NCBI RefSeq assembly: GCF_001507535.1
Contig: NZ_LQBN01000003.1
Location: forward strand, 62,001 to 126,000
DNA length: 64,000 nt
Direction: 5' to 3'
Source: Thiomicrospira sp. WB1
GTDB taxonomy: Bacteria; Pseudomonadota; Gammaproteobacteria; Thiomicrospirales; Thiomicrospiraceae
How positions within the stretch are numbered: the first letter of the stretch is position 1; the number at the start of each line of letters is the position of its first letter. Position numbers and translations under genes: made by a program. Shown piece after piece: positions 1 to 64,000 of the stretch. The notes beneath the pieces were generated by a model. It did no database searches and was not told the origin of the DNA. It saw only the letters and a list, made by a program, of their open reading frames with translations.

Positions 1-249
1 CTGATGCAGCGCCTTGAGCAGCGGGAACACCGAGCGGGTTTCGCCCACGGAGACGGCGTGCACCCAGATGCTGCCGGTTTGGAACGGGCCGGGGTGGCGA
101 CCGAAGCGGGCCGCCAGGCAATGCCGGATCGGCTGCTCGTCTGGGTTCTGTCTGGCCTGTCTGTCGGCGCGGCGACAGCGGCGAAAACCGGACCAGGCGA
201 TGAGGGGCCAGAGCAGGCGCAACAGCCATCGATAGGTTCGAAGCGTCAT
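1..249 (-). CDS. waaA: 3-deoxy-D-manno-octulosonic acid (Kdo) transferase, N-terminal part
   Basis: Partial gene, cut by the left window edge; the first 83 codons are visible. WaaA moves Kdo from CMP-Kdo onto lipid IVA at the inner membrane during LPS assembly. The visible part has a hydrophobic N-terminal anchor (WLLRLLWPLIAW) followed by a short basic stretch and the family signature WVHAVSVGETRSV, which matches the HSVSVGE region near the start of known WaaA proteins. The ATG lies 21 bases past the kdsD stop on the same strand, so the two genes probably form one transcript. This fits, because kdsD makes the precursor of the Kdo that WaaA uses. Identification rests on the N-terminal signature only. 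Confidence 0.8.
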   Translation of the reverse strand, partial: MTLRTYRWLLRLLWPLIAWSGFRRCRRADRQARQNPDEQPIRHCLAARFGRHPGPFQTGSIWVHAVSVGETRSVFPLLKALHQ

Positions 250-270
250 CGCGTGTCTCCGGCCAAGCGA

Positions 271-1227
271 TTAGCTGAGGTCATAAATCTGTATGACCCC
301 GACCACGGGGTTAGGTTGACCGCTTTCGCGCTGGCGCACCAGCAATGAAGTGATTTTTTTGCCGGTCATGCGTTCTTCGGCCTCAGTCAGCCGGGCGTCC
401 TGATGGATCCATTGCGGTTCCGGCGTCATGATCTGGGCTGCGGTCTGTTGCATGAAGCTCTGAGGATCGGCTTCCATGACCCGCCGCAGATCGCCATCCG
501 TGATCACGCCTTCCCCCTGATTGACAATGCAAAGCCCCAGACGTCCTTCGGTCATGGCATGCACCACATCGATCATCGGCGCCGAACCGTCGATGAACGG
601 CAGGTCACCTGAGGTCATTTCATGTTTGACCCGGGTCAGAAGTTTGCGGCCCAGACTGCCGCCGGGATGGAAGCGGGCGAAGTCCTGAGGCTGAAAATCA
701 CGTGCCTGCATCAGCGCCACCGCCAGCGCGTCCCCCATCACCAGCGTGGCGGTGGTGGAAGAGGTGGGGGCCAGTTGCAGCGGACAGGCTTCTTTGGGCA
801 CGGCGATGTTGAGGTGAAAGTCGGCGTTTTGTGCCAGCGTGGAATCGGGTCGGCCGGTCATGGCGATGATCGAATTACCGTTGTCTTTAAGAAACGGGAT
901 CAGTTTGATCACCTCTTCGGTTTCGCCCGAGTTGGACAACGCCAGGAAAATGTCATCGGGCGCGACCATGCCCAGATCGCCGTGAAAGGCTTCACCCGGG
1001 TGCATGAAAAAACAGGGCGTGCCGGTGCTGGCGAGGGTGGCCATGATCTTTTTGCCGATCAGGCCGGATTTGCCCATGCCGCAGATGACCAGTCGACCGC
1101 GTGTGTTCAGGATGGTGTGAACACTGCCTTCAAACTGATCGTCCAGCAGTTGTGTCAGGTGTTGTACTGCCTCGGCTTCGATTTGGATAACGTCTTTGGC
1201 GATTTGCAGGGCGTTGAATTGACTCAT
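271..1227 (-). CDS. kdsD: D-arabinose 5-phosphate isomerase, KdsD/KpsF family
   Basis: A 318-residue protein that converts ribulose 5-phosphate to arabinose 5-phosphate, the first step towards Kdo for LPS. A SIS domain occupies roughly residues 30-165, with GMGKSGLIGKKIMATLAS and the glycine-rich HPGEAFHGDLG stretch. Two CBS repeats fill the C-terminal third. This is the full length of the family. An in-frame extension to 1584 exists, but it overlaps the upstream gene and is not SIS-like, so the ATG at 1227 is preferred. That start has no clear Shine-Dalgarno sequence: the bases in front of it are a copy of the ACCAGGCCTGGT palindrome. waaA follows 21 bases downstream. Family members GutQ and KpsF have the same architecture, so the exact paralogue is inferred from the waaA context. 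Confidence 0.9.
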   Translation of the reverse strand: MSQFNALQIAKDVIQIEAEAVQHLTQLLDDQFEGSVHTILNTRGRLVICGMGKSGLIGKKIMATLASTGTPCFFMHPGEAFHGDLGMVAPDDIFLALSNSGETEEVIKLIPFLKDNGNSIIAMTGRPDSTLAQNADFHLNIAVPKEACPLQLAPTSSTTATLVMGDALAVALMQARDFQPQDFARFHPGGSLGRKLLTRVKHEMTSGDLPFIDGSAPMIDVVHAMTEGRLGLCIVNQGEGVITDGDLRRVMEADPQSFMQQTAAQIMTPEPQWIHQDARLTEAEERMTGKKITSLLVRQRESGQPNPVVGVIQIYDLS

Positions 1228-1233
1228 AAATTG

Positions 1234-1245
1234 ACCAGGCCTGGT
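1234..1245. repeat. ACCAGGCCTGGT palindrome, copy 1
   Basis: Exact 12-bp palindrome between the pagL-like stop (they share base 1245) and the kdsD start. It lies 7 bases upstream of the kdsD ATG, where the ribosome binding site should be, so pairing in the mRNA could affect kdsD translation. Confidence 0.95.
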
Positions 1246-1901
1246 TAAAAATGCCATCCGATATGGATGTTGTGAATGTCGGTGTCCGGGTTGGGCGTTT
1301 GAATGTTGTTGTTGGAAATGTGCTGGTAGCGATAGCCGATTTCGTATCCATCGTGTGCCACGCCGATGCCCAGAATGCTGCCGAACTGGAATTGGGTCGA
1401 CTTGTTGTCGTTTTCGAGCCAGACGTCGCTCAGGTATTGAGGGCCGATGCCGGTTTCGAGATAAGGGCGCAGGGAGTCGGCTTTGTATTGATAGCGAAAC
1501 ACCGGGGTCAGGCCCAGAATGTAGCCGTTGTCGTTGCGAACACCGGATTCGTTGCTGTACCAGTATTGCAGATTCAGGGCCCAACGCCCGTTGACGATGA
1601 AGCGATCGGATTCGTAAATCGGCCCTTGCCAGTCCATGCCAAGCCAGAGCGCTCGGTTTTGCAGGGTGTCATCGCGCCCGAGGTCCACCGACACACTGCG
1701 CCGGTCCGAAGCCATTTCCTGCGCCAGGGTGCAGGGCGTTTTCTGTTGATAGCACGCCAGTCCGAAGGACGCAATGGTGCCGGCAATCGCGGTGGAAAGC
1801 AGCGTTCGGTTGAGGTCAACGGCTTGAGCGGGCATCGTCAGCGAGGCCAGAAGCAGGCCGGTGATCAGTGGGCGCGTGTTTGAGCGTGAAATCAGAGGCA
1901 T
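1245..1901 (-). CDS. PagL-like lipid A deacylase / outer-membrane beta-barrel
   Basis: A 218-residue secreted protein with a clear signal peptide (TGLLLASLTMPAQA) from the ATG at 1901. An upstream in-frame ATG at 1961 would add 20 polar residues before the signal and is disfavoured. The mature part alternates polar and aromatic residues, as in a beta-barrel, and ends in Phe. Near the C-terminus YRYQHISNNNIQTPNPDTD resembles the catalytic His-x-Ser-Asn region of PagL-type acyloxyacyl hydrolases, which remove the 3-O acyl chain of lipid A in the outer membrane. Its place upstream of kdsD and waaA supports a lipid A or LPS role. A cysteine pair (CYQQKTPC) before the barrel is unusual. A generic acyloxyacyl hydrolase or OmpW-like barrel is the alternative. 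Confidence 0.65.
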   Translation of the reverse strand: MPLISRSNTRPLITGLLLASLTMPAQAVDLNRTLLSTAIAGTIASFGLACYQQKTPCTLAQEMASDRRSVSVDLGRDDTLQNRALWLGMDWQGPIYESDRFIVNGRWALNLQYWYSNESGVRNDNGYILGLTPVFRYQYKADSLRPYLETGIGPQYLSDVWLENDNKSTQFQFGSILGIGVAHDGYEIGYRYQHISNNNIQTPNPDTDIHNIHIGWHF

Positions 1902-1955
1902 AGGGTTTAGAATCCTGTCAGACTGTTTCAGAATACGGTAACATGACACCATCCG

Positions 1956-1977
1956 GCTCACATTCGCGATGGTGAGC
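1956..1977. promoter_or_regulatory. imperfect dyad in the pagL/hldE divergent gap
   Basis: GCTCAC and GTGAGC arms frame a partly symmetric centre in the gap between two divergent LPS genes. It could be an operator or the start of the hldE leader. The symmetry is visible; a function is a guess. Confidence 0.3.
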
Positions 1978-2000
1978 GACTATTTTAAACAAACTCTTAG

Positions 2001-3440
2001 ATGATTATGGACGAATTTTCCAGGACGCGGATTCTGGTGGTCGGCGATGTCATGCTCGACCAGTATTGGGCCGGTTCGGCCAAACGCATTTCCCCTGAAG
2101 CCCCGGTGCCGGTGGTCAAGGTCGGCGAACAGACGGTTCGCGCTGGCGGCGCGGCCAATGTGGCGCTGAATGTGGCCGCTCTGGGGGCTCAGGCGACTCT
2201 GATGGGCGTGGTGGGTCAGGACGACCACGGTCAACAGCTGGAGCAGGTGGTGAGCGCAGCCGGCGTGACCCCTGACTGGGTTTACAGTGAGGTCGGCACC
2301 ATTTGCAAGCTGCGGGTCTTGAGCCATCACCAGCAGTTGATTCGTATGGACTTCGAAGAACCCGTGCCGCCACAGGCGGCCAGTGAACTGGCAGCGAAGG
2401 TTGGCCGTGCGGTGGCGGGGTACGATGCGTTGGTGATTTCGGATTATGCCAAAGGCAGTCTGACCGATGTGGCGGTCATGATCGAAGCCGCCAATCAGGC
2501 AGGCGTGCCGGTGCTGATCGACCCCAAGGGCGATGATTTTTCGCGATACCGTTCCGCCACGCTGATCAAGCCCAATCAGTCGGAGTTTGAACACATTGTC
2601 GGGCCCTGCCCGGATACCGCCACCTTGTTGCAAAAAGCGGAATCACTGCGGGAATCTCTGGGCACGCAGGCCTTGTTGATTACGCGTAGCGAGCATGGCA
2701 TGGCGCTGGTCGAAGCCGAGCATGCCGCAACGACGCTGCAATCCAAGGCGCAGGAAGTGTTTGATGTGACCGGTGCAGGGGACACGGTGATGGCGGCACT
2801 GGCGACGGCTTATGCCAGTGGCATGACGCTTCCCCAGTCGGTGCGGCTGGCCAATGAAGCGGCCGGGCTGGTGGTCAAAAAAGTGGGTACCTCCACCGTT
2901 ACGCGTGCCGAGTTGGAAGCGCAATGGCGCCAGGCGCACAGTCATCAGGGCTATGCCAGTATGAGCGAGACCGAGGTGGCAGAACTGGTGCAGCTGGCCC
3001 AAAGCAAAGGCGAAAAGGTGGTGTTTACCAACGGCTGTTTTGATCTGTTGCACAGCGGCCATGTGCGTTATTTGTCCGAGGCGGCCCGTCTGGGCGATCG
3101 GCTGGTGATTGGCGTCAATGCCGACGCCTCGGTCAGTCGTCTTAAGGGCCCCAGCCGTCCAATCGTTGATCTAGTCGGACGGATGGAGGTGTTGTCGGCG
3201 CTCAGTTGCGTGGATTGGGTGGTGCCGTTTGAGGAAGACACGCCGCAACGTTTGATTTGTCGTCTGCAGCCGGATATTTTGGTGAAGGGCGGCGATTATC
3301 AGCCAGACCAGATCGCCGGAGCCGATTGTGTGCTGGCAAGCGGCGGGCAGGTCGAGGTGCTGTCGTTCTGGCAGGGCCATTCGACCACAGAGCTGGTCAA
3401 AAAAGCGCAGGCCGAGGAGCAAAAAGATGGCACAGATTGA
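2001..3440 (+). CDS. hldE: bifunctional heptose 7-phosphate kinase / heptose 1-phosphate adenylyltransferase
   Basis: A 479-residue cytosolic enzyme that makes ADP-heptose for the LPS inner core. Residues 1 to about 315 form a ribokinase-type kinase, with the N-terminal VGDVMLDQYW and the catalytic DVTGAGDTV (Asp261). Residues from about 340 form a nucleotidyltransferase, with FTNGCFDLLHSGHV (His351 and His354 of HxGH). Length and domain order match HldE of enteric bacteria. The stop overlaps gmhA by 14 bases, so translation is probably coupled; GmhA supplies the substrate of the kinase half. No strong Shine-Dalgarno is visible. ATGs at 2001 and 2007 are both possible starts. Confidence 0.95.
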   Translation: MIMDEFSRTRILVVGDVMLDQYWAGSAKRISPEAPVPVVKVGEQTVRAGGAANVALNVAALGAQATLMGVVGQDDHGQQLEQVVSAAGVTPDWVYSEVGTICKLRVLSHHQQLIRMDFEEPVPPQAASELAAKVGRAVAGYDALVISDYAKGSLTDVAVMIEAANQAGVPVLIDPKGDDFSRYRSATLIKPNQSEFEHIVGPCPDTATLLQKAESLRESLGTQALLITRSEHGMALVEAEHAATTLQSKAQEVFDVTGAGDTVMAALATAYASGMTLPQSVRLANEAAGLVVKKVGTSTVTRAELEAQWRQAHSHQGYASMSETEVAELVQLAQSKGEKVVFTNGCFDLLHSGHVRYLSEAARLGDRLVIGVNADASVSRLKGPSRPIVDLVGRMEVLSALSCVDWVVPFEEDTPQRLICRLQPDILVKGGDYQPDQIAGADCVLASGGQVEVLSFWQGHSTTELVKKAQAEEQKDGTD

Positions 3441-3993
3441 TCTGGCTCGGTCACTGGCGGCGCATCAGCAGGCATTGGCCTCTGTCACGCAATCGTCACA
3501 GAAGATCGAGGCCCTGATTGCTAGAATCATTGATGCGTTTGAAGCGGGGGGCAAAGTCCTCTGGATGGGCAATGGCGGCAGTGCGGCCGATGCCCAGCAC
3601 ATGGCGGCGGAAATGATGGTGCGCTATGTCAAAAACCGTCGGCCGTTGCCGGCTCTGGCGCTGACCACCGACACCTCGATTCTGACCGCGCACAGCAATG
3701 ACTATCAGTTTGACACCGTCTTTGCCCGTCAGATAGAAGGGATTGCGCAGGCGCCGGATGTGGTGATGGCGCTGTCCACGTCCGGGCACAGTGCCAATGT
3801 GGTGAAGGGCCTGGAAGCGGCCCTGGCCAAAGGCTGTTACTGTGTGGCCCTGACCGGAAGAGAGGACTCACCGCTGAGTCGCATGGCGCACTGTGTGTTT
3901 CAGGTGGATTCGGATGAAACCGCCCGCATTCAGGAAGCGCATACGTTTGTCAGTCATCTAATTTGCGAAGGTCTGGACAATCATTTTGCCTGA
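3427..3993 (+). CDS. gmhA: phosphoheptose isomerase
   Basis: A 188-residue SIS-domain enzyme that turns sedoheptulose 7-phosphate into D-glycero-D-manno-heptose 7-phosphate, the entry to ADP-heptose synthesis. It shows NGGSAADAQHMAAEM, TDTSILTAHSNDY and STSGHSANV, all conserved in GmhA. The start at 3427 has GAGG upstream inside hldE and gives the usual family length. A longer in-frame extension would only add residues translated from hldE in another frame. Together with hldE and the LPS genes on the opposite strand it forms an inner-core supply locus. Confidence 0.94.
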   Translation: MAQIDLARSLAAHQQALASVTQSSQKIEALIARIIDAFEAGGKVLWMGNGGSAADAQHMAAEMMVRYVKNRRPLPALALTTDTSILTAHSNDYQFDTVFARQIEGIAQAPDVVMALSTSGHSANVVKGLEAALAKGCYCVALTGREDSPLSRMAHCVFQVDSDETARIQEAHTFVSHLICEGLDNHFA

Positions 3994-4047
3994 ATCCCTT
4001 TGAGCCAGGGCAGGGAAAGTGAGCGGAAAACAGACCGGGGAGGTCCG

Positions 4048-5019
4048 ATGTCCGTTGTTCTTGCGGCCGATGTGGGGGCAACCAAGGTGTTGCTGCAGGC
4101 CCGTGATACCGATTCACAGACTGTGCTGGCCGAGGCGCGTTATCTCAGCAAAGGCTACCCCTCTCTGACGGTGATGTTGACTCAGTTTCTGGCGGACTAC
4201 CCTTTGCCCACCATTGATGCGGCCGTATTCGGGGTACCGGGGCCTGTTTCGGGCCGAGTTGCCAATCTGACCAATTTGCCCTGGCGGGTGGATGCCGATG
4301 AATTGGCCAATGACGGCGTGCTGGGGCAGGTGGCCCTGGTCAATGACTTTTATGCGGCCGCCCGTGGCGTGGATGCGCTGCAACCGGGCGACTGCGTGTC
4401 TCTCCAGCCCGGTGAACCCGATCCGAATGGCAATCGCCTGGTGATCGGAGCCGGTTCCGGACTGGGGGTCGCGCCCGTCAAAAACTGTGACGGTCGTTTC
4501 TTCCCCCAGCCGTCCGAAGGCGGGCACATTGATTTCGCACCGGTCAATGACGTTCAAATCAAAATTCTCACCTGGCTGCAGCAGAAATGGTCCCATGTTT
4601 CTTATGAGCGGCTCCTTTCCGGTGAAGGGCTGGAAACCCTTTATCACTTTTACAGTATTCAGTCGCATGGTCACGGCCGCAAACGCATGCGGGCCGCAGA
4701 CATGGTCGAAAGCGCCAAAACCGGGGATGCGATTGCGCAACGCACTCTGGAAACGTTTACAGATATTTATGGTGCTTACGTGGGCAATGCGGCACTGATC
4801 TGGGAGGCACGCGCGGGGATTTTCCTGGCTGGGGGGATTGCCCCCAAGATTCAGGAATGGATGCGCTCGCCCCGTTTTTTGAATGCCATGCACAACAAAG
4901 GCCGCATGCGGGCGTTGGTCACACAATGGCCGGTACAACTGGTGGTAAACGAGTCGGTCGGGTTACTGGGTGCTTTGGCGGAGGCCGAACAACTGGCAGC
5001 GCAGCCCAAAACAGCGTAA
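4048..5019 (+). CDS. glk: glucokinase
   Basis: A 323-residue ATP-dependent glucokinase of the bacterial Glk family (ROK-like fold). The N-terminal LAADVGATKVLLQ is the phosphate-binding start, FGVPGPVSG and NLPWRVDA follow, and LVIGAGSGLGVA and EGGHIDFAP are the sugar-binding signatures. The start at 4048 is chosen because GGGGAGG lies 5 bases upstream; the in-frame ATG at 4000 lacks this. It lies 54 bases after gmhA and 77 bases before glgC. It probably feeds glucose freed from glycogen back into glucose 6-phosphate. Confidence 0.92.
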   Translation: MSVVLAADVGATKVLLQARDTDSQTVLAEARYLSKGYPSLTVMLTQFLADYPLPTIDAAVFGVPGPVSGRVANLTNLPWRVDADELANDGVLGQVALVNDFYAAARGVDALQPGDCVSLQPGEPDPNGNRLVIGAGSGLGVAPVKNCDGRFFPQPSEGGHIDFAPVNDVQIKILTWLQQKWSHVSYERLLSGEGLETLYHFYSIQSHGHGRKRMRAADMVESAKTGDAIAQRTLETFTDIYGAYVGNAALIWEARAGIFLAGGIAPKIQEWMRSPRFLNAMHNKGRMRALVTQWPVQLVVNESVGLLGALAEAEQLAAQPKTA

Positions 5020-5096
5020 TCTGACAGGAGTCTGCCAGAGAAATTTTGAACGTGCGGGGACACGTTTCGCCGTTCAATCAGACGAGGAGAGAGAGC

Positions 5097-6365
5097 ATGA
5101 AAAATTATTGCGAGATGAAAACCGCCACGGACCTGACCCGACAAACACTGGCTCTGGTCCTGGCTGGCGGTGAAGGCAGTCGGCTCAAGGACTTGACTAA
5201 ATGGCGGGCCAAACCGGCCGTGCCATTCGGGGGGAAATACCGGATCATTGATTTTGTGCTGTCCAATTGTGTGAATTCCGGCATTCGTAAAATCGGTGTC
5301 CTAACGCAATACAAATCGCACTCACTGATCCGTCACGTGCAGCGGGCCTGGTCGTTTATGCGTTACGAAGTGGGTGAGTTTGTGGAGTTGCTGCCGGCTC
5401 AGCAGCGTATCGACAAAGGCTGGTATCAGGGCACGGCGGACGCGCTTTATCAGAATTTGGATATTATGCGTCGTCACACCCCGGAGTATGTGCTGGTGCT
5501 GGGCGGCGATCATATTTATTCCATGGATTACAGCAAGATGCTGTACAACCATGCCGAATCCGGAGCCGATGTGACCATCGGCTGCATCGAGGTGCCGCGT
5601 GAGGAAGCCACCGGGTTTGGGGTGATGTCGGTCAACGACGATCTGGAAATCACCCACTTTACGGAAAAGCCGGCCAACCCGGATGCGATGCCCGGCAAAC
5701 CCGATAAAGCGCTGGCGTCGATGGGGATCTATGTTTTTTCCCGCGAATTTCTGTTTCAGAAACTGATTGAAGACCACGACAACCCAGAGTCGTCCAAGGA
5801 TTTCGGTAAAGACATCATCCCGTCCGTGATCGAGGATCACAAGGTGCAGGCGTATCCGTTCGTGGATGAAGACGGCGACCCGGTCTACTGGCGTGATGTG
5901 GGCACGGTGGAATCCTACTGGAAAGCCAGTCTGGATCTTTGTTCGATCACACCGGACCTCAATTTATACAATGAAGACTGGCCGATCTGGACCTATCAGG
6001 CGCAAATGCCACCGGCCAAGTTCATTTTTGATGACGAAGGCCGACGCGGCGAGGCGATTGATTCCATGGTCGCCGGTGGCTGCATTGTGTCGGGCGCCCG
6101 GATCAAGCGCTCGGTGATTTCCAGCGGTGGGCGGGTACACAGTTATTGCCTGATCAAGGATTCGGTGCTGTTGCCGCGCGTGGAAGTGGGGCGCAACAGT
6201 CGCATCCAGAATGCGGTGATCGATAAGGGGTGCGTGATTCCCCCGGACACCGTGATCGGTGAAGATGCCAAACTGGATGCAGAGCGGTTTTATGTGGAAC
6301 CGCAGTCGGGGATTGTCCTGGTGACGCCGGACATGCTGGGTCAGAACATTCATATGACGCGCTAA
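5097..6365 (+). CDS. glgC: glucose-1-phosphate adenylyltransferase (ADP-glucose pyrophosphorylase)
   Basis: A 422-residue enzyme that makes ADP-glucose, the committed step of bacterial glycogen synthesis. The N-terminal LVLAGGEGSRLKDLTKWRAK carries the nucleotide and regulator-binding residues. GTADALYQN and VLGGDHIYSMDY mark the catalytic core, FTEKP the glucose-1-phosphate site, and a C-terminal left-handed beta-helix region follows. GAGGAGAGAG upstream decides the ATG at 5097. The enteric enzyme is about 431 residues, so this is full length. It is the first gene of the glycogen island. Confidence 0.96.
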   Translation: MKNYCEMKTATDLTRQTLALVLAGGEGSRLKDLTKWRAKPAVPFGGKYRIIDFVLSNCVNSGIRKIGVLTQYKSHSLIRHVQRAWSFMRYEVGEFVELLPAQQRIDKGWYQGTADALYQNLDIMRRHTPEYVLVLGGDHIYSMDYSKMLYNHAESGADVTIGCIEVPREEATGFGVMSVNDDLEITHFTEKPANPDAMPGKPDKALASMGIYVFSREFLFQKLIEDHDNPESSKDFGKDIIPSVIEDHKVQAYPFVDEDGDPVYWRDVGTVESYWKASLDLCSITPDLNLYNEDWPIWTYQAQMPPAKFIFDDEGRRGEAIDSMVAGGCIVSGARIKRSVISSGGRVHSYCLIKDSVLLPRVEVGRNSRIQNAVIDKGCVIPPDTVIGEDAKLDAERFYVEPQSGIVLVTPDMLGQNIHMTR

Positions 6366-6378
6366 TCGGACGAGGTTT

Positions 6379-8106
6379 ATGAGCGAACAGAAAATCAAGC
6401 TGGTTCTGTGCTGGCACATGCATCAACCGCACTATCGCGATGGCGTCAATGGCGCTTTCCGTCTGCCCTGGGTTTATTTGCATGGCATTAAGGATTACTC
6501 CGACATGGTGGCGCACCTGGAAGCCTGTCCCGAAGCGCGGGTGGTGGTTAACTTTGCCCCGGTGCTCTTGGAACAACTCAGTGATTATGCCGATCAGATG
6601 CAGGCCTGGCTCGACAAAGCCGAACCGATGCAGGACGGTTTGCTGAATTTGCTGGCGGGAGCGGAGCCGATTACCGAGGATCGGCAACAGCGTTATGACA
6701 TCGTCCAGGCCTGTCAAAAGGCCTTTGCCCCGACCATGATTCAGCCGTTTGCTCCGTTTACCAAACTGTTGGAGATGGCGAACTGCGATCCGCACACACC
6801 ACCGGAAGACGCCACGTGTCTGGCCTATTTTAATGAACAGTTTTTTATGGATCTGCTGGTGTGGTATCACCTGGCCTGGATGGGCCAAAGCGTGCGCCGT
6901 GACGATGAACGTATTCGCGCGTTGATTGCAAAGGGCGAGGCGGGAGAACACTTTGGCAGCGAAGACCGCCGACGCCTGATGCAGGTCATGACCGACGTCA
7001 TCGCGGGACTGATTCCCCGTTACAAAGCCTGTCAGGACCGTGGTCAGATTGAAATTTCCATGACCCCTTACGGGCACCCGATTGTGCCGTTGATGATTGA
7101 TTTTCAATCCATGCGCGATGCCCAGCCGCATGACCCCATGCCGGTTTCACCCGTTTACCCGGACGGGTTTGAGCGTGCCAAGTGGCACATGGAGCGGGGC
7201 ATGTCGGTCTATCAGCATTATTTTGATCGCCGACCCCAGGGCGTCTGGCTGTCGGAAGGGGCAATCAGTTCGGCCGCCATCGGTTTGCTGGATCACTATG
7301 AAATTGGCTGGACCGCCTCGGGGGAGGGCGTGTGGCGCCATTCCTGTGAAGCCTCGCACATGGATCATCATGATGTGGCGTCCAAAAAAGCGCTGTATCA
7401 GCCTCTGCAGCATGCCACCCAGCACTGCGCGTTGTTTTTCCGGGACGATGGCCTCTCTGATCTGATTGGGTTTCAATACAAAGACTGGGGGCCGCAGGAT
7501 GCGGCCAATAACTTCGTGCATCACCTGCAAAACATTGCCCGGGGACTGGGCGAAGATGTGGAAGAGCACGTGGTCTCGGTGATTCTGGACGGTGAAAATG
7601 CCTGGGAATATTACCCGGATAATGCCTGGGCGTTTCTGAGTTGTTTGTATGACACCTTGAGCACACACCCGGGCATAGAAATGACCACGTTCAGTGATGC
7701 GCTGGCCACGCCGATCCGGCCACGACACCTGTCCACGCTTAAGGCGGGAAGTTGGGTGTTTGGCTCCTTTTCCACCTGGATTGGCGAGGCCGACAAAAAT
7801 GCGGCCTGGGACTTGTTGGTGGAGGCAAAAAGCGCGTATGATCGAGTCATGGTCAGCGGCCGATTGAGTGATGTGGAAGCCAGCGAAGCGTCTGAACAGC
7901 TCGCGATCTGTGAAGGGTCCGACTGGTTCTGGTGGTTTGGTGATTACAATCCCTCGGACAGTGTGCGAGATTTTGACCGTCTTTACCGGCGTCATCTGCG
8001 CCGTCTGTATGAGCTGCTGGATGAGCCGATACCGCCGCAGTTATCCCAGCCCCTTTCAGAAGGGGGTGGTCAGATGGAAAATGCGGGGACCATGCGCCGC
8101 AACTAG
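6379..8106 (+). CDS. glycoside hydrolase family 57 enzyme
   Basis: A 575-residue protein of the GH57 alpha-glucan enzymes. The start LVLCWHMHQPHYRD is the GH57 first conserved motif (HxHQP). GVWLSEGAIS holds a glutamate in the position of the catalytic nucleophile, and VILDGENAWEYY carries the acid Asp region. GH57 members hydrolyse, transfer or branch alpha-1,4/1,6 glucans; which reaction applies here is not clear. A Shine-Dalgarno (GAGG) precedes the ATG, 13 bases after glgC. The gene is followed by the palindrome and malQ. Because a GH13 glgB is also present, a debranching or amylase role is as likely as branching. Confidence 0.85.
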   Translation: MSEQKIKLVLCWHMHQPHYRDGVNGAFRLPWVYLHGIKDYSDMVAHLEACPEARVVVNFAPVLLEQLSDYADQMQAWLDKAEPMQDGLLNLLAGAEPITEDRQQRYDIVQACQKAFAPTMIQPFAPFTKLLEMANCDPHTPPEDATCLAYFNEQFFMDLLVWYHLAWMGQSVRRDDERIRALIAKGEAGEHFGSEDRRRLMQVMTDVIAGLIPRYKACQDRGQIEISMTPYGHPIVPLMIDFQSMRDAQPHDPMPVSPVYPDGFERAKWHMERGMSVYQHYFDRRPQGVWLSEGAISSAAIGLLDHYEIGWTASGEGVWRHSCEASHMDHHDVASKKALYQPLQHATQHCALFFRDDGLSDLIGFQYKDWGPQDAANNFVHHLQNIARGLGEDVEEHVVSVILDGENAWEYYPDNAWAFLSCLYDTLSTHPGIEMTTFSDALATPIRPRHLSTLKAGSWVFGSFSTWIGEADKNAAWDLLVEAKSAYDRVMVSGRLSDVEASEASEQLAICEGSDWFWWFGDYNPSDSVRDFDRLYRRHLRRLYELLDEPIPPQLSQPLSEGGGQMENAGTMRRN

Positions 8107-8113
8107 ACATTTC

Positions 8114-8125
8114 ACCAGGCCTGGT
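8114..8125. repeat. ACCAGGCCTGGT palindrome, copy 2
   Basis: Exact copy between the GH57 gene and malQ; the dyad extends to 18 bp (TTC/GAA flanks, 8111-8128). It sits directly upstream of the malQ ribosome binding site, inside the glycogen operon. Confidence 0.95.
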
Positions 8126-8139
8126 GAAAAAGGAGTTCT

Positions 8140-9552
8140 ATGAACCCGGATGCCGTGAACGAAGACCTGATCCAAACCGATAATGTGCGCGAGGCGGGCG
8201 TGTTGATGCACCCGACCTCCCTGCCTTCCGGTTGTTTGGATGAGCAGGCCTGGTGGTTTTTGGACTGGTTGGCACAGGCGGGCTTGCGCGTCTGGCAAGT
8301 GTTGCCTTTGAGCGAACCGGTTCAAGGGTTGTCGCCGTATCAGAGCCTGTCCGCGTTTGCGCTGAACCCGGCATTGCTGCCAACCGACTGGGAAGCCGAG
8401 GTGGATGAAGCCGCCTTTGCACACTTTTTTGCCCACCCGCCTCACTGGCTGGATGATTACGCGCTGTTTCGGGTACTGCGTGCCGAGCATGGGGAGGCGC
8501 CCTGGTCACAGTGGCCGGCCCCTTTGCGCGACCGTGACCCCGAAGCCTTGGCACAGGCCAGAGAGGCGCATGACCGGGCAATCATGGCGGTCAAGCGTCA
8601 ACAGTTTCAACTGCGCACGCTCTGGCAGCGTCTGAAAGCCGATGCCAACGCACGCGGGATTGAATTGTTTGGCGATGTCCCTATTTTTGTGGCCTATGAC
8701 AGTGCCGATGTCTGGGCCAACCCCGATCAGTTCAAACTGGATGCCCAGGGGCAGCCCGAAGTGGTGACCGGTGTGCCGCCGGACTATTTTTCCGAAACCG
8801 GGCAGCGCTGGGGCAACCCGCATTATGACTGGTCGGTGATGGCTCAGGACGACTTTTTGTGGTGGCGGCGTCGCATGGCCGAGACCGGCACGTTGTTTGA
8901 CCGGGTACGGATCGATCATTTTCGTGGGCTGGAAGCCAGCTGGGAAATTGATGCCGGGGAAGACACTGCCATAAACGGCCACTGGGTGCCGGCACCGGGA
9001 AAGGCATTGTTAACGGCGATTCGGCGTGACGTGCCGGATCTGAAGCTGGTGGCTGAAGACTTGGGCATCATTACCCCTGACGTGGTCGCGCTCAAAGAGG
9101 CGTTTGCGCTGCCGGGCATGTCGGTGTTGCAGTTTGGCTTTAGTGGGTTGCCGGACAACCCGCATGCATTGGATTCTCAAGTGGAAAATTCGGTGGTTTA
9201 TACCGGCACTCACGACAACGATACCAGCCTTGGCTGGTGGCAATCATTGCAGGATGAAGGGCACAAACAATGGATTCTTTCGCTGCTGGCAGCCGATTCG
9301 CCGCTGGTTAATACGGGCGAGCCCATGCCCTGGCCGCTGATAGAGGCAGCGCTGGCCTCGCCAGCCAGACTGGCCATGGTGCCTTTGCAGGACTTTCTGG
9401 CGCTGGACTCTCAAAGCCGCATGAACACGCCGGGGACGGTGGAGCGCAACTGGCTCTGGCAGTTTGACTGGCACGCGGTCAATGCCGCGCTGGCCGAAAA
9501 AATCCGGCAGCGGGTGGTGGCCGCCGACCGTTTACAGGACACAAAAGGATGA
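8140..9552 (+). CDS. malQ: 4-alpha-glucanotransferase (amylomaltase)
   Basis: A 470-residue GH77 enzyme that moves maltooligosaccharide segments between glucans. Family motifs include [53 protein letters not shown] (catalytic Asp region) and [12 protein letters not shown] (acid/base Glu), then [14 protein letters not shown]. Start at 8140 with AAGGAG 7 bases upstream. The stop overlaps the glgB start by four bases (ATGA). The length is that of the shorter GH77 class without the N-terminal extension of enteric MalQ. It probably recycles short oligomers freed during glycogen turnover. Confidence 0.95.
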
Positions 9553-11777
9553 CTATGACGTCACAAATGCAGTTGGACCGCCTCATGGCGGGAACCCATC
9601 ACGACCCGTTTCAGTATCTGGGATGCCATCCTTCAGGGAAAGGGAAGCAGTGGGTGGTGCGTGCCTGGCTGCCCTCCGCAGACAGCGCCGAGCTTTGCCT
9701 GGAAGGCGAGCAGACAATTGCGTTGTCGCGCGTGGGCAAGTCATTTGTGTTTGACGTCACACTGAGTGCTGCACAGAAATCGGCATTGCCGCAGCATTAT
9801 ACGGTGCAGTGGGTGGAAAACGGGCGCACGCACCGCGCGGTGTCGCCCTGGACCTTCTGGCCGCAATTGGGCGAGCTGGATTTGCACCTGTTTGCCGAAG
9901 GGCAGCACTGGCATCTGTATGAACATCTGGGCGCCCATCCACGCACCGTCGATGGCGTGGAGGGGGTGCAGTTTGCGGTCTGGGCCCCGGCCGCGGCACG
10001 CGTGTCGGTGATCGGGGATTTCAACGGTTGGCATGGCTTGCGCCACCCGATGCGCACCAATGGCACCTCCGGTGTCTGGGAACTGTTCATCCCCGGTCTG
10101 CATTCGGGCGATCTGTACAAGTATGAAATTCGCAATTACGAAACCGGTCATTGTCTGATCAAGACAGACCCGTTTGCCCAGGCGATGGAATTGCGCCCAG
10201 CCACCGGCTCTCGCGTCTTTCAGACCCGGCATGACTGGCAGGACCGCAGCTGGATGCAGAGGCGGGCGGATTTTGACTGGCAGCGTCAGCCCATTAGTAT
10301 TTATGAAGTGCATCTGGGGTCCTGGCAGCAGGATGACGCGGGTGGTTTTCTGAACTACCGTGAGATTGCCCACCGCCTGGCCGACTATGTGAACTGGATG
10401 GGCTTTACGCACATTGAGCTGCTGCCGATCACCGAACACGGTTTGGACCAGTCCTGGGGCTACCAGACTCATGGCTATTATGCTCCCACCAGTCGACATG
10501 GCGATCCGGATGATTTTCGGTATTTTGTTGATGTGATGCATCAGCATGGCATTGGGGTGTATCTGGACTGGGTCCCGGCACATTTTCCCAAAGACGAATT
10601 TGCCCTGGCCCGGTTTGACGGCACGGCCCTCTATGAACACCAAGACCCACGTCAGGGCGAGCATCAGGACTGGGGCACGTATATTTTCAATTACGGGCGC
10701 AACGAAGTGCGCAACTTCCTGATTGCCAACGCGCTTTACTGGCTGAAGGAATTTCATCTGGATGGCCTGCGTGTGGATGCGGTGGCGTCGATGCTGTACC
10801 TGAATTATTCGCGAGAAGACGGCGAATGGGTGCCCAATGAACATGGCGGCCCGGAAAATCTGGAAGCGATCTCGTTTCTGCGCCAGCTCAATGAACAGGT
10901 GCACGCGCAGTGCCCGGGCACGGTGGTGATGGCCGAAGAGTCCACGTCCTGGCCTATGGTGTCTCGCCCGACCTGGATGGGAGGATTGGGCTTTTCCATG
11001 AAATGGAACATGGGGTGGATGAACGACACCCTCGCTTATTTCGAGCAGGACCCGATTTATCGTCCCTACCATCACGATCAGTTGACTTTCAGTCAGATGT
11101 ACGCCTACAGCGAAAACTTTGTGTTGCCGCTCTCGCACGACGAAGTCGTGCACTTGAAGCGCTCGCTGGCCGACAAAATGCCGGGCGATCTGTGGCAGAA
11201 AATGGCCAACCTTCGACTGCTCATGGCCTATCAGCTGTGTCACCCGGGTAAAAAACTGTTGTTTATGGGGTCGGAGTTTGCTCAGTGGCGCGAATGGAAT
11301 GAGCAGATCGGGCTGGACTGGGATTTGTGCGACAACCCGGTGCATCGAGGGGTTCAGCTTTTTCTCAAGGACGGTTTGGCGCTGTATCGACAGGAACCGG
11401 CCCTGCATCAACGTGACTTTGAAAGCGAGGGGTTTGCCTGGATTGATTGCCACGACTATCAGCAGTCAATCATCAGCTTTGAGCGTCGCGCTGAATGGGT
11501 GGATGAAAAAGGTCGTTCGCATGAAACGGTGCTGGTCTGCGTGTTTAATTTTACCCCGGTGCCGCGAGAAGGGTATCGGCTGGGCTTGCCGGAGCCGGGC
11601 CGGTACCAAGAACTGATCAACAGTGATGCCGAATTGTATGGCGGCAGCAATATGGGCAATGGTCGAGGTCTTGAAACCCAGGCGGTTGAATGGATGAACC
11701 GACCGGTTTCCGCCGAAGTGACCCTGCCGCCTCTCGGGGCACTGGTACTGAAACGCTGCCCAACCGAAACCGAATGA
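9549..11777 (+). CDS. glgB: 1,4-alpha-glucan (glycogen) branching enzyme
   Basis: A 742-residue GH13 branching enzyme with an N-terminal extra domain, a CBM48 domain ([18 protein letters not shown], about residues 140-230), a catalytic barrel and a C-terminal beta domain. [13 protein letters not shown] carries the nucleophile Asp410 and MAEESTSW the acid Glu463. [10 protein letters not shown] is the fourth conserved region. Length and order match type 1 GlgB proteins. The start ATG overlaps the malQ stop; an ATG six bases later is an alternative. It creates alpha-1,6 branch points in the glycogen built by GlgA. Confidence 0.96.
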
Positions 11778-11796
11778 TCTGGAGTCACACACAACA

Positions 11797-13266
11797 ATGA
11801 ATCTGCTTTTTGCCACCTCTGAGGCGCACCCGTTGATCAAAACCGGGGGGCTGGCCGATGTGTCGGGCAGCTTGCCCAATGCCTATGCCCGACTGAATCA
11901 GTCGGTGCGGCTGATTATGCCTGCTTATGGCGATGTCATGGAAAAACTCGATCAGGTTCAGCAGATTGCTGATCTGACCGTTGGAGGTTGCGGTCGCCAT
12001 CTGCATGCACGGTTGTTGCAGGCGCAGGTCGAAGGCATTGATGTGCCGGTCTGGCTGGTGGACATTCCGGAGCTGTTCAAACGCTCGGGCAACCCGTATA
12101 TGGCCGCCGACGGAGAGGACTGGTGGGATAATGGCGAGCGCTTCGGGGTGTTTGCCAAAGTGGTGGTCGAGGTGGCGATGAATCGTGCCGGACTTGACTG
12201 GGCACCGGATTGGGTGCATGCCAACGACTGGCAGACCGGTTTGGTGCCGGCGCTGTTGAGCGAGGAAATGAACCGTCCCCGCACCTTGTTTACCATTCAC
12301 AATATGGCGTATGCCGGATTGTTTCCCAAGTCGCTGTTCGATTCGCTCTGGTTGCCCTGGCATTGGTGGGGGCCGCATGGCATTGAATTTCACGGGCATG
12401 TGTCCATGCTGAAAGCCGGCATTGTGTTTGCCGATTGGGTGAGCACCGTCAGTCCGAGTTATGCCCGGGAAATTACCTTTCCCGAGTACGCCTACGGGCT
12501 GGAAGGTGTGCTGCAGCAACGCGAAAGCGAAGGGCGTCTGTTGGGCGTGCTCAACGGCATTGACTCACGGGTCTGGAACCCGAAAACCGATCCGCTGATC
12601 GAGCGAAACTATTGCGCGGACAAAGGACGGGTGGCGGCCAAAAAAGTGAATAAGGCGGCCATGCTCGATTTTTGGGATCTGCCGCCAAGCGTTTTAGATT
12701 CACAGGCTCCGGTGGTTGGGCTGGTGGGACGTCTGGTCCCGCAAAAAGGGATTGATCTGGTGCTGGACGTGCTACCGGAGCTGCTGGCACAGACCGATGC
12801 CCGTTTCGTGTTTGTGGGCAGCGGAGAACGCCATTTTGAGTATGCGCTGAACGAACTGGCGCACCATCATCCCGAGCGGGTGATGGTCTACATCGGCTAT
12901 TCCGAAAAGTTGGCGCATCGAGTGGAGGCAGGCGCGGATCTGTTCCTGATGCCTTCGCGTTTCGAACCCTGCGGGTTGAACCAGCTTTACAGTCTGGCGT
13001 ATGGCACGCTGCCGGTGGTGCATGCCACCGGCGGTCTGGCGGACACCGTGGTCAATGCCACCGAAGACAATCTGAAAGCGGGCACGGCGACGGGCTTTGT
13101 GTTTTATGACCCCAGTCGCCATGCGCTTAAATCCACGCTCTTGCACGCTCTCTACCTTTACGGGCGCAAACGAAGCTGGCAGAAGCTACAAAAAACCGCC
13201 ATGCAACAGGATTTTAGCTGGGAAAAAAGCGCTCAGCGTTATTTGCAATTGTTTGAAACGGTTTAA
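11797..13266 (+). CDS. glgA: glycogen synthase (ADP-glucose)
   Basis: A 489-residue GT5 glucosyltransferase that extends alpha-1,4 glucan from ADP-glucose. KTGGLADV with Lys15 near the N-terminus is the ADP-glucose-binding signature. VHANDWQT, FTIHNMAYAG, VSTVSPSYA, GLVGRLVPQKGIDL and MPSRFEPCGLNQLYS follow in family order, the last holding the conserved Glu of the C-terminal domain. The gene starts 19 bases after glgB, with GGAG rather far upstream (about 13 bases). A palindrome copy follows 4 bases after the stop. Confidence 0.96.
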   Translation: MNLLFATSEAHPLIKTGGLADVSGSLPNAYARLNQSVRLIMPAYGDVMEKLDQVQQIADLTVGGCGRHLHARLLQAQVEGIDVPVWLVDIPELFKRSGNPYMAADGEDWWDNGERFGVFAKVVVEVAMNRAGLDWAPDWVHANDWQTGLVPALLSEEMNRPRTLFTIHNMAYAGLFPKSLFDSLWLPWHWWGPHGIEFHGHVSMLKAGIVFADWVSTVSPSYAREITFPEYAYGLEGVLQQRESEGRLLGVLNGIDSRVWNPKTDPLIERNYCADKGRVAAKKVNKAAMLDFWDLPPSVLDSQAPVVGLVGRLVPQKGIDLVLDVLPELLAQTDARFVFVGSGERHFEYALNELAHHHPERVMVYIGYSEKLAHRVEAGADLFLMPSRFEPCGLNQLYSLAYGTLPVVHATGGLADTVVNATEDNLKAGTATGFVFYDPSRHALKSTLLHALYLYGRKRSWQKLQKTAMQQDFSWEKSAQRYLQLFETV

Positions 13267-13270
13267 ATTG

Positions 13271-13282
13271 ACCAGGCCTGGT
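13271..13282. repeat. ACCAGGCCTGGT palindrome, copy 3
   Basis: Exact copy just after glgA, in the 165-base gap before glgP. The dyad extends to TTGACC/GGTCAA (13268-13285). The A-tract lies on the 3' side, the reverse of an intrinsic terminator. Confidence 0.95.
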
Positions 13283-13431
13283 CAAAAACACAGGCGGACG
13301 CCTTTGTGCTGTCATTCTTTGACTCGGACATGTCACGGAAGCGTCACCCAAACAACCAGGCCTTGGCGTTGTAATGAATATCTGGAACCTGACGTGGGGT
13401 TCGCGAGTGAAGTCTATCAATGGAGACACAC

Positions 13432-15966
13432 ATGACGGCAAAATCGACCCAAACTCATCGCCACTCATTAACCCCGGAGCAGGAAAAACGCATTGCGGAA
13501 CTGCTCAAACAAACCGGGATGGATGTCGAAGACATCGAAGAGGATTTTATTAACTACCTCTACAACACCTTTGGGCGCAGTGTGCGCTCGGAAGCCTGGT
13601 ATCAGTTCAATGCCCTGTCTTATACCGTGCGCGACCGGCTTATGACCCATTGGAAGCGAACCTGGCAGGCCTATCAACAGTGCGACAGCAAAAAAGCTTA
13701 TTACTTGTCGATGGAATTTCTGATCGGACGTTCCTTGTCCAATAATATGCTCAATCTGGGGATTGAAACCAAGGCCGATCAGGCGCTCTATAACCTGGGG
13801 CTCTCGATGGAGGAAGTTGAACAGGCCGAGCGGGACGCAGGCCTGGGCAACGGTGGCTTGGGCCGTCTTGCCGCCTGCTTTATGGATTCGTGTGCGACCT
13901 TGCAACTGCCGGTACTGGGTTATGGGTTGCGTTATGAGTACGGCATGTTCAAGCAGCTGATCCAAAACGGTTTTCAGATCGAGGAACCGGATCACTGGCT
14001 TGCCTACGGCTCCTATCCCTGGGAGATTCAGCGCTCGGAGTACACGCGGATGGTGCGATTTGGCGGCTACACCCGACCCTACAAAGACCCGGAAACCGGT
14101 GAGTTCATCGTGCATTGGGAAGATGCGGAAGAAGTATTGGCGGTGCCGTTTGATGTGCCGATCCCCGGTTTTAAAAATAACACCGTCAACACGCTTCGTC
14201 TTTGGTCGGCGTCGTCCCCGGAAGAGTTCGATCTGCAGGAATTCAACCAGGGCTCCTATTTTGAAGCCGTCGCCAAAAAGAGCGAAGCCGAAAACATCAC
14301 CATGGTGCTGTACCCGAATGACGCCAGTGAAAACGGCAAAGAGTTGCGTCTGCGTCAACAGTACTTCCTGGTCTCGGCGTCATTGCAGGACGTGATGGGT
14401 CAGTGGGTGGAGACGCATGGCAAAGCGTTTGAGCGTTTTCATGAGCAGAATGTATTTCAGTTGAACGACACGCACCCCAGTCTGGCGGTGGCGGAGTTGA
14501 TGCGCCTGCTGGTGGATGAACAACGGCTCGATTGGGAGCACGCCTGGTCGATTGTCAGTCAGTGTATGGCCTATACCAACCATACCTTGTTGCCTGAAGC
14601 GCTGGAGAAGTGGCCGGTGGCACTGTTTGAAAAGCTGTTGCCGCGCCTTTTGGAAATCATTTATGAGATCAATGCCCGCTTTTTACGCCAGGTGGCGATG
14701 AAATGGCCGGGGGACACGGCGCGCCAGCAACGGATGTCGATCATTGATGGCGATGATCAGGTGAGCATGGCGTATCTGGCCATCGTCGGCAGCTTCTCGG
14801 TGAATGGGGTGGCGGCTTTGCATTCGCGCTTACTCAAAGAAGGGTTGTTTCACGACTTTTATCAGCTCTGGCCGGAGAAATTCAATAACAAAACCAATGG
14901 CGTAACGCAACGGCGCTGGATGGCCAGTGCTAATCCAGGATTGCGTCAGTTGTTGAAAACGCACATTGGTGAGGATTGGATTACAGATCTCAGCCAGCTG
15001 GCCAAGATCGAGCCTTTGGTCAAAGAAAAACCGTTCCGTCAGGAATGGATGGCGGTCAAACGTGAAAACAAACAACGCCTTGCGGACATGGTGGCACGTA
15101 AAACCGGGGTTCAGCTGGACGTGAGCAGTTTGTTTGATGTTCAGGTCAAGCGAATTCACGAATACAAGCGTCAGTTGCTTAATGTGTTGCATGTAATTCA
15201 TCTTTATTCCCGCATCAAGCGAGGCGATATCGATCAGTGGACCAATCGTTCGGTGATCATCGGCGGCAAAGCCGCACCCGGTTATGCGGTGGCGAAAAAC
15301 ATCATCAAACTGATCAATAATGTCGCCAGTGTGGTCAATGACGACCCGGATGTGGGCGACAAACTCAAGCTGGTGTTCATCCCCGACTATAACGTTTCGG
15401 CCATGGAAGTGATCGCGCCCGGCACCGATCTGTCCGAGCAGATTTCAACCGCCGGTAAAGAAGCCTCGGGCACCGGCAATATGAAATTCATGATGAACGG
15501 CGCGGTGACCATCGGGACGTACGATGGAGCCAATGTGGAAATTCATGACGCGGTCGGTCCCGATCATTTTTTCCTGTTTGGCTTGCGCACCGAAGAGGTC
15601 ACGGAGCTGCGTCAGCACTACCATCCTCAGGGCTGTATCGATCGGGACCCGGACTTGCAGGCGGTGTTCGGCCTGTTGGAGTCGGGGCATTTTAACCAGT
15701 TTGAACCGGGGTTGTTTGATGAAATCCTGGCCAACCTGAAAAGCCCGCACGACCCGTGGATGACGCTCGCCGACTTCCGGGATTACGTGGACACTCAGGC
15801 TGCGGTGGCTGAAGCCTTTCAGGACCATGAGCGCTGGAATCGAATGAGCATCATCAACAGCGCGCGCAGCGGTATTTTTTCAACCGATCGGACGATGCAA
15901 CAATACAACGAGGACATCTGGCAGCTGACGCCGGTCTCAGTGGAGGGGGAAAGGCCTTTGCGTTGA
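13432..15966 (+). CDS. glgP: glycogen/starch phosphorylase
   Basis: An 844-residue PLP-dependent GT35 enzyme that releases glucose 1-phosphate from glycogen. Signatures: YYLSMEFLIGRSL, GLGNGGLGRLAACFMDS, NDTHPSLAVAELMR, FNNKTNGVTQRRW, DVQVKRIHEYKRQLLN and EASGTGNMKFMMNGA (PLP-phosphate region). The ATG at 13432 is chosen for GGAGA about 7 bases upstream; an ATG at 13420 would place no site in front. It closes the glycogen island: synthesis (glgC, glgA, glgB) and breakdown (glgP, malQ, GH57) lie together, with glk nearby. Confidence 0.96.
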   Translation: MTAKSTQTHRHSLTPEQEKRIAELLKQTGMDVEDIEEDFINYLYNTFGRSVRSEAWYQFNALSYTVRDRLMTHWKRTWQAYQQCDSKKAYYLSMEFLIGRSLSNNMLNLGIETKADQALYNLGLSMEEVEQAERDAGLGNGGLGRLAACFMDSCATLQLPVLGYGLRYEYGMFKQLIQNGFQIEEPDHWLAYGSYPWEIQRSEYTRMVRFGGYTRPYKDPETGEFIVHWEDAEEVLAVPFDVPIPGFKNNTVNTLRLWSASSPEEFDLQEFNQGSYFEAVAKKSEAENITMVLYPNDASENGKELRLRQQYFLVSASLQDVMGQWVETHGKAFERFHEQNVFQLNDTHPSLAVAELMRLLVDEQRLDWEHAWSIVSQCMAYTNHTLLPEALEKWPVALFEKLLPRLLEIIYEINARFLRQVAMKWPGDTARQQRMSIIDGDDQVSMAYLAIVGSFSVNGVAALHSRLLKEGLFHDFYQLWPEKFNNKTNGVTQRRWMASANPGLRQLLKTHIGEDWITDLSQLAKIEPLVKEKPFRQEWMAVKRENKQRLADMVARKTGVQLDVSSLFDVQVKRIHEYKRQLLNVLHVIHLYSRIKRGDIDQWTNRSVIIGGKAAPGYAVAKNIIKLINNVASVVNDDPDVGDKLKLVFIPDYNVSAMEVIAPGTDLSEQISTAGKEASGTGNMKFMMNGAVTIGTYDGANVEIHDAVGPDHFFLFGLRTEEVTELRQHYHPQGCIDRDPDLQAVFGLLESGHFNQFEPGLFDEILANLKSPHDPWMTLADFRDYVDTQAAVAEAFQDHERWNRMSIINSARSGIFSTDRTMQQYNEDIWQLTPVSVEGERPLR

Positions 15967-16015
15967 TCGCCGGGGCGGCTAAAATGAGACCATTGTCAGC
16001 AAAACAGATGTCTCA

Positions 16016-16360
16016 ATGGACGCAGTAATCGGTTGGATCAGTGAACAGCTCATCGTTTTTTCAGAATGGTTGCGCCCTTATCTGGGACAGCTGGTGCTGG
16101 CGATGGTGGCTAGTTTTCTGGTGATTTTCGGCAATGACTTGATGGGGGGGCTCAAAAAACAGCTGGGGGCACTGGCCTGGTTTTTGAAAGTGACGCTGTT
16201 TGTGCTGTTCTGTGCGGTGGGTTTTGCGTTGCTGACCAGCTTTTTTGCGCCTTTGCTCACGGCGGCGTTGGCTCAAATCAATGATGTCTGGCTGGGGTTG
16301 GTTGTGGTGGCGTTGTTTTATGTCATCGGCTGGCTGGCTCAGAAGAAGGGACTGTTGTGA
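16016..16360 (+). CDS. DUF3392 family inner-membrane protein
   Basis: A 114-residue hydrophobic protein with three likely membrane segments (about residues 25-42, 55-85 and 92-110), including GQLVLAMVASFLVIFGNDL, typical of the DUF3392 family found in marine gammaproteobacteria. The function is unknown. Its stop shares a base with the greB start (TGATG), so the two are probably co-translated. No clear Shine-Dalgarno precedes the ATG. Confidence 0.7.
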   Translation: MDAVIGWISEQLIVFSEWLRPYLGQLVLAMVASFLVIFGNDLMGGLKKQLGALAWFLKVTLFVLFCAVGFALLTSFFAPLLTAALAQINDVWLGLVVVALFYVIGWLAQKKGLL

Positions 16361-16899
16361 TGGCCGCGACCTATCTGACCCTGGCCGGGTTTCAACGTTT
16401 GAATGATGAGCTGGCCCATTTGTGGCAGACGAAGCGCCCGCATATTGTTAAAGCTCTGCAGACGGCGGCGGCTGAGGGCGATCGGTCAGAAAACGCCGAA
16501 TACATCTATCGAAAAAAAGAATTGCGTGAGACCGATCGTAAAATCCGTCAGTTGGAAGCCGGGCTGAGCCGGGCAAAGGTTGTGCGTGACAATCCCAAAG
16601 ATCAGCAGCGGGTTTTTTTCGGTGCGGAAGTGACTCTGATGCCGGCAGCCACCGAGCAGGACAGCGTTGAACCCCGTATACATCGCCTGGTCGGCGGCTT
16701 GGAGGCCCGGCTGGAGATGGGCGAGATTTCAGTGGATGCGCCTTTGGCCAAGCAATTGTTGGGGCGAACGCTGGGGGACCGTCTTAGATTGAAGGGTGGT
16801 GAGGGGCAAAATAAAACGTATGAAATCGTTCGCATCCGCTATTATAATCAGACGTATCGGGATGCGAAGAATCACGCAAGCAACCCAGCCGAGTCATAA
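16360..16899 (+). CDS. greB: transcript cleavage factor GreB
   Basis: A 179-residue Gre factor. It binds the secondary channel of RNA polymerase and stimulates cleavage of backtracked transcripts. The N-terminal coiled coil includes AEGDRSENAEYIYRKKELRE, with the acidic tip (Asp-x-x-Glu) that positions the catalytic metal; the C-terminal FKBP-like domain ends with a basic RIRYYNQTYRDAK tail. YIYRKK and the basic tail favour GreB over GreA. The ATG at 16360 overlaps the previous stop by one base; a GTG directly before it is also possible. The tail is longer than in enteric GreB. Confidence 0.9.
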   Translation: MAATYLTLAGFQRLNDELAHLWQTKRPHIVKALQTAAAEGDRSENAEYIYRKKELRETDRKIRQLEAGLSRAKVVRDNPKDQQRVFFGAEVTLMPAATEQDSVEPRIHRLVGGLEARLEMGEISVDAPLAKQLLGRTLGDRLRLKGGEGQNKTYEIVRIRYYNQTYRDAKNHASNPAES

Positions 16900-16938
16900 A
16901 GAAAGCCGAAGACGTCTCGGGGGAGAGAAGGAGAAACG

Positions 16939-17652
16939 ATGACGATCACAAAATGTGGCGCACAGACTCATCCACTGGCTGCCGGCGCATGGCTGTTGAT
17001 AAGCAGTCTATGGCTGGTGGGGTGCAGTGTTCAGGAAACCAAAGAAACCTCCGAGTCTTCGACGTCGCCAGCGACTGAAACACAGTCGTCGCCTGAGCCG
17101 GTAATGGAAGCGGTCACGCTGGATCCCAAGACGTGTTATTACCCCGGTTCGGACGCCCCGGCACCCGGATGGGTTTGTGACCAGCCGGTCAAAGGCCTGG
17201 CCCTGTCAGCCGTGGGCATTGCCGAGCCCAGTTCGGGGGGCATCAGTTTTATGAAAACCCTGGCCGCGGCTGATGGGCGCGGACGACTGGCAGCGCAGAT
17301 GCAGGTGCAGGTGGATCAGATGGTCAAGCAGTATCTGGGCAGTACGGGCCGAGGCGACCGTGAAACCATTGATGCCGTTGCCAGTGTGACCACCAAAACG
17401 CTCGTGCGTCAGGATTTGGTCGGTTCGCGTGTGTATCAAACGCGCACCGGGCCCAATGGACGCTTGTTTGCGCTGGTCGGGCTGGACCCGGCCAATTATG
17501 CCAGTGTGGTGGAAAACGCCGCCCTGGATTCCATGAACAATCATCGGTCGCTTTGGCAGGCGTTCAAAGCGGAGCAAAGTTTTGAAGAGATGGCCTCCGA
17601 CCTGGCCAACCGCTCTGTGACCGATGATCTGAACGCAGCGCAGGAGGAGTGA
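16939..17652 (+). CDS. LPP20-like lipoprotein
   Basis: A 237-residue lipoprotein. The signal peptide ends in the lipobox LVGC, with the lipidated cysteine at residue 29. A low-complexity Ser/Thr/Glu linker (about 30-55) follows, then a domain with MKTLAAADGRGRLAAQMQVQV, which resembles the LPP20 family domain. A strong site (GGAGAGAAGGAG) precedes the ATG. The next gene starts directly at the stop, so the two are a unit. The precise role is unknown; LPP20-type proteins sit in the outer membrane and some are linked to flagella or envelope upkeep. Confidence 0.65.
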   Translation: MTITKCGAQTHPLAAGAWLLISSLWLVGCSVQETKETSESSTSPATETQSSPEPVMEAVTLDPKTCYYPGSDAPAPGWVCDQPVKGLALSAVGIAEPSSGGISFMKTLAAADGRGRLAAQMQVQVDQMVKQYLGSTGRGDRETIDAVASVTTKTLVRQDLVGSRVYQTRTGPNGRLFALVGLDPANYASVVENAALDSMNNHRSLWQAFKAEQSFEEMASDLANRSVTDDLNAAQEE

Positions 17653-17934
17653 ATGGGCTGGATTATTAAAGACATGTATGAGGACGATTACGATTTTGAA
17701 GTGGATCGTATGAATCTGGAATCCATGGACATTACGGCCTTTTCCTGTCCCAAGCTGCGTATTATCGAAGTCCCCGTGGCCGATGACGATCTGGAAACCC
17801 TTCAAAAGGTGTATGAACTTCTTTTTCCGGGGCTGTTCGAAGACATGGAGCGCATGTTGACGCAGGAAGGACCTGATCCCTATAAAGTGAAGTATTACTA
17901 CAAGATGCGACAATCCGGTGCCGATCGATTCTGA
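17653..17934 (+). CDS. small acidic protein of unknown function
   Basis: A 93-residue soluble protein I do not recognise. It is acidic in the first half (DMYEDDYDFEVDRM) and ends in a basic, aromatic stretch (YKVKYYYKMRQ). There is no signal peptide or membrane segment. The ATG follows the lipoprotein stop with no gap and has GGAGGA upstream, so it is very likely translated and coupled to the lipoprotein gene. One could guess a cytosolic partner, but nothing in the sequence shows it. Confidence 0.6.
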   Translation: MGWIIKDMYEDDYDFEVDRMNLESMDITAFSCPKLRIIEVPVADDDLETLQKVYELLFPGLFEDMERMLTQEGPDPYKVKYYYKMRQSGADRF

Positions 17935-18314
17935 CGGGGCCAAGGCCCTGTTTGGGCAGGCCTGGTAAGATCGGGAGAGGCTGAGCCACGCGGTTTCGGC
18001 CACTCCTTAGCGATGGCGCCCCCTTGAAATCAGTAGAGGGTTCATTATAATAATGCCTACGTTCATAGCCCAAGCAGGTTACGTTATTACTTCCAATACT
18101 GTTGCGTTGACACAGTTCCCGGCGTTTTGGCGCCTTCTTCAATCAGCTCTTTTTTCTTTTCTGATCCCGTTTCGTGCATTCGGTTTGACTCAGAACCCTT
18201 TCGCTGTTCTTTATTTTGCATGCCCTGTTCGCCTGGCGCGTTCAAGCTCGGCTGTGGTTTGCTCACAGCCTGTGGCGACATCGACTTTTTTTCAAGCAAC
18301 CAAAGACTGAACCC
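17935..18314 (+). promoter_or_regulatory. ectoine operon upstream region with sigma70-like promoter
   Basis: A 380-base gene-free stretch. A good promoter is visible: TTGAAA at 18024-18029, 16 bases, TATAAT at 18046-18051. That predicts a leader of about 257 bases before ectA. A weaker TTGACT at 18185 with an AT-rich TATTTT further on could be a second, alternative promoter. A 9-bp CAGGCCTGG core of the window's palindrome lies at 17957-17965. A reading frame from 18053 to 18310 exists, but it has no ribosome binding site and looks accidental. Ectoine operons elsewhere are osmotically controlled by tandem promoters. Confidence 0.55.
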
Positions 18315-18839
18315 ATGACTGACATTGCGATTGACTCATTGACGTTTCGCAAACCGACTTTGCAGGACGGTTATGCGATTTATGAACTGGTAAAGGCATC
18401 CCCGCCGCTGGATGTGAATTCCAGTTACCTTTACTTCCTGCAGGCGTCGCATTTTGCTGACACCTGTCTGGTGGTGGAGCACGAAGGCCAGCTTTTGGGG
18501 TTTGTCTCGGCCTATTTTCAGCCAGACGCGATCGACACACTGTTTGTGTGGCAGGTCGTGGTGTCCAAGGCCGCTCGCGGGCTGGGGCTGGCCAAGAAAA
18601 TGCTGCGCCAGCTGGTGATCAACCAGACCGCAAGCGGAGTAAAGCGTGTGACCTGTACCATTAGCCCATCCAATAAAGCGTCTCAGGCCCTGTTCCGTTC
18701 GTTTGCCGAACAGTATGGTTGGACCTTGCGCTGCGATCCGTTTATCCGGGAAGAAGATTTTGGCAGCGAGGGGCATGAGGCCGAAGATTTGTACACCGTT
18801 GAGGCGCCGGATCAATCGGACCTGACGAAAGCTTTATAA
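18315..18839 (+). CDS. ectA: L-2,4-diaminobutyrate acetyltransferase
   Basis: A 174-residue GNAT-family enzyme that acetylates 2,4-diaminobutyrate, the second step of ectoine synthesis. The N-terminal FRKPTLQDGYAIYELVKASPP and the middle VVSKAARGLGLAKKML (acetyl-CoA pyrophosphate loop) match EctA. SNKASQALFRSFA is the GNAT C-terminal signature. The ATG at 18315 gives the usual EctA length; a longer in-frame start at 18216 adds unrelated residues. The order ectA-ectB-ectC-ask is the classic halophile arrangement. Confidence 0.95.
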   Translation: MTDIAIDSLTFRKPTLQDGYAIYELVKASPPLDVNSSYLYFLQASHFADTCLVVEHEGQLLGFVSAYFQPDAIDTLFVWQVVVSKAARGLGLAKKMLRQLVINQTASGVKRVTCTISPSNKASQALFRSFAEQYGWTLRCDPFIREEDFGSEGHEAEDLYTVEAPDQSDLTKAL

Positions 18840-18863
18840 TTTTTGATGACAAAGGATAAAAAT

Positions 18864-20123
18864 ATGGCATCACTCGACATTTTTAACAAATACGAATCCG
18901 AAGTACGCGGTTACATTCGCTCGTTCCCCGTACTGTTTGACACCGCCAAAATGGCAGAGATCTGGGACACGGACGGCAAGCGTTACATTGACTTTTTTGC
19001 CGGAGCCGGTGCCTTGAACTATGGTCACAACAACGACGTGATCAACAAGGCGGTGATCGAATACCTTCAGCGCGATGGCATCGGGCATGCGCTGGACATG
19101 GGCACCGTGGCCAAACATGATTTTATCGAAGCCTTTGTCAACAAGGTTTTGAAGCCACGCGATCTGGAATACAAACTGCAGTTTGTGGGACCCACCGGGA
19201 CCAACGCCATCGAAACCGCGTTGAAAATTGCACGGAAGGTCAAAGGGCGCAAACAGGTGATGTCCTTCACCAACGGGTTCCATGGTATGTCCATGGGCTC
19301 TTTGAGTATTACCGGTAACCAGTATTATCACGACGCCAGTTATGGGGTGCCCGGTTATACCTACCAGGTGCCTTTCCACAAGTATCTGGGTGATAAGGTG
19401 GACACCATCGCTTACCTGCGCAAGATTTTGGAAGATGATTCCAGTGGCACCGAATTGCCGGCGGCGATTGTTCTCGAAACCATTCAGGCCGAAGGTGGCA
19501 TCAACGTATCCGGTGAGCAGTGGTTGCGTGACTTGCGCAAGATCTGTGATGACTTCGACATCCTGATGGTGGTGGATGACATCCAGGTCGGTAACGGACG
19601 TTCCGGTAATTTCTTCAGCTTTGAGCGAGCGGGCATCCAGCCTGACATCATTACCCTGTCCAAGTCCATCGGTGCCGGTCACCCAATGGCCATGGTGCTT
19701 CTGAAAGAAGAGCTGGACAAGTGGAGCCCGGGTGAGCACTCCGGAACCTTCCGCGGTAACAACTACGCGTTCGTTGCGTCGACGGCCGCGATCAATACCT
19801 ACTGGTCAGACAGTGCCTTCTCGGACGAGGTCAAAGACAAAAAAGCGCCGCTGGTTGAGAAACGCATGCGTCAGATCATGGAGCGTTATCCGGATGACGT
19901 GATTGATGTGCGTGGTTACGGCATGATCTGGGGCTGTGAATTCAAAGACCCGGAAAAAGCCTCTGCCGCCGCCGCCCAGTGTTTTGAAGACGGTCTGGTG
20001 ATCGAATCCGCCGGGGCGGACGATGAAGTCCTCAAGTTCCTCGGGCCTTTGGTGATTACCGAAGAATTGATCAACGAAGGCTTTGATATTCTGGACGGTG
20101 CACTTGAGAAAGTGCTGAAGTAA
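18864..20123 (+). CDS. ectB: diaminobutyrate--2-oxoglutarate aminotransferase
   Basis: A 419-residue class III PLP aminotransferase that makes 2,4-diaminobutyrate from aspartate semialdehyde. FFAGAGALNYGHNN, FTNGFHGMSMG, VVDDIQVGNGRSG and TLSKSIGAGHPMA (PLP lysine Lys267) are all EctB-like. AAAGGA lies 8 bases before the ATG at 18864, which is preferred to ATG 18846. The family length is about 420. A 7-bp stem hairpin follows in the gap before ectC and could tune relative expression. Confidence 0.96.
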   Translation: MASLDIFNKYESEVRGYIRSFPVLFDTAKMAEIWDTDGKRYIDFFAGAGALNYGHNNDVINKAVIEYLQRDGIGHALDMGTVAKHDFIEAFVNKVLKPRDLEYKLQFVGPTGTNAIETALKIARKVKGRKQVMSFTNGFHGMSMGSLSITGNQYYHDASYGVPGYTYQVPFHKYLGDKVDTIAYLRKILEDDSSGTELPAAIVLETIQAEGGINVSGEQWLRDLRKICDDFDILMVVDDIQVGNGRSGNFFSFERAGIQPDIITLSKSIGAGHPMAMVLLKEELDKWSPGEHSGTFRGNNYAFVASTAAINTYWSDSAFSDEVKDKKAPLVEKRMRQIMERYPDDVIDVRGYGMIWGCEFKDPEKASAAAAQCFEDGLVIESAGADDEVLKFLGPLVITEELINEGFDILDGALEKVLK

Positions 20124-20132
20124 TCCATCCAA

Positions 20133-20150
20133 GGCCGCTTTTGAGCGGCC
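20133..20150 (+). promoter_or_regulatory. hairpin between ectB and ectC
   Basis: GGCCGCT and AGCGGCC form a 7-bp stem with a TTTG loop. No T-run follows, so it is more likely an RNA stability or partial attenuation element than a terminator. Confidence 0.45.
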
Positions 20151-20176
20151 CGAACTGAATTGAACAAAGGACGATT

Positions 20177-20575
20177 ATGATTGTCAAAAATTTGTATGAC
20201 GACGTCATCGGCACCGACGCCGATGTCGATTCCAAGCAGTGGAACAGCCGCCGCTTGTTGCTGGCCAAAGACGGCATGGGTTTTTCCGTGCATGACACCA
20301 TCATCAAAGCCGGTGAAGATTTGCACCTGTGGTACAAAAATCACCTTGAAGCGGTGTATTGCATTGCCGGTGAAGGGCAGATCACGGAAAAGAAAGACGG
20401 CACCGTTCACGAGATTCGCGAAGGCACGATCTATGCCTTGAACGAGCACGATCAGCACATCCTTAGCGCGAACAAGGGCGTGGATATGCGCATGGTTTGT
20501 GTGTTTAATCCGCCTGTGACCGGCCGTGAAGTGCATGACGAAGACGGCTCTTATAAATTGCCGGATCAGGACTGA
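20177..20575 (+). CDS. ectC: L-ectoine synthase
   Basis: A 132-residue cupin enzyme that cyclises N-gamma-acetyl-diaminobutyrate to ectoine. It begins MIVKNLYDDVIGTDADV and has LLLAKDGMGFSVHDTII, HLWYKNHLEAVYCIAGEG and LNEHDQHILSA, which hold the metal-binding and catalytic residues of EctC. The CVFNPPVTG strand is strongly conserved. AAAGGAC precedes the ATG. There is no ectD hydroxylase in the window, so hydroxyectoine synthesis cannot be shown. Confidence 0.96.
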   Translation: MIVKNLYDDVIGTDADVDSKQWNSRRLLLAKDGMGFSVHDTIIKAGEDLHLWYKNHLEAVYCIAGEGQITEKKDGTVHEIREGTIYALNEHDQHILSANKGVDMRMVCVFNPPVTGREVHDEDGSYKLPDQD

Positions 20576-20590
20576 ACCCTAGTCAAAACC

Positions 20591-20602
20591 ACCAGGCCTG
20601 GT
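20591..20602. repeat. ACCAGGCCTGGT palindrome, copy 4
   Basis: Exact copy in the 86-base gap between ectC and ask. This copy has the longest dyad: 26 bp of perfect symmetry over 20584-20609 (CAAAACC on one side, GGTTTTG on the other). Confidence 0.95.
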
Positions 20603-20661
20603 GGTTTTGGTTGAACGCCCCGGTCGATCGGGGATCCATGGACGATAAACAGTAGAGAATC

Positions 20662-22107
20662 ATGTCACAAACCAGGACACACTCCCTTAGTATTGAAAAA
20701 ATCGGCGGCACTTCCATGAGTGATTACGCCGCAGTGCGCGATAACATCATCCTTTATCCCCAACAACGTTACGGGCGGGCATTTGTGGTGTCGGCTTATG
20801 GCGGCATTACCAACGACCTGTTGGAGCACAAAAAGACGGATCAGCCCGGGGTTTATGGCTTGTTTGCCAATGATGATGTGGATGACGACTGGCGCATTGC
20901 GCTGGATCAGTTGAGCCTCAAAATGAATAAGATCAATGCCGATCTGTTTGAGGACGAGTCGCTGCGAATTCAGGCCAATGCGTTCATCGATGAGCGCATT
21001 GCTGAAACCAAGCAGTTGCTCAACCACTTGCAGGACTTGTGCAGCCATGGCCATTTCTCATTGGAGAAGCACCTGTTGACGGTGCGTGAACTGCTGGCCA
21101 GTCTGGGCGAAGCCCACAGTGCCTGGAACCTGGCGCATCTGTTGCAGACCGAGGGTGTGAACGCGCGATTTGTCGATCTGACCGGTTGGCAGGCCGATGA
21201 GACGCTGCCGCTGGATGAAATGATCAAGACCCACATGGGAGAGATTGATTTTTCCCGTGAATTGCCCATCGTGACCGGTTATGCCCACTGTCAGGAAAAC
21301 CTGATGCATACGTTCGACCGTGGTTACAGTGAGATGACTTTCAGCCGTATCGCAGTGATCCTGCAGGCAACGGAAGCGGTGATTCATAAAGAGTATCACC
21401 TGAGCAGTGCCGATCCGACGCTGGTGGGTGAGGACAATGTGGTGCCGATCGGTAAAACCAATTATGACATTGCCGATCAGTTGGCCAATCTGGGCATGGA
21501 AGCCGTCCACCCCAAAGCCGCACAGGGCTTGCGCCAGGCGCAGATTCCGCTGCGGATCAAAAACACCTTTGATCCCGCTCACCACGGCACCATCTTTACC
21601 GAAGATTATGTCAGTGAATACCCTCAGGTTGAGATCATTGCCGGTATGTCGCGCCTGATTGCGCTGGAGGTGTTTGACCAGGAAATGATGGGGCAACAGG
21701 GCCAGTATGAAAAGCATCTGGTGGACGTTTGTGATCGCCTCAAGATTGATGTGGTGACCAAGGATTTCAATGCCAACACGATTACCCTGTATCTGGACTC
21801 GTCGCTGAAAAAAGCCAAGCGTCTGGCCGAGCAGCTGGAAGCGGTGTATCAGACGGCAACCATCAGCACGGCGAAGATCTCGCTGGTCTCGGCGATGGGC
21901 AGTGACATGCGCATTAAAGGCCTGCTGGCCAAAGCGGTGCAGACCCTTTACGATCAGGCGATCAATGTCGAAGCGATTCACCAGAACACACGTCAGGTGG
22001 AAATGCAGTTCTTCGTCAATGAAAGCGACTATGAAAAAGCGGTTAAAGCCATGCACAGTACGCTGATTGAAGTGCACGATCACGGTAAAGCCATATGCGA
22101 ACACTGA
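20662..22107 (+). CDS. ask: aspartate kinase, ectoine-specific type
   Basis: A 481-residue aspartokinase of the Ask_Ect type found in ectoine operons. The kinase domain starts with IEKIGGTSMSDY and has VVSAYGGITNDLLEHK. DRGYSEMTFSRIAVIL and MEAVHPKAAQGLRQAQIPLRIKN follow. The C-terminal part (from about 320) has two ACT domains. It phosphorylates aspartate to feed EctB; this type is usually less inhibited by amino acids than LysC (family knowledge). It lies 86 bases after ectC, across the palindrome, and overlaps the next gene by 13 bases. Confidence 0.93.
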   Translation: MSQTRTHSLSIEKIGGTSMSDYAAVRDNIILYPQQRYGRAFVVSAYGGITNDLLEHKKTDQPGVYGLFANDDVDDDWRIALDQLSLKMNKINADLFEDESLRIQANAFIDERIAETKQLLNHLQDLCSHGHFSLEKHLLTVRELLASLGEAHSAWNLAHLLQTEGVNARFVDLTGWQADETLPLDEMIKTHMGEIDFSRELPIVTGYAHCQENLMHTFDRGYSEMTFSRIAVILQATEAVIHKEYHLSSADPTLVGEDNVVPIGKTNYDIADQLANLGMEAVHPKAAQGLRQAQIPLRIKNTFDPAHHGTIFTEDYVSEYPQVEIIAGMSRLIALEVFDQEMMGQQGQYEKHLVDVCDRLKIDVVTKDFNANTITLYLDSSLKKAKRLAEQLEAVYQTATISTAKISLVSAMGSDMRIKGLLAKAVQTLYDQAINVEAIHQNTRQVEMQFFVNESDYEKAVKAMHSTLIEVHDHGKAICEH

Positions 22108-23012
22108 GTCAAAGGCTGGTTCAGACAAGTGCGCTGATTCTGCTGATGAGCGCCTGGCCACTGATTGCGATCAGTGCCACCTCGCCGCACACCAAAGAAA
22201 CGCAGGATGTGGAGCAGTTGGAAGGTCCCATGTACAATCCGTTCGTTGAGCGTTATGTCATGGATGAGCTGCGCCAGCTGCGGGTGGATATGAACGACAT
22301 GCATGTCCAGCTGACCAAGGAAGTGGTCAATCGTGAGTTGACGGCGACCAGTCGTGCGGTCGGCTATGCGACCGATACGGTGACCTATTTCTTTTATCTG
22401 ATTGCGGGGATTTCCTCCGTTTTGCTTCTGGTGGGCTGGTCCTCGATTCGGGACATCAAAGTCAAAGTGCATGATCTGGCCGATACAAAGGTCAATAAGG
22501 TCATCGCCACTTACGAAGAGCGTTTGAAAAAACTGGAAGAAGAATTGCAGCGTAAATCACGCGGCATCACCAGTGCACAGAAACGCTTGTCTCAGCATCA
22601 GGATATTCATAGTTTATGGTTGAAAGCCGGTCAGGAACAGATTCTGAGTAATCGCATGACCATCTATGATCAGATTCTGGAACTGGACCCGGCGAACGTG
22701 GAAGCCATGACCTACAAGGCGGATGCAGCACTGGAAATGAACGAGCCACAGTGGGCAATCAATCTGTGTAATCAGGCACTGAGGATGGATCCGGAAAACA
22801 AACATGCGTTCTATCAATTGGCCGGTGCCTATGCTCAGCTGGATAAATCCGCGGATGCGATCGAATATCTCAAGGTGGCCCTAGAGGGCACCGAGGGCTA
22901 CAAAGATCAGGTTAAAAATGACCCGGTGTTCAGCGAATTGCGCGACAATCCGGAGTTCCAGCAGCTCATTGCGGATGACATGGACGATACGAGCGAAAAG
23001 AAACCGTCCTGA
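22095..23012 (+). CDS. TPR-repeat membrane protein
   Basis: A 305-residue protein not identified beyond its architecture. It has an N-terminal signal sequence or membrane segment (residues 5-28), a central segment (about 96-117, FFYLIAGISSVLLLVGW), a charged coiled coil (about 135-170) and TPR-like repeats (about 180-285), with a C-terminal TPR end-of-group feature (VKNDPVFSELRDNPEFQQL). The start overlaps the ask stop by 13 bases, so it is translated with the ectoine operon. It might scaffold a membrane complex; no enzymatic motif is present. Confidence 0.6.
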   Translation: MRTLSQRLVQTSALILLMSAWPLIAISATSPHTKETQDVEQLEGPMYNPFVERYVMDELRQLRVDMNDMHVQLTKEVVNRELTATSRAVGYATDTVTYFFYLIAGISSVLLLVGWSSIRDIKVKVHDLADTKVNKVIATYEERLKKLEEELQRKSRGITSAQKRLSQHQDIHSLWLKAGQEQILSNRMTIYDQILELDPANVEAMTYKADAALEMNEPQWAINLCNQALRMDPENKHAFYQLAGAYAQLDKSADAIEYLKVALEGTEGYKDQVKNDPVFSELRDNPEFQQLIADDMDDTSEKKPS

Positions 23013-23044
23013 TGGTGGGACAGGCTTCTTTATTTGCTTCTCAC

Positions 23045-23069
23045 AAAGCGCCTACTGGGCGCTTTTTTT
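23045..23069 (+). terminator. intrinsic terminator after the TPR gene
   Basis: AAAGCGCC and GGCGCTTT form an 8-bp stem with a 5-base loop, followed by a T-run. It lies 33 bases after the TPR stop and closes the ectoine operon. Confidence 0.85.
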
Positions 23070-23105
23070 GTGTACAGGGGGGTAAAACCGGCTTTGCAAA
23101 ATTAA

Positions 23106-23133
23106 TTCATAGTCATATTGCTCAAACTATGAA
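23106..23133. promoter_or_regulatory. dyad TTCATAGT-N12-ACTATGAA
   Basis: Perfect 8-bp inverted repeat with a 12-base spacer in an AT-rich stretch upstream of the thioredoxin-like gene. The spacing suits a dimeric regulator. No regulator is known for it. Confidence 0.4.
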
Positions 23134-23162
23134 AAAATGCTCATCATCGTTGATCAATGGTT

Positions 23163-23176
23163 GGCCTGATCAGGCC
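23163..23176. repeat. GGCCTGATCAGGCC palindrome
   Basis: Perfect 14-bp palindrome just upstream of the ribosome binding site of the thioredoxin-like gene. It resembles, but is not, the ACCAGGCCTGGT element. Confidence 0.6.
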
Positions 23177-23188
23177 GAGGGAGGAAGA

Positions 23189-23698
23189 ATGCGGCGGTTA
23201 CAACAATGGGGTGTGGGGCTTTGCCTGGCGTTTGCCGTGACTTGGCCGGCTCAGGCTCAGGAATTTTTCGATGAAACCTTTGGTGATTTGCAGGAAGAGT
23301 TGAGCGTGGCCAAAGAGGCGGACAAAAAAGGGATTTTTCTCTTTTTTCAGATGGAGGAATGCCCCTTTTGCGACCGCATGAAAAAAACCATCCTCAATCA
23401 ACCGGATGTGATTGACTATTTTCGTGAGCATTTTCTGACGTATCAGATTGACATCGAAGGCTCGAATTACATGGTCAACTTCGATGGTCAGGAGGGCACG
23501 TCTCAGGATTTGTCCGAAAAAATATACCGGGTGCGTGCCACGCCGGTGATGATTATTTTTGATTTAGAAGGGCAACCGTTGGTGCGTTATACCGGGCCGA
23601 CGCGGAGCAAAAAAGAGTTCAAGCTATTAGGGCAATACGTCGTGGATGGCGTTTACAAAGACATGTCGTTTACCCGCTACAAACGTTCGCAAAAATAA
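23189..23698 (+). CDS. periplasmic thioredoxin-fold protein with CxxC
   Basis: A 169-residue protein with a signal peptide (LCLAFAVTWPAQA) and a thioredoxin-like domain. The redox motif is ECPFCDRMKK, and the cis-proline strand is RATPVMIIFD. It resembles the SoxW/thioredoxin-like periplasmic proteins that reduce or carry disulfides. The ATG at 23189 has GGGAGGA upstream; the longer in-frame start at 23012 crosses the terminator and is rejected. It precedes a TolC-like gene by 12 bases, so the three genes (this, TolC-like, HlyD-like) may form one unit. Confidence 0.75.
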   Translation: MRRLQQWGVGLCLAFAVTWPAQAQEFFDETFGDLQEELSVAKEADKKGIFLFFQMEECPFCDRMKKTILNQPDVIDYFREHFLTYQIDIEGSNYMVNFDGQEGTSQDLSEKIYRVRATPVMIIFDLEGQPLVRYTGPTRSKKEFKLLGQYVVDGVYKDMSFTRYKRSQK

Positions 23699-23710
23699 AG
23701 AGGCCAGACT

Positions 23711-25072
23711 ATGGGGGGAGGATCAAAGAGCTTGATGCGTGCGTGGCCAATGCCCGCGCGGACGATCAGCGTACTCGTACTGATGTTTGCCTTGTCCGGA
23801 GCGAAGGCCGAGGCACCTCAGTCAAAACCGCAAGCGGAGGCAGCAGACGCCTCAACGCCGTCTCTGCCCGCGCCCTTGACCCTGGCATCGGTGTTGACCC
23901 TGCCGGATCAGGTCAGTCCGTCGGTCGCGCAGGCCAGAGCGGGCATGGACCTGCAAGCCAGTCTGCGGGATGAAAGACGCGCAGACAATGGCATTGACGT
24001 GGGCATTGAAGGGCGTCTGGCTTGGCGTGAGTACCAAAACGAAACCCAGGATCATCACCGCATGGCTCTGCATCTGGGGAAAGAACTTTATGACTTTGGT
24101 CAGACCGAGCAGGCAGCCCTGGCAGAAGAAACCCTGATGGATGCGCAGGCACTGCGTTATCAGGATCGTCTGAGCCGGTTTCGCATTCAAATGATGCGGG
24201 CGTTTTTTGACATCATCCTCGCGGATTTTCAGTACCGCATTGACAACGAAGCCATGGCGGTGGCCTACATCGACTTTGATAAGGCTCGAGATCAGCATGA
24301 ATTAAGTCGAATCTCGGATGTGGAATTTTTACGGCTGGAAGCTGAGTACGAAAAGCTTTTGACCCAGCGCACTCGGTCGGAGCATGCGCAGCGGCGTACA
24401 CGGGAACATCTGGCGAATCTGGCAGGCCAGCCCGGGCAGTTACCGGATAAGGTGCGGATGCCGTCGCTGGATTTTCTGTCTGAACGTGCATTGAAAACGT
24501 TGGCGGATTATCAGACCGCAGCGCTGACGCATAACCATGAAGTGCGTCGCCTGCAAACTGAAATCAAGGCACTGCAGCATCGTCTTGAAAGCGAATCAGC
24601 CGCAGATACGCCGACATTCCGTGCCGATGCCTGGGGTGGAAAGCTTTCCAGTTATCCAGAGCAGCGAGAGGGCAACTGGCAGTTCGGTTTGTCCATGCAT
24701 TACCCCTTGTATGATGGCGGCACGCGCAAAGCCAGAGTCCAATCGGTTCGCGCCCGGATACAGGCTAGCCAAGCGGCGTTGCGGTTGGCTGAGCAACGCG
24801 TTCGTGACCAGGTTGCGGAGGTGTTTTTTGATTTGCAACTGGCCAAAGCCCAGGCGCGCCAGAACCAACGCTACAGTGATTACGCCGATTTGTATTTTGA
24901 GTTCAGCCGCGGCAAGTACGAAAACGAAATGCAAACCGACCTGGGGGACTCGATGGTGAAGTTGTCTCAGTCCACGTTTAATATCATGCAGCAGCGCTTT
25001 AACGAGACGTTGAACTGGGCACGATTGGATTATCTAACGGGCCAAACGTTGGCCGCCAGTGACTATCAATAA
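23711..25072 (+). CDS. TolC-family outer-membrane protein
   Basis: A 453-residue outer-membrane efflux or secretion duct protein. A signal peptide (ISVLVLMFALSGAKA) is followed by long helical repeats with heptad character (AEETLMDAQALRYQDRLSRF; LRLAEQRVRDQVAEVFFDL), typical of the two TolC repeats. FGLSMHYPLYDGGTRKA is the strand pattern of the barrel. The start is uncertain: ATG 23711 or ATG 23735, the latter placing the signal nearer the end. It is followed after 21 bases by a small adaptor but by no inner-membrane pump. Confidence 0.82.
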   Translation: MGGGSKSLMRAWPMPARTISVLVLMFALSGAKAEAPQSKPQAEAADASTPSLPAPLTLASVLTLPDQVSPSVAQARAGMDLQASLRDERRADNGIDVGIEGRLAWREYQNETQDHHRMALHLGKELYDFGQTEQAALAEETLMDAQALRYQDRLSRFRIQMMRAFFDIILADFQYRIDNEAMAVAYIDFDKARDQHELSRISDVEFLRLEAEYEKLLTQRTRSEHAQRRTREHLANLAGQPGQLPDKVRMPSLDFLSERALKTLADYQTAALTHNHEVRRLQTEIKALQHRLESESAADTPTFRADAWGGKLSSYPEQREGNWQFGLSMHYPLYDGGTRKARVQSVRARIQASQAALRLAEQRVRDQVAEVFFDLQLAKAQARQNQRYSDYADLYFEFSRGKYENEMQTDLGDSMVKLSQSTFNIMQQRFNETLNWARLDYLTGQTLAASDYQ

Positions 25073-25093
25073 GTATTTGAGAAGGACGGTAAT

Positions 25094-25603
25094 ATGAAAA
25101 CAACGGGTTGGAAAGCGATTGTGGTCATGGGGCTTTGCTGGTTCAGTCTTCAGGCCTGGGCGGCACAGACCATTCAAATCGGTGCGCTGGTATCAGGCCA
25201 GGTAGACGAGGTTCTGGTGCAGGAAGGCGACCGGGTGGAAAAGGGGCAGCTACTGCTTCGCATCAGTCACCCTCCATTCTGGGCCAAGCTGGAAGCCGCC
25301 AAAGCTCAGGCGGCAGCGTCCAAAGCGCGCTATGATGATGCAAAAATTGAATTGGAACAGGCGTTGGATTTGTATGACCGCACCGTGACCGCCAAGCGGA
25401 CGCTGGATGCCGCGCAGGTCGCGCATGATGTGGCTGAGCAAACCTACCGGAAAGCGCAGGCGGATGTGCGTTATTACCAGGGTTGGGCTGGCTACTACCG
25501 AATCAAAGCGCCTGTGGCGGCCACGGTCAGTGCGATTAAAACGCCAAAAGGGGCCACGGTCTTCAAGGAGCACACGCCCATGCTGGAACTGACGCCGGAG
25601 TAG
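25094..25603 (+). CDS. minimal HlyD-like periplasmic adaptor
   Basis: A 169-residue secreted protein (signal LCWFSLQAWA) with a biotinyl-lipoyl-like half-domain (IGALVSGQVDEVLVQEGDRVEKGQLLLRI, about 28-57), an alpha-hairpin (about 60-135) and the second lipoyl half (YYRIKAPVAATVSAIKTPKG). It stops there: the usual beta-barrel and membrane-proximal domains of membrane-fusion proteins (300-400 residues) are missing. It follows the TolC-like gene by 21 bases and is presumably its partner. The missing domains suggest it could not dock to a normal pump in the usual way. Confidence 0.75.
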   Translation: MKTTGWKAIVVMGLCWFSLQAWAAQTIQIGALVSGQVDEVLVQEGDRVEKGQLLLRISHPPFWAKLEAAKAQAAASKARYDDAKIELEQALDLYDRTVTAKRTLDAAQVAHDVAEQTYRKAQADVRYYQGWAGYYRIKAPVAATVSAIKTPKGATVFKEHTPMLELTPE

Positions 25604-25608
25604 GCGCG

Positions 25609-26394
25609 TCAGGGATTGGGCGAACGGCGTTTAAACTGATAGACGGGGCGTAATTCGCCTTCAAACCAGTACTTAGCCGTCAGGTTTTGGTCTGTTTGCT
25701 CAAAGTGGCGCCCTAAAGAATGCCCAGAGGCCGGACGGCTCAGCGTCAGGTCCGTTTGCGACCAGTTCAGTGTTTCTTTCAAGTGCATGGGGTAATACCC
25801 ATTAAAAAACTTACGCATATAAGGCCCCCGCTCTAATACCCAACCCTCGGACGCTTTACGCAGGGTCCGACTCTGGCCTTCAATGCAGATTTCAGCGTCT
25901 TTCTCAATCCCGCTTAATGTTACCTGGGCGGTGCCCGCTTTCGCCGATGCGATCCCCGACTCGCGCGTAATCGTTAGCCCGCGAGTGGTCTGAGAGTTGT
26001 AGACAATGTCAATTTTTGCCATGGCATCCAATTGGTGATGGCACTGTTCAAAGGTGACCCAGCCATGCGCCAATGAATCAGGCGTTAGGATCAGGTGGTT
26101 GACCAGATAGTAATCATTTTGAGGCACGTCTTCAGGCGATAGCCATTTGACTTGTTTGTTTTGAAAGCGGGTGGGAAAATCGTCCTCGCCGGGTTGCGGG
26201 GGCGTATTTTTTTGCATGGCCGCGATGTCCGGTCGCGGCCCATCTCCCTCCAGCCAGGCGCGTTCCGCTGGCGTCAGATCGGACAGATCATCGCTGAATT
26301 CAATTTCGGCCTGAACCGATCCGTATGCAAGCAGCGGTGCAGTGAGCAGAATGGACAAAATACGTGAGCGCAAAGGTGTGGATGGCAATGGCAA
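25609..26394 (-). CDS. secreted protein of unknown function
   Basis: A 261-residue protein with a signal peptide (ILSILLTAPLLAYGSVQA) and no family I recognise. The mature part is rich in charged residues and beta-strand-like stretches, with two cysteines (FEQCHHQ, AEICIEG) and conserved-looking YMRKFFNGYYPMHL. A TTG start at 26394 is used because AAGGGG lies about 6 bases before it; no ATG gives a full signal. It is convergent with the adaptor gene, with 5 bases between the stops, and lies just downstream of tRNA-Arg on the same strand. Confidence 0.55.
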   Translation of the reverse strand: MPLPSTPLRSRILSILLTAPLLAYGSVQAEIEFSDDLSDLTPAERAWLEGDGPRPDIAAMQKNTPPQPGEDDFPTRFQNKQVKWLSPEDVPQNDYYLVNHLILTPDSLAHGWVTFEQCHHQLDAMAKIDIVYNSQTTRGLTITRESGIASAKAGTAQVTLSGIEKDAEICIEGQSRTLRKASEGWVLERGPYMRKFFNGYYPMHLKETLNWSQTDLTLSRPASGHSLGRHFEQTDQNLTAKYWFEGELRPVYQFKRRSPNP

Positions 26395-26417
26395 AATCGA
26401 CCCCTTCTGTTGGAGGG

Positions 26418-26493
26418 TGGTGTGCCATGCTGGACTCGAACCAGCAGCTCGGGCTTAGGAGGCCCGGGATTTATCCTGTTAATCGAATGGCAC
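26418..26493 (-). tRNA. tRNA-Arg(CCT)
   Basis: A 76-base cloverleaf read by eye. The acceptor stem pairs GTGCCAT with ATGGCAC. The D stem is GATT/AATC, and the anticodon stem CGGGC/GCCCG holds the loop CTCCTAA with anticodon CCT. The T stem is GCTGG/CCAGC with loop TTCGAGT, and the 3' CCA is encoded. All stems pair perfectly. It reads the rare arginine codon AGG. A 3' gene (25609-26394) begins 23 bases after it. Confidence 0.95.
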
Positions 26494-26531
26494 TCAGGCC
26501 TTCAATTATGCAAATTTCCACATTAAAATCC

Positions 26532-26543
26532 ACCAGGCCTGGT
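26532..26543. repeat. ACCAGGCCTGGT palindrome, copy 5
   Basis: Exact copy between tRNA-Arg and hrpB. The symmetric extension is CC/GG (26530-26545). It is intergenic if hrpB starts at TTG 26586, or inside the gene if the ATG at 26508 is used. Confidence 0.95.
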
Positions 26544-26585
26544 GGCGACTGGCCACCTTTTACCCCAAATCAACCGGAGTTTACC

Positions 26586-29102
26586 TTGTCTGAAACCGCA
26601 CGCTGGGATCCGTCTCTGCCCATTGTCTCTCAACTGGCTACCATCGATCAGGCGCTGGCGTCCGGTCACAATCTGGTGCTTCAGGCTGAGCCGGGGGCGG
26701 GCAAGTCAACCGCCGTGCCAGCTTATTTGTTGGATCAGGCCTGGCTTTCGGGACAGAAGATTTTGATGTTGGAACCGCGGCGCCTGGCGGTGAAGACGCT
26801 GGCCAGTTATCTGGCCAGGCGGCATGAGCAGTCGGTTGGGCAGACCATTGGTTATCAGGTGCGCCAGGAAAAACGCCGCAGCCCCGAGACACGGCTCGAA
26901 ATTGTGACCGAGGGCATTCTGACGCGGCGGTTGCAATCAGACCCGGCTTTGGACGGTGTGGGTCTGGTGATTTTTGATGAATTTCATGAACGCTCTTTGC
27001 ACGCGGATCTGGCCCTGGCTCTGTTGTTGGAAGTACAAAGCGCGTTGCGACCGGACTTACGCATTCTGGTGATGTCGGCCACATTGGATCTGGATCCCGT
27101 CAGAGACTGGCTGGCAGCTTACCAGCATCCGGTGGCCGCATGCCAGGCAGAAGGTCGCTGTTACCCGGTTGCCACCCATTACCTGGAAAAATCGCTTTCG
27201 TTCAAGACCGACGCCTTGCCGGTTCTGGCCACCCTGGTTCAGCAGGCTTTGATCGATACGGACGGCGATGTGTTGGTGTTTCTGCCGGGACAAAGAGAAA
27301 TTGAGCGTTTGCAATCCATACTGAGTGAGCGTTTGGGCGACTGGCCTGCGTTGCAGCTGCGTCCACTGTATGGGCGTTTGCCCGCTTCAGAGCAATCAGC
27401 GGCCATGGCGGCATGCCAGCCGGGCGAGCGCAAAGTGGTGCTGGCCACCAATATCGCAGAAACCAGTCTGACCATTGAAGGAGTGACTGCGGTGGTGGAC
27501 AGTGGTCAACATCGTCAGGTGATCTATGATCCGAATACGGGCATGGATCACCTGGTGGTTCGGCGAATCTCGAAGGCGTCGGCGGAACAGCGGGCCGGGC
27601 GGGCCGGACGGGTGCAACCCGGACAGTGCTATCGTCTGTGGACCCAAGCGGAACAGGCGCGGCTTCAAGTGGCCGATGCCCCGGAAATACAGCGCGTGGA
27701 TTTGACTCGATTATGCTTGGAATTGGCGCAATGGGGCCTGTCAAACCCGGAAGATCTGTGTTGGTTGACCCCACCTCCGGCAGGGCATTTTGCGGCCGCG
27801 CAGGCCAATTTGAAGCAGTTAGGGCTGGTTGAGGCGCGGGGGCAGATCACGGCGTCCGGGAAGCAGGCGTTGGCCATGCCCGTCTCCCCACGATTGGCAG
27901 CCATGGTTTTGAGTGCACCGGCGAGTCAAAAACCGCTAGCTGCGTCACTGGCCGCTTTTTTGATGGAAAATCTGGCTTGTCAGGGGTCGTCTCCCGATGC
28001 ATTGGATTTCAATGCAAACTGGCGTTACTGGCACACGCAAAAGACAGCATTGACCCAGCGGTGGCAACGAACCACGGCGTCCATTATGGGCGCGCTCAAT
28101 ACCCGTCCTTCTAAGTCATCTGACTATTCGGTGCACGACGAAGCCTTGTCGGCTTTGTTGGCCAAGGCTTATCCGGATCGGGTGGCAAAACGCGTGGACC
28201 GGGCAACGGCCACCTATCAGTTGGCCCAAGGCAGCCGGGTTGGCTTGCCGGAATCCAGCCCGCTGGGGAATGCCAATTGGCTGGTCGTCATTGATGTGGC
28301 AGGCCAGTCCAAGCGGGTGCGTCAGGCGATTGCGATTGAGGAGAGCCGCCTGCGTACGACCCTGTCAGATCAGATTGCAACGGGTGCGCGCTATCATTTT
28401 GACCTGGATGAGAAGCGGGTTCGCGCGTGGCAGGAAACCAAACTGGGCGCCGTGACCCTGGACCAACGTCCACTTGCGGAAAGCGACTGGTGCACCGATG
28501 CCAGCCAGGCCTGTTTGCTGGAGGCTCTGCAAAAACACCCTCGCCTGCTTGTGTGGCCGGATAAAGCACAGGCCTGGTTGAACCGTGTACGTTGGTTGAG
28601 TCACTACCTGCCCGGTTTTGAAGGGTTTGAGGAAGCGACCTTGATGCAAACGCTGGACACTTGGCTAAGCCCGTTTCTGGCGGGCATCAAGAGTGTCCAA
28701 GCCCTCAATCGATCTGATTGGGTGAGTTACTGGCAAAGCCGTTTGGACTATGAGCACTTACAGACCTTGGCAAACGAGGCACCGGCGATGTTTGAGCCGC
28801 CAGCCGGACGACCGATCCCGATTCGCTATGACCCCAGTGGGCAGGCCCCGCCAACGGTTGCGGTGCCTTTGCAGGCGTTATTCGGTTTGCATGCATCCCC
28901 GCAACTCGGCGGGGGCCAGGTTCCATTGCGATTTGAGCTGTTGTCACCGGCGCGGCGCCCGGTTCAGGTGACCTCCAATCTGGCGGGTTTCTGGCATGAT
29001 TCCTATCATGAAGTGGCCAAAGAAATGCGCGGCCGCTACCCCAAGCATCGCTGGCCAGAGGATCCGCTCCAAGCGGTTCCCGGGCGCTCCATCAAGCGTT
29101 GA
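26586..29102 (+). CDS. hrpB: ATP-dependent DEAH helicase HrpB
   Basis: An 838-residue DExH/DEAH helicase. Motifs: EPGAGKST (Walker A), RRLAVKTLA (Ia), FDEFHERSL (DEFH box, Walker B), VMSATLD (III), NIAETSLTIEGVTAVVDSG (V) and QRAGRAGRVQPGQCYRLW (VI). The helicase-associated and HrpB-type C-terminal domains follow. Length is close to the enteric 809-residue HrpB. TTG at 26586 is preferred because GGAG lies 6 bases upstream; ATG 26508 would put the palindrome inside the coding region, and an even longer frame crosses the tRNA. The cellular role is not well defined in the family (RNA processing or translation). Confidence 0.92.
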   Translation: MSETARWDPSLPIVSQLATIDQALASGHNLVLQAEPGAGKSTAVPAYLLDQAWLSGQKILMLEPRRLAVKTLASYLARRHEQSVGQTIGYQVRQEKRRSPETRLEIVTEGILTRRLQSDPALDGVGLVIFDEFHERSLHADLALALLLEVQSALRPDLRILVMSATLDLDPVRDWLAAYQHPVAACQAEGRCYPVATHYLEKSLSFKTDALPVLATLVQQALIDTDGDVLVFLPGQREIERLQSILSERLGDWPALQLRPLYGRLPASEQSAAMAACQPGERKVVLATNIAETSLTIEGVTAVVDSGQHRQVIYDPNTGMDHLVVRRISKASAEQRAGRAGRVQPGQCYRLWTQAEQARLQVADAPEIQRVDLTRLCLELAQWGLSNPEDLCWLTPPPAGHFAAAQANLKQLGLVEARGQITASGKQALAMPVSPRLAAMVLSAPASQKPLAASLAAFLMENLACQGSSPDALDFNANWRYWHTQKTALTQRWQRTTASIMGALNTRPSKSSDYSVHDEALSALLAKAYPDRVAKRVDRATATYQLAQGSRVGLPESSPLGNANWLVVIDVAGQSKRVRQAIAIEESRLRTTLSDQIATGARYHFDLDEKRVRAWQETKLGAVTLDQRPLAESDWCTDASQACLLEALQKHPRLLVWPDKAQAWLNRVRWLSHYLPGFEGFEEATLMQTLDTWLSPFLAGIKSVQALNRSDWVSYWQSRLDYEHLQTLANEAPAMFEPPAGRPIPIRYDPSGQAPPTVAVPLQALFGLHASPQLGGGQVPLRFELLSPARRPVQVTSNLAGFWHDSYHEVAKEMRGRYPKHRWPEDPLQAVPGRSIKR

Positions 29103-29114
29103 GCGAGACAGCAA

Positions 29115-31019
29115 TCAGGTTTTTTCGGCGGGCGCATCGGCGAGTTTAACGGAGGTGCCGGCCGCCGCTTTGGCCTGATACATGGCTTGGTCGGCTTGTT
29201 TGAGTAGGGCGCGGGCCTCTTTGCCATGCTCAGGCGCCATGGCAATGCCAATGGACGCACTGAGCGACAAGCGTTCATCCCCGACGGAATAAACAGTTTC
29301 CAGGCTGTCGATCAGTGTGCGGGCAATCTTTAATGCGTGATCATTCAGGTGTTTTCCCGAGACCAGAATTAAGAATTCGTCCCCACCTAGGCGTCCGACC
29401 CAGTCTTCAGAGCGAACATGGTGCTGCAGTCGTTTGGCGACGTCTTTGAGGACTTCATCGCCGCATTCGTGTCCGTACTGGTCGTTGATCGGTTTAAACC
29501 GGTCCAGATCCAGAAACAGGATGGCCAGATGCTCATTTGGGTCCAGGTGGTCGAGCCGATGGTCCAGCTCTGTGAGTGTGGACGCCCGGTTGGGGAGCTG
29601 AGTGAGGCTGTCATACCGGGCCAGATGTTTCATACGCTGTTCCCTGGCTTTGTGCTGGCGGATGTCATTGAATATATGAATCAACTGCGCAATCCGTCCA
29701 CTCTGTGGGTTGCGCACGGCACTGATGGTTTGCAGGGTCGGCATCGATTCCTGGGAGTGGGTTCGGTACCAGATTTCGCCTTGCCAGTGGTCGCGCGCGT
29801 CAACCTGCTCAAGAATGCTTTTGATCTGGCCCGGGTCAGCTGACAATTCCGTCATGATCGCGGTCAGTTGCGTGTGGTGTGCATCATCGCAGGCATATCC
29901 CAGCAGTTCTTCAAAAGCATGGTTGACTTTGTCGATACGGAAATCCGGGTCGGTGATCACAATGGCCTCTTTGGCATTGTCGAACACACTGGCGGCCTGC
30001 TTCAGGGTTTGTTCATTGGCCTGGATTTCTTCAGCCTGGCGGCTCAATCGCTTGATCAGCGGTTGGATCGCCTGGTGGGTAAGCAAGGCCCCAATTAGCA
30101 TCATTAATGCGATGGAGCCCAGGGCCCAGAAAAGGTCGTCATAGGCCTTGTGGTAGAGGGCATCCTGCGGCATTTCCACAATCAAATCCCACGGCGCCTG
30201 CTCCAGCGGGCTTTGGAACAGGGTTTTTTCCTCGCGGTTGATCGGCGTGAGATAGGACTGGCCAGTATGCCGGTTAAGGGTCTGCAAAAGCGCATGGTCG
30301 GGTCCCAGCGCCAGGGCTCGGTTGTCTTGAATCAACCAGGCCTGGTGGTTTTGAGGGTGGTACAGGTACAGCTGAGTGCTGGGGTCTAAGTGCTCCGGTG
30401 ATTGAAGTTGTGCCAGCCAGTGATCCGGCGCAAACACCAGCACATCCATGCCGATGACGTCTTGTTGACCATTGCGAATGGGCGCGGTGGCCACGATCTT
30501 TAGGGATTCCCCTGCAAAATAAAACCCGATGGGCGGCAGACGTTTGTGCAGGCTGGGATCATCACGAAAAGACAGTGTCTGACCATTTAGCTGAGGAAAT
30601 AATTCGCTGACGTGGGCAAACCCCAGGCCGTCTTTCTGGCTTTGGGTGATGATTTCGCCTTCGGGGCCCAGGCGGAAAAAACCGGAAAGACTGGGGGTTT
30701 TGCGCGCGGCATCCGCCAGACGCGGTTGGGAAAAGGCGATGGTTTTTTCCAGAGACAGGTTACCTTCGCTATAAGCCACCAGTCGTTTGCGAATTTCAGT
30801 TCGACTGGTGAACTGCTCGGCAATGCTCTGATAGCCTTTTAAAAGATGATCCAGTGAGCTGGTGTGTGCCTGAACACTGATGCGCGTGGCTTTGTCGATG
30901 CCTTGCTGGGCTGACTGGAAAAGCGGGAGTGCCACACTGAGCCCGACCAGAACCGCCGTGGTCAGCATGATGAACACGGCGGTTAAAAGAATGCGTTGCT
31001 GGCAGGCTTGCAGAAACAT
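29115..31019 (-). CDS. diguanylate cyclase with periplasmic sensor, PAS and GGDEF domains
   Basis: A 634-residue membrane signalling protein. Two membrane segments (about 10-32 and 290-312) bracket a periplasmic sensor of the Cache kind. A PAS domain (about 345-455) follows, then a GGDEF domain with RLGGDEF intact at residues 545-549, so it should make cyclic di-GMP. An RxxD inhibitory site (RSED, 536-539) lies five residues upstream, so product inhibition is likely. The stop of the DUF2062 gene overlaps this start by one base. A palindrome copy lies inside the sensor coding region. The input ligand is not known. Confidence 0.92.
   Translation of the reverse strand: MFLQACQQRILLTAVFIMLTTAVLVGLSVALPLFQSAQQGIDKATRISVQAHTSSLDHLLKGYQSIAEQFTSRTEIRKRLVAYSEGNLSLEKTIAFSQPRLADAARKTPSLSGFFRLGPEGEIITQSQKDGLGFAHVSELFPQLNGQTLSFRDDPSLHKRLPPIGFYFAGESLKIVATAPIRNGQQDVIGMDVLVFAPDHWLAQLQSPEHLDPSTQLYLYHPQNHQAWLIQDNRALALGPDHALLQTLNRHTGQSYLTPINREEKTLFQSPLEQAPWDLIVEMPQDALYHKAYDDLFWALGSIALMMLIGALLTHQAIQPLIKRLSRQAEEIQANEQTLKQAASVFDNAKEAIVITDPDFRIDKVNHAFEELLGYACDDAHHTQLTAIMTELSADPGQIKSILEQVDARDHWQGEIWYRTHSQESMPTLQTISAVRNPQSGRIAQLIHIFNDIRQHKAREQRMKHLARYDSLTQLPNRASTLTELDHRLDHLDPNEHLAILFLDLDRFKPINDQYGHECGDEVLKDVAKRLQHHVRSEDWVGRLGGDEFLILVSGKHLNDHALKIARTLIDSLETVYSVGDERLSLSASIGIAMAPEHGKEARALLKQADQAMYQAKAAAGTSVKLADAPAEKT
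30335..30346. repeat. ACCAGGCCTGGT palindrome, copy 6 (intragenic)
   Basis: Exact copy inside the diguanylate cyclase gene, read on the minus strand as His-Gln-Ala-Trp in the sensor domain. Confidence 0.95.
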
Positions 31020-31546
31020 CAGGCTTTCCCCCGGCGGCGTGCCCAGGCATTAAACAAAAAGCGTATGGGGTGAAGGTAGGCGATCACGGCAAACAGCAGA
31101 CTGCCGAACAGGATGCCCAGCATCAGATTGCCCAGAAAAAACGGCTGCCAGATCAGAGGAAACACCTGATCAAACCAAAGGGCCGAGCCGATGGGGAGGT
31201 TTTGCAGGCTGGGATCGACGCTGGGGGTGTTCAAAAACCAGGTGCCGAACTGGTAACCACCGTACCAGATGGGCCCCATGGTCAAGGGATTGGTGATCCA
31301 GGCCAGCGCGGTTGCCAGCGGAATATTGGCTCGACTGTAATAAGCCAGAATCGACCCCAGTAGCATTTGAAATGGAATTGGGAGCATCATGCAGAACATG
31401 CCGATGAAGCCTGCGCGCGCAAAGGACAAGCGATCCCCTGCCCAATAGACACGGTCTTTGAAGCGGGGGAAATAACGGTTCAGAAAGGTGGAGCGTCGAA
31501 CCTTTCGACCGATGAGATGCATATGCAGCTTGAGAAAACGGACCAT
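31019..31546 (-). CDS. DUF2062 family membrane protein
   Basis: A 175-residue membrane protein. RLSFARAGFIGMFCMMLPIP and WITNPLTMGPIWYGGYQFG are typical of the DUF2062 family, with about three membrane segments. The function is unknown. Start taken at ATG 31546: the frame is open further upstream, but that part overlaps rnpB on the other strand and is not protein-like. The stop shares a base with the diguanylate cyclase start, so both are co-translated. It is divergent from rnpB. Confidence 0.8.
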   Translation of the reverse strand: MVRFLKLHMHLIGRKVRRSTFLNRYFPRFKDRVYWAGDRLSFARAGFIGMFCMMLPIPFQMLLGSILAYYSRANIPLATALAWITNPLTMGPIWYGGYQFGTWFLNTPSVDPSLQNLPIGSALWFDQVFPLIWQPFFLGNLMLGILFGSLLFAVIAYLHPIRFLFNAWARRRGKA

Positions 31547-31586
31547 TAAGTCATTGTACCAATTCGGTCTTTGGTTTGTCACAAAA

Positions 31587-31615
31587 TGGACATCATCCCC
31601 GGATTGGGGTAGAGT
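31587..31615 (+). promoter_or_regulatory. sigma70-type promoter of rnpB
   Basis: TGGACA (31587-31592), 17 bases, TAGAGT (31610-31615). The predicted start, about 7 bases later, coincides with the 5' end of the RNase P RNA helix at 31622. Confidence 0.75.
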
Positions 31616-31621
31616 AGCGGC

Positions 31622-31993
31622 GGCAAGAAGGTCGGGCAATCGCGGGCCGGGGTGACCCGGTTCGAGGAAAGTCCGGGCACTGCAGAGCAGAATGCCAGCT
31701 AACGGCTGGGCGGCGTGAGCCGACGGAAAGTGCCACAGAAAACGTACCGCCGGGCAACCGGTAAGGGTGAAAAGGTGCGGTAAGAGCGCACCGCGCAGCG
31801 GGTAACCGTCTGCGGCAGGGTAAACCCCATTCAGTGCAAGACCAAATAGGAAAACAGGCTCGTTTCGCACGGGCACGGTGTGGCTCGCACCGGGTTTTCG
31901 GGTAGGTCGCTTGAGGCTGGCAGTGATGCCATGCCCAGATGAATGGTTGCCGCCTGGTGACAGGACAGAACCCGGCTTATAGACCTTCTTGCC
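31622..31993 (+). ncRNA. rnpB: RNase P RNA (class A)
   Basis: The catalytic RNA of RNase P. The ends pair perfectly (GGCAAGAAGGTC with GACCTTCTTGCC, helix P1). Internal landmarks are GAGGAAAGTCCGGGC, CACAGAAAACG, AAGGGTGAAAAGGTGCGGTAAGAGCGCACC (two conserved blocks read together), GCAAGACCAAATAGG and ACAGAACCCGGCTTATAGA. The length of about 372 bases is normal. The overlapping open frame on the opposite strand is a shadow. A palindrome copy follows 20 bases after the 3' end. Confidence 0.97.
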
Positions 31994-32013
31994 TTTCATT
32001 TTATTGGTTTTTG

Positions 32014-32025
32014 ACCAGGCCTGGT
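32014..32025. repeat. ACCAGGCCTGGT palindrome, copy 7
   Basis: Exact copy shortly after rnpB, with dyad TTTGACC/GGTCAAA over 32010-32029. It may mark the 3' boundary of the rnpB transcript, but it has an A-tract instead of a T-tract downstream. Confidence 0.95.
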
Positions 32026-32029
32026 CAAA

Positions 32030-32308
32030 CAGCCACCCCTCGCTTTGCCGGTTTTATCAATATTTAGTGCTTTTTTGATTTAATAGGTCTATATGTTGTG
32101 GTGCTGAAGTGTCTGCATCACGCCCTGAAACCCTCTTTTCTTTCAGTTTCTTAATATAAATAGTTAAAATTAACTATTCATACCTATTTGTAACTCTATG
32201 AATAATCAGGGTTTAATTTTGACCGGTTTTCGTGAGTTGCTGTTTGGGCGTCGACGCTAAGTTGTTGGTCTGCAAAAAGAAATTCTTAAATCTATGTGTT
32301 TTGATTGC
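32030..32308. other. AT-rich gene-free stretch upstream of the dcw cluster
   Basis: About 280 bases clearly richer in A and T than the flanks, with no credible gene. It holds a 20-bp inverted repeat (AATAGTTAA, AA, TTAACTATT; 32159-32178) and several T- and A-tracts. It may contain UP-element, nucleoid-protein or regulator sites for the mraZ promoter. Confidence 0.5.
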
Positions 32309-32337
32309 TTGACAGGGGTAGGGAAAGTCAATATAGT
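32309..32337 (+). promoter_or_regulatory. sigma70 promoter of the dcw operon
   Basis: TTGACA (32309-32314), 17 bases, TATAGT (32332-32337): a near-perfect consensus promoter 38 bases before the mraZ start. Confidence 0.85.
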
Positions 32338-32369
32338 GGCGATTAGTGGTGGCAAGTGGTGAATAGTGG
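32336..32369 (+). promoter_or_regulatory. MraZ boxes: four GTGG repeats with 10-bp spacing
   Basis: GTGG occurs at 32336, 32346, 32356 and 32366, exactly one helical turn apart, and mraZ begins at 32376 in the same phase. MraZ in enteric bacteria binds direct G-rich repeats 10 bp apart in this position and represses its own operon, so this is very likely the autoregulatory operator. It overlaps the -10 box and the translation start region. Confidence 0.8.
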
Positions 32370-32375
32370 AAATAA

Positions 32376-32834
32376 ATGTTGTTCTTTCGTGGCATTAATG
32401 CAATCAATATGGACGCAAAGGGTCGGCTTGCCGTGCCCAAGCGTTACCGTGCCGCGATCGAAGAGGCCAGCGACAACCAGTTGGTGGCCACCATTGATCT
32501 CCACAGCCCATGCCTGCTGATGTATACCCTGGATGAGTGGGAAGTGATTGAGCGCAAGTTGATCAGCCTGCCTAATATGGATCCGCAGGCGCGCCTGGTT
32601 CAGCGGCTTTTGCTGGGGCATGCCTCCGAGATGGAGATGGACTCACAGGGACGTGTGTTGCTTCCGGGGTTGTTACGTGAACACGCCGGACTCGACAAGT
32701 CGGTGATTCTGCTGGGACAGGGGAATAAGTTTGAGTTGTGGTCGCAGTCTGCCTGGGACGACAGTCGTCCGGATATGTTGGCCAGTGCTCAGGACGGTGA
32801 CCTGTCCGAATCTCTGGCGAACCTGAGTCTGTGA
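32376..32834 (+). CDS. mraZ: transcriptional regulator MraZ
   Basis: A 152-residue AbrB/SpoVT-like DNA-binding protein with two MraZ repeats, starting FRGINAINMDAKGRLAVPKRY, then EMEMDSQGRVLLPGLLREHAGL. It controls the division and wall cluster and is its first gene. It probably acts on the GTGG repeats just upstream. Its start has only a weak GGAA ribosome site overlapping the last repeat, so the protein could also block its own translation start region. The stop overlaps rsmH by one base. Confidence 0.96.
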   Translation: MLFFRGINAINMDAKGRLAVPKRYRAAIEEASDNQLVATIDLHSPCLLMYTLDEWEVIERKLISLPNMDPQARLVQRLLLGHASEMEMDSQGRVLLPGLLREHAGLDKSVILLGQGNKFELWSQSAWDDSRPDMLASAQDGDLSESLANLSL

Positions 32835-33802
32835 TGCGTCGGCCCGAAGTGAAACAGTCCGAGGCCAGCCATGAGCCCTTGACGCCGCATGCGCCGGTGC
32901 TGTTGGAAGAAAGTCTGCGGGCGCTGGCGATTGATCCGGACGGGCGATACATTGACGGCACATTTGGGCGGGGTGGCCACAGTGGGGCGATATTGAACGC
33001 TTTGTCACCAAGCGGGCGGTTACTGGCGATTGATCAGGATCCCGAGGCGGTGAAGTGGGCCAAGCAAACATTTAGCGCTGACCCGCGATTTGATATCGCG
33101 CATGCCCGTTTCGATGAGCTGGTGCAATTGTGTGAGGCGCGTGACTGGGTCGGTAAGGTCAATGGTGTTTTTCTCGACATAGGGGTGTCATCGCCGCAAC
33201 TGGATGAGGCCGAAAGAGGGTTCAGTTTTATGCGCGAAGGTCCTCTGGATATGCGGATGAACCCCGAAGCAGGGTTGAGTGCGGCACAGTGGTTGGCGGA
33301 AGTGGATGAAAAAACTTTGGTGAAAGTTTTGCGCGACTACGGAGAAGAACGGTTCGCCGGGCGCATCGCCAAAGCAATCAAAGCGGTCAGTGGCACGCCG
33401 GAACTGCAGACCACAACGCAATTGGCGGAGGTGGTCAAGGCCGCCAGTCCGAAAACCGAACGCCACAAGCACCCGGCCACCCGCACCTTTCAAGCCGTGC
33501 GTATCGCGGTCAATCGGGAGCTGGAGGGGTTGGCATCGGTGTTGACGCAATCGCTGACGGTGTTGGCACCGGGCGGACGTCTGGCAGTGATCAGTTTTCA
33601 CTCGCTGGAAGACCGTATTGTGAAGCGTTTTATCAGAGAGCATGCCACGGCAAAGGATTTGTATCCGGCGTCACCCATTGAAATTGAAGTGGTGGCACCG
33701 GTATTGAAAAAAGTTGGCAAACCGGTTTTTCCATCTGAGACGGAATGCCAGCGTAATCCGCGCGCTCGCAGCGCGGTGTTGAGGGTGGCTCAGAAACTCT
33801 GA
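32834..33802 (+). CDS. rsmH: 16S rRNA (cytosine-1402 N4)-methyltransferase
   Basis: A 322-residue SAM-dependent methyltransferase (MraW). HAPVLLEESLRAL, YIDGTFGRGGHSGAIL (SAM motif I), FLDIGVSSPQLD and VISFHSLEDRIVKRF match the family. TGATG overlap with mraZ; a GTG at 32831 is an alternative start. In most relatives ftsL comes next; here a hairpin-rich gap of 90 bases and ftsZ follow. Confidence 0.95.
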   Translation: MRRPEVKQSEASHEPLTPHAPVLLEESLRALAIDPDGRYIDGTFGRGGHSGAILNALSPSGRLLAIDQDPEAVKWAKQTFSADPRFDIAHARFDELVQLCEARDWVGKVNGVFLDIGVSSPQLDEAERGFSFMREGPLDMRMNPEAGLSAAQWLAEVDEKTLVKVLRDYGEERFAGRIAKAIKAVSGTPELQTTTQLAEVVKAASPKTERHKHPATRTFQAVRIAVNRELEGLASVLTQSLTVLAPGGRLAVISFHSLEDRIVKRFIREHATAKDLYPASPIEIEVVAPVLKKVGKPVFPSETECQRNPRARSAVLRVAQKL

Positions 33803-33864
33803 CGCAGTCTGCGTTTTAGAGGGTGAGTCGGTTGTCGAAAGTGTTTGGGCTCGCGCCAGCGAGC
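33802..33864 (+). promoter_or_regulatory. two hairpins in the rsmH-ftsZ gap
   Basis: Directly after the rsmH stop, ACGCA-GTC-TGCGT is followed by TTT (33802-33817), a weak terminator-like hairpin. A stronger stem, GCTCGC-GCCA-GCGAGC (33849-33864), ends shortly before the ftsZ ribosome site. Both suggest ftsZ output is set apart from rsmH. Confidence 0.5.
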
Positions 33865-33892
33865 GATGATTGATTGATAAAGGGGAGTATCA

Positions 33893-35095
33893 ATGTCTAT
33901 GCAGTTTGAACTAAAGGAAACCACGGCGGATCACACCGGGTTGCCGTCGATTAAGGTGATTGGCCTTGGTGGCGGTGGCGGTAACGCCGTGGATTATATG
34001 GTGCGCTCACAGGTCGAGGGCGTGGAATTTATGTGTGCCAATACTGATGTTCAGGCACTAAAGAATTCAGCGGTGTCCACGTGCATTCAGCTGGGTGAGA
34101 ACGGATTGGGCGCCGGTGCCAACCCAGAGAAAGGGATGGAAGCGGCCAAAGAAAACATTGAACAGGTCAAAGAATCGCTCAAGGGCGCAGACATGGTCTT
34201 CATTACCGCTGGCATGGGCGGGGGCACAGGAACCGGTGCCGCGCCCGTCGTGGCTCAGGCGGCCCGTGACATGGGTATCTTGACGGTGGGCGTTGTGAGC
34301 CGCCCGTTTGGGTTTGAACGTCGTGCCAAAGTGGCCGAAGCCGGCATTGCCGAATTGTCGGAGCATGTGGATTCATTGATCACCGTGCCCAATGACAAAT
34401 TGCTGAAGGTGCTGGGCAGTGATTTTGTACTGGCCAAGGCGTTTGATTATGCCAATGAAGTACTGCATGGCGCGGTTCAGGGGATTTCCGAGCTGGTGAC
34501 GCGTCCCGGTATGATCAACGTTGACTTTGAAGATCTGCGCACGGTCATGAGTGAGCGAGGCGTTGCCATGATGGGTGTGGGGCATGCCACGGGCGAAGAT
34601 CGCGCGATCAAGGCCGCTGAAAAAGCCATTGCCAACCCTCTGCTGGAAGACATTTCGGTGTCAGGCGCGCGAGGCCTGCTGGTAAATATTACGTCCGGTC
34701 TGGACTTTACGCTGGGTGAATTCAATGAAGTCGGTGATGTGATTGATGAAGTCGCCTCTGCCGATGCCAAAGTGATCATCGGGACCTCCATTGATGAGGC
34801 CATGTCCGATGAGATTCGTGTGACCGTCGTGGCAACCGGGCTGTCGGAAGCACAGGATGCGGAAACGAAACCTGAAAAAGTGACGCCGAACCTTCAAGCT
34901 GTGGAAGCTTCCAAGGCGGAAGAAAAGCAAAACATGGCGTCTGAAAAGTCTGCCTCGGAACCGAGTATTGCGGCCCGCCGCGAACCTGAGATCAGTCGAG
35001 AAAAAATGGCGGTCAACGGGTCCCATGCGCAGACACAGGACAAGGGGTCCAATTACCTGGATATTCCGGCTTTCCTGCGCCGTCAGGTTGATTGA
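33893..35095 (+). CDS. ftsZ: cell division protein FtsZ, in an unusual dcw position
   Basis: A 400-residue tubulin-like GTPase that forms the Z ring. [44 protein letters not shown] (tubulin signature), SRPFGFE and the synergy-loop region [15 protein letters not shown] are all present. A charged linker (about 320-385) is followed by the canonical C-terminal peptide [13 protein letters not shown] that binds FtsA and ZipA. All catalytic parts are intact, so it is a functional FtsZ. The segment around residues 65-72 ([10 protein letters not shown]) is slightly shorter than the usual gammaproteobacterial sequence. GGGGAG precedes the ATG. Its place between rsmH and ftsL is odd: normally ftsZ ends the cluster after ftsA. 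Either the gene was moved or this is a second copy. Confidence 0.95.
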
Positions 35096-35124
35096 TACCT
35101 CGTCCCTCTAAACAGGCCAGGTCC

Positions 35125-35478
35125 ATGACGACCGCTGATGGTTCGCCACGACTCCCCGGCTTCGTTTTGCTGAATGAATTCAGTGGGCGAGGTCTCCTCG
35201 TGGGCGGGCTGTCAGTGGTCGTTTTGGTTTCTGCGCTGGCGGTGGTGCTTGTACAACATCATGTACGGCATCTGGAAACCCAATTGGCCGAATCACTGGT
35301 AGAGGTTCAGGCTTTGACCCATGAAAGAGGGCGTTTGATTCTGGAAAAACACCACCTCACGGCATTGGCTCGGGTAGAGCGTATTGCAAAAGACGAATTA
35401 AATTTGCGTGAACGCTTGCCGGATAAGCGGGGGGAAACCATTGTTCTGTCCTCTCAACATTCGGTTGAGACGCCATGA
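35125..35478 (+). CDS. ftsL: cell division protein FtsL
   Basis: A 117-residue bitopic membrane protein: a short cytosolic start, one membrane segment (about 25-47, LVGGLSVVVLVSALAVVLVQ) and a periplasmic leucine-zipper coiled coil (HLETQLAESLVEVQALTHER). This is the FtsL plan; it joins FtsB and FtsQ in the divisome. An ATG at 35125 is preferred over a TTG at 35092 that overlaps the ftsZ stop. The sequence is poorly conserved in the family; identity rests on topology and position. The last codons overlap ftsI by four bases. Confidence 0.85.
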   Translation: MTTADGSPRLPGFVLLNEFSGRGLLVGGLSVVVLVSALAVVLVQHHVRHLETQLAESLVEVQALTHERGRLILEKHHLTALARVERIAKDELNLRERLPDKRGETIVLSSQHSVETP

Positions 35479-37316
35479 AGCAAACATTGAGAAAACGCGA
35501 CCAAGTGATCTTGGGTTTGATGCTGATGGTCTTCATTGCACTGGTGGTGAGGGCGTTTTACGTACAGATCCTGCAAGCGGATTTTTTACAGTCCGAGGGC
35601 AGCAAACGACAGGTCCGAACCATGGATTTGGCCGCACCGCGCGGCGACATTGTGGATCGTCACGGTCGATTGTTGGCCTTGAGTACACCGGTCAATACCG
35701 TCTGGCTGGACCCGAAAGTGGTGACTGGCTGGCTGGCACCGGACCCGCTGCGCAAGCAGGAGTGGACAGAAAAAGAGCAGGAGCGGGTGACGGCCTACCA
35801 AGCCGGATTTCGTACCCTGCTGCAGTGGCTGAAATTGTCCGAGCCGGGACTGACGCCGCAGATACTGGCACAAAAGCATCGGCGCTTTATGTATGTGAAA
35901 CGTCAGATACTGCCGACGCTGGGCGAGCGGATTCGCGATCTGGCCCTGCCGGGTGTCTATGTGGACAGCGCATACAAACGCTACTATCCCGCGGGTGAAG
36001 TGGCCGCGCACTTAGTCGGCTTCAATGACATTGATGATCGCGGGATTGCCGGGATTGAAAAAATTTATCACGACTGGCTCAGTGGCAAACCCGGAAAAAA
36101 ACAAGTCATTCGCGATCGGACCGGCCGGGTGGTGCATTTTGTCAAAGACCTGGAGCCAGCCAAAATCGGTCAGGATCTGGTGTTGTCGATTGATCAGGAT
36201 CTGCAGTTCTTTTTGTATCATCGGTTGAAGCGACTTCAGATTGCTCATCAGGCGGCCACCGCCATGTCGGTGATACTGGATGCAAAGACGGGAGAAGTGT
36301 TGGCCATGGCTTCTGTGCCGGGGTTTAACCCCAACGACCGGAGCCAATTGCAAGGCAAAAAGTTGCGCAACCGCCCGGTGACAGATCGTTTGGAGCCCGG
36401 CTCCACCGTGAAACCGTTTGTGGTAGCCAAAGCACTTGACCAGGGCCGGATTCAGCCTGACACGGTGATTGAAACCGGGAACGGGCGCATGCGGGTTCAG
36501 GGAGAGGTGATTACCGACACCCATGCGCACGGTGATTTGACCCCGATGGAAGTGTTGCAGCGTTCAAGCAATGTGGGCGCGGCCAAAATTGCCCTGACAC
36601 TGGAACCTCAGCAACAGTGGCAGATGTATCACGATATTGGGTTTGCCCAGGATACGGGGCTGTTTTTACCCGGCGAAATCATGGGCTATATAAAACCGGC
36701 ACGCGAATGGCAGTCGATTGACCAGACCTCCAGCGCGTTCGGATATGGGTTTAACATTAATCTGCTGCAGTTGGCTCAGGCGTATTTGATTTTTACCAAC
36801 CAAGGGGCCATCAAGCCGCTGAGCGTGATTAAGCTGGATGAGCCACCGCAGGGCAAACAAGTCGTTTCGCCAGAATCGGCCCAACAGGTATTGCGCATGC
36901 TGGAATCCGTGACCGAACCAGGCGGGACGGCACCTCAGGCACAAATCGAAGGCTACCGGGTGGCCGGGAAAACCGGCACCGTGCATTTGAGTCAGGGCGG
37001 TGGCTATGCCGCCAATCGCTATGCCGCGTTGTTTGCCGGGGTGGTGCCGGTGGATCATCCGCGTTTTATCATGGCCACAGCGGTGGTGGACCCCTCGCGT
37101 GGGGTTTATTATGGCGGCAAGTTGATCGGGCCGGTGTTTCAGTCTGTGATGAGTGAGGCCTTGCGACTGTATCAGGTGCCACCGGATGCGCATACGCGCC
37201 CCAAAAAACTGGCACCAGCGTCCGAGGCGGATACGCCCGTGGAGGAAATTGCTCCGCCGCCAGGACAGTTGTCCTCCCAAACACAGGAAGCGACAGCGCA
37301 GGGGGACAGGCCATGA
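35475..37316 (+). CDS. ftsI: peptidoglycan transpeptidase FtsI (PBP3)
   Basis: A 613-residue class B penicillin-binding protein that crosslinks septal wall. An N-terminal membrane anchor (VILGLMLMVFIALVV) is followed by the dimerisation domain (APRGDIVDRHGRLLA) and the transpeptidase domain with the active-site serine in STVK (Ser310), SSN (364-366) and KTG (499-501). The C-terminal tail is Pro- and Glu-rich. The ATG overlaps ftsL and the stop overlaps murE by four bases, so translation is coupled through all three. Confidence 0.96.
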   Translation: MKQTLRKRDQVILGLMLMVFIALVVRAFYVQILQADFLQSEGSKRQVRTMDLAAPRGDIVDRHGRLLALSTPVNTVWLDPKVVTGWLAPDPLRKQEWTEKEQERVTAYQAGFRTLLQWLKLSEPGLTPQILAQKHRRFMYVKRQILPTLGERIRDLALPGVYVDSAYKRYYPAGEVAAHLVGFNDIDDRGIAGIEKIYHDWLSGKPGKKQVIRDRTGRVVHFVKDLEPAKIGQDLVLSIDQDLQFFLYHRLKRLQIAHQAATAMSVILDAKTGEVLAMASVPGFNPNDRSQLQGKKLRNRPVTDRLEPGSTVKPFVVAKALDQGRIQPDTVIETGNGRMRVQGEVITDTHAHGDLTPMEVLQRSSNVGAAKIALTLEPQQQWQMYHDIGFAQDTGLFLPGEIMGYIKPAREWQSIDQTSSAFGYGFNINLLQLAQAYLIFTNQGAIKPLSVIKLDEPPQGKQVVSPESAQQVLRMLESVTEPGGTAPQAQIEGYRVAGKTGTVHLSQGGGYAANRYAALFAGVVPVDHPRFIMATAVVDPSRGVYYGGKLIGPVFQSVMSEALRLYQVPPDAHTRPKKLAPASEADTPVEEIAPPPGQLSSQTQEATAQGDRP

Positions 37317-38932
37317 GACGGCTCTCGGAGTTGCGGCGTTTTTTGCACCTGAACGACGAACAGATTGCCCGTTACGAACGGCAGAATGGATCGGGCCCAT
37401 CCGAATGGGGTTGGAACGCAGAGTGGGATGCAGACGTCAAGGGACTGGTCGCCTGTGCCGACCAGGTGTCAGAGCAGGGTGGCTTTGTGGCCCTGCCCGG
37501 TCAACGACATCATGGCGCTGATTTTATGGATCAGGCGCTGGCCAAGGGTGCCTGTCTGATCATTACCGATGAACTCGGACGAGGCAAAATTGACCAGGCC
37601 TGGTTGCATGCGCCGGGCACCATGCCACTGACGGTGATGGTCTGGCCGGATTTGACTGACCCGGCCCGTCAGGCGGCGTTGGCAAGCTGGTTTCACCACG
37701 CGCCTTCCAATGCGTTGCAATTACTGGGTGTGACCGGCACCAATGGCAAAAGTTCGGTGGCGCATTTTACGGCTCAATACCTGAGCTGGGAAAAAGGGCC
37801 GGTCGGGATGCTGGGCACGTTAGGGGCAGGTCTTTGGACCGATGGTCACTGGGCAGGCGCTCCCGTGCGAAATACGACGCCGGACACGTTTGAATTGAAT
37901 TCGATCCTGGCAGACTGGCGTGATCAGGGGGTGTCGGTGGCGGTGATGGAGGTCTCATCGCATGCGATTGAATTAGGACGAATCGATGGTCTGCGGTTCC
38001 ATGCGCTGGCATTGACCAACGTGACGCGGGACCATCTTGATTTTCACGGTTCTCTGGCCGCGTACCAGGCAACCAAGAAGAAACTGTTTACCGATTGGCC
38101 CGCTGCATTCTGGGTCGCCAACCTTGACGATGCAGTCGGGCAGTCGCTGGCAACGATTGCCGAAGAACGGTGCGAGTCGCTGGCATGGATCGGCTATGGG
38201 CGTGAACCGATGTGTGATCGAGCGCAAATATGCCTGAAAAGCGCCCGGGCAACGCAAGCGGGTTGGCAAGTTTTGCTGGCAATGCAAGCGGGCGATCAGA
38301 CCCTGGCGTTCAATCTGATGGGGGCGTTTCAGCTGGACAATGTGATGTGTGCGCTGGGACTGGCTCAGTCGGTGGGGCAAAGGCTCCTGCCTGAACGCGT
38401 CAAACAATTAAGTGGGGTGACGGGCCGGATGCAGCCCGTGTCACTTCCCCAGGGCATGACCGGGCCTGTGGGACTGGTGGATTATGCGCACACCCCAGAC
38501 GGCTTGTCAGCCGCACTGATGGGCGCCCGTGCGCATCTCCCTGAAGACGGGAACCTATGGTGTGTGTTTGGGTGTGGCGGTAACCGCGATGTGGGCAAGC
38601 GCCCTGACATGGGCCGGGTCGCCGCCCGGCAGGCAGACAGAGTGATCGTGACCGATGACAATCCGCGTGATGAAGCTCCCGAGGCCATTGTGGCCGATAT
38701 TCTCGAGGGGGTGCGTGGCTGGGACGGGCAGGTCGATGTGATTCATGACCGCCAGTCAGCGATTGAAACCGCCGTGCTTGAGGCAGGTGTTCAGGACATT
38801 GTGCTGGTTGCGGGCAAGGGACACGAAACCACTCAGACCATCGGATTGAAACAGCTATCGTTTTTTGATCCGGACGCGGTTCGAATGGCTTATCAACGAC
38901 GTTTACAAGGAAATAAAAGTGTGGACGCTTAA
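37313..38932 (+). CDS. murE: UDP-MurNAc-tripeptide ligase, meso-DAP type
   Basis: A 539-residue Mur ligase that adds meso-diaminopimelate to the stem peptide. Motifs: GVTGTNGKSSV (ATP loop), EVSSHAIELGR, TNVTRDHLDFHG and FGCGGNRDVGKRPDM. DDNPRDE is the DNPR motif that selects meso-DAP rather than lysine, fitting a Gram-negative. The family length is about 495; this one is longer through small insertions. It contains a palindrome copy and overlaps murF by 14 bases. Confidence 0.95.
   Translation: MRRLSELRRFLHLNDEQIARYERQNGSGPSEWGWNAEWDADVKGLVACADQVSEQGGFVALPGQRHHGADFMDQALAKGACLIITDELGRGKIDQAWLHAPGTMPLTVMVWPDLTDPARQAALASWFHHAPSNALQLLGVTGTNGKSSVAHFTAQYLSWEKGPVGMLGTLGAGLWTDGHWAGAPVRNTTPDTFELNSILADWRDQGVSVAVMEVSSHAIELGRIDGLRFHALALTNVTRDHLDFHGSLAAYQATKKKLFTDWPAAFWVANLDDAVGQSLATIAEERCESLAWIGYGREPMCDRAQICLKSARATQAGWQVLLAMQAGDQTLAFNLMGAFQLDNVMCALGLAQSVGQRLLPERVKQLSGVTGRMQPVSLPQGMTGPVGLVDYAHTPDGLSAALMGARAHLPEDGNLWCVFGCGGNRDVGKRPDMGRVAARQADRVIVTDDNPRDEAPEAIVADILEGVRGWDGQVDVIHDRQSAIETAVLEAGVQDIVLVAGKGHETTQTIGLKQLSFFDPDAVRMAYQRRLQGNKSVDA
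37593..37604. repeat. ACCAGGCCTGGT palindrome, copy 8 (intragenic)
   Basis: Exact copy in murE, read as Asp-Gln-Ala-Trp-Leu near residues 94-98, before the ATP loop. Confidence 0.95.
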
Positions 38933-40349
38933 CCAGTTATGTCAGGTGATGAATGCCCGCTGTGATGCAGACGAGACACAGTCGCCGTCGATGACGGGGG
39001 CCTGTATTGATACGCGTCATTTGAATCCGGGCGAGGTTTTTTTTGCCCTGGAAGGGGCCCATCATGACGGGCATGCCTTTGCCGCCCAGGCTGAATCGAA
39101 GGGGGCGGCTGCCATCGTGGCAACCCGTCCGGTGGCTGTGAACATCCCGGTGATTCTGGTGGATGATGTGGTCGAAAGCCTGCAAACACTGGCCCGCTGG
39201 CACCGCCAGCAAATGCCGCTCAAGGCACTGATCGGAGTGACCGGCTCCAATGGGAAAACCACCACCAAGGCGATGCTGGCGCACTGCCTCAGTCAATCGC
39301 ACTCGGTGTGCGCCACCGAGGGCAACTACAACAATCATTTAGGGGTGCCGCTTACCCTGCTGCGTATCCGTCCTGAGCATGAATACGCCGTGGTGGAAAT
39401 GGGCGCCAACCATGCCTACGAAATCGGCGAACTCTGCCGGATTGCCTTGCCCGATTGTGGGGTGTTGACCTTGGCTGCCGGGGCCCATCTGGAAGGGTTT
39501 GGCTCACTGGAAACAATCATTGAAACCAAAGGTGAACTGTTGTCGTCGATTCCCGCGGACGGCTATGGGGTGATCAACGCCGACAGTGCCGGTTTTTCCC
39601 ATTTTGAAACCATTTGCCTGGAAAAAGGCATGACCTGTATTCGCTTCGGGCAGGCCGACAACGCCGATTTGCGTCTGGTGGATGTGCAGCAGAACGATCA
39701 GGGACTGAGCTTTGGCGTGGTTTTGCAGCAGGAAGCGGGTCAACCGGTTCAGACACTGCAGTTGCCGGTTTTGGGCGAGCATAATGCCTGGAATGCAGTG
39801 GCCTGTGCCGCCGTCTGCGTGCAGGAAGGGATGGACTGGTCAAGCGTGGCCAACGCGCTGGCGCGTTTTGAAGCCGTGGATCAGCGTATGCAGGTGCATC
39901 CTCTGGCACATGGGCGACTGATCAATGACGTTTACAATGCCAATCCGTCATCGATGAAAGCGGCGATTCAGACCTTGGCTGCACTGAAACACACACACAC
40001 GGGCGACCGGGCGCTGGCGTGTCTGGGGCCCATGTCAGAGTTGGGCGCGCGTTCAGAAGCCGAACATCTGGGCGTGGCCAAGGCACTGCTCGATGCGGGG
40101 ATTGATCATGTCTTGCTCTATGGCGCCCCGACGCGACCGATGCTGAGCGTTCTGGGAAAACGCGCGCAATGGTTTGACACCCATCAGGCGCTGCTGGCCG
40201 AGGCCCATCAATTGCTGGCCGATCAGGCCTGCCAGCATATTCTGATCAAAGGGTCGCGTTCGGCACGGATGGAAGCGGTCAGTGATCCCCTGATTCAACG
40301 CTGGGCCCAGCCCACTCATTCACCTGCCGGGAGCGATGCCTCATGTTAA
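38919..40349 (+). CDS. murF: UDP-MurNAc-tripeptide--D-Ala-D-Ala ligase
   Basis: A 476-residue Mur ligase that adds the D-Ala-D-Ala dipeptide. [14 protein letters not shown] is the ATP loop; [14 protein letters not shown] and [15 protein letters not shown] are MurF-specific. Start set at GTG 38919, where AAGGA lies 7 bases upstream inside murE. An ATG start further up (38865) would overlap murE by 68 bases and is less likely. It overlaps mraY by 7 bases. Confidence 0.94.
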
Positions 40350-41428
40350 TTTATCTCACCGACTATCTGGCCCAGTTTGTTTCCGGGTTTACCGTGTTTC
40401 AGTACATTACCATGCGTGCCATCATGAGCGTGGTCACGGCCCTGTTGCTGTCTTTCTGGATTGGTCCCAAGGTGATTCGCGCCTTGATTCGATTGAAAGT
40501 GGGGCAAAGCATTCGGGATGATGGCCCTCAGACCCATCTGACCAAGACCGGTACGCCTACCATGGGGGGCGTGATGATTCTGTTTTCCATGGCCGTTTCC
40601 ATATTGCTATGGGGTGATTTGACCAACCATTACCTGTTGGTGGCCACCTTGACCATGCTGGGGTTTGGCCTGATCGGGCTGGTGGATGACTACCAGAAGG
40701 TGGTGTTCAAGGATCCCAATGGCATGCGCTCGCGCACCAAGTTTTTCTGGCAGTCCGTGGTGGGTCTGATCAGCGTCTATGCGTTGTTTGCCATGTCGCA
40801 GGTGCCGGCGGAATCACAACTGCTGATTCCTTATATGAAAGACACGTTTTTGCATTTGGGAGCCTGGAGCATGTTGCTGGGCTACCTGGTGATTGTGGGG
40901 ACGTCCAATGCGGTTAATTTGACCGATGGACTGGATGGACTGGCGATTATGCCGGCTGTGATGATTGCCGCCGCGCTGGGGGTGATCGCGTATGTGACCG
41001 GGCATGTCTATTTTGCCGATTATCTCCAGATTCCGTACATACCGGGGGCGGGAGAGCTGGCGATTTTCTGCGCGGCGCTGGCAGGCGCGGGGCTCGGTTT
41101 TTTGTGGTTCAACGCCCATCCGGCTCAGGTGTTTATGGGCGATGTGGGGTCGCTGGCCATTGGCGCCGCTTTGGGGGTGGTTGCCTTCGCGATCAAGCAG
41201 GAGCTGATCCTGTTTATCATGGGTGGGATTTTTGTGGCCGAAACCCTGTCGGTGATTTTGCAGGTCGGTTCCTATAAGCTGCGCAATGGCAAACGCATTT
41301 TTCTGATGGCGCCGTTGCATCATCATTTTGAACAGAAAGGTTGGCACGAATCTCAGGTCATTGTCCGATTCTGGATCATCACCATTTTGCTGGTGTTGAT
41401 CGGTCTGGCAAGTCTGAAAATCCGATAA
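40343..41428 (+). CDS. mraY: phospho-MurNAc-pentapeptide transferase MraY
   Basis: A 361-residue, ten-segment inner-membrane enzyme that links UDP-MurNAc-pentapeptide to undecaprenyl phosphate, giving lipid [35 protein letters not shown] (catalytic Asp loop) and [16 protein letters not shown] are conserved. The length equals that of enteric MraY (360). The gene lies in a continuous run of overlapping wall genes. Confidence 0.97.
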
Positions 41429-41449
41429 GCAAACGATGAGTGAGTCTGT

Positions 41450-42790
41450 ATGTATTTAGTTGCCGGGTTGGGCGTCACAGGGCAGAGCGTGTTGAATTAC
41501 TTTGCCAGTCAGGGAGAGCCGTGTCTGGCGTATGACACCCGAGCCGATCTTGATGTGTCGGCCTTGACCGAGCGCTGGCCCGAGGTGGTTTTTGCCACTG
41601 GGACGCTGCCGGCGCATTGGGGCAAAAAAATATCCACCGTGGTGTTGAGCCCTGGGTTGCCGCGCTCGGAATCCTGGGTACAGAAGCTGGCCGACAATGG
41701 GGTAGAGATCATCGGCGACATTGAACTGTTTGCTCGGGCGGCAGGCGCGCCCATCGTGGCGATTACCGGCTCCAATGGCAAATCCACGGTGACCACTCTG
41801 GTGGCGCAAGCCCTGGCATTGGGTGGTTATCAGGTAGGGATGGGCGGCAACATCGGTCAGCCTGCGCTGAATCTGCTTTGCGATGCCCGGGATTACGACG
41901 TATATGTGCTCGAGCTGTCAAGCTTCCAGCTGGAAACCACCTATTCTTTACAGTGTGCCTCGGCAGCGATTTTGAACATTTGCGAAGACCACATGGATCG
42001 TTATCCGTCGCTGGCCGATTACATTCAGGCCAAAATGAGTCTGCTGGATGACACTGACTGGGCGGTTCTGCCCGATGATCCGCGCCTGACCCATTTGTAC
42101 CCGGACGATGGCAACAAGCTGGTGTTTGCACTGGAGACGCCGCAAGACGGAGAAACGGATCGTTACGGTGTCCTCTACAAAAATGACCAGGCCTGGTTGG
42201 GTTGGGGCAGTGAAGCCGTGGTGCCGGTGGCGGAAATGTGCCGGCAGGGTCATCATGACCAGCTTAATGCATTGGCAATGATGGCGTTATGCCGCCCGTT
42301 TCGTTTGTCGCCGGCGGTGTTTACTCAGGTGTTGGCTTGTTTTAATGGGTTGCCGCACCGGACAGAGCGTGTCGGGTGCTTTGACGGCGTAACCTGGATC
42401 AATGACTCCAAAGGGACCAACGTGGGGGCAAGCGTGACCGCCATTGCCTCCACCGCGAACGACTGCAAGGGGCGGCTGTTTCTGTTGGCTGGCGGTGTGG
42501 ACAAAGCGGCGGATTTTACCGAACTGGGCAAAGCGGTCCGGCGCTACGCCGCTGGTGTGATTCTGTTCGGTCAGGATCGGGAGACACTGGCGGCCGTGAT
42601 GCCGCCGGAGCGGGTGACACAGGTGGTGACCATGCAGGAAGCCATTTATGCGGCGGCTTCGATGGCCCAGTCAGGCGATACCGTCCTACTCTCACCGGCT
42701 TGTGCCAGCTTTGACCAGTTTCGCGATTACATTGAGCGGGGCGAGGTGTTTGCCCAATGCGTGAGAGAGCTTTATGACGCTGACGCCTGA
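41450..42790 (+). CDS. murD: UDP-MurNAc-L-alanine--D-glutamate ligase
   Basis: A 446-residue Mur ligase. The N-terminal YLVAGLGVTGQSV binds UDP, ITGSNGKSTVTTLVAQ is the ATP loop, LELSSFQLETT and WINDSKGTNVGA follow, and LLAGGVDKAADF is in the C-terminal domain. It starts 21 bases after mraY and overlaps ftsW by 17 bases. A palindrome copy lies inside. Confidence 0.96.
   Translation: MYLVAGLGVTGQSVLNYFASQGEPCLAYDTRADLDVSALTERWPEVVFATGTLPAHWGKKISTVVLSPGLPRSESWVQKLADNGVEIIGDIELFARAAGAPIVAITGSNGKSTVTTLVAQALALGGYQVGMGGNIGQPALNLLCDARDYDVYVLELSSFQLETTYSLQCASAAILNICEDHMDRYPSLADYIQAKMSLLDDTDWAVLPDDPRLTHLYPDDGNKLVFALETPQDGETDRYGVLYKNDQAWLGWGSEAVVPVAEMCRQGHHDQLNALAMMALCRPFRLSPAVFTQVLACFNGLPHRTERVGCFDGVTWINDSKGTNVGASVTAIASTANDCKGRLFLLAGGVDKAADFTELGKAVRRYAAGVILFGQDRETLAAVMPPERVTQVVTMQEAIYAAASMAQSGDTVLLSPACASFDQFRDYIERGEVFAQCVRELYDADA
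42186..42197. repeat. ACCAGGCCTGGT palindrome, copy 9 (intragenic)
   Basis: Exact copy in murD, read as Asp-Gln-Ala-Trp-Leu in a variable stretch of the central domain. Confidence 0.95.
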
Positions 42791-43985
42791 TCGTACTCGA
42801 CAGTGGGACCTGGACTGGGTGCTGGTTGGTGCCGTGGCGGCCCTGATGGCACTGGGGTTGTTGATGGTCGGTTCAAGCTCGGTGGCCATCAGTGAAAAAT
42901 ATTTCGGTCATGCCACCCATTTTCTGGGTCGTCAGGCGATGGCCATGGGGTTGGGGCTGGTGGCGGCCTGGGTGATTGTGCATGTGCCCTTGTCGGTTTG
43001 GCGCCAGCAGCGGGGCAAGTTGTTTCTGCTGGGGTTGGGGTTGTTGATTCTGGTACTGGTGTTCGGGCGCGAAGTGAACGGGGCCAAACGCTGGTTGCCT
43101 CTCGGGGTGATGAATTTTCAGGTGTCGGAATACGTCAAGCTGGCGGTGGTGGTGTTTATGGCGGGCTATCTGGCCCGGCACGGACAAGCCGTCCGAGAGC
43201 AATATGAAGCGGTGATTCGGTTGATGCTGCCCTTTGGCGCGATGGCGGTGCTGCTGCTAATGGAGCCGGATTTTGGCAGTACCTTTGTGATCGCGGTGAT
43301 CATTACCGGCATGCTGCTGATTGCCGGTGCGCCCTGGCGCTATTTTGTGATTACCGTGGTGCCCATTGCCGCCCTGCTGGTGTTTATGATCATTACCTCG
43401 CCCTATCGCATGGCCAGGGTGAGTAACTTTCTCGACCCCTGGGCCGATCCGTTCGGGCAGGGCTATCAGTTGACTCAGGCGCTGATTGCGCTGGGCCGGG
43501 GCGAGTGGCTGGGCGTGGGCATGGGTGAAAGCGTGCAGAAACTGCTTTATCTGCCGGATGCACATACTGATTTTCTGTTTGCGATTTTTGCCGAAGAATA
43601 TGGTCTGGTTGGCGTCCTCGCCCTGATTGGGTTGTATGCACTGATTCTGATCCGTTGTTTTCGCATTGGACGCCGCGCCAATCAGGCATTCGGGACCGAA
43701 GCCACGCAGACACATTTTGGTGGGCTGATCGCCTATGGCGTGGGCATCTGGGTGGCGCTGCAGGCCATGATCAATATCGGGGTGAACCTGGGGTTGTTCC
43801 CAACCAAAGGCCTGACCCTGCCTCTGATGAGTTATGGCGGTTCCAGTGTGTTGATGATTATGGTAGCGCTGGCACTGGTGATTCGGGTTGATATGGAAAC
43901 ACGTCAGGCACTGAAACAGGCAGGCGTGCACGCTGAACCCCGATCGACGGATCCTGCAGATTCAAAAGGAGGGGAGCATGGCTAA
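42774..43985 (+). CDS. ftsW: septal peptidoglycan polymerase FtsW
   Basis: A 403-residue SEDS protein with about ten membrane segments. It polymerises lipid II together with FtsI. Signatures: GREVNGAKRWLPLG (catalytic Asp region is further on), MEPDFGSTFV, GEWLGVGMGESVQK, LPDAHTDFLFAIFAEEYG and LPLMSYGGSS. It overlaps murD by 17 bases and murG by 8 bases. Confidence 0.96.
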   Translation: MTLTPDRTRQWDLDWVLVGAVAALMALGLLMVGSSSVAISEKYFGHATHFLGRQAMAMGLGLVAAWVIVHVPLSVWRQQRGKLFLLGLGLLILVLVFGREVNGAKRWLPLGVMNFQVSEYVKLAVVVFMAGYLARHGQAVREQYEAVIRLMLPFGAMAVLLLMEPDFGSTFVIAVIITGMLLIAGAPWRYFVITVVPIAALLVFMIITSPYRMARVSNFLDPWADPFGQGYQLTQALIALGRGEWLGVGMGESVQKLLYLPDAHTDFLFAIFAEEYGLVGVLALIGLYALILIRCFRIGRRANQAFGTEATQTHFGGLIAYGVGIWVALQAMINIGVNLGLFPTKGLTLPLMSYGGSSVLMIMVALALVIRVDMETRQALKQAGVHAEPRSTDPADSKGGEHG

Positions 43986-45057
43986 GCCCAGAACACTGAT
44001 GATCATGGCGGGTGGCACAGGCGGACATGTGTTTCCCGGCCTGGCGTTGGCCAGGGCACTGACAGCGGAATCGGTAAACGTGGTTTGGCTTGGCACCGAA
44101 GGCGGTATGGAAGCCGATTGGGTGCGCCAGGCCGGAATTGAGTTTCATTCGATTCGGATTAAAGGCTTGCGTGGCAATGGTCTTTTGGGTTGGTTGAAAG
44201 CCCCGTGGCGGGTTGCCAAGGCAATGTGGCAAACGCTGCGCATTTTGCGTCAAACCCAACCGGATCTGGTTTTGGGGATGGGAGGCTTTGTCTGTGGGCC
44301 CGGTGGTCTGGCCACCCGGCTGATGCGTCGCCCTTTGTGGTTACACGAACAAAATGCCATCATGGGGCTGACCAATCGTTGGCTGGCCCCCTTTGCCGAA
44401 ACCCTTGTCTGCGCTTTCGAGCAGGCGGCAAAAGGACGGCCTCGAGCGGTGGTGCTGGGCAACCCGGTGCTCCCCGAGCTGGAAGCCTTACCGCCGGTGC
44501 GCATGCAGTCACCGGGCAATCTGCTGGTGATGGGCGGCAGCCGAGGGGCCAAGGCCATCAATGAATTGGTGCCGCAGGCGTTGGCCTTGTTGCCAGCGTC
44601 ACAGCGCCCCCAAATCAGACATCAGACCGGTCAGGCCATGCTGGCGGCCACGCAGAATGCCTACACTCAGGCGGGCGTGACGGCGGAAGTGGTGCCGTTT
44701 GTGGACGACATGGTTGCGGCGTATGACTGGGCTGATCTGGTGCTCGCCCGCGCCGGAGCTTTGACGGTTTCAGAGTTGATGACTGCGGCCCGACCGGCGA
44801 TTTTGATTCCCTTTCCTTATGCCGTGGACGACCATCAGACGGCCAATGCACAAGCGCTGGTTGCGTTCGGCGGCGGGCAAGTGCAGCAACAGGCCGACTT
44901 AAGCCCCGAGGGGCTGGCCAATGCCTTGAGTGAATGGCTGGTTCCCGAGCGATTGAACCATGCTTCCCAGGCATTGCGTGCCGGCGCACCCAAGCGTGTC
45001 ACCGAGATTGTGGCGCAACGCGTCCTGAAACGACTGAATCAAGAGGAGAGACAATGA
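43978..45057 (+). CDS. murG: lipid II synthase MurG
   Basis: A 359-residue GT28 glycosyltransferase that adds GlcNAc to lipid I at the inner face of the membrane. MAGGTGGHVFPGLALA is the first glycine-rich loop, GMGGFVCGPGG and LHEQNAIMGLTNR follow, and RAGALTVSEL with IPFPYAVDDHQTANA forms the UDP-GlcNAc site. The stop overlaps the SDR start by four bases. In most relatives murC comes next; here it does not. Confidence 0.96.
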   Translation: MAKPRTLMIMAGGTGGHVFPGLALARALTAESVNVVWLGTEGGMEADWVRQAGIEFHSIRIKGLRGNGLLGWLKAPWRVAKAMWQTLRILRQTQPDLVLGMGGFVCGPGGLATRLMRRPLWLHEQNAIMGLTNRWLAPFAETLVCAFEQAAKGRPRAVVLGNPVLPELEALPPVRMQSPGNLLVMGGSRGAKAINELVPQALALLPASQRPQIRHQTGQAMLAATQNAYTQAGVTAEVVPFVDDMVAAYDWADLVLARAGALTVSELMTAARPAILIPFPYAVDDHQTANAQALVAFGGGQVQQQADLSPEGLANALSEWLVPERLNHASQALRAGAPKRVTEIVAQRVLKRLNQEERQ

Positions 45058-45851
45058 GCAATGCGATGTTTTCAGATTTGCGCGATAAGCGCATCTTAAT
45101 CACCGGCGCGTCCAGCGGCATTGGTGCGGGGATGGCAAAAACCCTGGCGGCAAATGGTTGCCGCCTGGTGTTGCATTACAATCGCAATCGTGACGGCGTG
45201 GAAAAGACCTTATCGGCCGTGCATGAGCTGGGAGCGGAAGCCTCGGCCCTGCAGCAGGATTTTGCTCAGCTCGATGACGTGCGTGCCTTTTTTGACCAGG
45301 CCTGGTCGCTCTACAGCGGTTTGGATGGGCTGGTCAACAATGCCGGAATCGTGACCAAGTGCCTGAGTGAAAAAGACCCGGCCGGAACCAAGTTTGCTCA
45401 GACTCTGGCGGTCAACCTCCAGGCCCCGTATCTGCTGAGCACGGCGTTTGCTCAGGCGTGCCGGGCGCAATCTCAAGCCGGTGTGATCGTCAACAACAGC
45501 AGCATTCATGGTCAGCAGACCTGTGAATGGTTTGCTGCCTACGCTGCGTCCAAGGCCGGCATGGATGCCATGACCAAGGTGCAGGCAGTCGAATGGGGGC
45601 AGTATGGCGTGCGTGTCAATGTTTTGGCGCCCGGGGTGGTCCCAGTGGAGCGCACCGAAACCATTTTGTCGCAACCGGCGATGAAACAGAAATGGGAAGG
45701 CGCGATGCCAGTGGGTCGTTACGGCACGGTGGAAGACATGGGGCAGGCCACGGCGTTCCTGCTCAGTGACTCATCGGCCTGGATGACCGGTGCCAATCTG
45801 ACAGTAGACGGCGGACTGATTGCGCGGGGTCAATACCCGCGTCGTGACTGA
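45054..45851 (+). CDS. SDR-family oxidoreductase coupled to murG
   Basis: A 265-residue short-chain dehydrogenase/reductase. ITGASSGIGAGMA is the NAD(P)-binding glycine motif, LVNNAGIV the stabilising NNAG, NNSSIHG holds the catalytic serine and YAASKAGMDAM the Tyr-x-x-x-Lys pair. The C-terminus (MTGANLTVDGGL) is FabG-like. It begins at ATGA overlapping murG, with GAGGAGAG upstream, so it is translated with the wall genes. The substrate is unknown. It occupies the place where murC is normally found, but it has no relation to murC. A palindrome copy lies inside. Confidence 0.88.
   Translation: MSNAMFSDLRDKRILITGASSGIGAGMAKTLAANGCRLVLHYNRNRDGVEKTLSAVHELGAEASALQQDFAQLDDVRAFFDQAWSLYSGLDGLVNNAGIVTKCLSEKDPAGTKFAQTLAVNLQAPYLLSTAFAQACRAQSQAGVIVNNSSIHGQQTCEWFAAYAASKAGMDAMTKVQAVEWGQYGVRVNVLAPGVVPVERTETILSQPAMKQKWEGAMPVGRYGTVEDMGQATAFLLSDSSAWMTGANLTVDGGLIARGQYPRRD
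45295..45306. repeat. ACCAGGCCTGGT palindrome, copy 10 (intragenic)
   Basis: Exact copy in the SDR gene, read as Asp-Gln-Ala-Trp-Ser; symmetric by one more base on each side (GACC/GGTC). Confidence 0.95.
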
Positions 45852-45873
45852 TCGCTGGTTCACCCATTACCAC

Positions 45874-45890
45874 TTGGCATTATGATTGCT
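45874..45890 (+). promoter_or_regulatory. possible sigma54 (RpoN) promoter of the chemoreceptor gene
   Basis: TTGGCATTATGATTGCT has GG and GC exactly 12 bases apart and matches the TTGGCAC-N5-TTGCT consensus at nearly all fixed positions. It lies 65 bases before the receptor ATG. No activator site was identified. Confidence 0.5.
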
Positions 45891-45955
45891 TGAGAACCCA
45901 CAGTTTCATTTTTTGAGCTCGACGTTCGGGCTCCCAGACAACAGCGGGTTTTTGC

Positions 45956-47977
45956 ATGGAAAACTTTTTAAAGAAACTCACCATCAAGCAAAAGATGCGT
46001 TTTGGTTTTGGTGTGATCTGGGCCGTACTGGCTGTGATCACCATCCAGGCCGTGGTCAATCTCTACATTGTGCGTGAAAACGTCAAAGAGGTGGTCGAGG
46101 AGCGCCAGCCCATTGCCTTGCAGGCCAACCAGATGGCCATGCAACTGGAAAAAACCATGAGCACGCTCGGTCAGTACATGCTCACAGGCGAAGACGAAAC
46201 CTTGCAAGGGGTTCGCGATGGCCTATCGCAAACCGAAGCCATGCTGGCCGGCCTGAAACAGAAAGCCGCCGGGCAGTCTGATATCGAATCGCAGAACCTG
46301 GAAAAAATTGCCACCAGTCTCAGTGCCTTGCCGGAATACGTCCAGGAAGTTCAATCCCTTCAGTCCGATCGTAGCAAAAAATTCCCCGCGTTTGCGTTTG
46401 TGGACAAAAATCTGATGCCGCATGCGGTGACGATTCAGCAGCAAATCAGCCTCATGATCCAATCCGAATGGAACGATCTGCGTCCTGAACGCAAACCCAT
46501 TCTGGATATTCTGCTGGACTTGCAAAAGAATTGGTTGAACGTGCTCAGTGGTGTGCGGGGTTACGTGGCGTTTCGCTCCGAAAATATGGTCAATACCACG
46601 GAGGACTATCTGGATCTGGTGGAAGCCGGTTTGCGTGACCTGGCCCAGCAGGATTCGCTCGAACTGACGTTTGAAGAAGAAATGGGCGTGGAAACGGCCC
46701 AGCAGGCCTATGAAATCTATCGAGAAAATTTCATGCAATTGAAGCTGATCCATGAAGGGCCTAAGTGGCGCATGGATACCTGGCTGATGCAAAATAAGAT
46801 CCAACCGTTGTTCCAGACGCTGGAAGTGCAGTTGGAAGAAATCGCCACCGGCGCTACCCGGGCCATGCAGGAAACCAGTGACGAAGTCGTGGATTCAACC
46901 CTGCGCAACCTGATCATTCTGCTGGCGTTGTCGGTCATCGGCCAGCTGGTGGGGATGCTGATTTCCAAGCGTGTGACGAATTCGGTGGTGCGGCCGGTGA
47001 AACGCTCCGCCGAGGCGATGAAAGACATTGCTTATGGTGAAGGGGATCTGACCCGTCGTCTTCATGTTGACGGCAAGGATGAGTTAGCCAACCTGGCTTA
47101 CTACTTCAATGAATTCATCGGTCGCATGCAGCAGACACTGCGTGAAGTGACCGAAACCGTGGATGAACTCGAGGGCGCGTCGCGCAGCATGCTGGAAGTG
47201 ACGCATTCCACTAAAGAGGGCACCGATGAGCAATTGAACGCCTCCAACCAGTTGTCGGAATCCATGATCTCCATGTCGGAAAAAGCCAAGAGCGTGGAGG
47301 ACCATTCGCACAACACATCCCGTTCGACTGAGCAGGCAGCCGAGCGGGTCAAAGAAGGGGGCGAAGTGGTCAAAAGTGCTGGCATGACCATCCGTCAGGT
47401 GTCAACGGAAATGGAAAAAATCACCGAAGCGGTCAACCAGCTTAACCATGACAGCCAGACCATCAGCACGGTCACCAATGTGATCCGCGAGATTGCCGAA
47501 CAGACCAACCTGTTGGCGCTGAACGCGGCGATTGAGGCGGCGCGTGCCGGTGAGCACGGTCGAGGGTTTGCGGTGGTCGCCGATCAGGTGCGGGTCCTGG
47601 CACAACGGACTCAGGAATCCACCACACAGATTGAAGAAGTGATCGAAAAAATTCAAAAAGCCACCGAAAGCACGGTCAGCGTGGTGGATGTGGGGCGTGA
47701 AACCACGAAACAGGGCTATGATTCCGTGATGCGCGTGGAAGAAGTGTTGAGTCCGGTGGTGATTCTGATTGAAGACATCAACCACATGAGTTCGGAAATG
47801 CTGACCGCAGCCCAGGCACAGACGGCGCTGGCGCAAGAGGTGAACGCTCACATTAATAAAATCCATTACGTGTCCCAGAATACCGCGGATGGCGCGGGCA
47901 ACACCGAAGCCTCCAGCAACCGTCTGCAACAGTTGGCGAGCAAATTGGATGAATTGGTACGCCAGTTTAAGATTTAG
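45956..47977 (+). CDS. methyl-accepting chemotaxis protein
   Basis: A 673-residue transmembrane chemoreceptor. The first membrane segment (about 17-37) is followed by a large periplasmic, mostly helical sensor (about 40-310), a second membrane segment (about 318-338), HAMP (about 340-395) and the signalling domain, whose hairpin tip reads [20 protein letters not shown]. No C-terminal CheR-docking pentapeptide is visible. The ligand is not predictable. It is preceded by a possible RpoN promoter and converges with the HDOD gene (4 bases between stops). Confidence 0.95.
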
Positions 47978-47981
47978 GCAC

Positions 47982-48860
47982 TCAGTGGGCTGCCTCCGGT
48001 AGATGGCCGCTGTCCCCCCATTTCTCCAGCGCTGCTTCGGCAGCGCTGATGGCGTTGTCCGGCAGCTCAAGGTAATCGCAGGCGTTTTCAAATAGCTGTT
48101 CCAGTTCGCGGACCATGAAATGGTCTGAAAAATGCTGGAAAACCAGGTAATTGGCGATGTGAATCAGCGCCACCATTTTGGCCACACTGGGTTGATAGCT
48201 TTCCAATTCGATCAAATCCGGTTGGTGGTGAAAGAGCAGGGTTTTGCTGAGTGTCTCCCCCAGATGCCAGCGGTGAGCAATGATGCTGCCGACGAACGTA
48301 TGGGCGGTTTGATAATGGGTGATTTCGTCCTGATGAGCGCTCACCGGCTGGTTCATCTGAGGGTTGAGAAAGCGCTCGCCGTAGGTCTCCGGATCGTAGC
48401 GCAGCATGACCAGGGCCCCGATGTTTTGCATGAAAGCATAAAGGTAAGCCTGGGTGCGGCTGATGCCAGCAACCCAGTAGGATAATTCGGCTGCGGCGAT
48501 GCCGGTGCGCAGGTCATGCTCAATCAGCTTGCGGTCGGTCAGATTCACGGGCAGGTGTTTTTGGAGATAAGTGCTCAAAAACAGATGATGGATTTCATCC
48601 AGTCCCATGATGTTGACCGCCGCCATGGCATGGAGAATCAGGTCGTCTTCCGGTCGGTTTAGTACCCGATTGGCCAGGCTTAGAAACTCACCCAGTATGT
48701 CCGGGTTGCGAGAAAGCAGGTCCGCCACATCATGTGAATTGGGCGCCTCTTCCTGCATCAGGGTTTCCAGCTCATAGATTTCAGGCGGAACGGCGTCAAG
48801 CGGTGTGGTTTTGAGGATGCGCGTTGCGTTTTCGATGCCGGCTTTGATGGGAAGGTGCAC
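47982..48860 (-). CDS. HDOD domain protein
   Basis: A 292-residue cytosolic protein with an HDOD domain (about 15-215), a degenerate HD-phosphohydrolase fold found in bacterial signalling proteins. ADLLSRNPDILGEFLSLAN and AYLYAFMQNIGALVML are typical, but the metal-binding HD residues of true phosphodiesterases are not kept. No output domain is attached. Flanked by a chemoreceptor and cheW, it may link to motility or cyclic di-GMP control; this is inference from position. Confidence 0.85.
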   Translation of the reverse strand: MHLPIKAGIENATRILKTTPLDAVPPEIYELETLMQEEAPNSHDVADLLSRNPDILGEFLSLANRVLNRPEDDLILHAMAAVNIMGLDEIHHLFLSTYLQKHLPVNLTDRKLIEHDLRTGIAAAELSYWVAGISRTQAYLYAFMQNIGALVMLRYDPETYGERFLNPQMNQPVSAHQDEITHYQTAHTFVGSIIAHRWHLGETLSKTLLFHHQPDLIELESYQPSVAKMVALIHIANYLVFQHFSDHFMVRELEQLFENACDYLELPDNAISAAEAALEKWGDSGHLPEAAH

Positions 48861-48940
48861 GAACGTCTCCCTTACTGTTGTCAGGATGGTGGATGCGTTG
48901 GATCAGTTTACTACAGCTGAACGGGCCGACAAAAAATCGG

Positions 48941-48974
48941 TTGTTTTCAAATGGAAATTTGCCATAATGGCAAA
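48941..48974 (+). promoter_or_regulatory. cheW promoter with overlapping dyad
   Basis: TTGTTT (48941-48946), 16 bases, CATAAT (48963-48968). The -10 box lies inside a perfect inverted repeat TTTGCCAT-A-ATGGCAAA (48958-48974), which could be an operator for a repressor. Confidence 0.5.
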
Positions 48975-49002
48975 CAGACAATGATTATCAGGGGAAGGCA
49001 TC

Positions 49003-49578
49003 ATGAGTGCGGAACCACAGCAGCAACACGACGAAAAGCAGGTTGAAGAAAAGGTGCTCAACATCGCCAGCGATGACATGGAACAGTACCTGTCCTTTAT
49101 CCTGGGCGATGAAATTTATGGCATCGACATCCTGCGTATCCAGGAAATTCGCGGCTGGGAAAATGCGACCCCTCTGCCTAATGTGCCGCATTACGTCAAA
49201 GGCGTCATCAACATGCGTGGTGCGGTGGTGCCGATCATCGACCTGCGTGAACGCTTCAATTTTCAGAATGTGACCTATGACGATTCGACGGTTGTGATCA
49301 TTACCAAATTTCATACCGAAGATGAAAACGGCGGTTTTAAGGAAAAAACCGTGGGCTTGGTCGTGGATGGTGTCAGTGACGTGGAAGATGTGGATCCGAC
49401 CACACTGCAGAAAACGCCGAGCTTTGACACGGGCGCGGACCGCATTGATGATGAATTCATCAAGGGCTTGGCAGTGGTGGAACAGGCCGAAGTTCAGCAG
49501 ATGTTGATTGTGCTGAATGTGGATGTGATGCTGGCCGACGGGGTGTTTGATCAGTTGAAGGCCATGGGGCAATCCTGA
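49003..49578 (+). CDS. cheW: chemotaxis coupling protein CheW
   Basis: A 191-residue CheW protein that links receptors to the CheA kinase. YLSFILGDEIYGIDILRIQEI and YVKGVINMRGAVVPIIDLRERF are the conserved SH3-like parts, with GLVVDGVSDV after them. An N-terminal charged tail of about 25 residues is longer than usual. AGGGGAAGG precedes the ATG. It stands alone here, with no cheA nearby, close to two receptor genes. Confidence 0.95.
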   Translation: MSAEPQQQHDEKQVEEKVLNIASDDMEQYLSFILGDEIYGIDILRIQEIRGWENATPLPNVPHYVKGVINMRGAVVPIIDLRERFNFQNVTYDDSTVVIITKFHTEDENGGFKEKTVGLVVDGVSDVEDVDPTTLQKTPSFDTGADRIDDEFIKGLAVVEQAEVQQMLIVLNVDVMLADGVFDQLKAMGQS

Positions 49579-49603
49579 GGACTGAGGACTGAAATCGTTT
49601 TTT

Positions 49604-49615
49604 ACCAGGCCTGGT
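49604..49615. repeat. ACCAGGCCTGGT palindrome, copy 11
   Basis: Exact copy 25 bases after cheW, flanked by TTTTTT on the left and GAAAA on the right. A conventional terminator lies 42 bases further on, so this element is not needed for termination. Confidence 0.95.
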
Positions 49616-49656
49616 GAAAACCGGGTCTTTCAGGTCTTTCAAGTGAACCCGATCAT

Positions 49657-49685
49657 AAAAAAGGCGCCGAATTCGGCGCCTTTTT
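49657..49685. terminator. bidirectional intrinsic terminator
   Basis: GGCGCCGAATTCGGCGCC is perfectly symmetric, with an A-run before and a T-run after. It serves cheW on the plus strand and the Gln-rich protein on the minus strand. Confidence 0.9.
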
Positions 49686-49712
49686 GCGTTGCGGTCGGAG
49701 AAACCTCAAGGT

Positions 49713-50315
49713 TCAGCGTCCCATCATGCCCTGCAGTTGTTGACGCAGTGATTGCAGCTCTTTGATTTGACGCTGCATAGTGGCCATCAGCTGCTTGCTT
49801 TTGGGGGCCATTTCGGTCATGACATTGCGGACCTGTGTCTGCAGGTTGTTGGACATTTTCTGCACTTCCGGGTCCTGAAACGCTTGCTGTTGCTTTTGCT
49901 GAAAGGTTCGCTGGCGTTTCTGATAAGCCTGAATGGCTTCCTGGCTGGGTTTCTGGCCACTGTTCTGGTATTTGGCCACCATGTCATTGAGCGCTTTCAT
50001 TTCCTGCTCGGCATCATAGCCGCCGGTATTCATTTTTTCAGCGATCTTGTCCTGCAAAGCCTGACGCTTTTTCTGCAGTTCGGGCGTTTGTTCATAGGCC
50101 TGTTGCTGATAGGTTTGCAGTTGTTGCTGGGTCTGTTGCAACTGCTGCTGGGTCTGTTGCATTTTCTGCAGTAATTGTTGCTGTTCCTGGGTCAACTGTG
50201 GCTGTCCCTGTCCGGCAGCCTGGCCCATGCCCGGCTGTGCCTGGGCGCTGGTCATGGATAAAACCAGCGCGACCGCAGCAAACAGTTGAGTCAGGTGTGA
50301 CGATTGTTTCGACAT
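49713..50315 (-). CDS. Gln-rich secreted coiled-coil protein
   Basis: A 200-residue protein with a signal peptide (FAAVALVLSMTSAQA), then a strongly Gln-rich coiled coil (QQQLLQKMQQTQQQL, residues about 45-80) and a second helical part with Met-Gln-Lys repeats. There is no family I recognise. The sequence looks like a periplasmic chaperone or stalk-like helix. ATG 50315 is preferred, with AAAGGA upstream; a start at 50408 would bury the signal. Confidence 0.65.
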   Translation of the reverse strand: MSKQSSHLTQLFAAVALVLSMTSAQAQPGMGQAAGQGQPQLTQEQQQLLQKMQQTQQQLQQTQQQLQTYQQQAYEQTPELQKKRQALQDKIAEKMNTGGYDAEQEMKALNDMVAKYQNSGQKPSQEAIQAYQKRQRTFQQKQQQAFQDPEVQKMSNNLQTQVRNVMTEMAPKSKQLMATMQRQIKELQSLRQQLQGMMGR

Positions 50316-50500
50316 GTTGATTGTCCTTTTGGTTGGTGACGTTGGCTCTGTGGCGAGCTTGTTCAGGTCTGCCGCCGCACGGCTGACTGTATAAAGAATC
50401 GTTTGCACCCTAGCACATTATCCGGTACCCATCAAATCATGGGCCTTGCCTTCAAATTGTTTCAATCTTTTTGTCGCGAGCGTGTATGCGCTCGTTTGGG

Positions 50501-50529
50501 TTGCCTGTGATGGGCAAAGCACGCATAAT
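50501..50529 (+). promoter_or_regulatory. promoter of lgt-thyA-folA
   Basis: TTGCCT (50501-50506), 17 bases, CATAAT (50524-50529), about 36 bases before the proposed lgt start. Just upstream lies a hairpin GAGCG-TGTATG-CGCTC (50479-50494). Confidence 0.6.
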
Positions 50530-50564
50530 GTGGCTTTTGTTGAGTCGCGTGGTGGAGAGTGGCG

Positions 50565-51407
50565 GTGTTAGCAGATGCGCAGGAGATGACGGAGGCCGAC
50601 GCCTTCTGGACGTACCCGCAGATTGACCCGATTGCCCTCGATTTGGGGGTGGTGCAACTGCACTGGTATGGTCTGATGTACTTGTTTGGCTTTGCTTTTT
50701 TCTGGTTGTTCGGTCGTTATCTGGCTCATCGCGACGCACATTGGTCGAAAGCCCTGGTGGATGATTTCCTGTTTTATGGTGCACTCGGTGTGATGCTTGG
50801 AGGGCGCCTGGGCTATATCCTGTTTTACGATCTTGCGCATTACCTCGATCAACCATTGGACGTGTTCAAGGTCTGGCAGGGCGGCATGTCGTTTCATGGC
50901 GGGATGCTGGGGGTGATCCTGGCCATGTTGTGGTTCGCACGCTACCGTATGCGGGTCTCGCCTTTGGTGGTGTCGGATTTTGTCGTGGTGTTGGTGCCCA
51001 TGGGGTTGTTTTTTGGCCGGCTCGGTAACTTCATTAATGGCGAACTCTGGGGGGCGGTGACCCAATCCCCTCTGGGGATGCGCGTGTTTGACCCGGCGTT
51101 GAATCAATGGGTGTTGCGCTACCCGACCCAGTTGCTGGAAGCTTTGTTGGAAGGCCTGGTGCTGTTTGCGCTGCTGCTGATTTATCATTTCAGGCGGCCG
51201 CCGTTGGGTGCGGTGTCCGGTGCCTTTCTCGTAGGGTATGGCGTTTTCCGGTTCCTGGTCGAGTTCTGGCGCGTCCCCGATGCACAGCTGGGGTATCTGG
51301 CATGGGGTTGGGTCACCATGGGGCAGGTACTGTCACTGCCTATGATTCTGGCTGGGCTGGGATTGTGGCTCTGGTCATATCGTCAACGGAAAGGACATCA
51401 AGCATGA
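50565..51407 (+). CDS. lgt: prolipoprotein diacylglyceryl transferase
   Basis: A 280-residue inner-membrane enzyme with seven membrane segments that attaches diacylglycerol to lipobox cysteines. [35 protein letters not shown] and [13 protein letters not shown] (signature) are present. A GTG at 50565 is preferred because GGAGA lies 6 bases upstream; ATG 50586 has its AGGAG with no spacer. The first step of lipoprotein maturation needed for the LPP20-like gene is therefore present. It overlaps thyA by four bases. Confidence 0.94.
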
Positions 51408-52237
51408 AGCAGTATTTACAACTGTTGGAACACATTCTCGAAAACGGCGTGGACAAAGGCGACCGAACCGGCACGGGCACTCGTTCGGTGTTTGGTTATC
51501 AGATGCGGTTTGATCTGAGTGAGGGCTTTCCGTTGGTGACCACCAAAAAAGTGCATCTGAAATCGATTATTCATGAGCTGTTGTGGTTTCTTCAGGGCGA
51601 CACCAATAACGCTTACCTGAAAGAGCATGGCGTGCGCATCTGGGACGAGTGGGCGTTGGATAACGGTGATCTGGGGCCCATTTACGGCAAGCAATGGGTT
51701 GCCTGGGAAACCCCCAGTGGTGAGCAGATCAATCAGATCCAGACCATTATCGACACGCTCAAACAAAACCCCAACAGTCGGCGGATGCTGGTGTCGGCAT
51801 GGAACCCCGCCGATTTGCCGGACGAACGTTACAGCCCCCAGGAAAATGTGGCGATGGGCAAAATGGCTCTGGCCACCTGTCATGCGTTTTTTCAGTTTTA
51901 TGTGGCCGATGGCCGCCTGTCCTGTCAGCTCTATCAGCGCAGCGCCGATACCTTTCTTGGCGTGCCATTCAATATTGCCAGTTATGCGTTGCTGACGCAT
52001 ATGATCGCCCAGCAGACCGGCTTGAAAGTCGGTGATTTTGTCTGGACAGGCGGTGATGTGCACCTCTACCAGAACACGATTGAGCAGGCACGGCTTCAAC
52101 TGACGCGGCAACCCTATCCGCTGCCGGAGTTGCTGATTAAGCGTCAGCCCCCCAGTATTTTCGATTATCGATATGACGATTTTGAAGTCGTCAATTATCA
52201 ATCGCACCCTCACATCAAAGCTCAGGTGTCGGTATGA
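51404..52237 (+). CDS. thyA: thymidylate synthase
   Basis: A 277-residue enzyme that methylates dUMP with methylene-tetrahydrofolate. [27 protein letters not shown] and [18 protein letters not shown] (catalytic Cys159) are conserved, as is [16 protein letters not shown]. It overlaps lgt (ATGA) and folA (ATGA), an arrangement known from many gammaproteobacteria. FolA regenerates the folate it oxidises. Confidence 0.97.
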
Positions 52238-52803
52238 CCGAACAGACATTGGAATCCGCCGCCGAAGGGCTAAACATTGCCATGATTGCCGCCATGGATT
52301 GCCATCGTCTGATTGGTCGGGACAACCAGATGCCCTGGCATTTGCCCGATGACTTCAAGCATTTCAAGGCGCACACCTTAAACAAGCCGGTGATCATGGG
52401 ACGCAAAACGTTTGAATCGATCGGTCAGCGCCCTTTGCCCAAACGCCTGAATATTGTGGTGTCGCGTCAGCCCAGAGCGACGGAGAGCATGGATGCGTCC
52501 CTGCGATCCTCCGACACCGGATTGGTGTTTGTCACATCGCCTCAAGCGGCGCTGGCAAAGGTTCGGCAAGCCTATGCGCAGCCGCCTGAGATCATGATCA
52601 TGGGTGGTGGCGAGCTGTATCGGCAGTTTCTGCCGGTGGCGCAGCGACTTTATGTCACCTGGGTGGACACGGAAATCGACGGTGACGCGGCCTTTCCTGA
52701 GTGGAACCCAGCCGACTGGGAAGAAACTTATCGGGCGCACCATGCCGCCGATGCGCGCCACGCCTTTGCGTTCGATTATGTGACCTACGAGCGCCGCCAC
52801 TGA
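52234..52803 (+). CDS. folA: dihydrofolate reductase
   Basis: A 189-residue reductase. [25 protein letters not shown] (read in two blocks) gives the folate pocket, with Trp and Asp in the usual places, [11 protein letters not shown] the NADPH loop and [15 protein letters not shown] the last signature. It has about 12 extra N-terminal residues and one small insertion relative to the 159-residue enteric enzyme. It is coupled to thyA. Confidence 0.95.
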
Positions 52804-53064
52804 AGGCGTCTAGTCACTTTTACGAAATATTAACCGGCCTCACACCGGGATAAAAAACTTCAATCCGTTGACAAGACTATTTTCTATAGAATGCCCATCG
52901 TAGAAGCAAGCTTTACCAATGGCTAGACAGCCTTTCGGTACGGTTTTTGCTGCCACTGTCACAAAAATATCAATACCCATTTCAACGCTATGATGACTTC
53001 GAATAAGATGACGAAGCGCAAGGCGGTGAAAATGAGTGGCCAAATCGAGAGGAAGGATCGTCTC

Positions 53065-55527
53065 ATGGGAATCAAAACCCGCATGTTCATCGGTGTCTTC
53101 GGGGCACTGTTTTTTCTGTTGACCTCAAATCTGATTGCGCAGTATGTGTTTGACCAAAGCAGTCAGACCATCAACCGCATTGTTAATGAGACCCAGGTGA
53201 AAGTGGCTCTGCTCAATGAGCTGAAAAACCTGACCGACGAGCGGGCCGTTCTTTCGCGGGATTTGGTGATTACCGAGGATGAGGCTTTCCTGGAACGGGC
53301 CGATGCACGCCTCAAGGAAACCGCCAAAGAAATCGGAGCGGTATTCGAGCAGTTGGAAGCCATGCCCTTGGACAAAAAAGAGCAGGCATACTTTGATGCC
53401 ATTCGGGAAAACGTGGTGTCGGCCAACCGGGCGTTTGGCAGTTTTAAAATGATGGCGGACGAACAGTTTTATGAAGACGCCGTGGACATTTTGATTGGTG
53501 AATTCGGTCAGAAGTATCAGGCGTTTACCGACATCGTGCAAAACTTTCAGGCTTATGAGCAGGCTCAGAATGCCAAAGCGGCTCAGGAGCTGAGAGAACA
53601 GGAAAAATTTGCCGTGACCACCATGTGGTCGGTGCTGCTGGTGAGTGTGGTTTTGTTCTCCGTGGCCGGGTTCTTTGTGGCACGCAGCTTTATGAAGCCG
53701 ATTGAAGCCATGCGTGAAACCATGCTCAAAATCCGCGAGACGGGTGAGCTTAATCATCGTGTCGCGGTGCTGTCCAAAGATGAATTGGGTGAAACTTCCA
53801 AGGCCATCAACGGTCTTCTGTCCACCATTCACGATGCCATCGATGACGTCAATGGCGTCATGAAAGACGTGTCAAACGGGGAGTTTGGCAACACCATCGA
53901 AAAAGAATACCAGGGTGATTTCTCCACGTTGAAGCAAGGGGTCAATGAATCGGTGGAGCAGGTGCACTCCATGATTCAGATCCTGACCGAAACCGCCTAC
54001 AACCTGCGAAACGGCCAGTTCAAGATGGAAAACAACGACGCTGTGAATTTCAGTGGGGAATACGAGCGCGTGATGACCGATCTGTCGGTGGCAATGGAGC
54101 GGCTTGATAACAGTGTTCAGGACATTGCCAAAACCTTGAAAGCCCTGTCACGTGGGGACTTCTCACGCCGCGTGACTGCTGAGGCGCGAGGCGAGTTGGT
54201 TACCTTGAAGGAAGCCATCAATGAAACGCTGGAAGGGTTGGAGTCATTCGTAGAAGACGTGGCCACGGTACAGACGCAGATCAGTGAAGGCGATCTGACC
54301 CACCGGGTACAAGGCAACTACCACGGCAAAATGGCGGTGTTGAAAGACTCTCTGAATTCGTCAACTCTGAATATGTCTGACATGATCGGTAAAGTCGGGG
54401 CCGTGACGCGTACGGTGGCGGATGAGGCGCGTAGCATTGCCGATGGCAGTGAGTCCATCTCCGAGCGCATTCAGCAACAGACGCACGCGTTGGAAGAAAC
54501 CGCCCAACAAATGGCGTCGATGACGGACACGGTGAAAAAGAACGCTGAAAGTGCCAATCACGCCAATGAGGTGACGCAAACCGCGCAAAACAAACTGGCC
54601 GAAGGTGGTCAAGTCATGCAAAAAGCACTGGCGTCCATGGATCGCATGAGCGAAGCCAGTCAGAAGATCAATGACATCATCACCTTGATTGACGGCATTG
54701 CGTTCCAGACGAACCTGCTGGCGCTGAATGCGGCGGTGGAAGCGGCACGCGCCGGTGAACACGGCCGTGGATTTGCGGTGGTCGCCGGGGAGGTCCGCAG
54801 TCTGGCCGGTAAATCTTCCGATGCGGCGGCCGACATCAAAAAACTGATTGAAAACTCCGTGGCGATCAGCGACGAGTCGGGGCGTTATGTGCGCGAAACC
54901 AGCGACGTGCTTCAGGAAATTCATGCATCAATGGACGAAATTTCCGAGCGGGTGTCAACCATTGCCACCGCCACCAATGAGCAGTCAGTGGGCATTGACT
55001 CGGTGAGTCAGTCGGTCTCGGAAATGGAAAATTCCACCCAGCAGAACGCCGGTCTGGTGGAAGAAGCGGCCGCGGGCAGTCAGGATCTGTTGCATCAGGC
55101 CTCCGACCTGTTGGAGCTGGTCAGCGAGTTTCAGATTGATCAGGCCACACAGACGCGTACGCTCAAAGCCAAATCCTCTCAGCAGGCGCAGGAATTCGAC
55201 AAAATGGTCCAGGCCCACCTGGCGTGGAAAGCCAAAATCCGGGCATTCGTGGACGGCATGGACATTGGGGTGACGTATGAAGCCGCGACCGATCCGACCG
55301 CCTGTGTGCTGGGCAAATGGTATTACGGCGAAGGTCAGAAATACGCGGACATGCCCACCATGCAAAAGCTGGGCGAAGAACATGCTCAGATGCATGCGGC
55401 GATTAAAAAAGTCATGGATGCCAAGGCCATTGACGACACGGAAACCGTGGATGACGGTCTGGCCCAAGTTGATCGCCAGTCGGATGAAGTGGTGGCGCTC
55501 TTGTATCAGCTGATGGACGAGGTCTAA
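53065..55527 (+). CDS. chemoreceptor with C-terminal CZB zinc-binding domain
   Basis: An 820-residue receptor. The first membrane segment lies at about residues 7-27, a helical periplasmic sensor at about 30-190, the second membrane segment at about 195-218, then several HAMP units (about 220-470). The signalling domain has the hairpin tip [20 protein letters not shown]. The C-terminus is a CZB domain: [14 protein letters not shown] (His), [11 protein letters not shown] (Cys) and [10 protein letters not shown] (two His), the His3-Cys zinc site of the family, linked elsewhere to sensing zinc or oxidants. The ATG at 53065 has GAGGAAGGA upstream. The znu genes lie 0.5 kb downstream. Confidence 0.94.
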
Positions 55528-55550
55528 GGGTCGACCGCCCATTATGAAGC

Positions 55551-55678
55551 CGAAACGCCTGTTTTTTGACCAGGCCTGGTCAAAAACATTGTCCCCCTGA
55601 GCGCAGCCGAAGGGTCTTTAAAGACGGAGCTGGACGCCAAAGCACCCTCCGGCTGCGGTCGGGATGACAGGCGTTTCG
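55551..55678. repeat. 128-bp nested inverted-repeat structure
   Basis: Outer arms CGAAACGCCTGT (55551-55562) and ACAGGCGTTTCG (55667-55678) are perfect complements. Inside them lie a 24-bp perfect dyad around palindrome copy 12 (55563-55586) and a second arm pair (CGCAGCCG, AGGGT; ACCCT, CGGCTGCG; 55602-55657). This folds as a three-way junction. It resembles a small mobile repeat or a structured RNA; no protein is encoded. Confidence 0.7.
55569..55580. repeat. ACCAGGCCTGGT palindrome, copy 12
   Basis: Exact copy 41 bases after the CZB receptor. Symmetry reaches 24 bp (55563-55586): T-tract, GACCAGG, CCTGGTC, A-tract. It forms one arm of the nested structure at 55551-55678. Confidence 0.95.
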
Positions 55679-55800
55679 TGTTTTCGCCAGGGTTTTTGAC
55701 TGGCTTCAACTGAATGCTTCAGCAAGCCCCGACGTGTTCATTTTTTACTTGTGTAAAAAACGAACCAAAAAAGCACACCCGGCACACGCTTTCTGTGCAT

Positions 55801-55879
55801 TCTAAGCCCTGCCACAGGGCCCTTGCGAACTCGCTTCGCTCAAACAGGCGCAAGGGACATTTCCTGTGGCAGGTCTAAG
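55801..55879. repeat. REP-like inverted repeat with 6-bp direct flanks
   Basis: CCTGCCACAGG (55808-55818) pairs with CCTGTGGCAGG (55863-55873); inside, CCCTTGCG (55820-55827) pairs with CGCAAGGG (55849-55856). TCTAAG flanks both sides (55801-55806 and 55874-55879). The rest of the 55528-56062 gap holds short inverted repeats and no credible gene. Confidence 0.65.
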
Positions 55880-55973
55880 AAGCACGACGAAATCTTTGTG
55901 ATGGGAACTTGCCCAGGCATTGCTTGTGGCACGATTGGTTATGAACCGTTTTGTTTGTTCTGGTTGAAAAACA

Positions 55974-55985
55974 ACCAGGCCTGGT
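55974..55985. repeat. ACCAGGCCTGGT palindrome, copy 13
   Basis: Exact copy 405 bases after copy 12 in the same noncoding stretch; preceded by AACA and followed by CAAAAA, so it is not symmetric beyond the core. It is downstream of the znuB stop on the minus strand. Confidence 0.95.
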
Positions 55986-56062
55986 CAAAAAGGGGTTTCA
56001 GTTTGATCTGTTGGACGGGTTCTTATTAACCTGAAGAACAACAGATCAATATTCGAGCCGGA

Positions 56063-56869
56063 TCAATGGGCGCGTTTGAGCAGGCTTGTCAGGAACAAAA
56101 CTGTGGCCGCGGCCACAATGGCCGGGCCGGTGGGTAAATCCCATAAAAAAGAGGCCAGCAGGCCGCCCAGCACACTAATCACACCCAGGAGCATGGCGCC
56201 AGTCAGCATGGTTTCCGGCGAGCGGGCAAAACGCCGGGCACTGGCGGCCGGCATAATCAGTAATGAAGTGATGAGCAGAACCCCGACCACTTTGATGGCG
56301 AGGCCGATCAGAATGGCCAGTAATAGCAGATAGTGGCGTTGCAAAGCGCGCGTATCAATCCCTTCAATCTGGGCCAAATCGCTGTTGAGTGTCAGGTTCA
56401 GCATGTCAGACCAGTGACGCCAGACAAACCGCCCGATCCACAGCCCCAGAATTAGAATCCCGACCAGCTCGCCCGTTTGCAGACTGAGAATGTCGCCAAA
56501 CAGGTAGGCCATGAGGTCGATTTGAGTCGGTTGCTGCAGACTGATCAAAATCAGCGCCAGCGCCAGTGAAGCGTGAGCGAAAATCCCCAGAAGTGTGTCA
56601 CTGGGTAATCGGGTATGTCGGCTGAGCCAATCAATGCTCAGGGCGGCCAGAATCGACACGGCAATCACTGCCAGTGTCAGGTCCAGCTGCCACCACAACC
56701 CCAGGCTGACACCGAGCAGCGCGGAATGAGCCAGTGCGGCACCAAAGTAGGATTGTTTTTGCCAGACCACAAACACGCCCAGTGGTGCCGCGATCACAGC
56801 CAGCAAAAGACCGCCCGCGAAGGCATACAACAAAAAGTCAGGTAAGGTTAAAAGACTGTCCAGGCTCAT
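56063..56869 (-). CDS. znuB: zinc ABC transporter permease ZnuB
   Basis: A 268-residue ABC-3 family permease with about eight membrane segments. FVVWQKQSYFGAALAHSALLG, ASLALALILIS and KVVGVLLITSLLIMPAASA are conserved. It forms the membrane channel of the zinc importer. The ATG overlaps the znuC stop by four bases. The genes lie on the minus strand, divergent from znuA. Confidence 0.94.
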   Translation of the reverse strand: MSLDSLLTLPDFLLYAFAGGLLLAVIAAPLGVFVVWQKQSYFGAALAHSALLGVSLGLWWQLDLTLAVIAVSILAALSIDWLSRHTRLPSDTLLGIFAHASLALALILISLQQPTQIDLMAYLFGDILSLQTGELVGILILGLWIGRFVWRHWSDMLNLTLNSDLAQIEGIDTRALQRHYLLLLAILIGLAIKVVGVLLITSLLIMPAASARRFARSPETMLTGAMLLGVISVLGGLLASFLWDLPTGPAIVAAATVLFLTSLLKRAH

Positions 56870-57633
56870 GATGACGTTGATTCCTGTGTCGGATGCACGT
56901 GTTCGCAGGCCTCGGAATGATGGTGTTCGTAGAGAGCCAGTTGCTCAAACCCGTCACCGAACAGCGTTTTGAAGGCATCGGTGCCGGAGATGGTTTGTGG
57001 GTGGCCCTGACAGCAGATGTGCTGGTTCAGACAGAGCACGCGGTGAGTGTCCTTCATCACGATATGCAGGTCATGACTGACCATTAGAATGCCGCAATGA
57101 TGGCGCAGGCGAACGGCATTGATGTATTCGTACAATTCGGTCTGACCCTGCAGATCAACGCCCTGAACGGGCTCGTCCAGCACCAATAAATCCGGCGACT
57201 TCAGTAAAGCTCTCGCCAGCAATACCCGTTGCATTTCTCCGCCGGAAATTTTCTGCACCGGCCGTTTCATCAAACCGCCCAGCGTCAGCTCCTCGGCGAC
57301 CGCTTCCAGTTTTGTGATAAACTCTGACCGCTTTTCATGGCGCGGTCGAGCTAAGCTCAGAAAGCGCGTCACGCTTAAGGGCAGGCTGTCGTCGATTTGA
57401 ATTTTCTGGGGCATGAAACCCACGCGCAGGCCAGGCTTGCGTTGAATCCGGCCTTGCGTTGGCTGCATCAAGCCCAGCAATAATTTAAGCAGCGTGGATT
57501 TGCCAGCGCCATTGGGGCCGATCAACGTCAGGATTTCATCCGGATACAAACTCAATGACACATTGGACAGTACGTCCTGATCGTCAAAGCGGTGGCTGAT
57601 ATTGTGAGCTTCGATAAGTGGCGTGGTATTCAT
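56866..57633 (-). CDS. znuC: zinc ABC transporter ATPase ZnuC
   Basis: A 255-residue ATPase. IGPNGAGKSTLLKLLLGL is Walker A, KISGGEMQRVLLARALL the ABC signature, LLVLDEPVQGVD Walker B and MVSHDLHIVM the switch histidine. The C-terminal tail is His-rich (EHHHSEACEHVH), typical of ZnuC. It powers zinc import with ZnuB and ZnuA. It starts 48 bases from znuA; I see no clear Zur box in that gap. Confidence 0.95.
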   Translation of the reverse strand: MNTTPLIEAHNISHRFDDQDVLSNVSLSLYPDEILTLIGPNGAGKSTLLKLLLGLMQPTQGRIQRKPGLRVGFMPQKIQIDDSLPLSVTRFLSLARPRHEKRSEFITKLEAVAEELTLGGLMKRPVQKISGGEMQRVLLARALLKSPDLLVLDEPVQGVDLQGQTELYEYINAVRLRHHCGILMVSHDLHIVMKDTHRVLCLNQHICCQGHPQTISGTDAFKTLFGDGFEQLALYEHHHSEACEHVHPTQESTSS

Positions 57634-57681
57634 TGATTGGATTTTAGTGGATATGAGTGCGCTTTGGTAGAGGAGAAAAGT

Positions 57682-58623
57682 ATGAAACGCAGAAGCCTTT
57701 GGTGGATCGGCGTGTTAATGTGGTGGGTGAGTCAGCCACTCTGGGCCAAAACCGTGGTGGTGACGTTGCCCCCGCTGGGTGCGCTGATCGCTCCGTTTTT
57801 GGATGATAATGACCGGTTGGTGGTGCTCTTAAACCAAGGGGCTTCGCCCCATGGCTTTGAGTTTCGGCCCTCGCAGCGTATGGCTGTGTCTGAGGCCGAT
57901 GTGCTGGTGTCGGTGGGCACCCCGGTGGATGTCTGGGCCAATGACGCGTTTGCGCAGGCACACGACCAGGGCGCTCAATGGGTGCGAATGACGGACTCAG
58001 CCTCGGTTTTTTATCCGAAGCGAGGCTTGCTGGAAACCTCGCCGCAGGCCGCACACGACCATCATGATCACCACCATCATGAAGGCGAGGACGATGGCCA
58101 TATCTGGCTGTCTCCCACCAATGCATCGGCGTTTTTAAACGCCTTTGCCAAGCATTGGTCGGTCAACACGCCCCAAGCCACCGCGCAGAGACTTGAAACC
58201 AGCCTGGCCGCGTTGTCGAGCCAGGTCGACGCATTAGCGCGGCAGTTGTCTCCGGTCTCGGAGCGCCCCTACCTGGTGTTACACGACGCCTACCAGTATT
58301 TTGAAAAGCATTTTAACCTGAATTATCAGGGCGCGATTCAACTGTCTCCCATGATTCGTCCCGGGGTTCGGCATGTGCTCGAGTTGCGTGAAAAAATTGC
58401 ATCGAACGGCATTCAGTGTGTATTCAAAGACCCGCAGTTTCCGCAACGTCAGGTGGCTTACGTGGTGAAGGATCTGTCGGTTCGCATCGGCACGCTCGAC
58501 CCTTTAGGCCATACGCTTTGGCCGGATGCCGAAGCGATTCGCGCTGATGAGGCCACGTTGCCTTATGCCCGGTTTTTACAAGCGCTGGCCGATGGTTATA
58601 CGCAGTGTCTGGCACCGACATGA
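57682..58623 (+). CDS. znuA: zinc-binding periplasmic protein ZnuA
   Basis: A 313-residue cluster A-I substrate-binding protein with a signal peptide (VLMWWVSQPLWA). HGFEFRPSQ gives the first metal His, a His- and Asp-rich loop (HDHHDHHHHEGEDDGH, about 128-145) precedes GHIWLSP (second His), and LHDAYQYFEKHF gives the third. The loop is the mark of zinc rather than manganese binders. ATG 57682 is set by GAGGAG upstream. The stop overlaps the next gene by four bases. Confidence 0.94.
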   Translation: MKRRSLWWIGVLMWWVSQPLWAKTVVVTLPPLGALIAPFLDDNDRLVVLLNQGASPHGFEFRPSQRMAVSEADVLVSVGTPVDVWANDAFAQAHDQGAQWVRMTDSASVFYPKRGLLETSPQAAHDHHDHHHHEGEDDGHIWLSPTNASAFLNAFAKHWSVNTPQATAQRLETSLAALSSQVDALARQLSPVSERPYLVLHDAYQYFEKHFNLNYQGAIQLSPMIRPGVRHVLELREKIASNGIQCVFKDPQFPQRQVAYVVKDLSVRIGTLDPLGHTLWPDAEAIRADEATLPYARFLQALADGYTQCLAPT

Positions 58624-59369
58624 CCCCTATTTGGCTGAACGGGCTGCCCGGAGCAGGCAAAACGCGCTGGCGTCAGGCGGCAGTGGCTGACGGCCTAAAG
58701 TGGATTGAGCTGAGTCAGCCGGCTGTGCCGTCCACGCTGAGACCGGATGAACTTATTTTTTGCGTGGTGGATGCAAGGGCCGAGCCCCCAGCGCCTCATT
58801 CACTGGCGGATCAGTGGCTGAGGGCGGATCTGTCGGTGGCGCGAGGCGTGATTATGAGTTTTGCCGAGCAGGCAGACCTGATGCAGCAGCAACGCTGGCA
58901 GGCCTGGTTAAAAACCACAAGCGCTGACTCCTTGCCGCGTCATTGGTGGCTGTCTCAGACGCCTCCTTCATCCCGATGGCTTCTGCAGTGGTTGGAGGCG
59001 GCTGATAAGGCGGCCACCCCCGAGGACCATTCGCTCTGGCAGGCGCAGCGTGAGCGTTGGCAATCGACCTGGCGAGTCGAGGCGTGGTCGCTTTCCTCAA
59101 TCAATGCTCAGCCCAATGCTCAATGGACGCTGGAAGGGCTTCTGGCTGGGCTGGATGCAGCGCGGCACAATCTGTGCATGTGCCTGCTGAGAGTGGAAGG
59201 GGAGATCAACACGGTTGAATACGATAACCGGGTGGCGATTGAAGGTGATTATCAGCGCGTTGTCCCTTATGCCGCCGATTCCGAGTCGCCGGAAAGCTGG
59301 TTGCGTGTGTCGGGCATGGATCTGGATCATGCCTGGCTGGCGGAGTTGATCCGCGGCTGTGTGGTTTGA
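58620..59369 (+). CDS. degenerate COG0523/CobW-like P-loop protein
   Basis: A 249-residue protein with a G1 loop (IWLNGLPGAGKT) at its start, a strand FCVVDARAEPP where COG0523 proteins have their switch aspartate, and a C-terminal strand pair (WLRVSGMDLDHAWLAELI) like the CobW C-terminal domain (usually FIGxxLDxxxL). It lacks the CxCC metal motif and the NKxD guanine motif; SFAEQADL lies in its place. It is shorter than the 300-400 residues of the family. Translation is coupled to znuA (ATGA), which supports a zinc-linked role. Possibly a reduced metallochaperone; GTP binding is doubtful. Confidence 0.6.
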   Translation: MTPIWLNGLPGAGKTRWRQAAVADGLKWIELSQPAVPSTLRPDELIFCVVDARAEPPAPHSLADQWLRADLSVARGVIMSFAEQADLMQQQRWQAWLKTTSADSLPRHWWLSQTPPSSRWLLQWLEAADKAATPEDHSLWQAQRERWQSTWRVEAWSLSSINAQPNAQWTLEGLLAGLDAARHNLCMCLLRVEGEINTVEYDNRVAIEGDYQRVVPYAADSESPESWLRVSGMDLDHAWLAELIRGCVV

Positions 59370-59385
59370 TAAGCAGGATTCATCA

Positions 59386-59425
59386 TAGACAGTTTGGCAA
59401 TTTCTGACTAAAATAGTCAGAAATT
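59386..59425 (+). promoter_or_regulatory. suf promoter with IscR type 1-like operator
   Basis: TAGACA (59386-59391), 17 bases, TAAAAT (59409-59414). Across the -10 box lies a perfect dyad, AATTTCTGACTA-AAA-TAGTCAGAAATT (59399-59425). Its core fits the IscR type 1 consensus (YYGACTRWWWYAGTCRR) at every position. Repression by an iron-sulfur Rrf2 protein is therefore likely. Confidence 0.75.
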
Positions 59426-59446
59426 AATGACAACCAGAGACTTCGC

Positions 59447-60916
59447 ATGACAGAAGCGACCCAATATCAGGAAATCAATGACCTGCTGAGTAAGAATCAG
59501 CACTACAAAGAAGGTTTCTATACTCAAACCGCGGTGGAAACGTTTGAAAAGGGCCTGAATGAAACGGTGATCCGTGCGATTTCGGCCAAGAAGAACGAAC
59601 CCCAGTGGATGTTGGATTTTCGTCTGAAAGCGTTTGAGCATTGGAAGAAAATGCCCGAGCCGCACTGGGCCAAAGCCGAGTATGAGCCGCTGGATTACCA
59701 GGATTACAGCTACTACTCCGCACCTGAGTGCAATCAATGCGCGGTGGACGAGGACGAGCCAGTGGAAGAGGGCATTGACCCGGAAGTGGCCAAAGCGTTC
59801 GCAGCCCTGGGTGTGCCGCTGGATGGCAGCGGTGAGAGTGATGTGGCCGTCGATGCCATTTTTGACTCGGTGTCGGTGTCCACAACCAAGCGCGAAGAAT
59901 TGTCCAAATTGGGCATTATTTTCTGCTCCTTTTCAGAAGCGGTGCAGGAATACCCGGAGTTGGTGCAGCAATATTTGGGCACCGTGGTGCCACATCACGA
60001 CAATTATTTTGCGGCATTGAATTCGGCGGTGGCATCAGACGGCACCTTTGTCTACGTGCCCGAAGGGGTGCGCTGCCCGGTGGATCTTTCCACCTATTTC
60101 CGCATCAATGAAGCCAAAACCGGTCAGTTCGAGCGGACGATTTTGATTGCCGAGAAAGGCAGTTATGTGAGCTATCTGGAAGGCTGTTCGGCGCCGGTAC
60201 GCGATACGTATCAGCTGCATGCGGCCGTGGTGGAAGTCATCGTGCACGAACGGGCCGAGGTGAAGTATTCCACCGTGCAGAACTGGTACCCCGGCGATGA
60301 AGACTGCGAGGGAGGCATTCTTAATTTTGTCACCAAGCGCGGTGTGTGCGAGGGCGATCATGCCAAACTGTCCTGGACCCAGGCCGAAACCGGCTCGGCC
60401 ATCACCTGGAAATACCCCAGCTGCGTTCTGAAAGGGGATCACTCCATCGGTGAATTTTATTCAGTGGCCTTGACCAACCGCCGACAGCAGGCCGATACCG
60501 GCACCAAAATGATTCACCTGGGCAAAAACACCCGCAGCACGATTATTTCCAAAGGGTTGTCAGCGGGGCACTCCGACAACACCTATCGTGGGTTGGTGCG
60601 CATTCTGCCCGGTGCCGACAATGCGCGTAATTTTACACAGTGTGATTCCATGCTGATCGGCAACCAGTGCGGCGCGCACACCTTCCCGTACATCGAGGTG
60701 GAAAACCCATCGGCGCAAATGGAACATGAGGCGACGACCTCCCGCATCGGAGAAGATCAGCTGTTTTATTGTCAGCAACGCGGCATCAGTGAGCAGGACG
60801 CGATTTCCATGATCGTGAATGGTTTCTGTAAAGACGTGTTCAGCGAGTTGCCGCTTGAGTTCGCCCAGGAAGCCGAAGAACTTTTGGCCGTGAGTCTGGA
60901 AGGGTCTGTCGGCTAA
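59447..60916 (+). CDS. sufB: Fe-S cluster assembly protein SufB
   Basis: A 489-residue scaffold subunit of the SufBC2D complex that builds Fe-S clusters. [18 protein letters not shown] at the N-terminus, [37 protein letters not shown] and [19 protein letters not shown] are conserved. The length is that of enteric SufB (495). It starts 22 bases after the IscR-like operator. A palindrome copy lies in the 82-base gap before sufC. Confidence 0.96.
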
Positions 60917-60967
60917 ACCGTATCCGGTCCGATTCAGAGGTAAACGTTTAGGCCAAACCCATTTTTA

Positions 60968-60979
60968 ACCAGGCCTGGT
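60968..60979. repeat. ACCAGGCCTGGT palindrome, copy 14
   Basis: Exact copy in the sufB-sufC gap, dyad TTAACC/GGTTAA over 60965-60982. It is the only long gap inside the suf operon. Confidence 0.95.
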
Positions 60980-60998
60980 TAATTCAGAGAGAGACGTT

Positions 60999-61766
60999 AT
61001 GTTATTGAATGTTGAAAATCTTCACGCAGAGGTGGCCGAGGGCGGCCAGCCGATTCTTAAGGGCTTGAACCTGCAGGTAGAGCCGGGCGAAGTCCACGCG
61101 ATCATGGGGCCGAACGGGGCCGGAAAAAGCACGCTTTCCAGTGTGCTGGCCGGGCGCGATGACTATGAAGTCACGGACGGGTCGGCTCAGTTTGACGGCG
61201 AGGACCTGTTGGAGATGGACCCGGAGGAACGGGCACGCAAAGGGGTGTTTCTGGCGTTTCAGTACCCGGTTGAAATCCCGGGGGTCAGTAACAAACTGTT
61301 TATGCAGACCGCGGTCAATGCGGTGCGCGAAGAGCGCGGGCAGGCCCCGCTGGATATGTTTGATTTTGATGAATACGCCCAGTCGAAGATGTCGACCTTG
61401 AATATGCGCCCGGATCTGCTGGAACGTTCCGTCAATGTCGGCTTCTCCGGCGGCGAGAAAAAACGCAATGATATGTACCAGATGGCGTTGTTGGAACCCA
61501 AGCTTTGCATTATGGATGAGACCGATTCCGGCCTCGACATCGATGCGTTGAAGGTGGTGGCCAAAGGGGTCAATGCGTTGCGTTCGCCTGAGCGCAGTTT
61601 TCTGGTGGTGACGCACTATCAGCGTCTGCTTGATTATATCAAACCGGATGTGGTGCATGTGCTGTATGACGGAAAGATTGTGAAGTCCGGCGGGTTTGAG
61701 CTGGTGGAAAAACTCGAAAACGAAGGCTACGATCAAATTATTCAGTCTCATGAAACCGGTCAATAA
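60999..61766 (+). CDS. sufC: Fe-S assembly ATPase SufC
   Basis: A 255-residue ABC-type ATPase, soluble, that drives the SufBCD scaffold. IMGPNGAGKSTLSSVLAG is Walker A, VGFSGGEKKRNDMYQMAL the signature region with the SufC-specific EKKRN, and CIMDETDSGLDIDAL Walker B. It lies 12 bases before sufD. Confidence 0.97.
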   Translation: MLLNVENLHAEVAEGGQPILKGLNLQVEPGEVHAIMGPNGAGKSTLSSVLAGRDDYEVTDGSAQFDGEDLLEMDPEERARKGVFLAFQYPVEIPGVSNKLFMQTAVNAVREERGQAPLDMFDFDEYAQSKMSTLNMRPDLLERSVNVGFSGGEKKRNDMYQMALLEPKLCIMDETDSGLDIDALKVVAKGVNALRSPERSFLVVTHYQRLLDYIKPDVVHVLYDGKIVKSGGFELVEKLENEGYDQIIQSHETGQ

Positions 61767-61778
61767 TCAGGCATTGCT

Positions 61779-63245
61779 ATGACAGAACGTAATCAGGTAA
61801 CGACGCTTCCGAAAATGCCGCCCAATGCGCGTGCACTCCTGGAAGCACTGGAGCAAGAAAGCCAGGCGTTAAATCAGCGCGACCAGGCGGATCCGGCCCG
61901 CGAAAAATTGGTGGCGCGCCGTATCGCCGCTGCGGAGCAGCTGCGTCAAACCGGCTGGCCCACTCGAAAACACGAAAACTGGCATTACACCGGCTTGACT
62001 CCGCTGTTTGAATCCTCTTTTTCTTTGGCCGCGACCCCGAACAATGATCAGGACCCGGCAGACGTGGCCGGTTTGAGCGACGCCGCCCTGACCCCTTACC
62101 TGCCGCCGTTTGAAACCATTCGGCTGGTGTTTGTGGATGGGGTGTTTTCCGAATCGCTGTCCGGCGGTCTGGATGCGATTGATGACGACCTGTCGATTGA
62201 GATGGCCGACGCCGATGCCATTCAGTCCATGACACTGGCTGATTTACGACGCTATCAGGGCGTGCAGGACGGCACACGCAATGCCGCACGTCCGGTGGCA
62301 CCGTCGGATGCGCCCAGTGTGGACGATGTGTTTGTGCACATTAATGAAATGTGTCTGGATCAGGGGCTGACCATCCGCCTGGCGCCGAATAAAGTGCTCG
62401 CCCGTCCGTTGCAGATTTTACAACTGGTGACCCAAAACGATGCCCTGGTCAATCTGCGCGTTCGGTTTGAGTTGGGCCATCACGCCCAGATGAGCTGGTT
62501 GAATCAGTGCGCGTGTCTGGATGATGCGGCACGCAGCTGGGTGAACCGTCTGCAACAGGTGTCTCTGGCAGATGGCGCGGTGGCGCGCCAGGTCGACTGG
62601 CAGGGATTGAATGACCAAAGCTTTCTTTCAAGCATGACGTATGTGGATCAGGCGCCGCATTCCCAATGGCAGAATCATGCTTTGGCACTGGGCGCGCGCT
62701 GGTCTCGGCAGCAGTCTTATGTCTGTCTCAACGGCGAAGGCGCGGATGCCGAGCAGAATACGCTGGCCTGGGTGCGCGGCCAGCAATTGACCGATGCGCG
62801 AACCGAGACCCAGCACGGTGCGGCTCATTGCACCAGCCGTCAATTGCATAAGTTCGTGGTTCAGGATCAGGGCCGCGGGGTGTTTAACGGTATGATCGGG
62901 GTCGCCAAGGCCGCGCAAAAAACCGACGGGCAGATGGACAATAAAAATCTGTTGCTGTCGCCCAAAGCCAAAATGGATACCAAGCCTCAGTTGGAAATTT
63001 ACGCCGACGATGTGGCCTGTTCGCATGGCTGTGCCTCGGGAGAAATCGATGCCAACCAGATTTTCTATGCGCAAGCACGGGGGATTAAGCACGATGAGGC
63101 GGTTCGAATGATCACGCAGGCGTTCTTGCTGGAACCTTTGGAATCGATTGCGCACGACAGCTTGCGTCAATGGCTGCACGATGATCTGTCAAAGCGTCTG
63201 GTCGCTTTGCCCAGCCTGCAACATCAGCGGGATGAAAATGCATGA
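61779..63245 (+). CDS. sufD: Fe-S assembly protein SufD
   Basis: A 488-residue SufB homologue and scaffold partner. TRKHENWHYTGLTPLF at the N-terminus and DNKNLLLSPKAKMDTKPQLEI, DDVACSHGCASGEID at the C-terminus (the conserved Cys/His cluster of SufD) identify it. It is longer than the enteric 423 residues, mainly through its N-terminal half. The stop overlaps sufS by four bases. Confidence 0.95.
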   Translation: MTERNQVTTLPKMPPNARALLEALEQESQALNQRDQADPAREKLVARRIAAAEQLRQTGWPTRKHENWHYTGLTPLFESSFSLAATPNNDQDPADVAGLSDAALTPYLPPFETIRLVFVDGVFSESLSGGLDAIDDDLSIEMADADAIQSMTLADLRRYQGVQDGTRNAARPVAPSDAPSVDDVFVHINEMCLDQGLTIRLAPNKVLARPLQILQLVTQNDALVNLRVRFELGHHAQMSWLNQCACLDDAARSWVNRLQQVSLADGAVARQVDWQGLNDQSFLSSMTYVDQAPHSQWQNHALALGARWSRQQSYVCLNGEGADAEQNTLAWVRGQQLTDARTETQHGAAHCTSRQLHKFVVQDQGRGVFNGMIGVAKAAQKTDGQMDNKNLLLSPKAKMDTKPQLEIYADDVACSHGCASGEIDANQIFYAQARGIKHDEAVRMITQAFLLEPLESIAHDSLRQWLHDDLSKRLVALPSLQHQRDENA

Positions 63246-64000
63246 GTGAGTCCTTTGACATCCAACGCATTCGGTCCCAGTTTCCGATTCTGGCTCAGAC
63301 CGAAAATGGTCACCCGCTGATTTACCTGGACAGTGGGGCCACCACGCAAAAGCCGCAAAGCGTGATTGATGCGGTGGCGCAATATTATCGCCACGACAAC
63401 GCCAACGTTCACCGTGGGGTCTATGCGTTAAGCGAGCGGGCGACCGAGGCGTATGAGGGTGTGCGAGACCGAGTGGTCGACTTTGTTCATGCGTCGTCGC
63501 GCAAGGAGGTGGTGTTTGTGCGCGGCGCCACCGAGGCGATTAATCTGGTCGCCCAAAGTTACGGACGGGCGTTTTTGCAGGCCGGGGATGAAGTGCTGAT
63601 CACCGAGCTGGAGCACCATTCCAATATTGTTCCCTGGCAGTTTCTGCGGGACCAGATCGGCATTAAGCTGGTGGTGGTACCAATCAATGAACGCGGTGAA
63701 GTGCCGCTGGCGGATTATGAAGCCGCTTTGTCAGAGCGAACGAAACTGGTGGCGATTTCACATATGTCCAATGCGCTGGGCACCATTAATGATGTGGCCG
63801 CCATGACGCGTCTGGCCAAACAGAAAGGCGCGCAGGTGCTGGTGGATGGTGCCCAGGCGATTGCTCATTTGCCTGTCGATGTGCAAGCGATTGGTTGCGA
63901 TTTTTATGTGTTTTCCGGGCATAAAATGTATGGCCCCACCGGCGTAGGCGTGCTCTGGGCCAGAGAAGCGCTATTGGATCGCATGCCGCCCTATCAGGGC
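63242..64000 (+). CDS. sufS: cysteine desulfurase SufS, N-terminal part
   Basis: Partial: 253 codons visible, cut by the right window edge. A class V PLP enzyme that takes sulfur from cysteine for Fe-S assembly. IYLDSGATTQKP, NVHRGVYALSERAT, ELEHHSNIVPW and VFSGHKMYGPTG (PLP Lys228) are conserved in group II (SufS-like) desulfurases. The active-site cysteine loop lies beyond the window. The order sufB-C-D-S is standard. Confidence 0.96.
   Translation, partial: MSESFDIQRIRSQFPILAQTENGHPLIYLDSGATTQKPQSVIDAVAQYYRHDNANVHRGVYALSERATEAYEGVRDRVVDFVHASSRKEVVFVRGATEAINLVAQSYGRAFLQAGDEVLITELEHHSNIVPWQFLRDQIGIKLVVVPINERGEVPLADYEAALSERTKLVAISHMSNALGTINDVAAMTRLAKQKGAQVLVDGAQAIAHLPVDVQAIGCDFYVFSGHKMYGPTGVGVLWAREALLDRMPPYQG

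Follow-up and report, generated by a model that had tools for sequence, protein, structure and literature searches.

A convergent intergenic gap of Thiomicrospira sp. WB1 combines dispersed repeats with a genome-wide palindrome that is conserved in position between species

The sequence analyzed here is a 64,000-nucleotide stretch of the Thiomicrospira sp. WB1 genome (positions 62001-126000 of contig C3; 2.28 Mb in total), hereafter called the window. Within it, a 535-bp noncoding gap separates two converging genes that encode an MCP chemoreceptor with HAMP, MCP-signal, and CZB domains and an ABC-3/ZnuB-like permease (Table 1). The window aligns over almost its entire length with positions 540-618 kb of Hydrogenovibrio halophilus DSM 15072 (NZ_KB913033.1), a sister genome of the same genus, and all position-by-position comparisons were made between these two species only. 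The orthologous H. halophilus gap (L080) is flanked by CZB-MCP and ZnuB genes that are 93% and 84% identical to those of the window; the order of its parts matches that of the window, and it contains a single exact palindrome as well as a deletion within the segment that we call element B.

Table 1. Features of the convergent gap and its flanking genes (window coordinates).
Feature	Position	Strand	Basis or remark
Upstream gene, MCP chemoreceptor (HAMP, MCP-signal, CZB)	52990-55527	+	Converges on the gap
Convergent intergenic gap, repeat mosaic	55528-56062	.	Gene order and mosaic also in H. halophilus
Left 12-bp outer arm, outside the repeated block	55551-55562	+	Missing in the second full-length copy (aligned from 55569 onward)
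Palindrome copy 1, TTTTTGACCAGGCCTGGTCAAAAA (core CCAGGCCTGG)	55563-55586	.	Core 12-mer identical in orthologous H. halophilus gap
Element A, ~80-bp imperfect hairpin with TGTC...GACA ends, dispersed repeat	55590-55669	+	Aligned rows
Right 12-bp outer arm, overlaps end of A and start of C	55667-55678	+	Perfect complement of left arm
Module C, with GCCAG/CTGGC hairpin 55686-55704	55670-55734	+	Diverged copy in L049, 80% over 100 nt
Element B, dispersed intergenic repeat, hairpin core around GCGAACTCGCTTCGCTC	55735-55907 plus flanks	+	BLAST, aligned rows
Module D, prolongs some B copies at their 3' end as far as the palindrome	55908-55973	+	Mapped among B copies
Palindrome copy 2, ACCAGGCCTGGTCAAAAA	55974-55991	.	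One mismatch (ACCAAGCCTGGT) in H. halophilus
3' flank of ZnuB-like gene, 11-bp inverted repeat 56003-56013/56039-56049	55992-56062	-	88% identical in H. halophilus
Downstream gene, ABC-3/ZnuB-like permease	56063-56869	-	Converges on the gap

All of the symmetries listed in the original prediction, which described nested inverted repeats in a noncoding stretch, are present. The 12-bp outer arms and the 24-bp palindrome are perfect, the palindrome recurs as an 18-nt direct repeat (55569-55586 and 55974-55991), a second hairpin is formed by a 26-nt arm pair (55590-55615/55644-55669, 81% complementary), and the arms of the GCCAG/CTGGC hairpin were located by eye at 55686-55690 and 55700-55704. When positions 55545-55685 were folded alone, the predicted three-way junction was obtained (-73.4 kcal/mol, z = -6.87, none of 200 shuffles as stable), and the full 535 nt folded as single-stranded DNA yielded z = -9.27 (none of 100 shuffles as stable). 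The outer arms are weaker evidence than the palindrome and taken alone could have arisen by chance, because they represent one of five distinct perfect 12-bp inverted repeats (loop of up to 120) in the 64 kb, a number reached by merging eight overlapping matches and set against our own rough chance estimate of ~0.4 per window. In the orthologous H. halophilus gap, inspection by eye revealed one mismatched pair and one G-U pair within these arms.

A BLAST search with the gap in the window's genome returned 65 matches (E ≤ 0.001), comprising short ones around the palindrome and longer ones over 55731-55992 (five of ~160-260 bp). With the palindromes removed, the gap matched 13 of 62 family genomes, strongly in the window's own genome and in H. 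halophilus and over short stretches in the other 11. The order in the window is palindrome, A, C, B, D, palindrome, and the mosaic appears in this order again in a different H. halophilus gap (L079). The stretch is not a single copy without symmetry in relatives, as the search for other copies demonstrated by locating copies in H. halophilus. The left arm is missing from the second full-length copy (L079), in which the match begins with the palindrome, so the three-way junction of 128 bp does not recur as a unit; the junction that had been proposed is predicted when this DNA is folded by itself, but it is not conserved as such. The suggestion of a small mobile repeat that carries the palindrome was partly borne out, in that the palindrome-A-C-B-D block recurs at 91% identity over window positions 55569-55990 and that a palindrome lies 9-10 nt upstream of A in 8 of 20 aligned rows (seven exact and one with a single mismatch), but most palindrome sites are found outside such blocks.

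The 20 rows of element A consisted of one from the window and 19 from the H. halophilus stretches examined. All except the shortened row L082, which was dropped as truncated so that the fold of A was built from 19 rows, end in TGTC...GACA as terminal inverted repeats. The A 27-mer occurs once in the window's genome, with one mismatch to the consensus, and close relatives of it were detected in 6 of 299 genomes of the phylum, the window's genome included. One H. halophilus locus (L084) contains five near-full A rows in tandem along with a partial sixth, and another (L087) provides an occupied/empty site, with 199 bp in H. halophilus versus 8 bp in the window's genome between flanks that are 89% and 86% identical. 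The extra 199 bp are longer than A itself and include A as well as outer TGTCA/TGACA half-units. No clean target-site duplication of A could be defined at this one occupied/empty pair, and the difference may reflect a loss in the window's genome rather than a gain in H. halophilus. In the palindrome-rich Hydrogenovibrio genome G009 (C1:2475500-2479000; L088), four partial A matches lie ~175-200 bp apart as an array of A-like half-units.

These properties are those expected if A were a small dispersed element of the non-autonomous type (comparable to a MITE or a REP) that has been gained, lost, and tandemly multiplied, with transposition as the probable means of its movement. MITEs and other small non-autonomous intergenic repeats resemble A in its terminal inverted repeats, its length of ~80 bp, and its occupied/empty site; they likewise resemble B as an intergenic family of ~175-260 bp. 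They differ from A and B in that here no parent transposon was identified and no target-site duplication was defined. Short dispersed imperfect palindromes, located in gaps and partly in tandem, are also typical of REP/BIME elements with a RAYT, yet we consider it quite improbable that a RAYT transposase moves A as a REP element. REPs have a GTAG-type head, unlike the TGTC/GACA ends of A, and PF01797 (Y1_Tnp) had no matches in the window's genome or in H. halophilus, the two A carriers, although it is present in 4 of the 11 genomes of the genus. A resident RAYT was accordingly rejected as the agent; a past or foreign RAYT is a possible source of A's movement.

Element B forms an intergenic family of ~175-260 bp, of which 17 rows were aligned. 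The fold was derived from 16 of them after omission of the L080 row with its internal deletion, and rows with a ~35-bp insert were cropped to start after the insert. In several B copies (L079, L080, L081, and L048), the first stem contains this additional segment of ~35 bp, in which there is a CTCGGC/GCCGAG hairpin. The exact 22-base B core pattern was found in 2 of 299 phylum genomes, including that of the window. B occupies matching gaps in both species, namely the window gap and L080, three gaps shared by L046 and L079, the pair L047/L081, and the pair L048/L083 (flanks 84% and 78% identical), and for this reason B looks older and more static than A. Together with C and D, B would thus be an intergenic repeat of greater age, most of whose copies are fixed in corresponding gaps of the two species. 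In a neighborhood of GGDEF/EAL, CopD-like, and TonB-receptor genes (L046, C1:340000-358000 of the window's genome, and L079 in H. halophilus), several gaps contain B copies, often as inverted pairs, and A copies were found only on the H. halophilus side.

A structured RNA after the CZB receptor had been offered as the other explanation of the symmetries, with 55551-55678 folding into the three-way junction within the 3' part of the receptor mRNA. The hairpins do fold well beyond shuffles, as those of a structured RNA would (z = -6.87 for the junction), and the pieces also are found in the orthologous H. halophilus gap. We nevertheless regard this reading as highly improbable, because the second full-length copy has no left arm, Rfam had no match in the gap at gathering score (across the entire 64-kb window it recognized RNase P and a tRNA and nothing else), no promoter-like site was found in 55400-56200, and base pairs are almost never preserved by changes on both sides. 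Of 19 pairs in A none shows such two-sided changes, and of 30 pairs in B one does; the covariance check that had been proposed gave no support for an RNA, in a test that is weakened by the low divergence of the copies. The best sub-threshold Rfam match, MIR5387 (27.6 bits versus a gathering score of 69), was dismissed as it involved generic stem pairs and the opposite strand matched as well. One- and two-base indels among the B copies argue against coding. Beyond the stability of the hairpins, nothing speaks for an RNA.

The palindrome also was considered as an intrinsic terminator and rejected in that role. Both strands read T-run, stem, A-run, so that no U-tract follows the stem, and the palindrome is present in tandem, divergent, and convergent gaps as well as inside genes. 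Terminator-like sites in 55400-56200 numbered three against 1.3 expected; two of these fall in the ZnuB-like gene or elsewhere beyond the gap, and the third (plus strand, 55660-55678) overlaps the end of A. The 11-bp inverted repeat next to the ZnuB-like gene, which lies outside these three sites, is a possible minus-strand terminator.

The palindrome itself extends far beyond the gap. The window contains 14 exact copies of the 12-mer ACCAGGCCTGGT, whereas 100 shuffles averaged 0.01, and the genome contains 400, with none of the reversed pattern; for the 10-mer core CCAGGCCTGG the genome count is 461 (~200 per Mb) versus 2 for the reversed control, and H. halophilus has roughly 600 core sites. 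This core is a perfect palindrome made of two abutting CCWGG sites, the Dcm/EcoRII motif. It is the most enriched palindromic 10-mer in sampled stretches of four genomes (the window's own, H. halophilus, G002, and G013), whereas 200 kb of G010 contain no copy. On each side of the core, the window's genome, H. halophilus, and G013 display T, any base, A or G, and then four to five mainly A/T positions, and G002 has the A/T run with looser positions +1 to +3. Variants with a single mismatch most often carry it at the outermost core position, as seen in each of four genomes. With crude ORF calls, 7 of 14, 25 of 58, 22 of 51, and 15 of 30 sites in four genomes fall in non-coding DNA versus 1.1, 5.4, 5.9, and 3.7 expected, a 3.7- to 6.4-fold excess, and by the same calls the remaining 7, 33, 29, and 15 sites are inside genes. 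Four coding copies in the window, each in a different gene and checked by eye against the ORF list, encode D-Q-A-W (37593, 42186, and 45295) or H-Q-A-W (30335).

If A or B had distributed this sequence, as the original prediction envisaged, the sites would be expected beside them, but only 2 of the 14 window copies are. Instead, 10 of 13 alignable sites in the window are identical at the same position in H. halophilus, compared to 0.91 expected (sd 0.9) from flank-matched 12-mers; the count covers 13 of the 14 palindromes, with the unaligned site 32014 left out. The three non-identical sites are 13271, 20591, and 55974, the last being copy 2 in the gap. The H. halophilus coding site at 25962 differs from the window by two substitutions in an ungapped alignment. 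From the conserved positions and this ungapped difference we infer that the sites are kept in place and change by substitution rather than being spread by A or B. The RNase P RNA gene (31624-31995) is followed after 12 nt by a palindrome copy with one mismatch in the 24-mer (32008-32031), at which point the alignment with H. halophilus breaks.

The spacing of the sites was compared with random placement in three genomes. Among the 100 sites listed for contig C1 of the window's genome, the mean spacing is 4.7 kb with a CV of 0.60 versus 0.98 for random placement (0 of 20,000 simulations as low), a value that leaves out one palindrome-free gap of 83 kb. Among 66 listed sites in each of the other two genomes, the CV was 0.69 in H. 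halophilus (0.1% of simulations as low) and 0.87 in G008 (18% of simulations as low, not significantly even). Spacings below 1 kb among the listed sites numbered 4 versus 19 expected in C1, 4 versus 13 in H. halophilus, and 0 versus 8.7 in G008. Two of the four close C1 pairs (350281/350589 and 353666/353870) are in B clusters, and the gap's own pair, 405 bp apart, is the third case of a close pair tied to B. We propose that the gap has two copies at this distance because local copying of A/B blocks carried one along. The palindrome-free C1 stretch spans 209038-292354; 40 kb sampled in it (L209 and L210) contained one copy and had a GC content of 0.465 versus 0.556 in the window. This palindrome-poor stretch is possibly an acquired island.

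Across 60 family genomes, the core was present in 106-856 copies in 27 and in 0-37 copies in the other 33, with 0-2 for the reversed control. Palindrome-rich members occur in four of seven genera, and the window's genus is divided into seven rich and four poor genomes (0-1 copies) of 11. A link to Dcm or other C5 methylation, suggested by the two abutting CCWGG sites, was rejected since the presence of PF00145 does not track palindrome abundance: this C5 methyltransferase domain was detected in 8 of the 27 rich and 13 of the 33 poor genomes (Fisher p = 0.59, no association), and three palindrome-rich genomes (the window's own, that of H. halophilus, and G013) had none.

The palindrome is most likely a duplex binding site for a putative symmetric protein, maintained by selection; the protein may serve DNA uptake, chromosome organization, or methylation-linked repair, and several more specific identities were weighed. 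An origin like that which Elhai proposed for the cyanobacterial HIP1 (GCGATCGC), in which a DNA methyltransferase and repair system makes and keeps a highly iterated palindrome, would account for a palindromic sequence in hundreds of copies, in genes and gaps, that is present or absent by lineage, and single-mismatch variants mainly at the outermost core position also are reported for HIP1 in PMC4390886. The core of two abutting CCWGG sites would suit a methyltransferase; however, the lack of C5 methyltransferases in three rich genomes and of any association in the family argue to the contrary. The sequence here further differs from HIP1 in having a 10-bp core with A/T-rich flanks, an excess in non-coding DNA, and a density of ~200 core sites per Mb versus 500-2500 per Mb given for high-frequency cyanobacterial oligomers in PMC4390886, and we judge this origin unlikely. 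Similarly doubtful is a self-recognition mark for natural transformation, like the DUS/USS of Neisseriaceae and Pasteurellaceae. PMC1939737 and PMC2397512 describe DUS/USS as overrepresented, in excess in non-coding DNA, and significantly evenly spaced, properties that hold here insofar as spacing among the sites listed is significantly even in two of three genomes (C1 and H. halophilus) and spacings under 1 kb are few in all three; in addition, the lower GC content of the palindrome-poor C1 stretch is what acquired DNA might have. DUS/USS are not palindromic, whereas the core here is a perfect palindrome with ~200 sites per Mb, and the spacing in G008 is not significantly even.

A chromosome mark for a nucleoid-organizing or segregation protein would fit the two-fold symmetry with A/T-rich flanks, the rarity of close pairs, and the conservation in genes and gaps. 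We rate it as rather unlikely all the same, given that no candidate protein emerged, that spacing is not significantly even in G008, and that a site with a core function would not be expected to be missing so often inside a single genus (4 of 11 genomes). A broader formulation, which we advance tentatively, is that CCAGGCCTGG with A/T-rich flanks serves as a family-wide selected chromosomal address for a putative dimeric protein, in self-DNA recognition or chromosome organization, switched on and off across Hydrogenovibrio and related genera and operating without a C5 methyltransferase. With equal caution, the gap could be counted among the rare places where dispersed repeats copied such a palindrome site.

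Taken together, the 535-bp gap is a patchwork of three independent kinds of repeated DNA and not a single structured RNA. Our best explanation, to which we assign a probability of roughly 0.7, is a DNA-level mosaic of A, B (with C and D), and a separate selected palindrome. Three unrelated repeats would have accumulated between converging genes, where an insertion costs little, and A and B would have gathered passively around the palindrome. The palindrome would be separate from both as a genome-wide CCAGGCCTGG site with A/T-rich flanks that arises and is lost by point substitution, is kept by selection, and is bound, most simply, as duplex DNA by a putative two-fold-symmetric DNA-binding protein. 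No candidate for this protein was found.

The mosaic belongs to a known kind, the intergenic repeat clusters, and the palindrome looks like a new variant among iterated palindromes. In literature searches that had most subscription journals outside their range, we found no report on ACCAGGCCTGGT and, among the titles listed, none on CCAGGCCTGG in these bacteria. Searches for palindromic repeats of Hydrogenovibrio yielded no paper on the palindrome (the accessible part of PMC6501319 uses "palindrom" just in the expansion of CRISPR), and there was nothing on DNA uptake sequences in Thiomicrospira or, among the titles listed, on the A or B sequences as repeats.

By itself the repeat mosaic is ordinary. 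The palindrome is not, as it is found at the same places in diverged species and is present in hundreds of copies or nearly absent within one family of sulfur-oxidizing bacteria, with C5 methylation, to which one might have linked the HIPs of cyanobacteria, apparently lacking. The question of why iterated palindromes exist becomes testable in culturable species that bear the palindrome, compared to congeners that do not.
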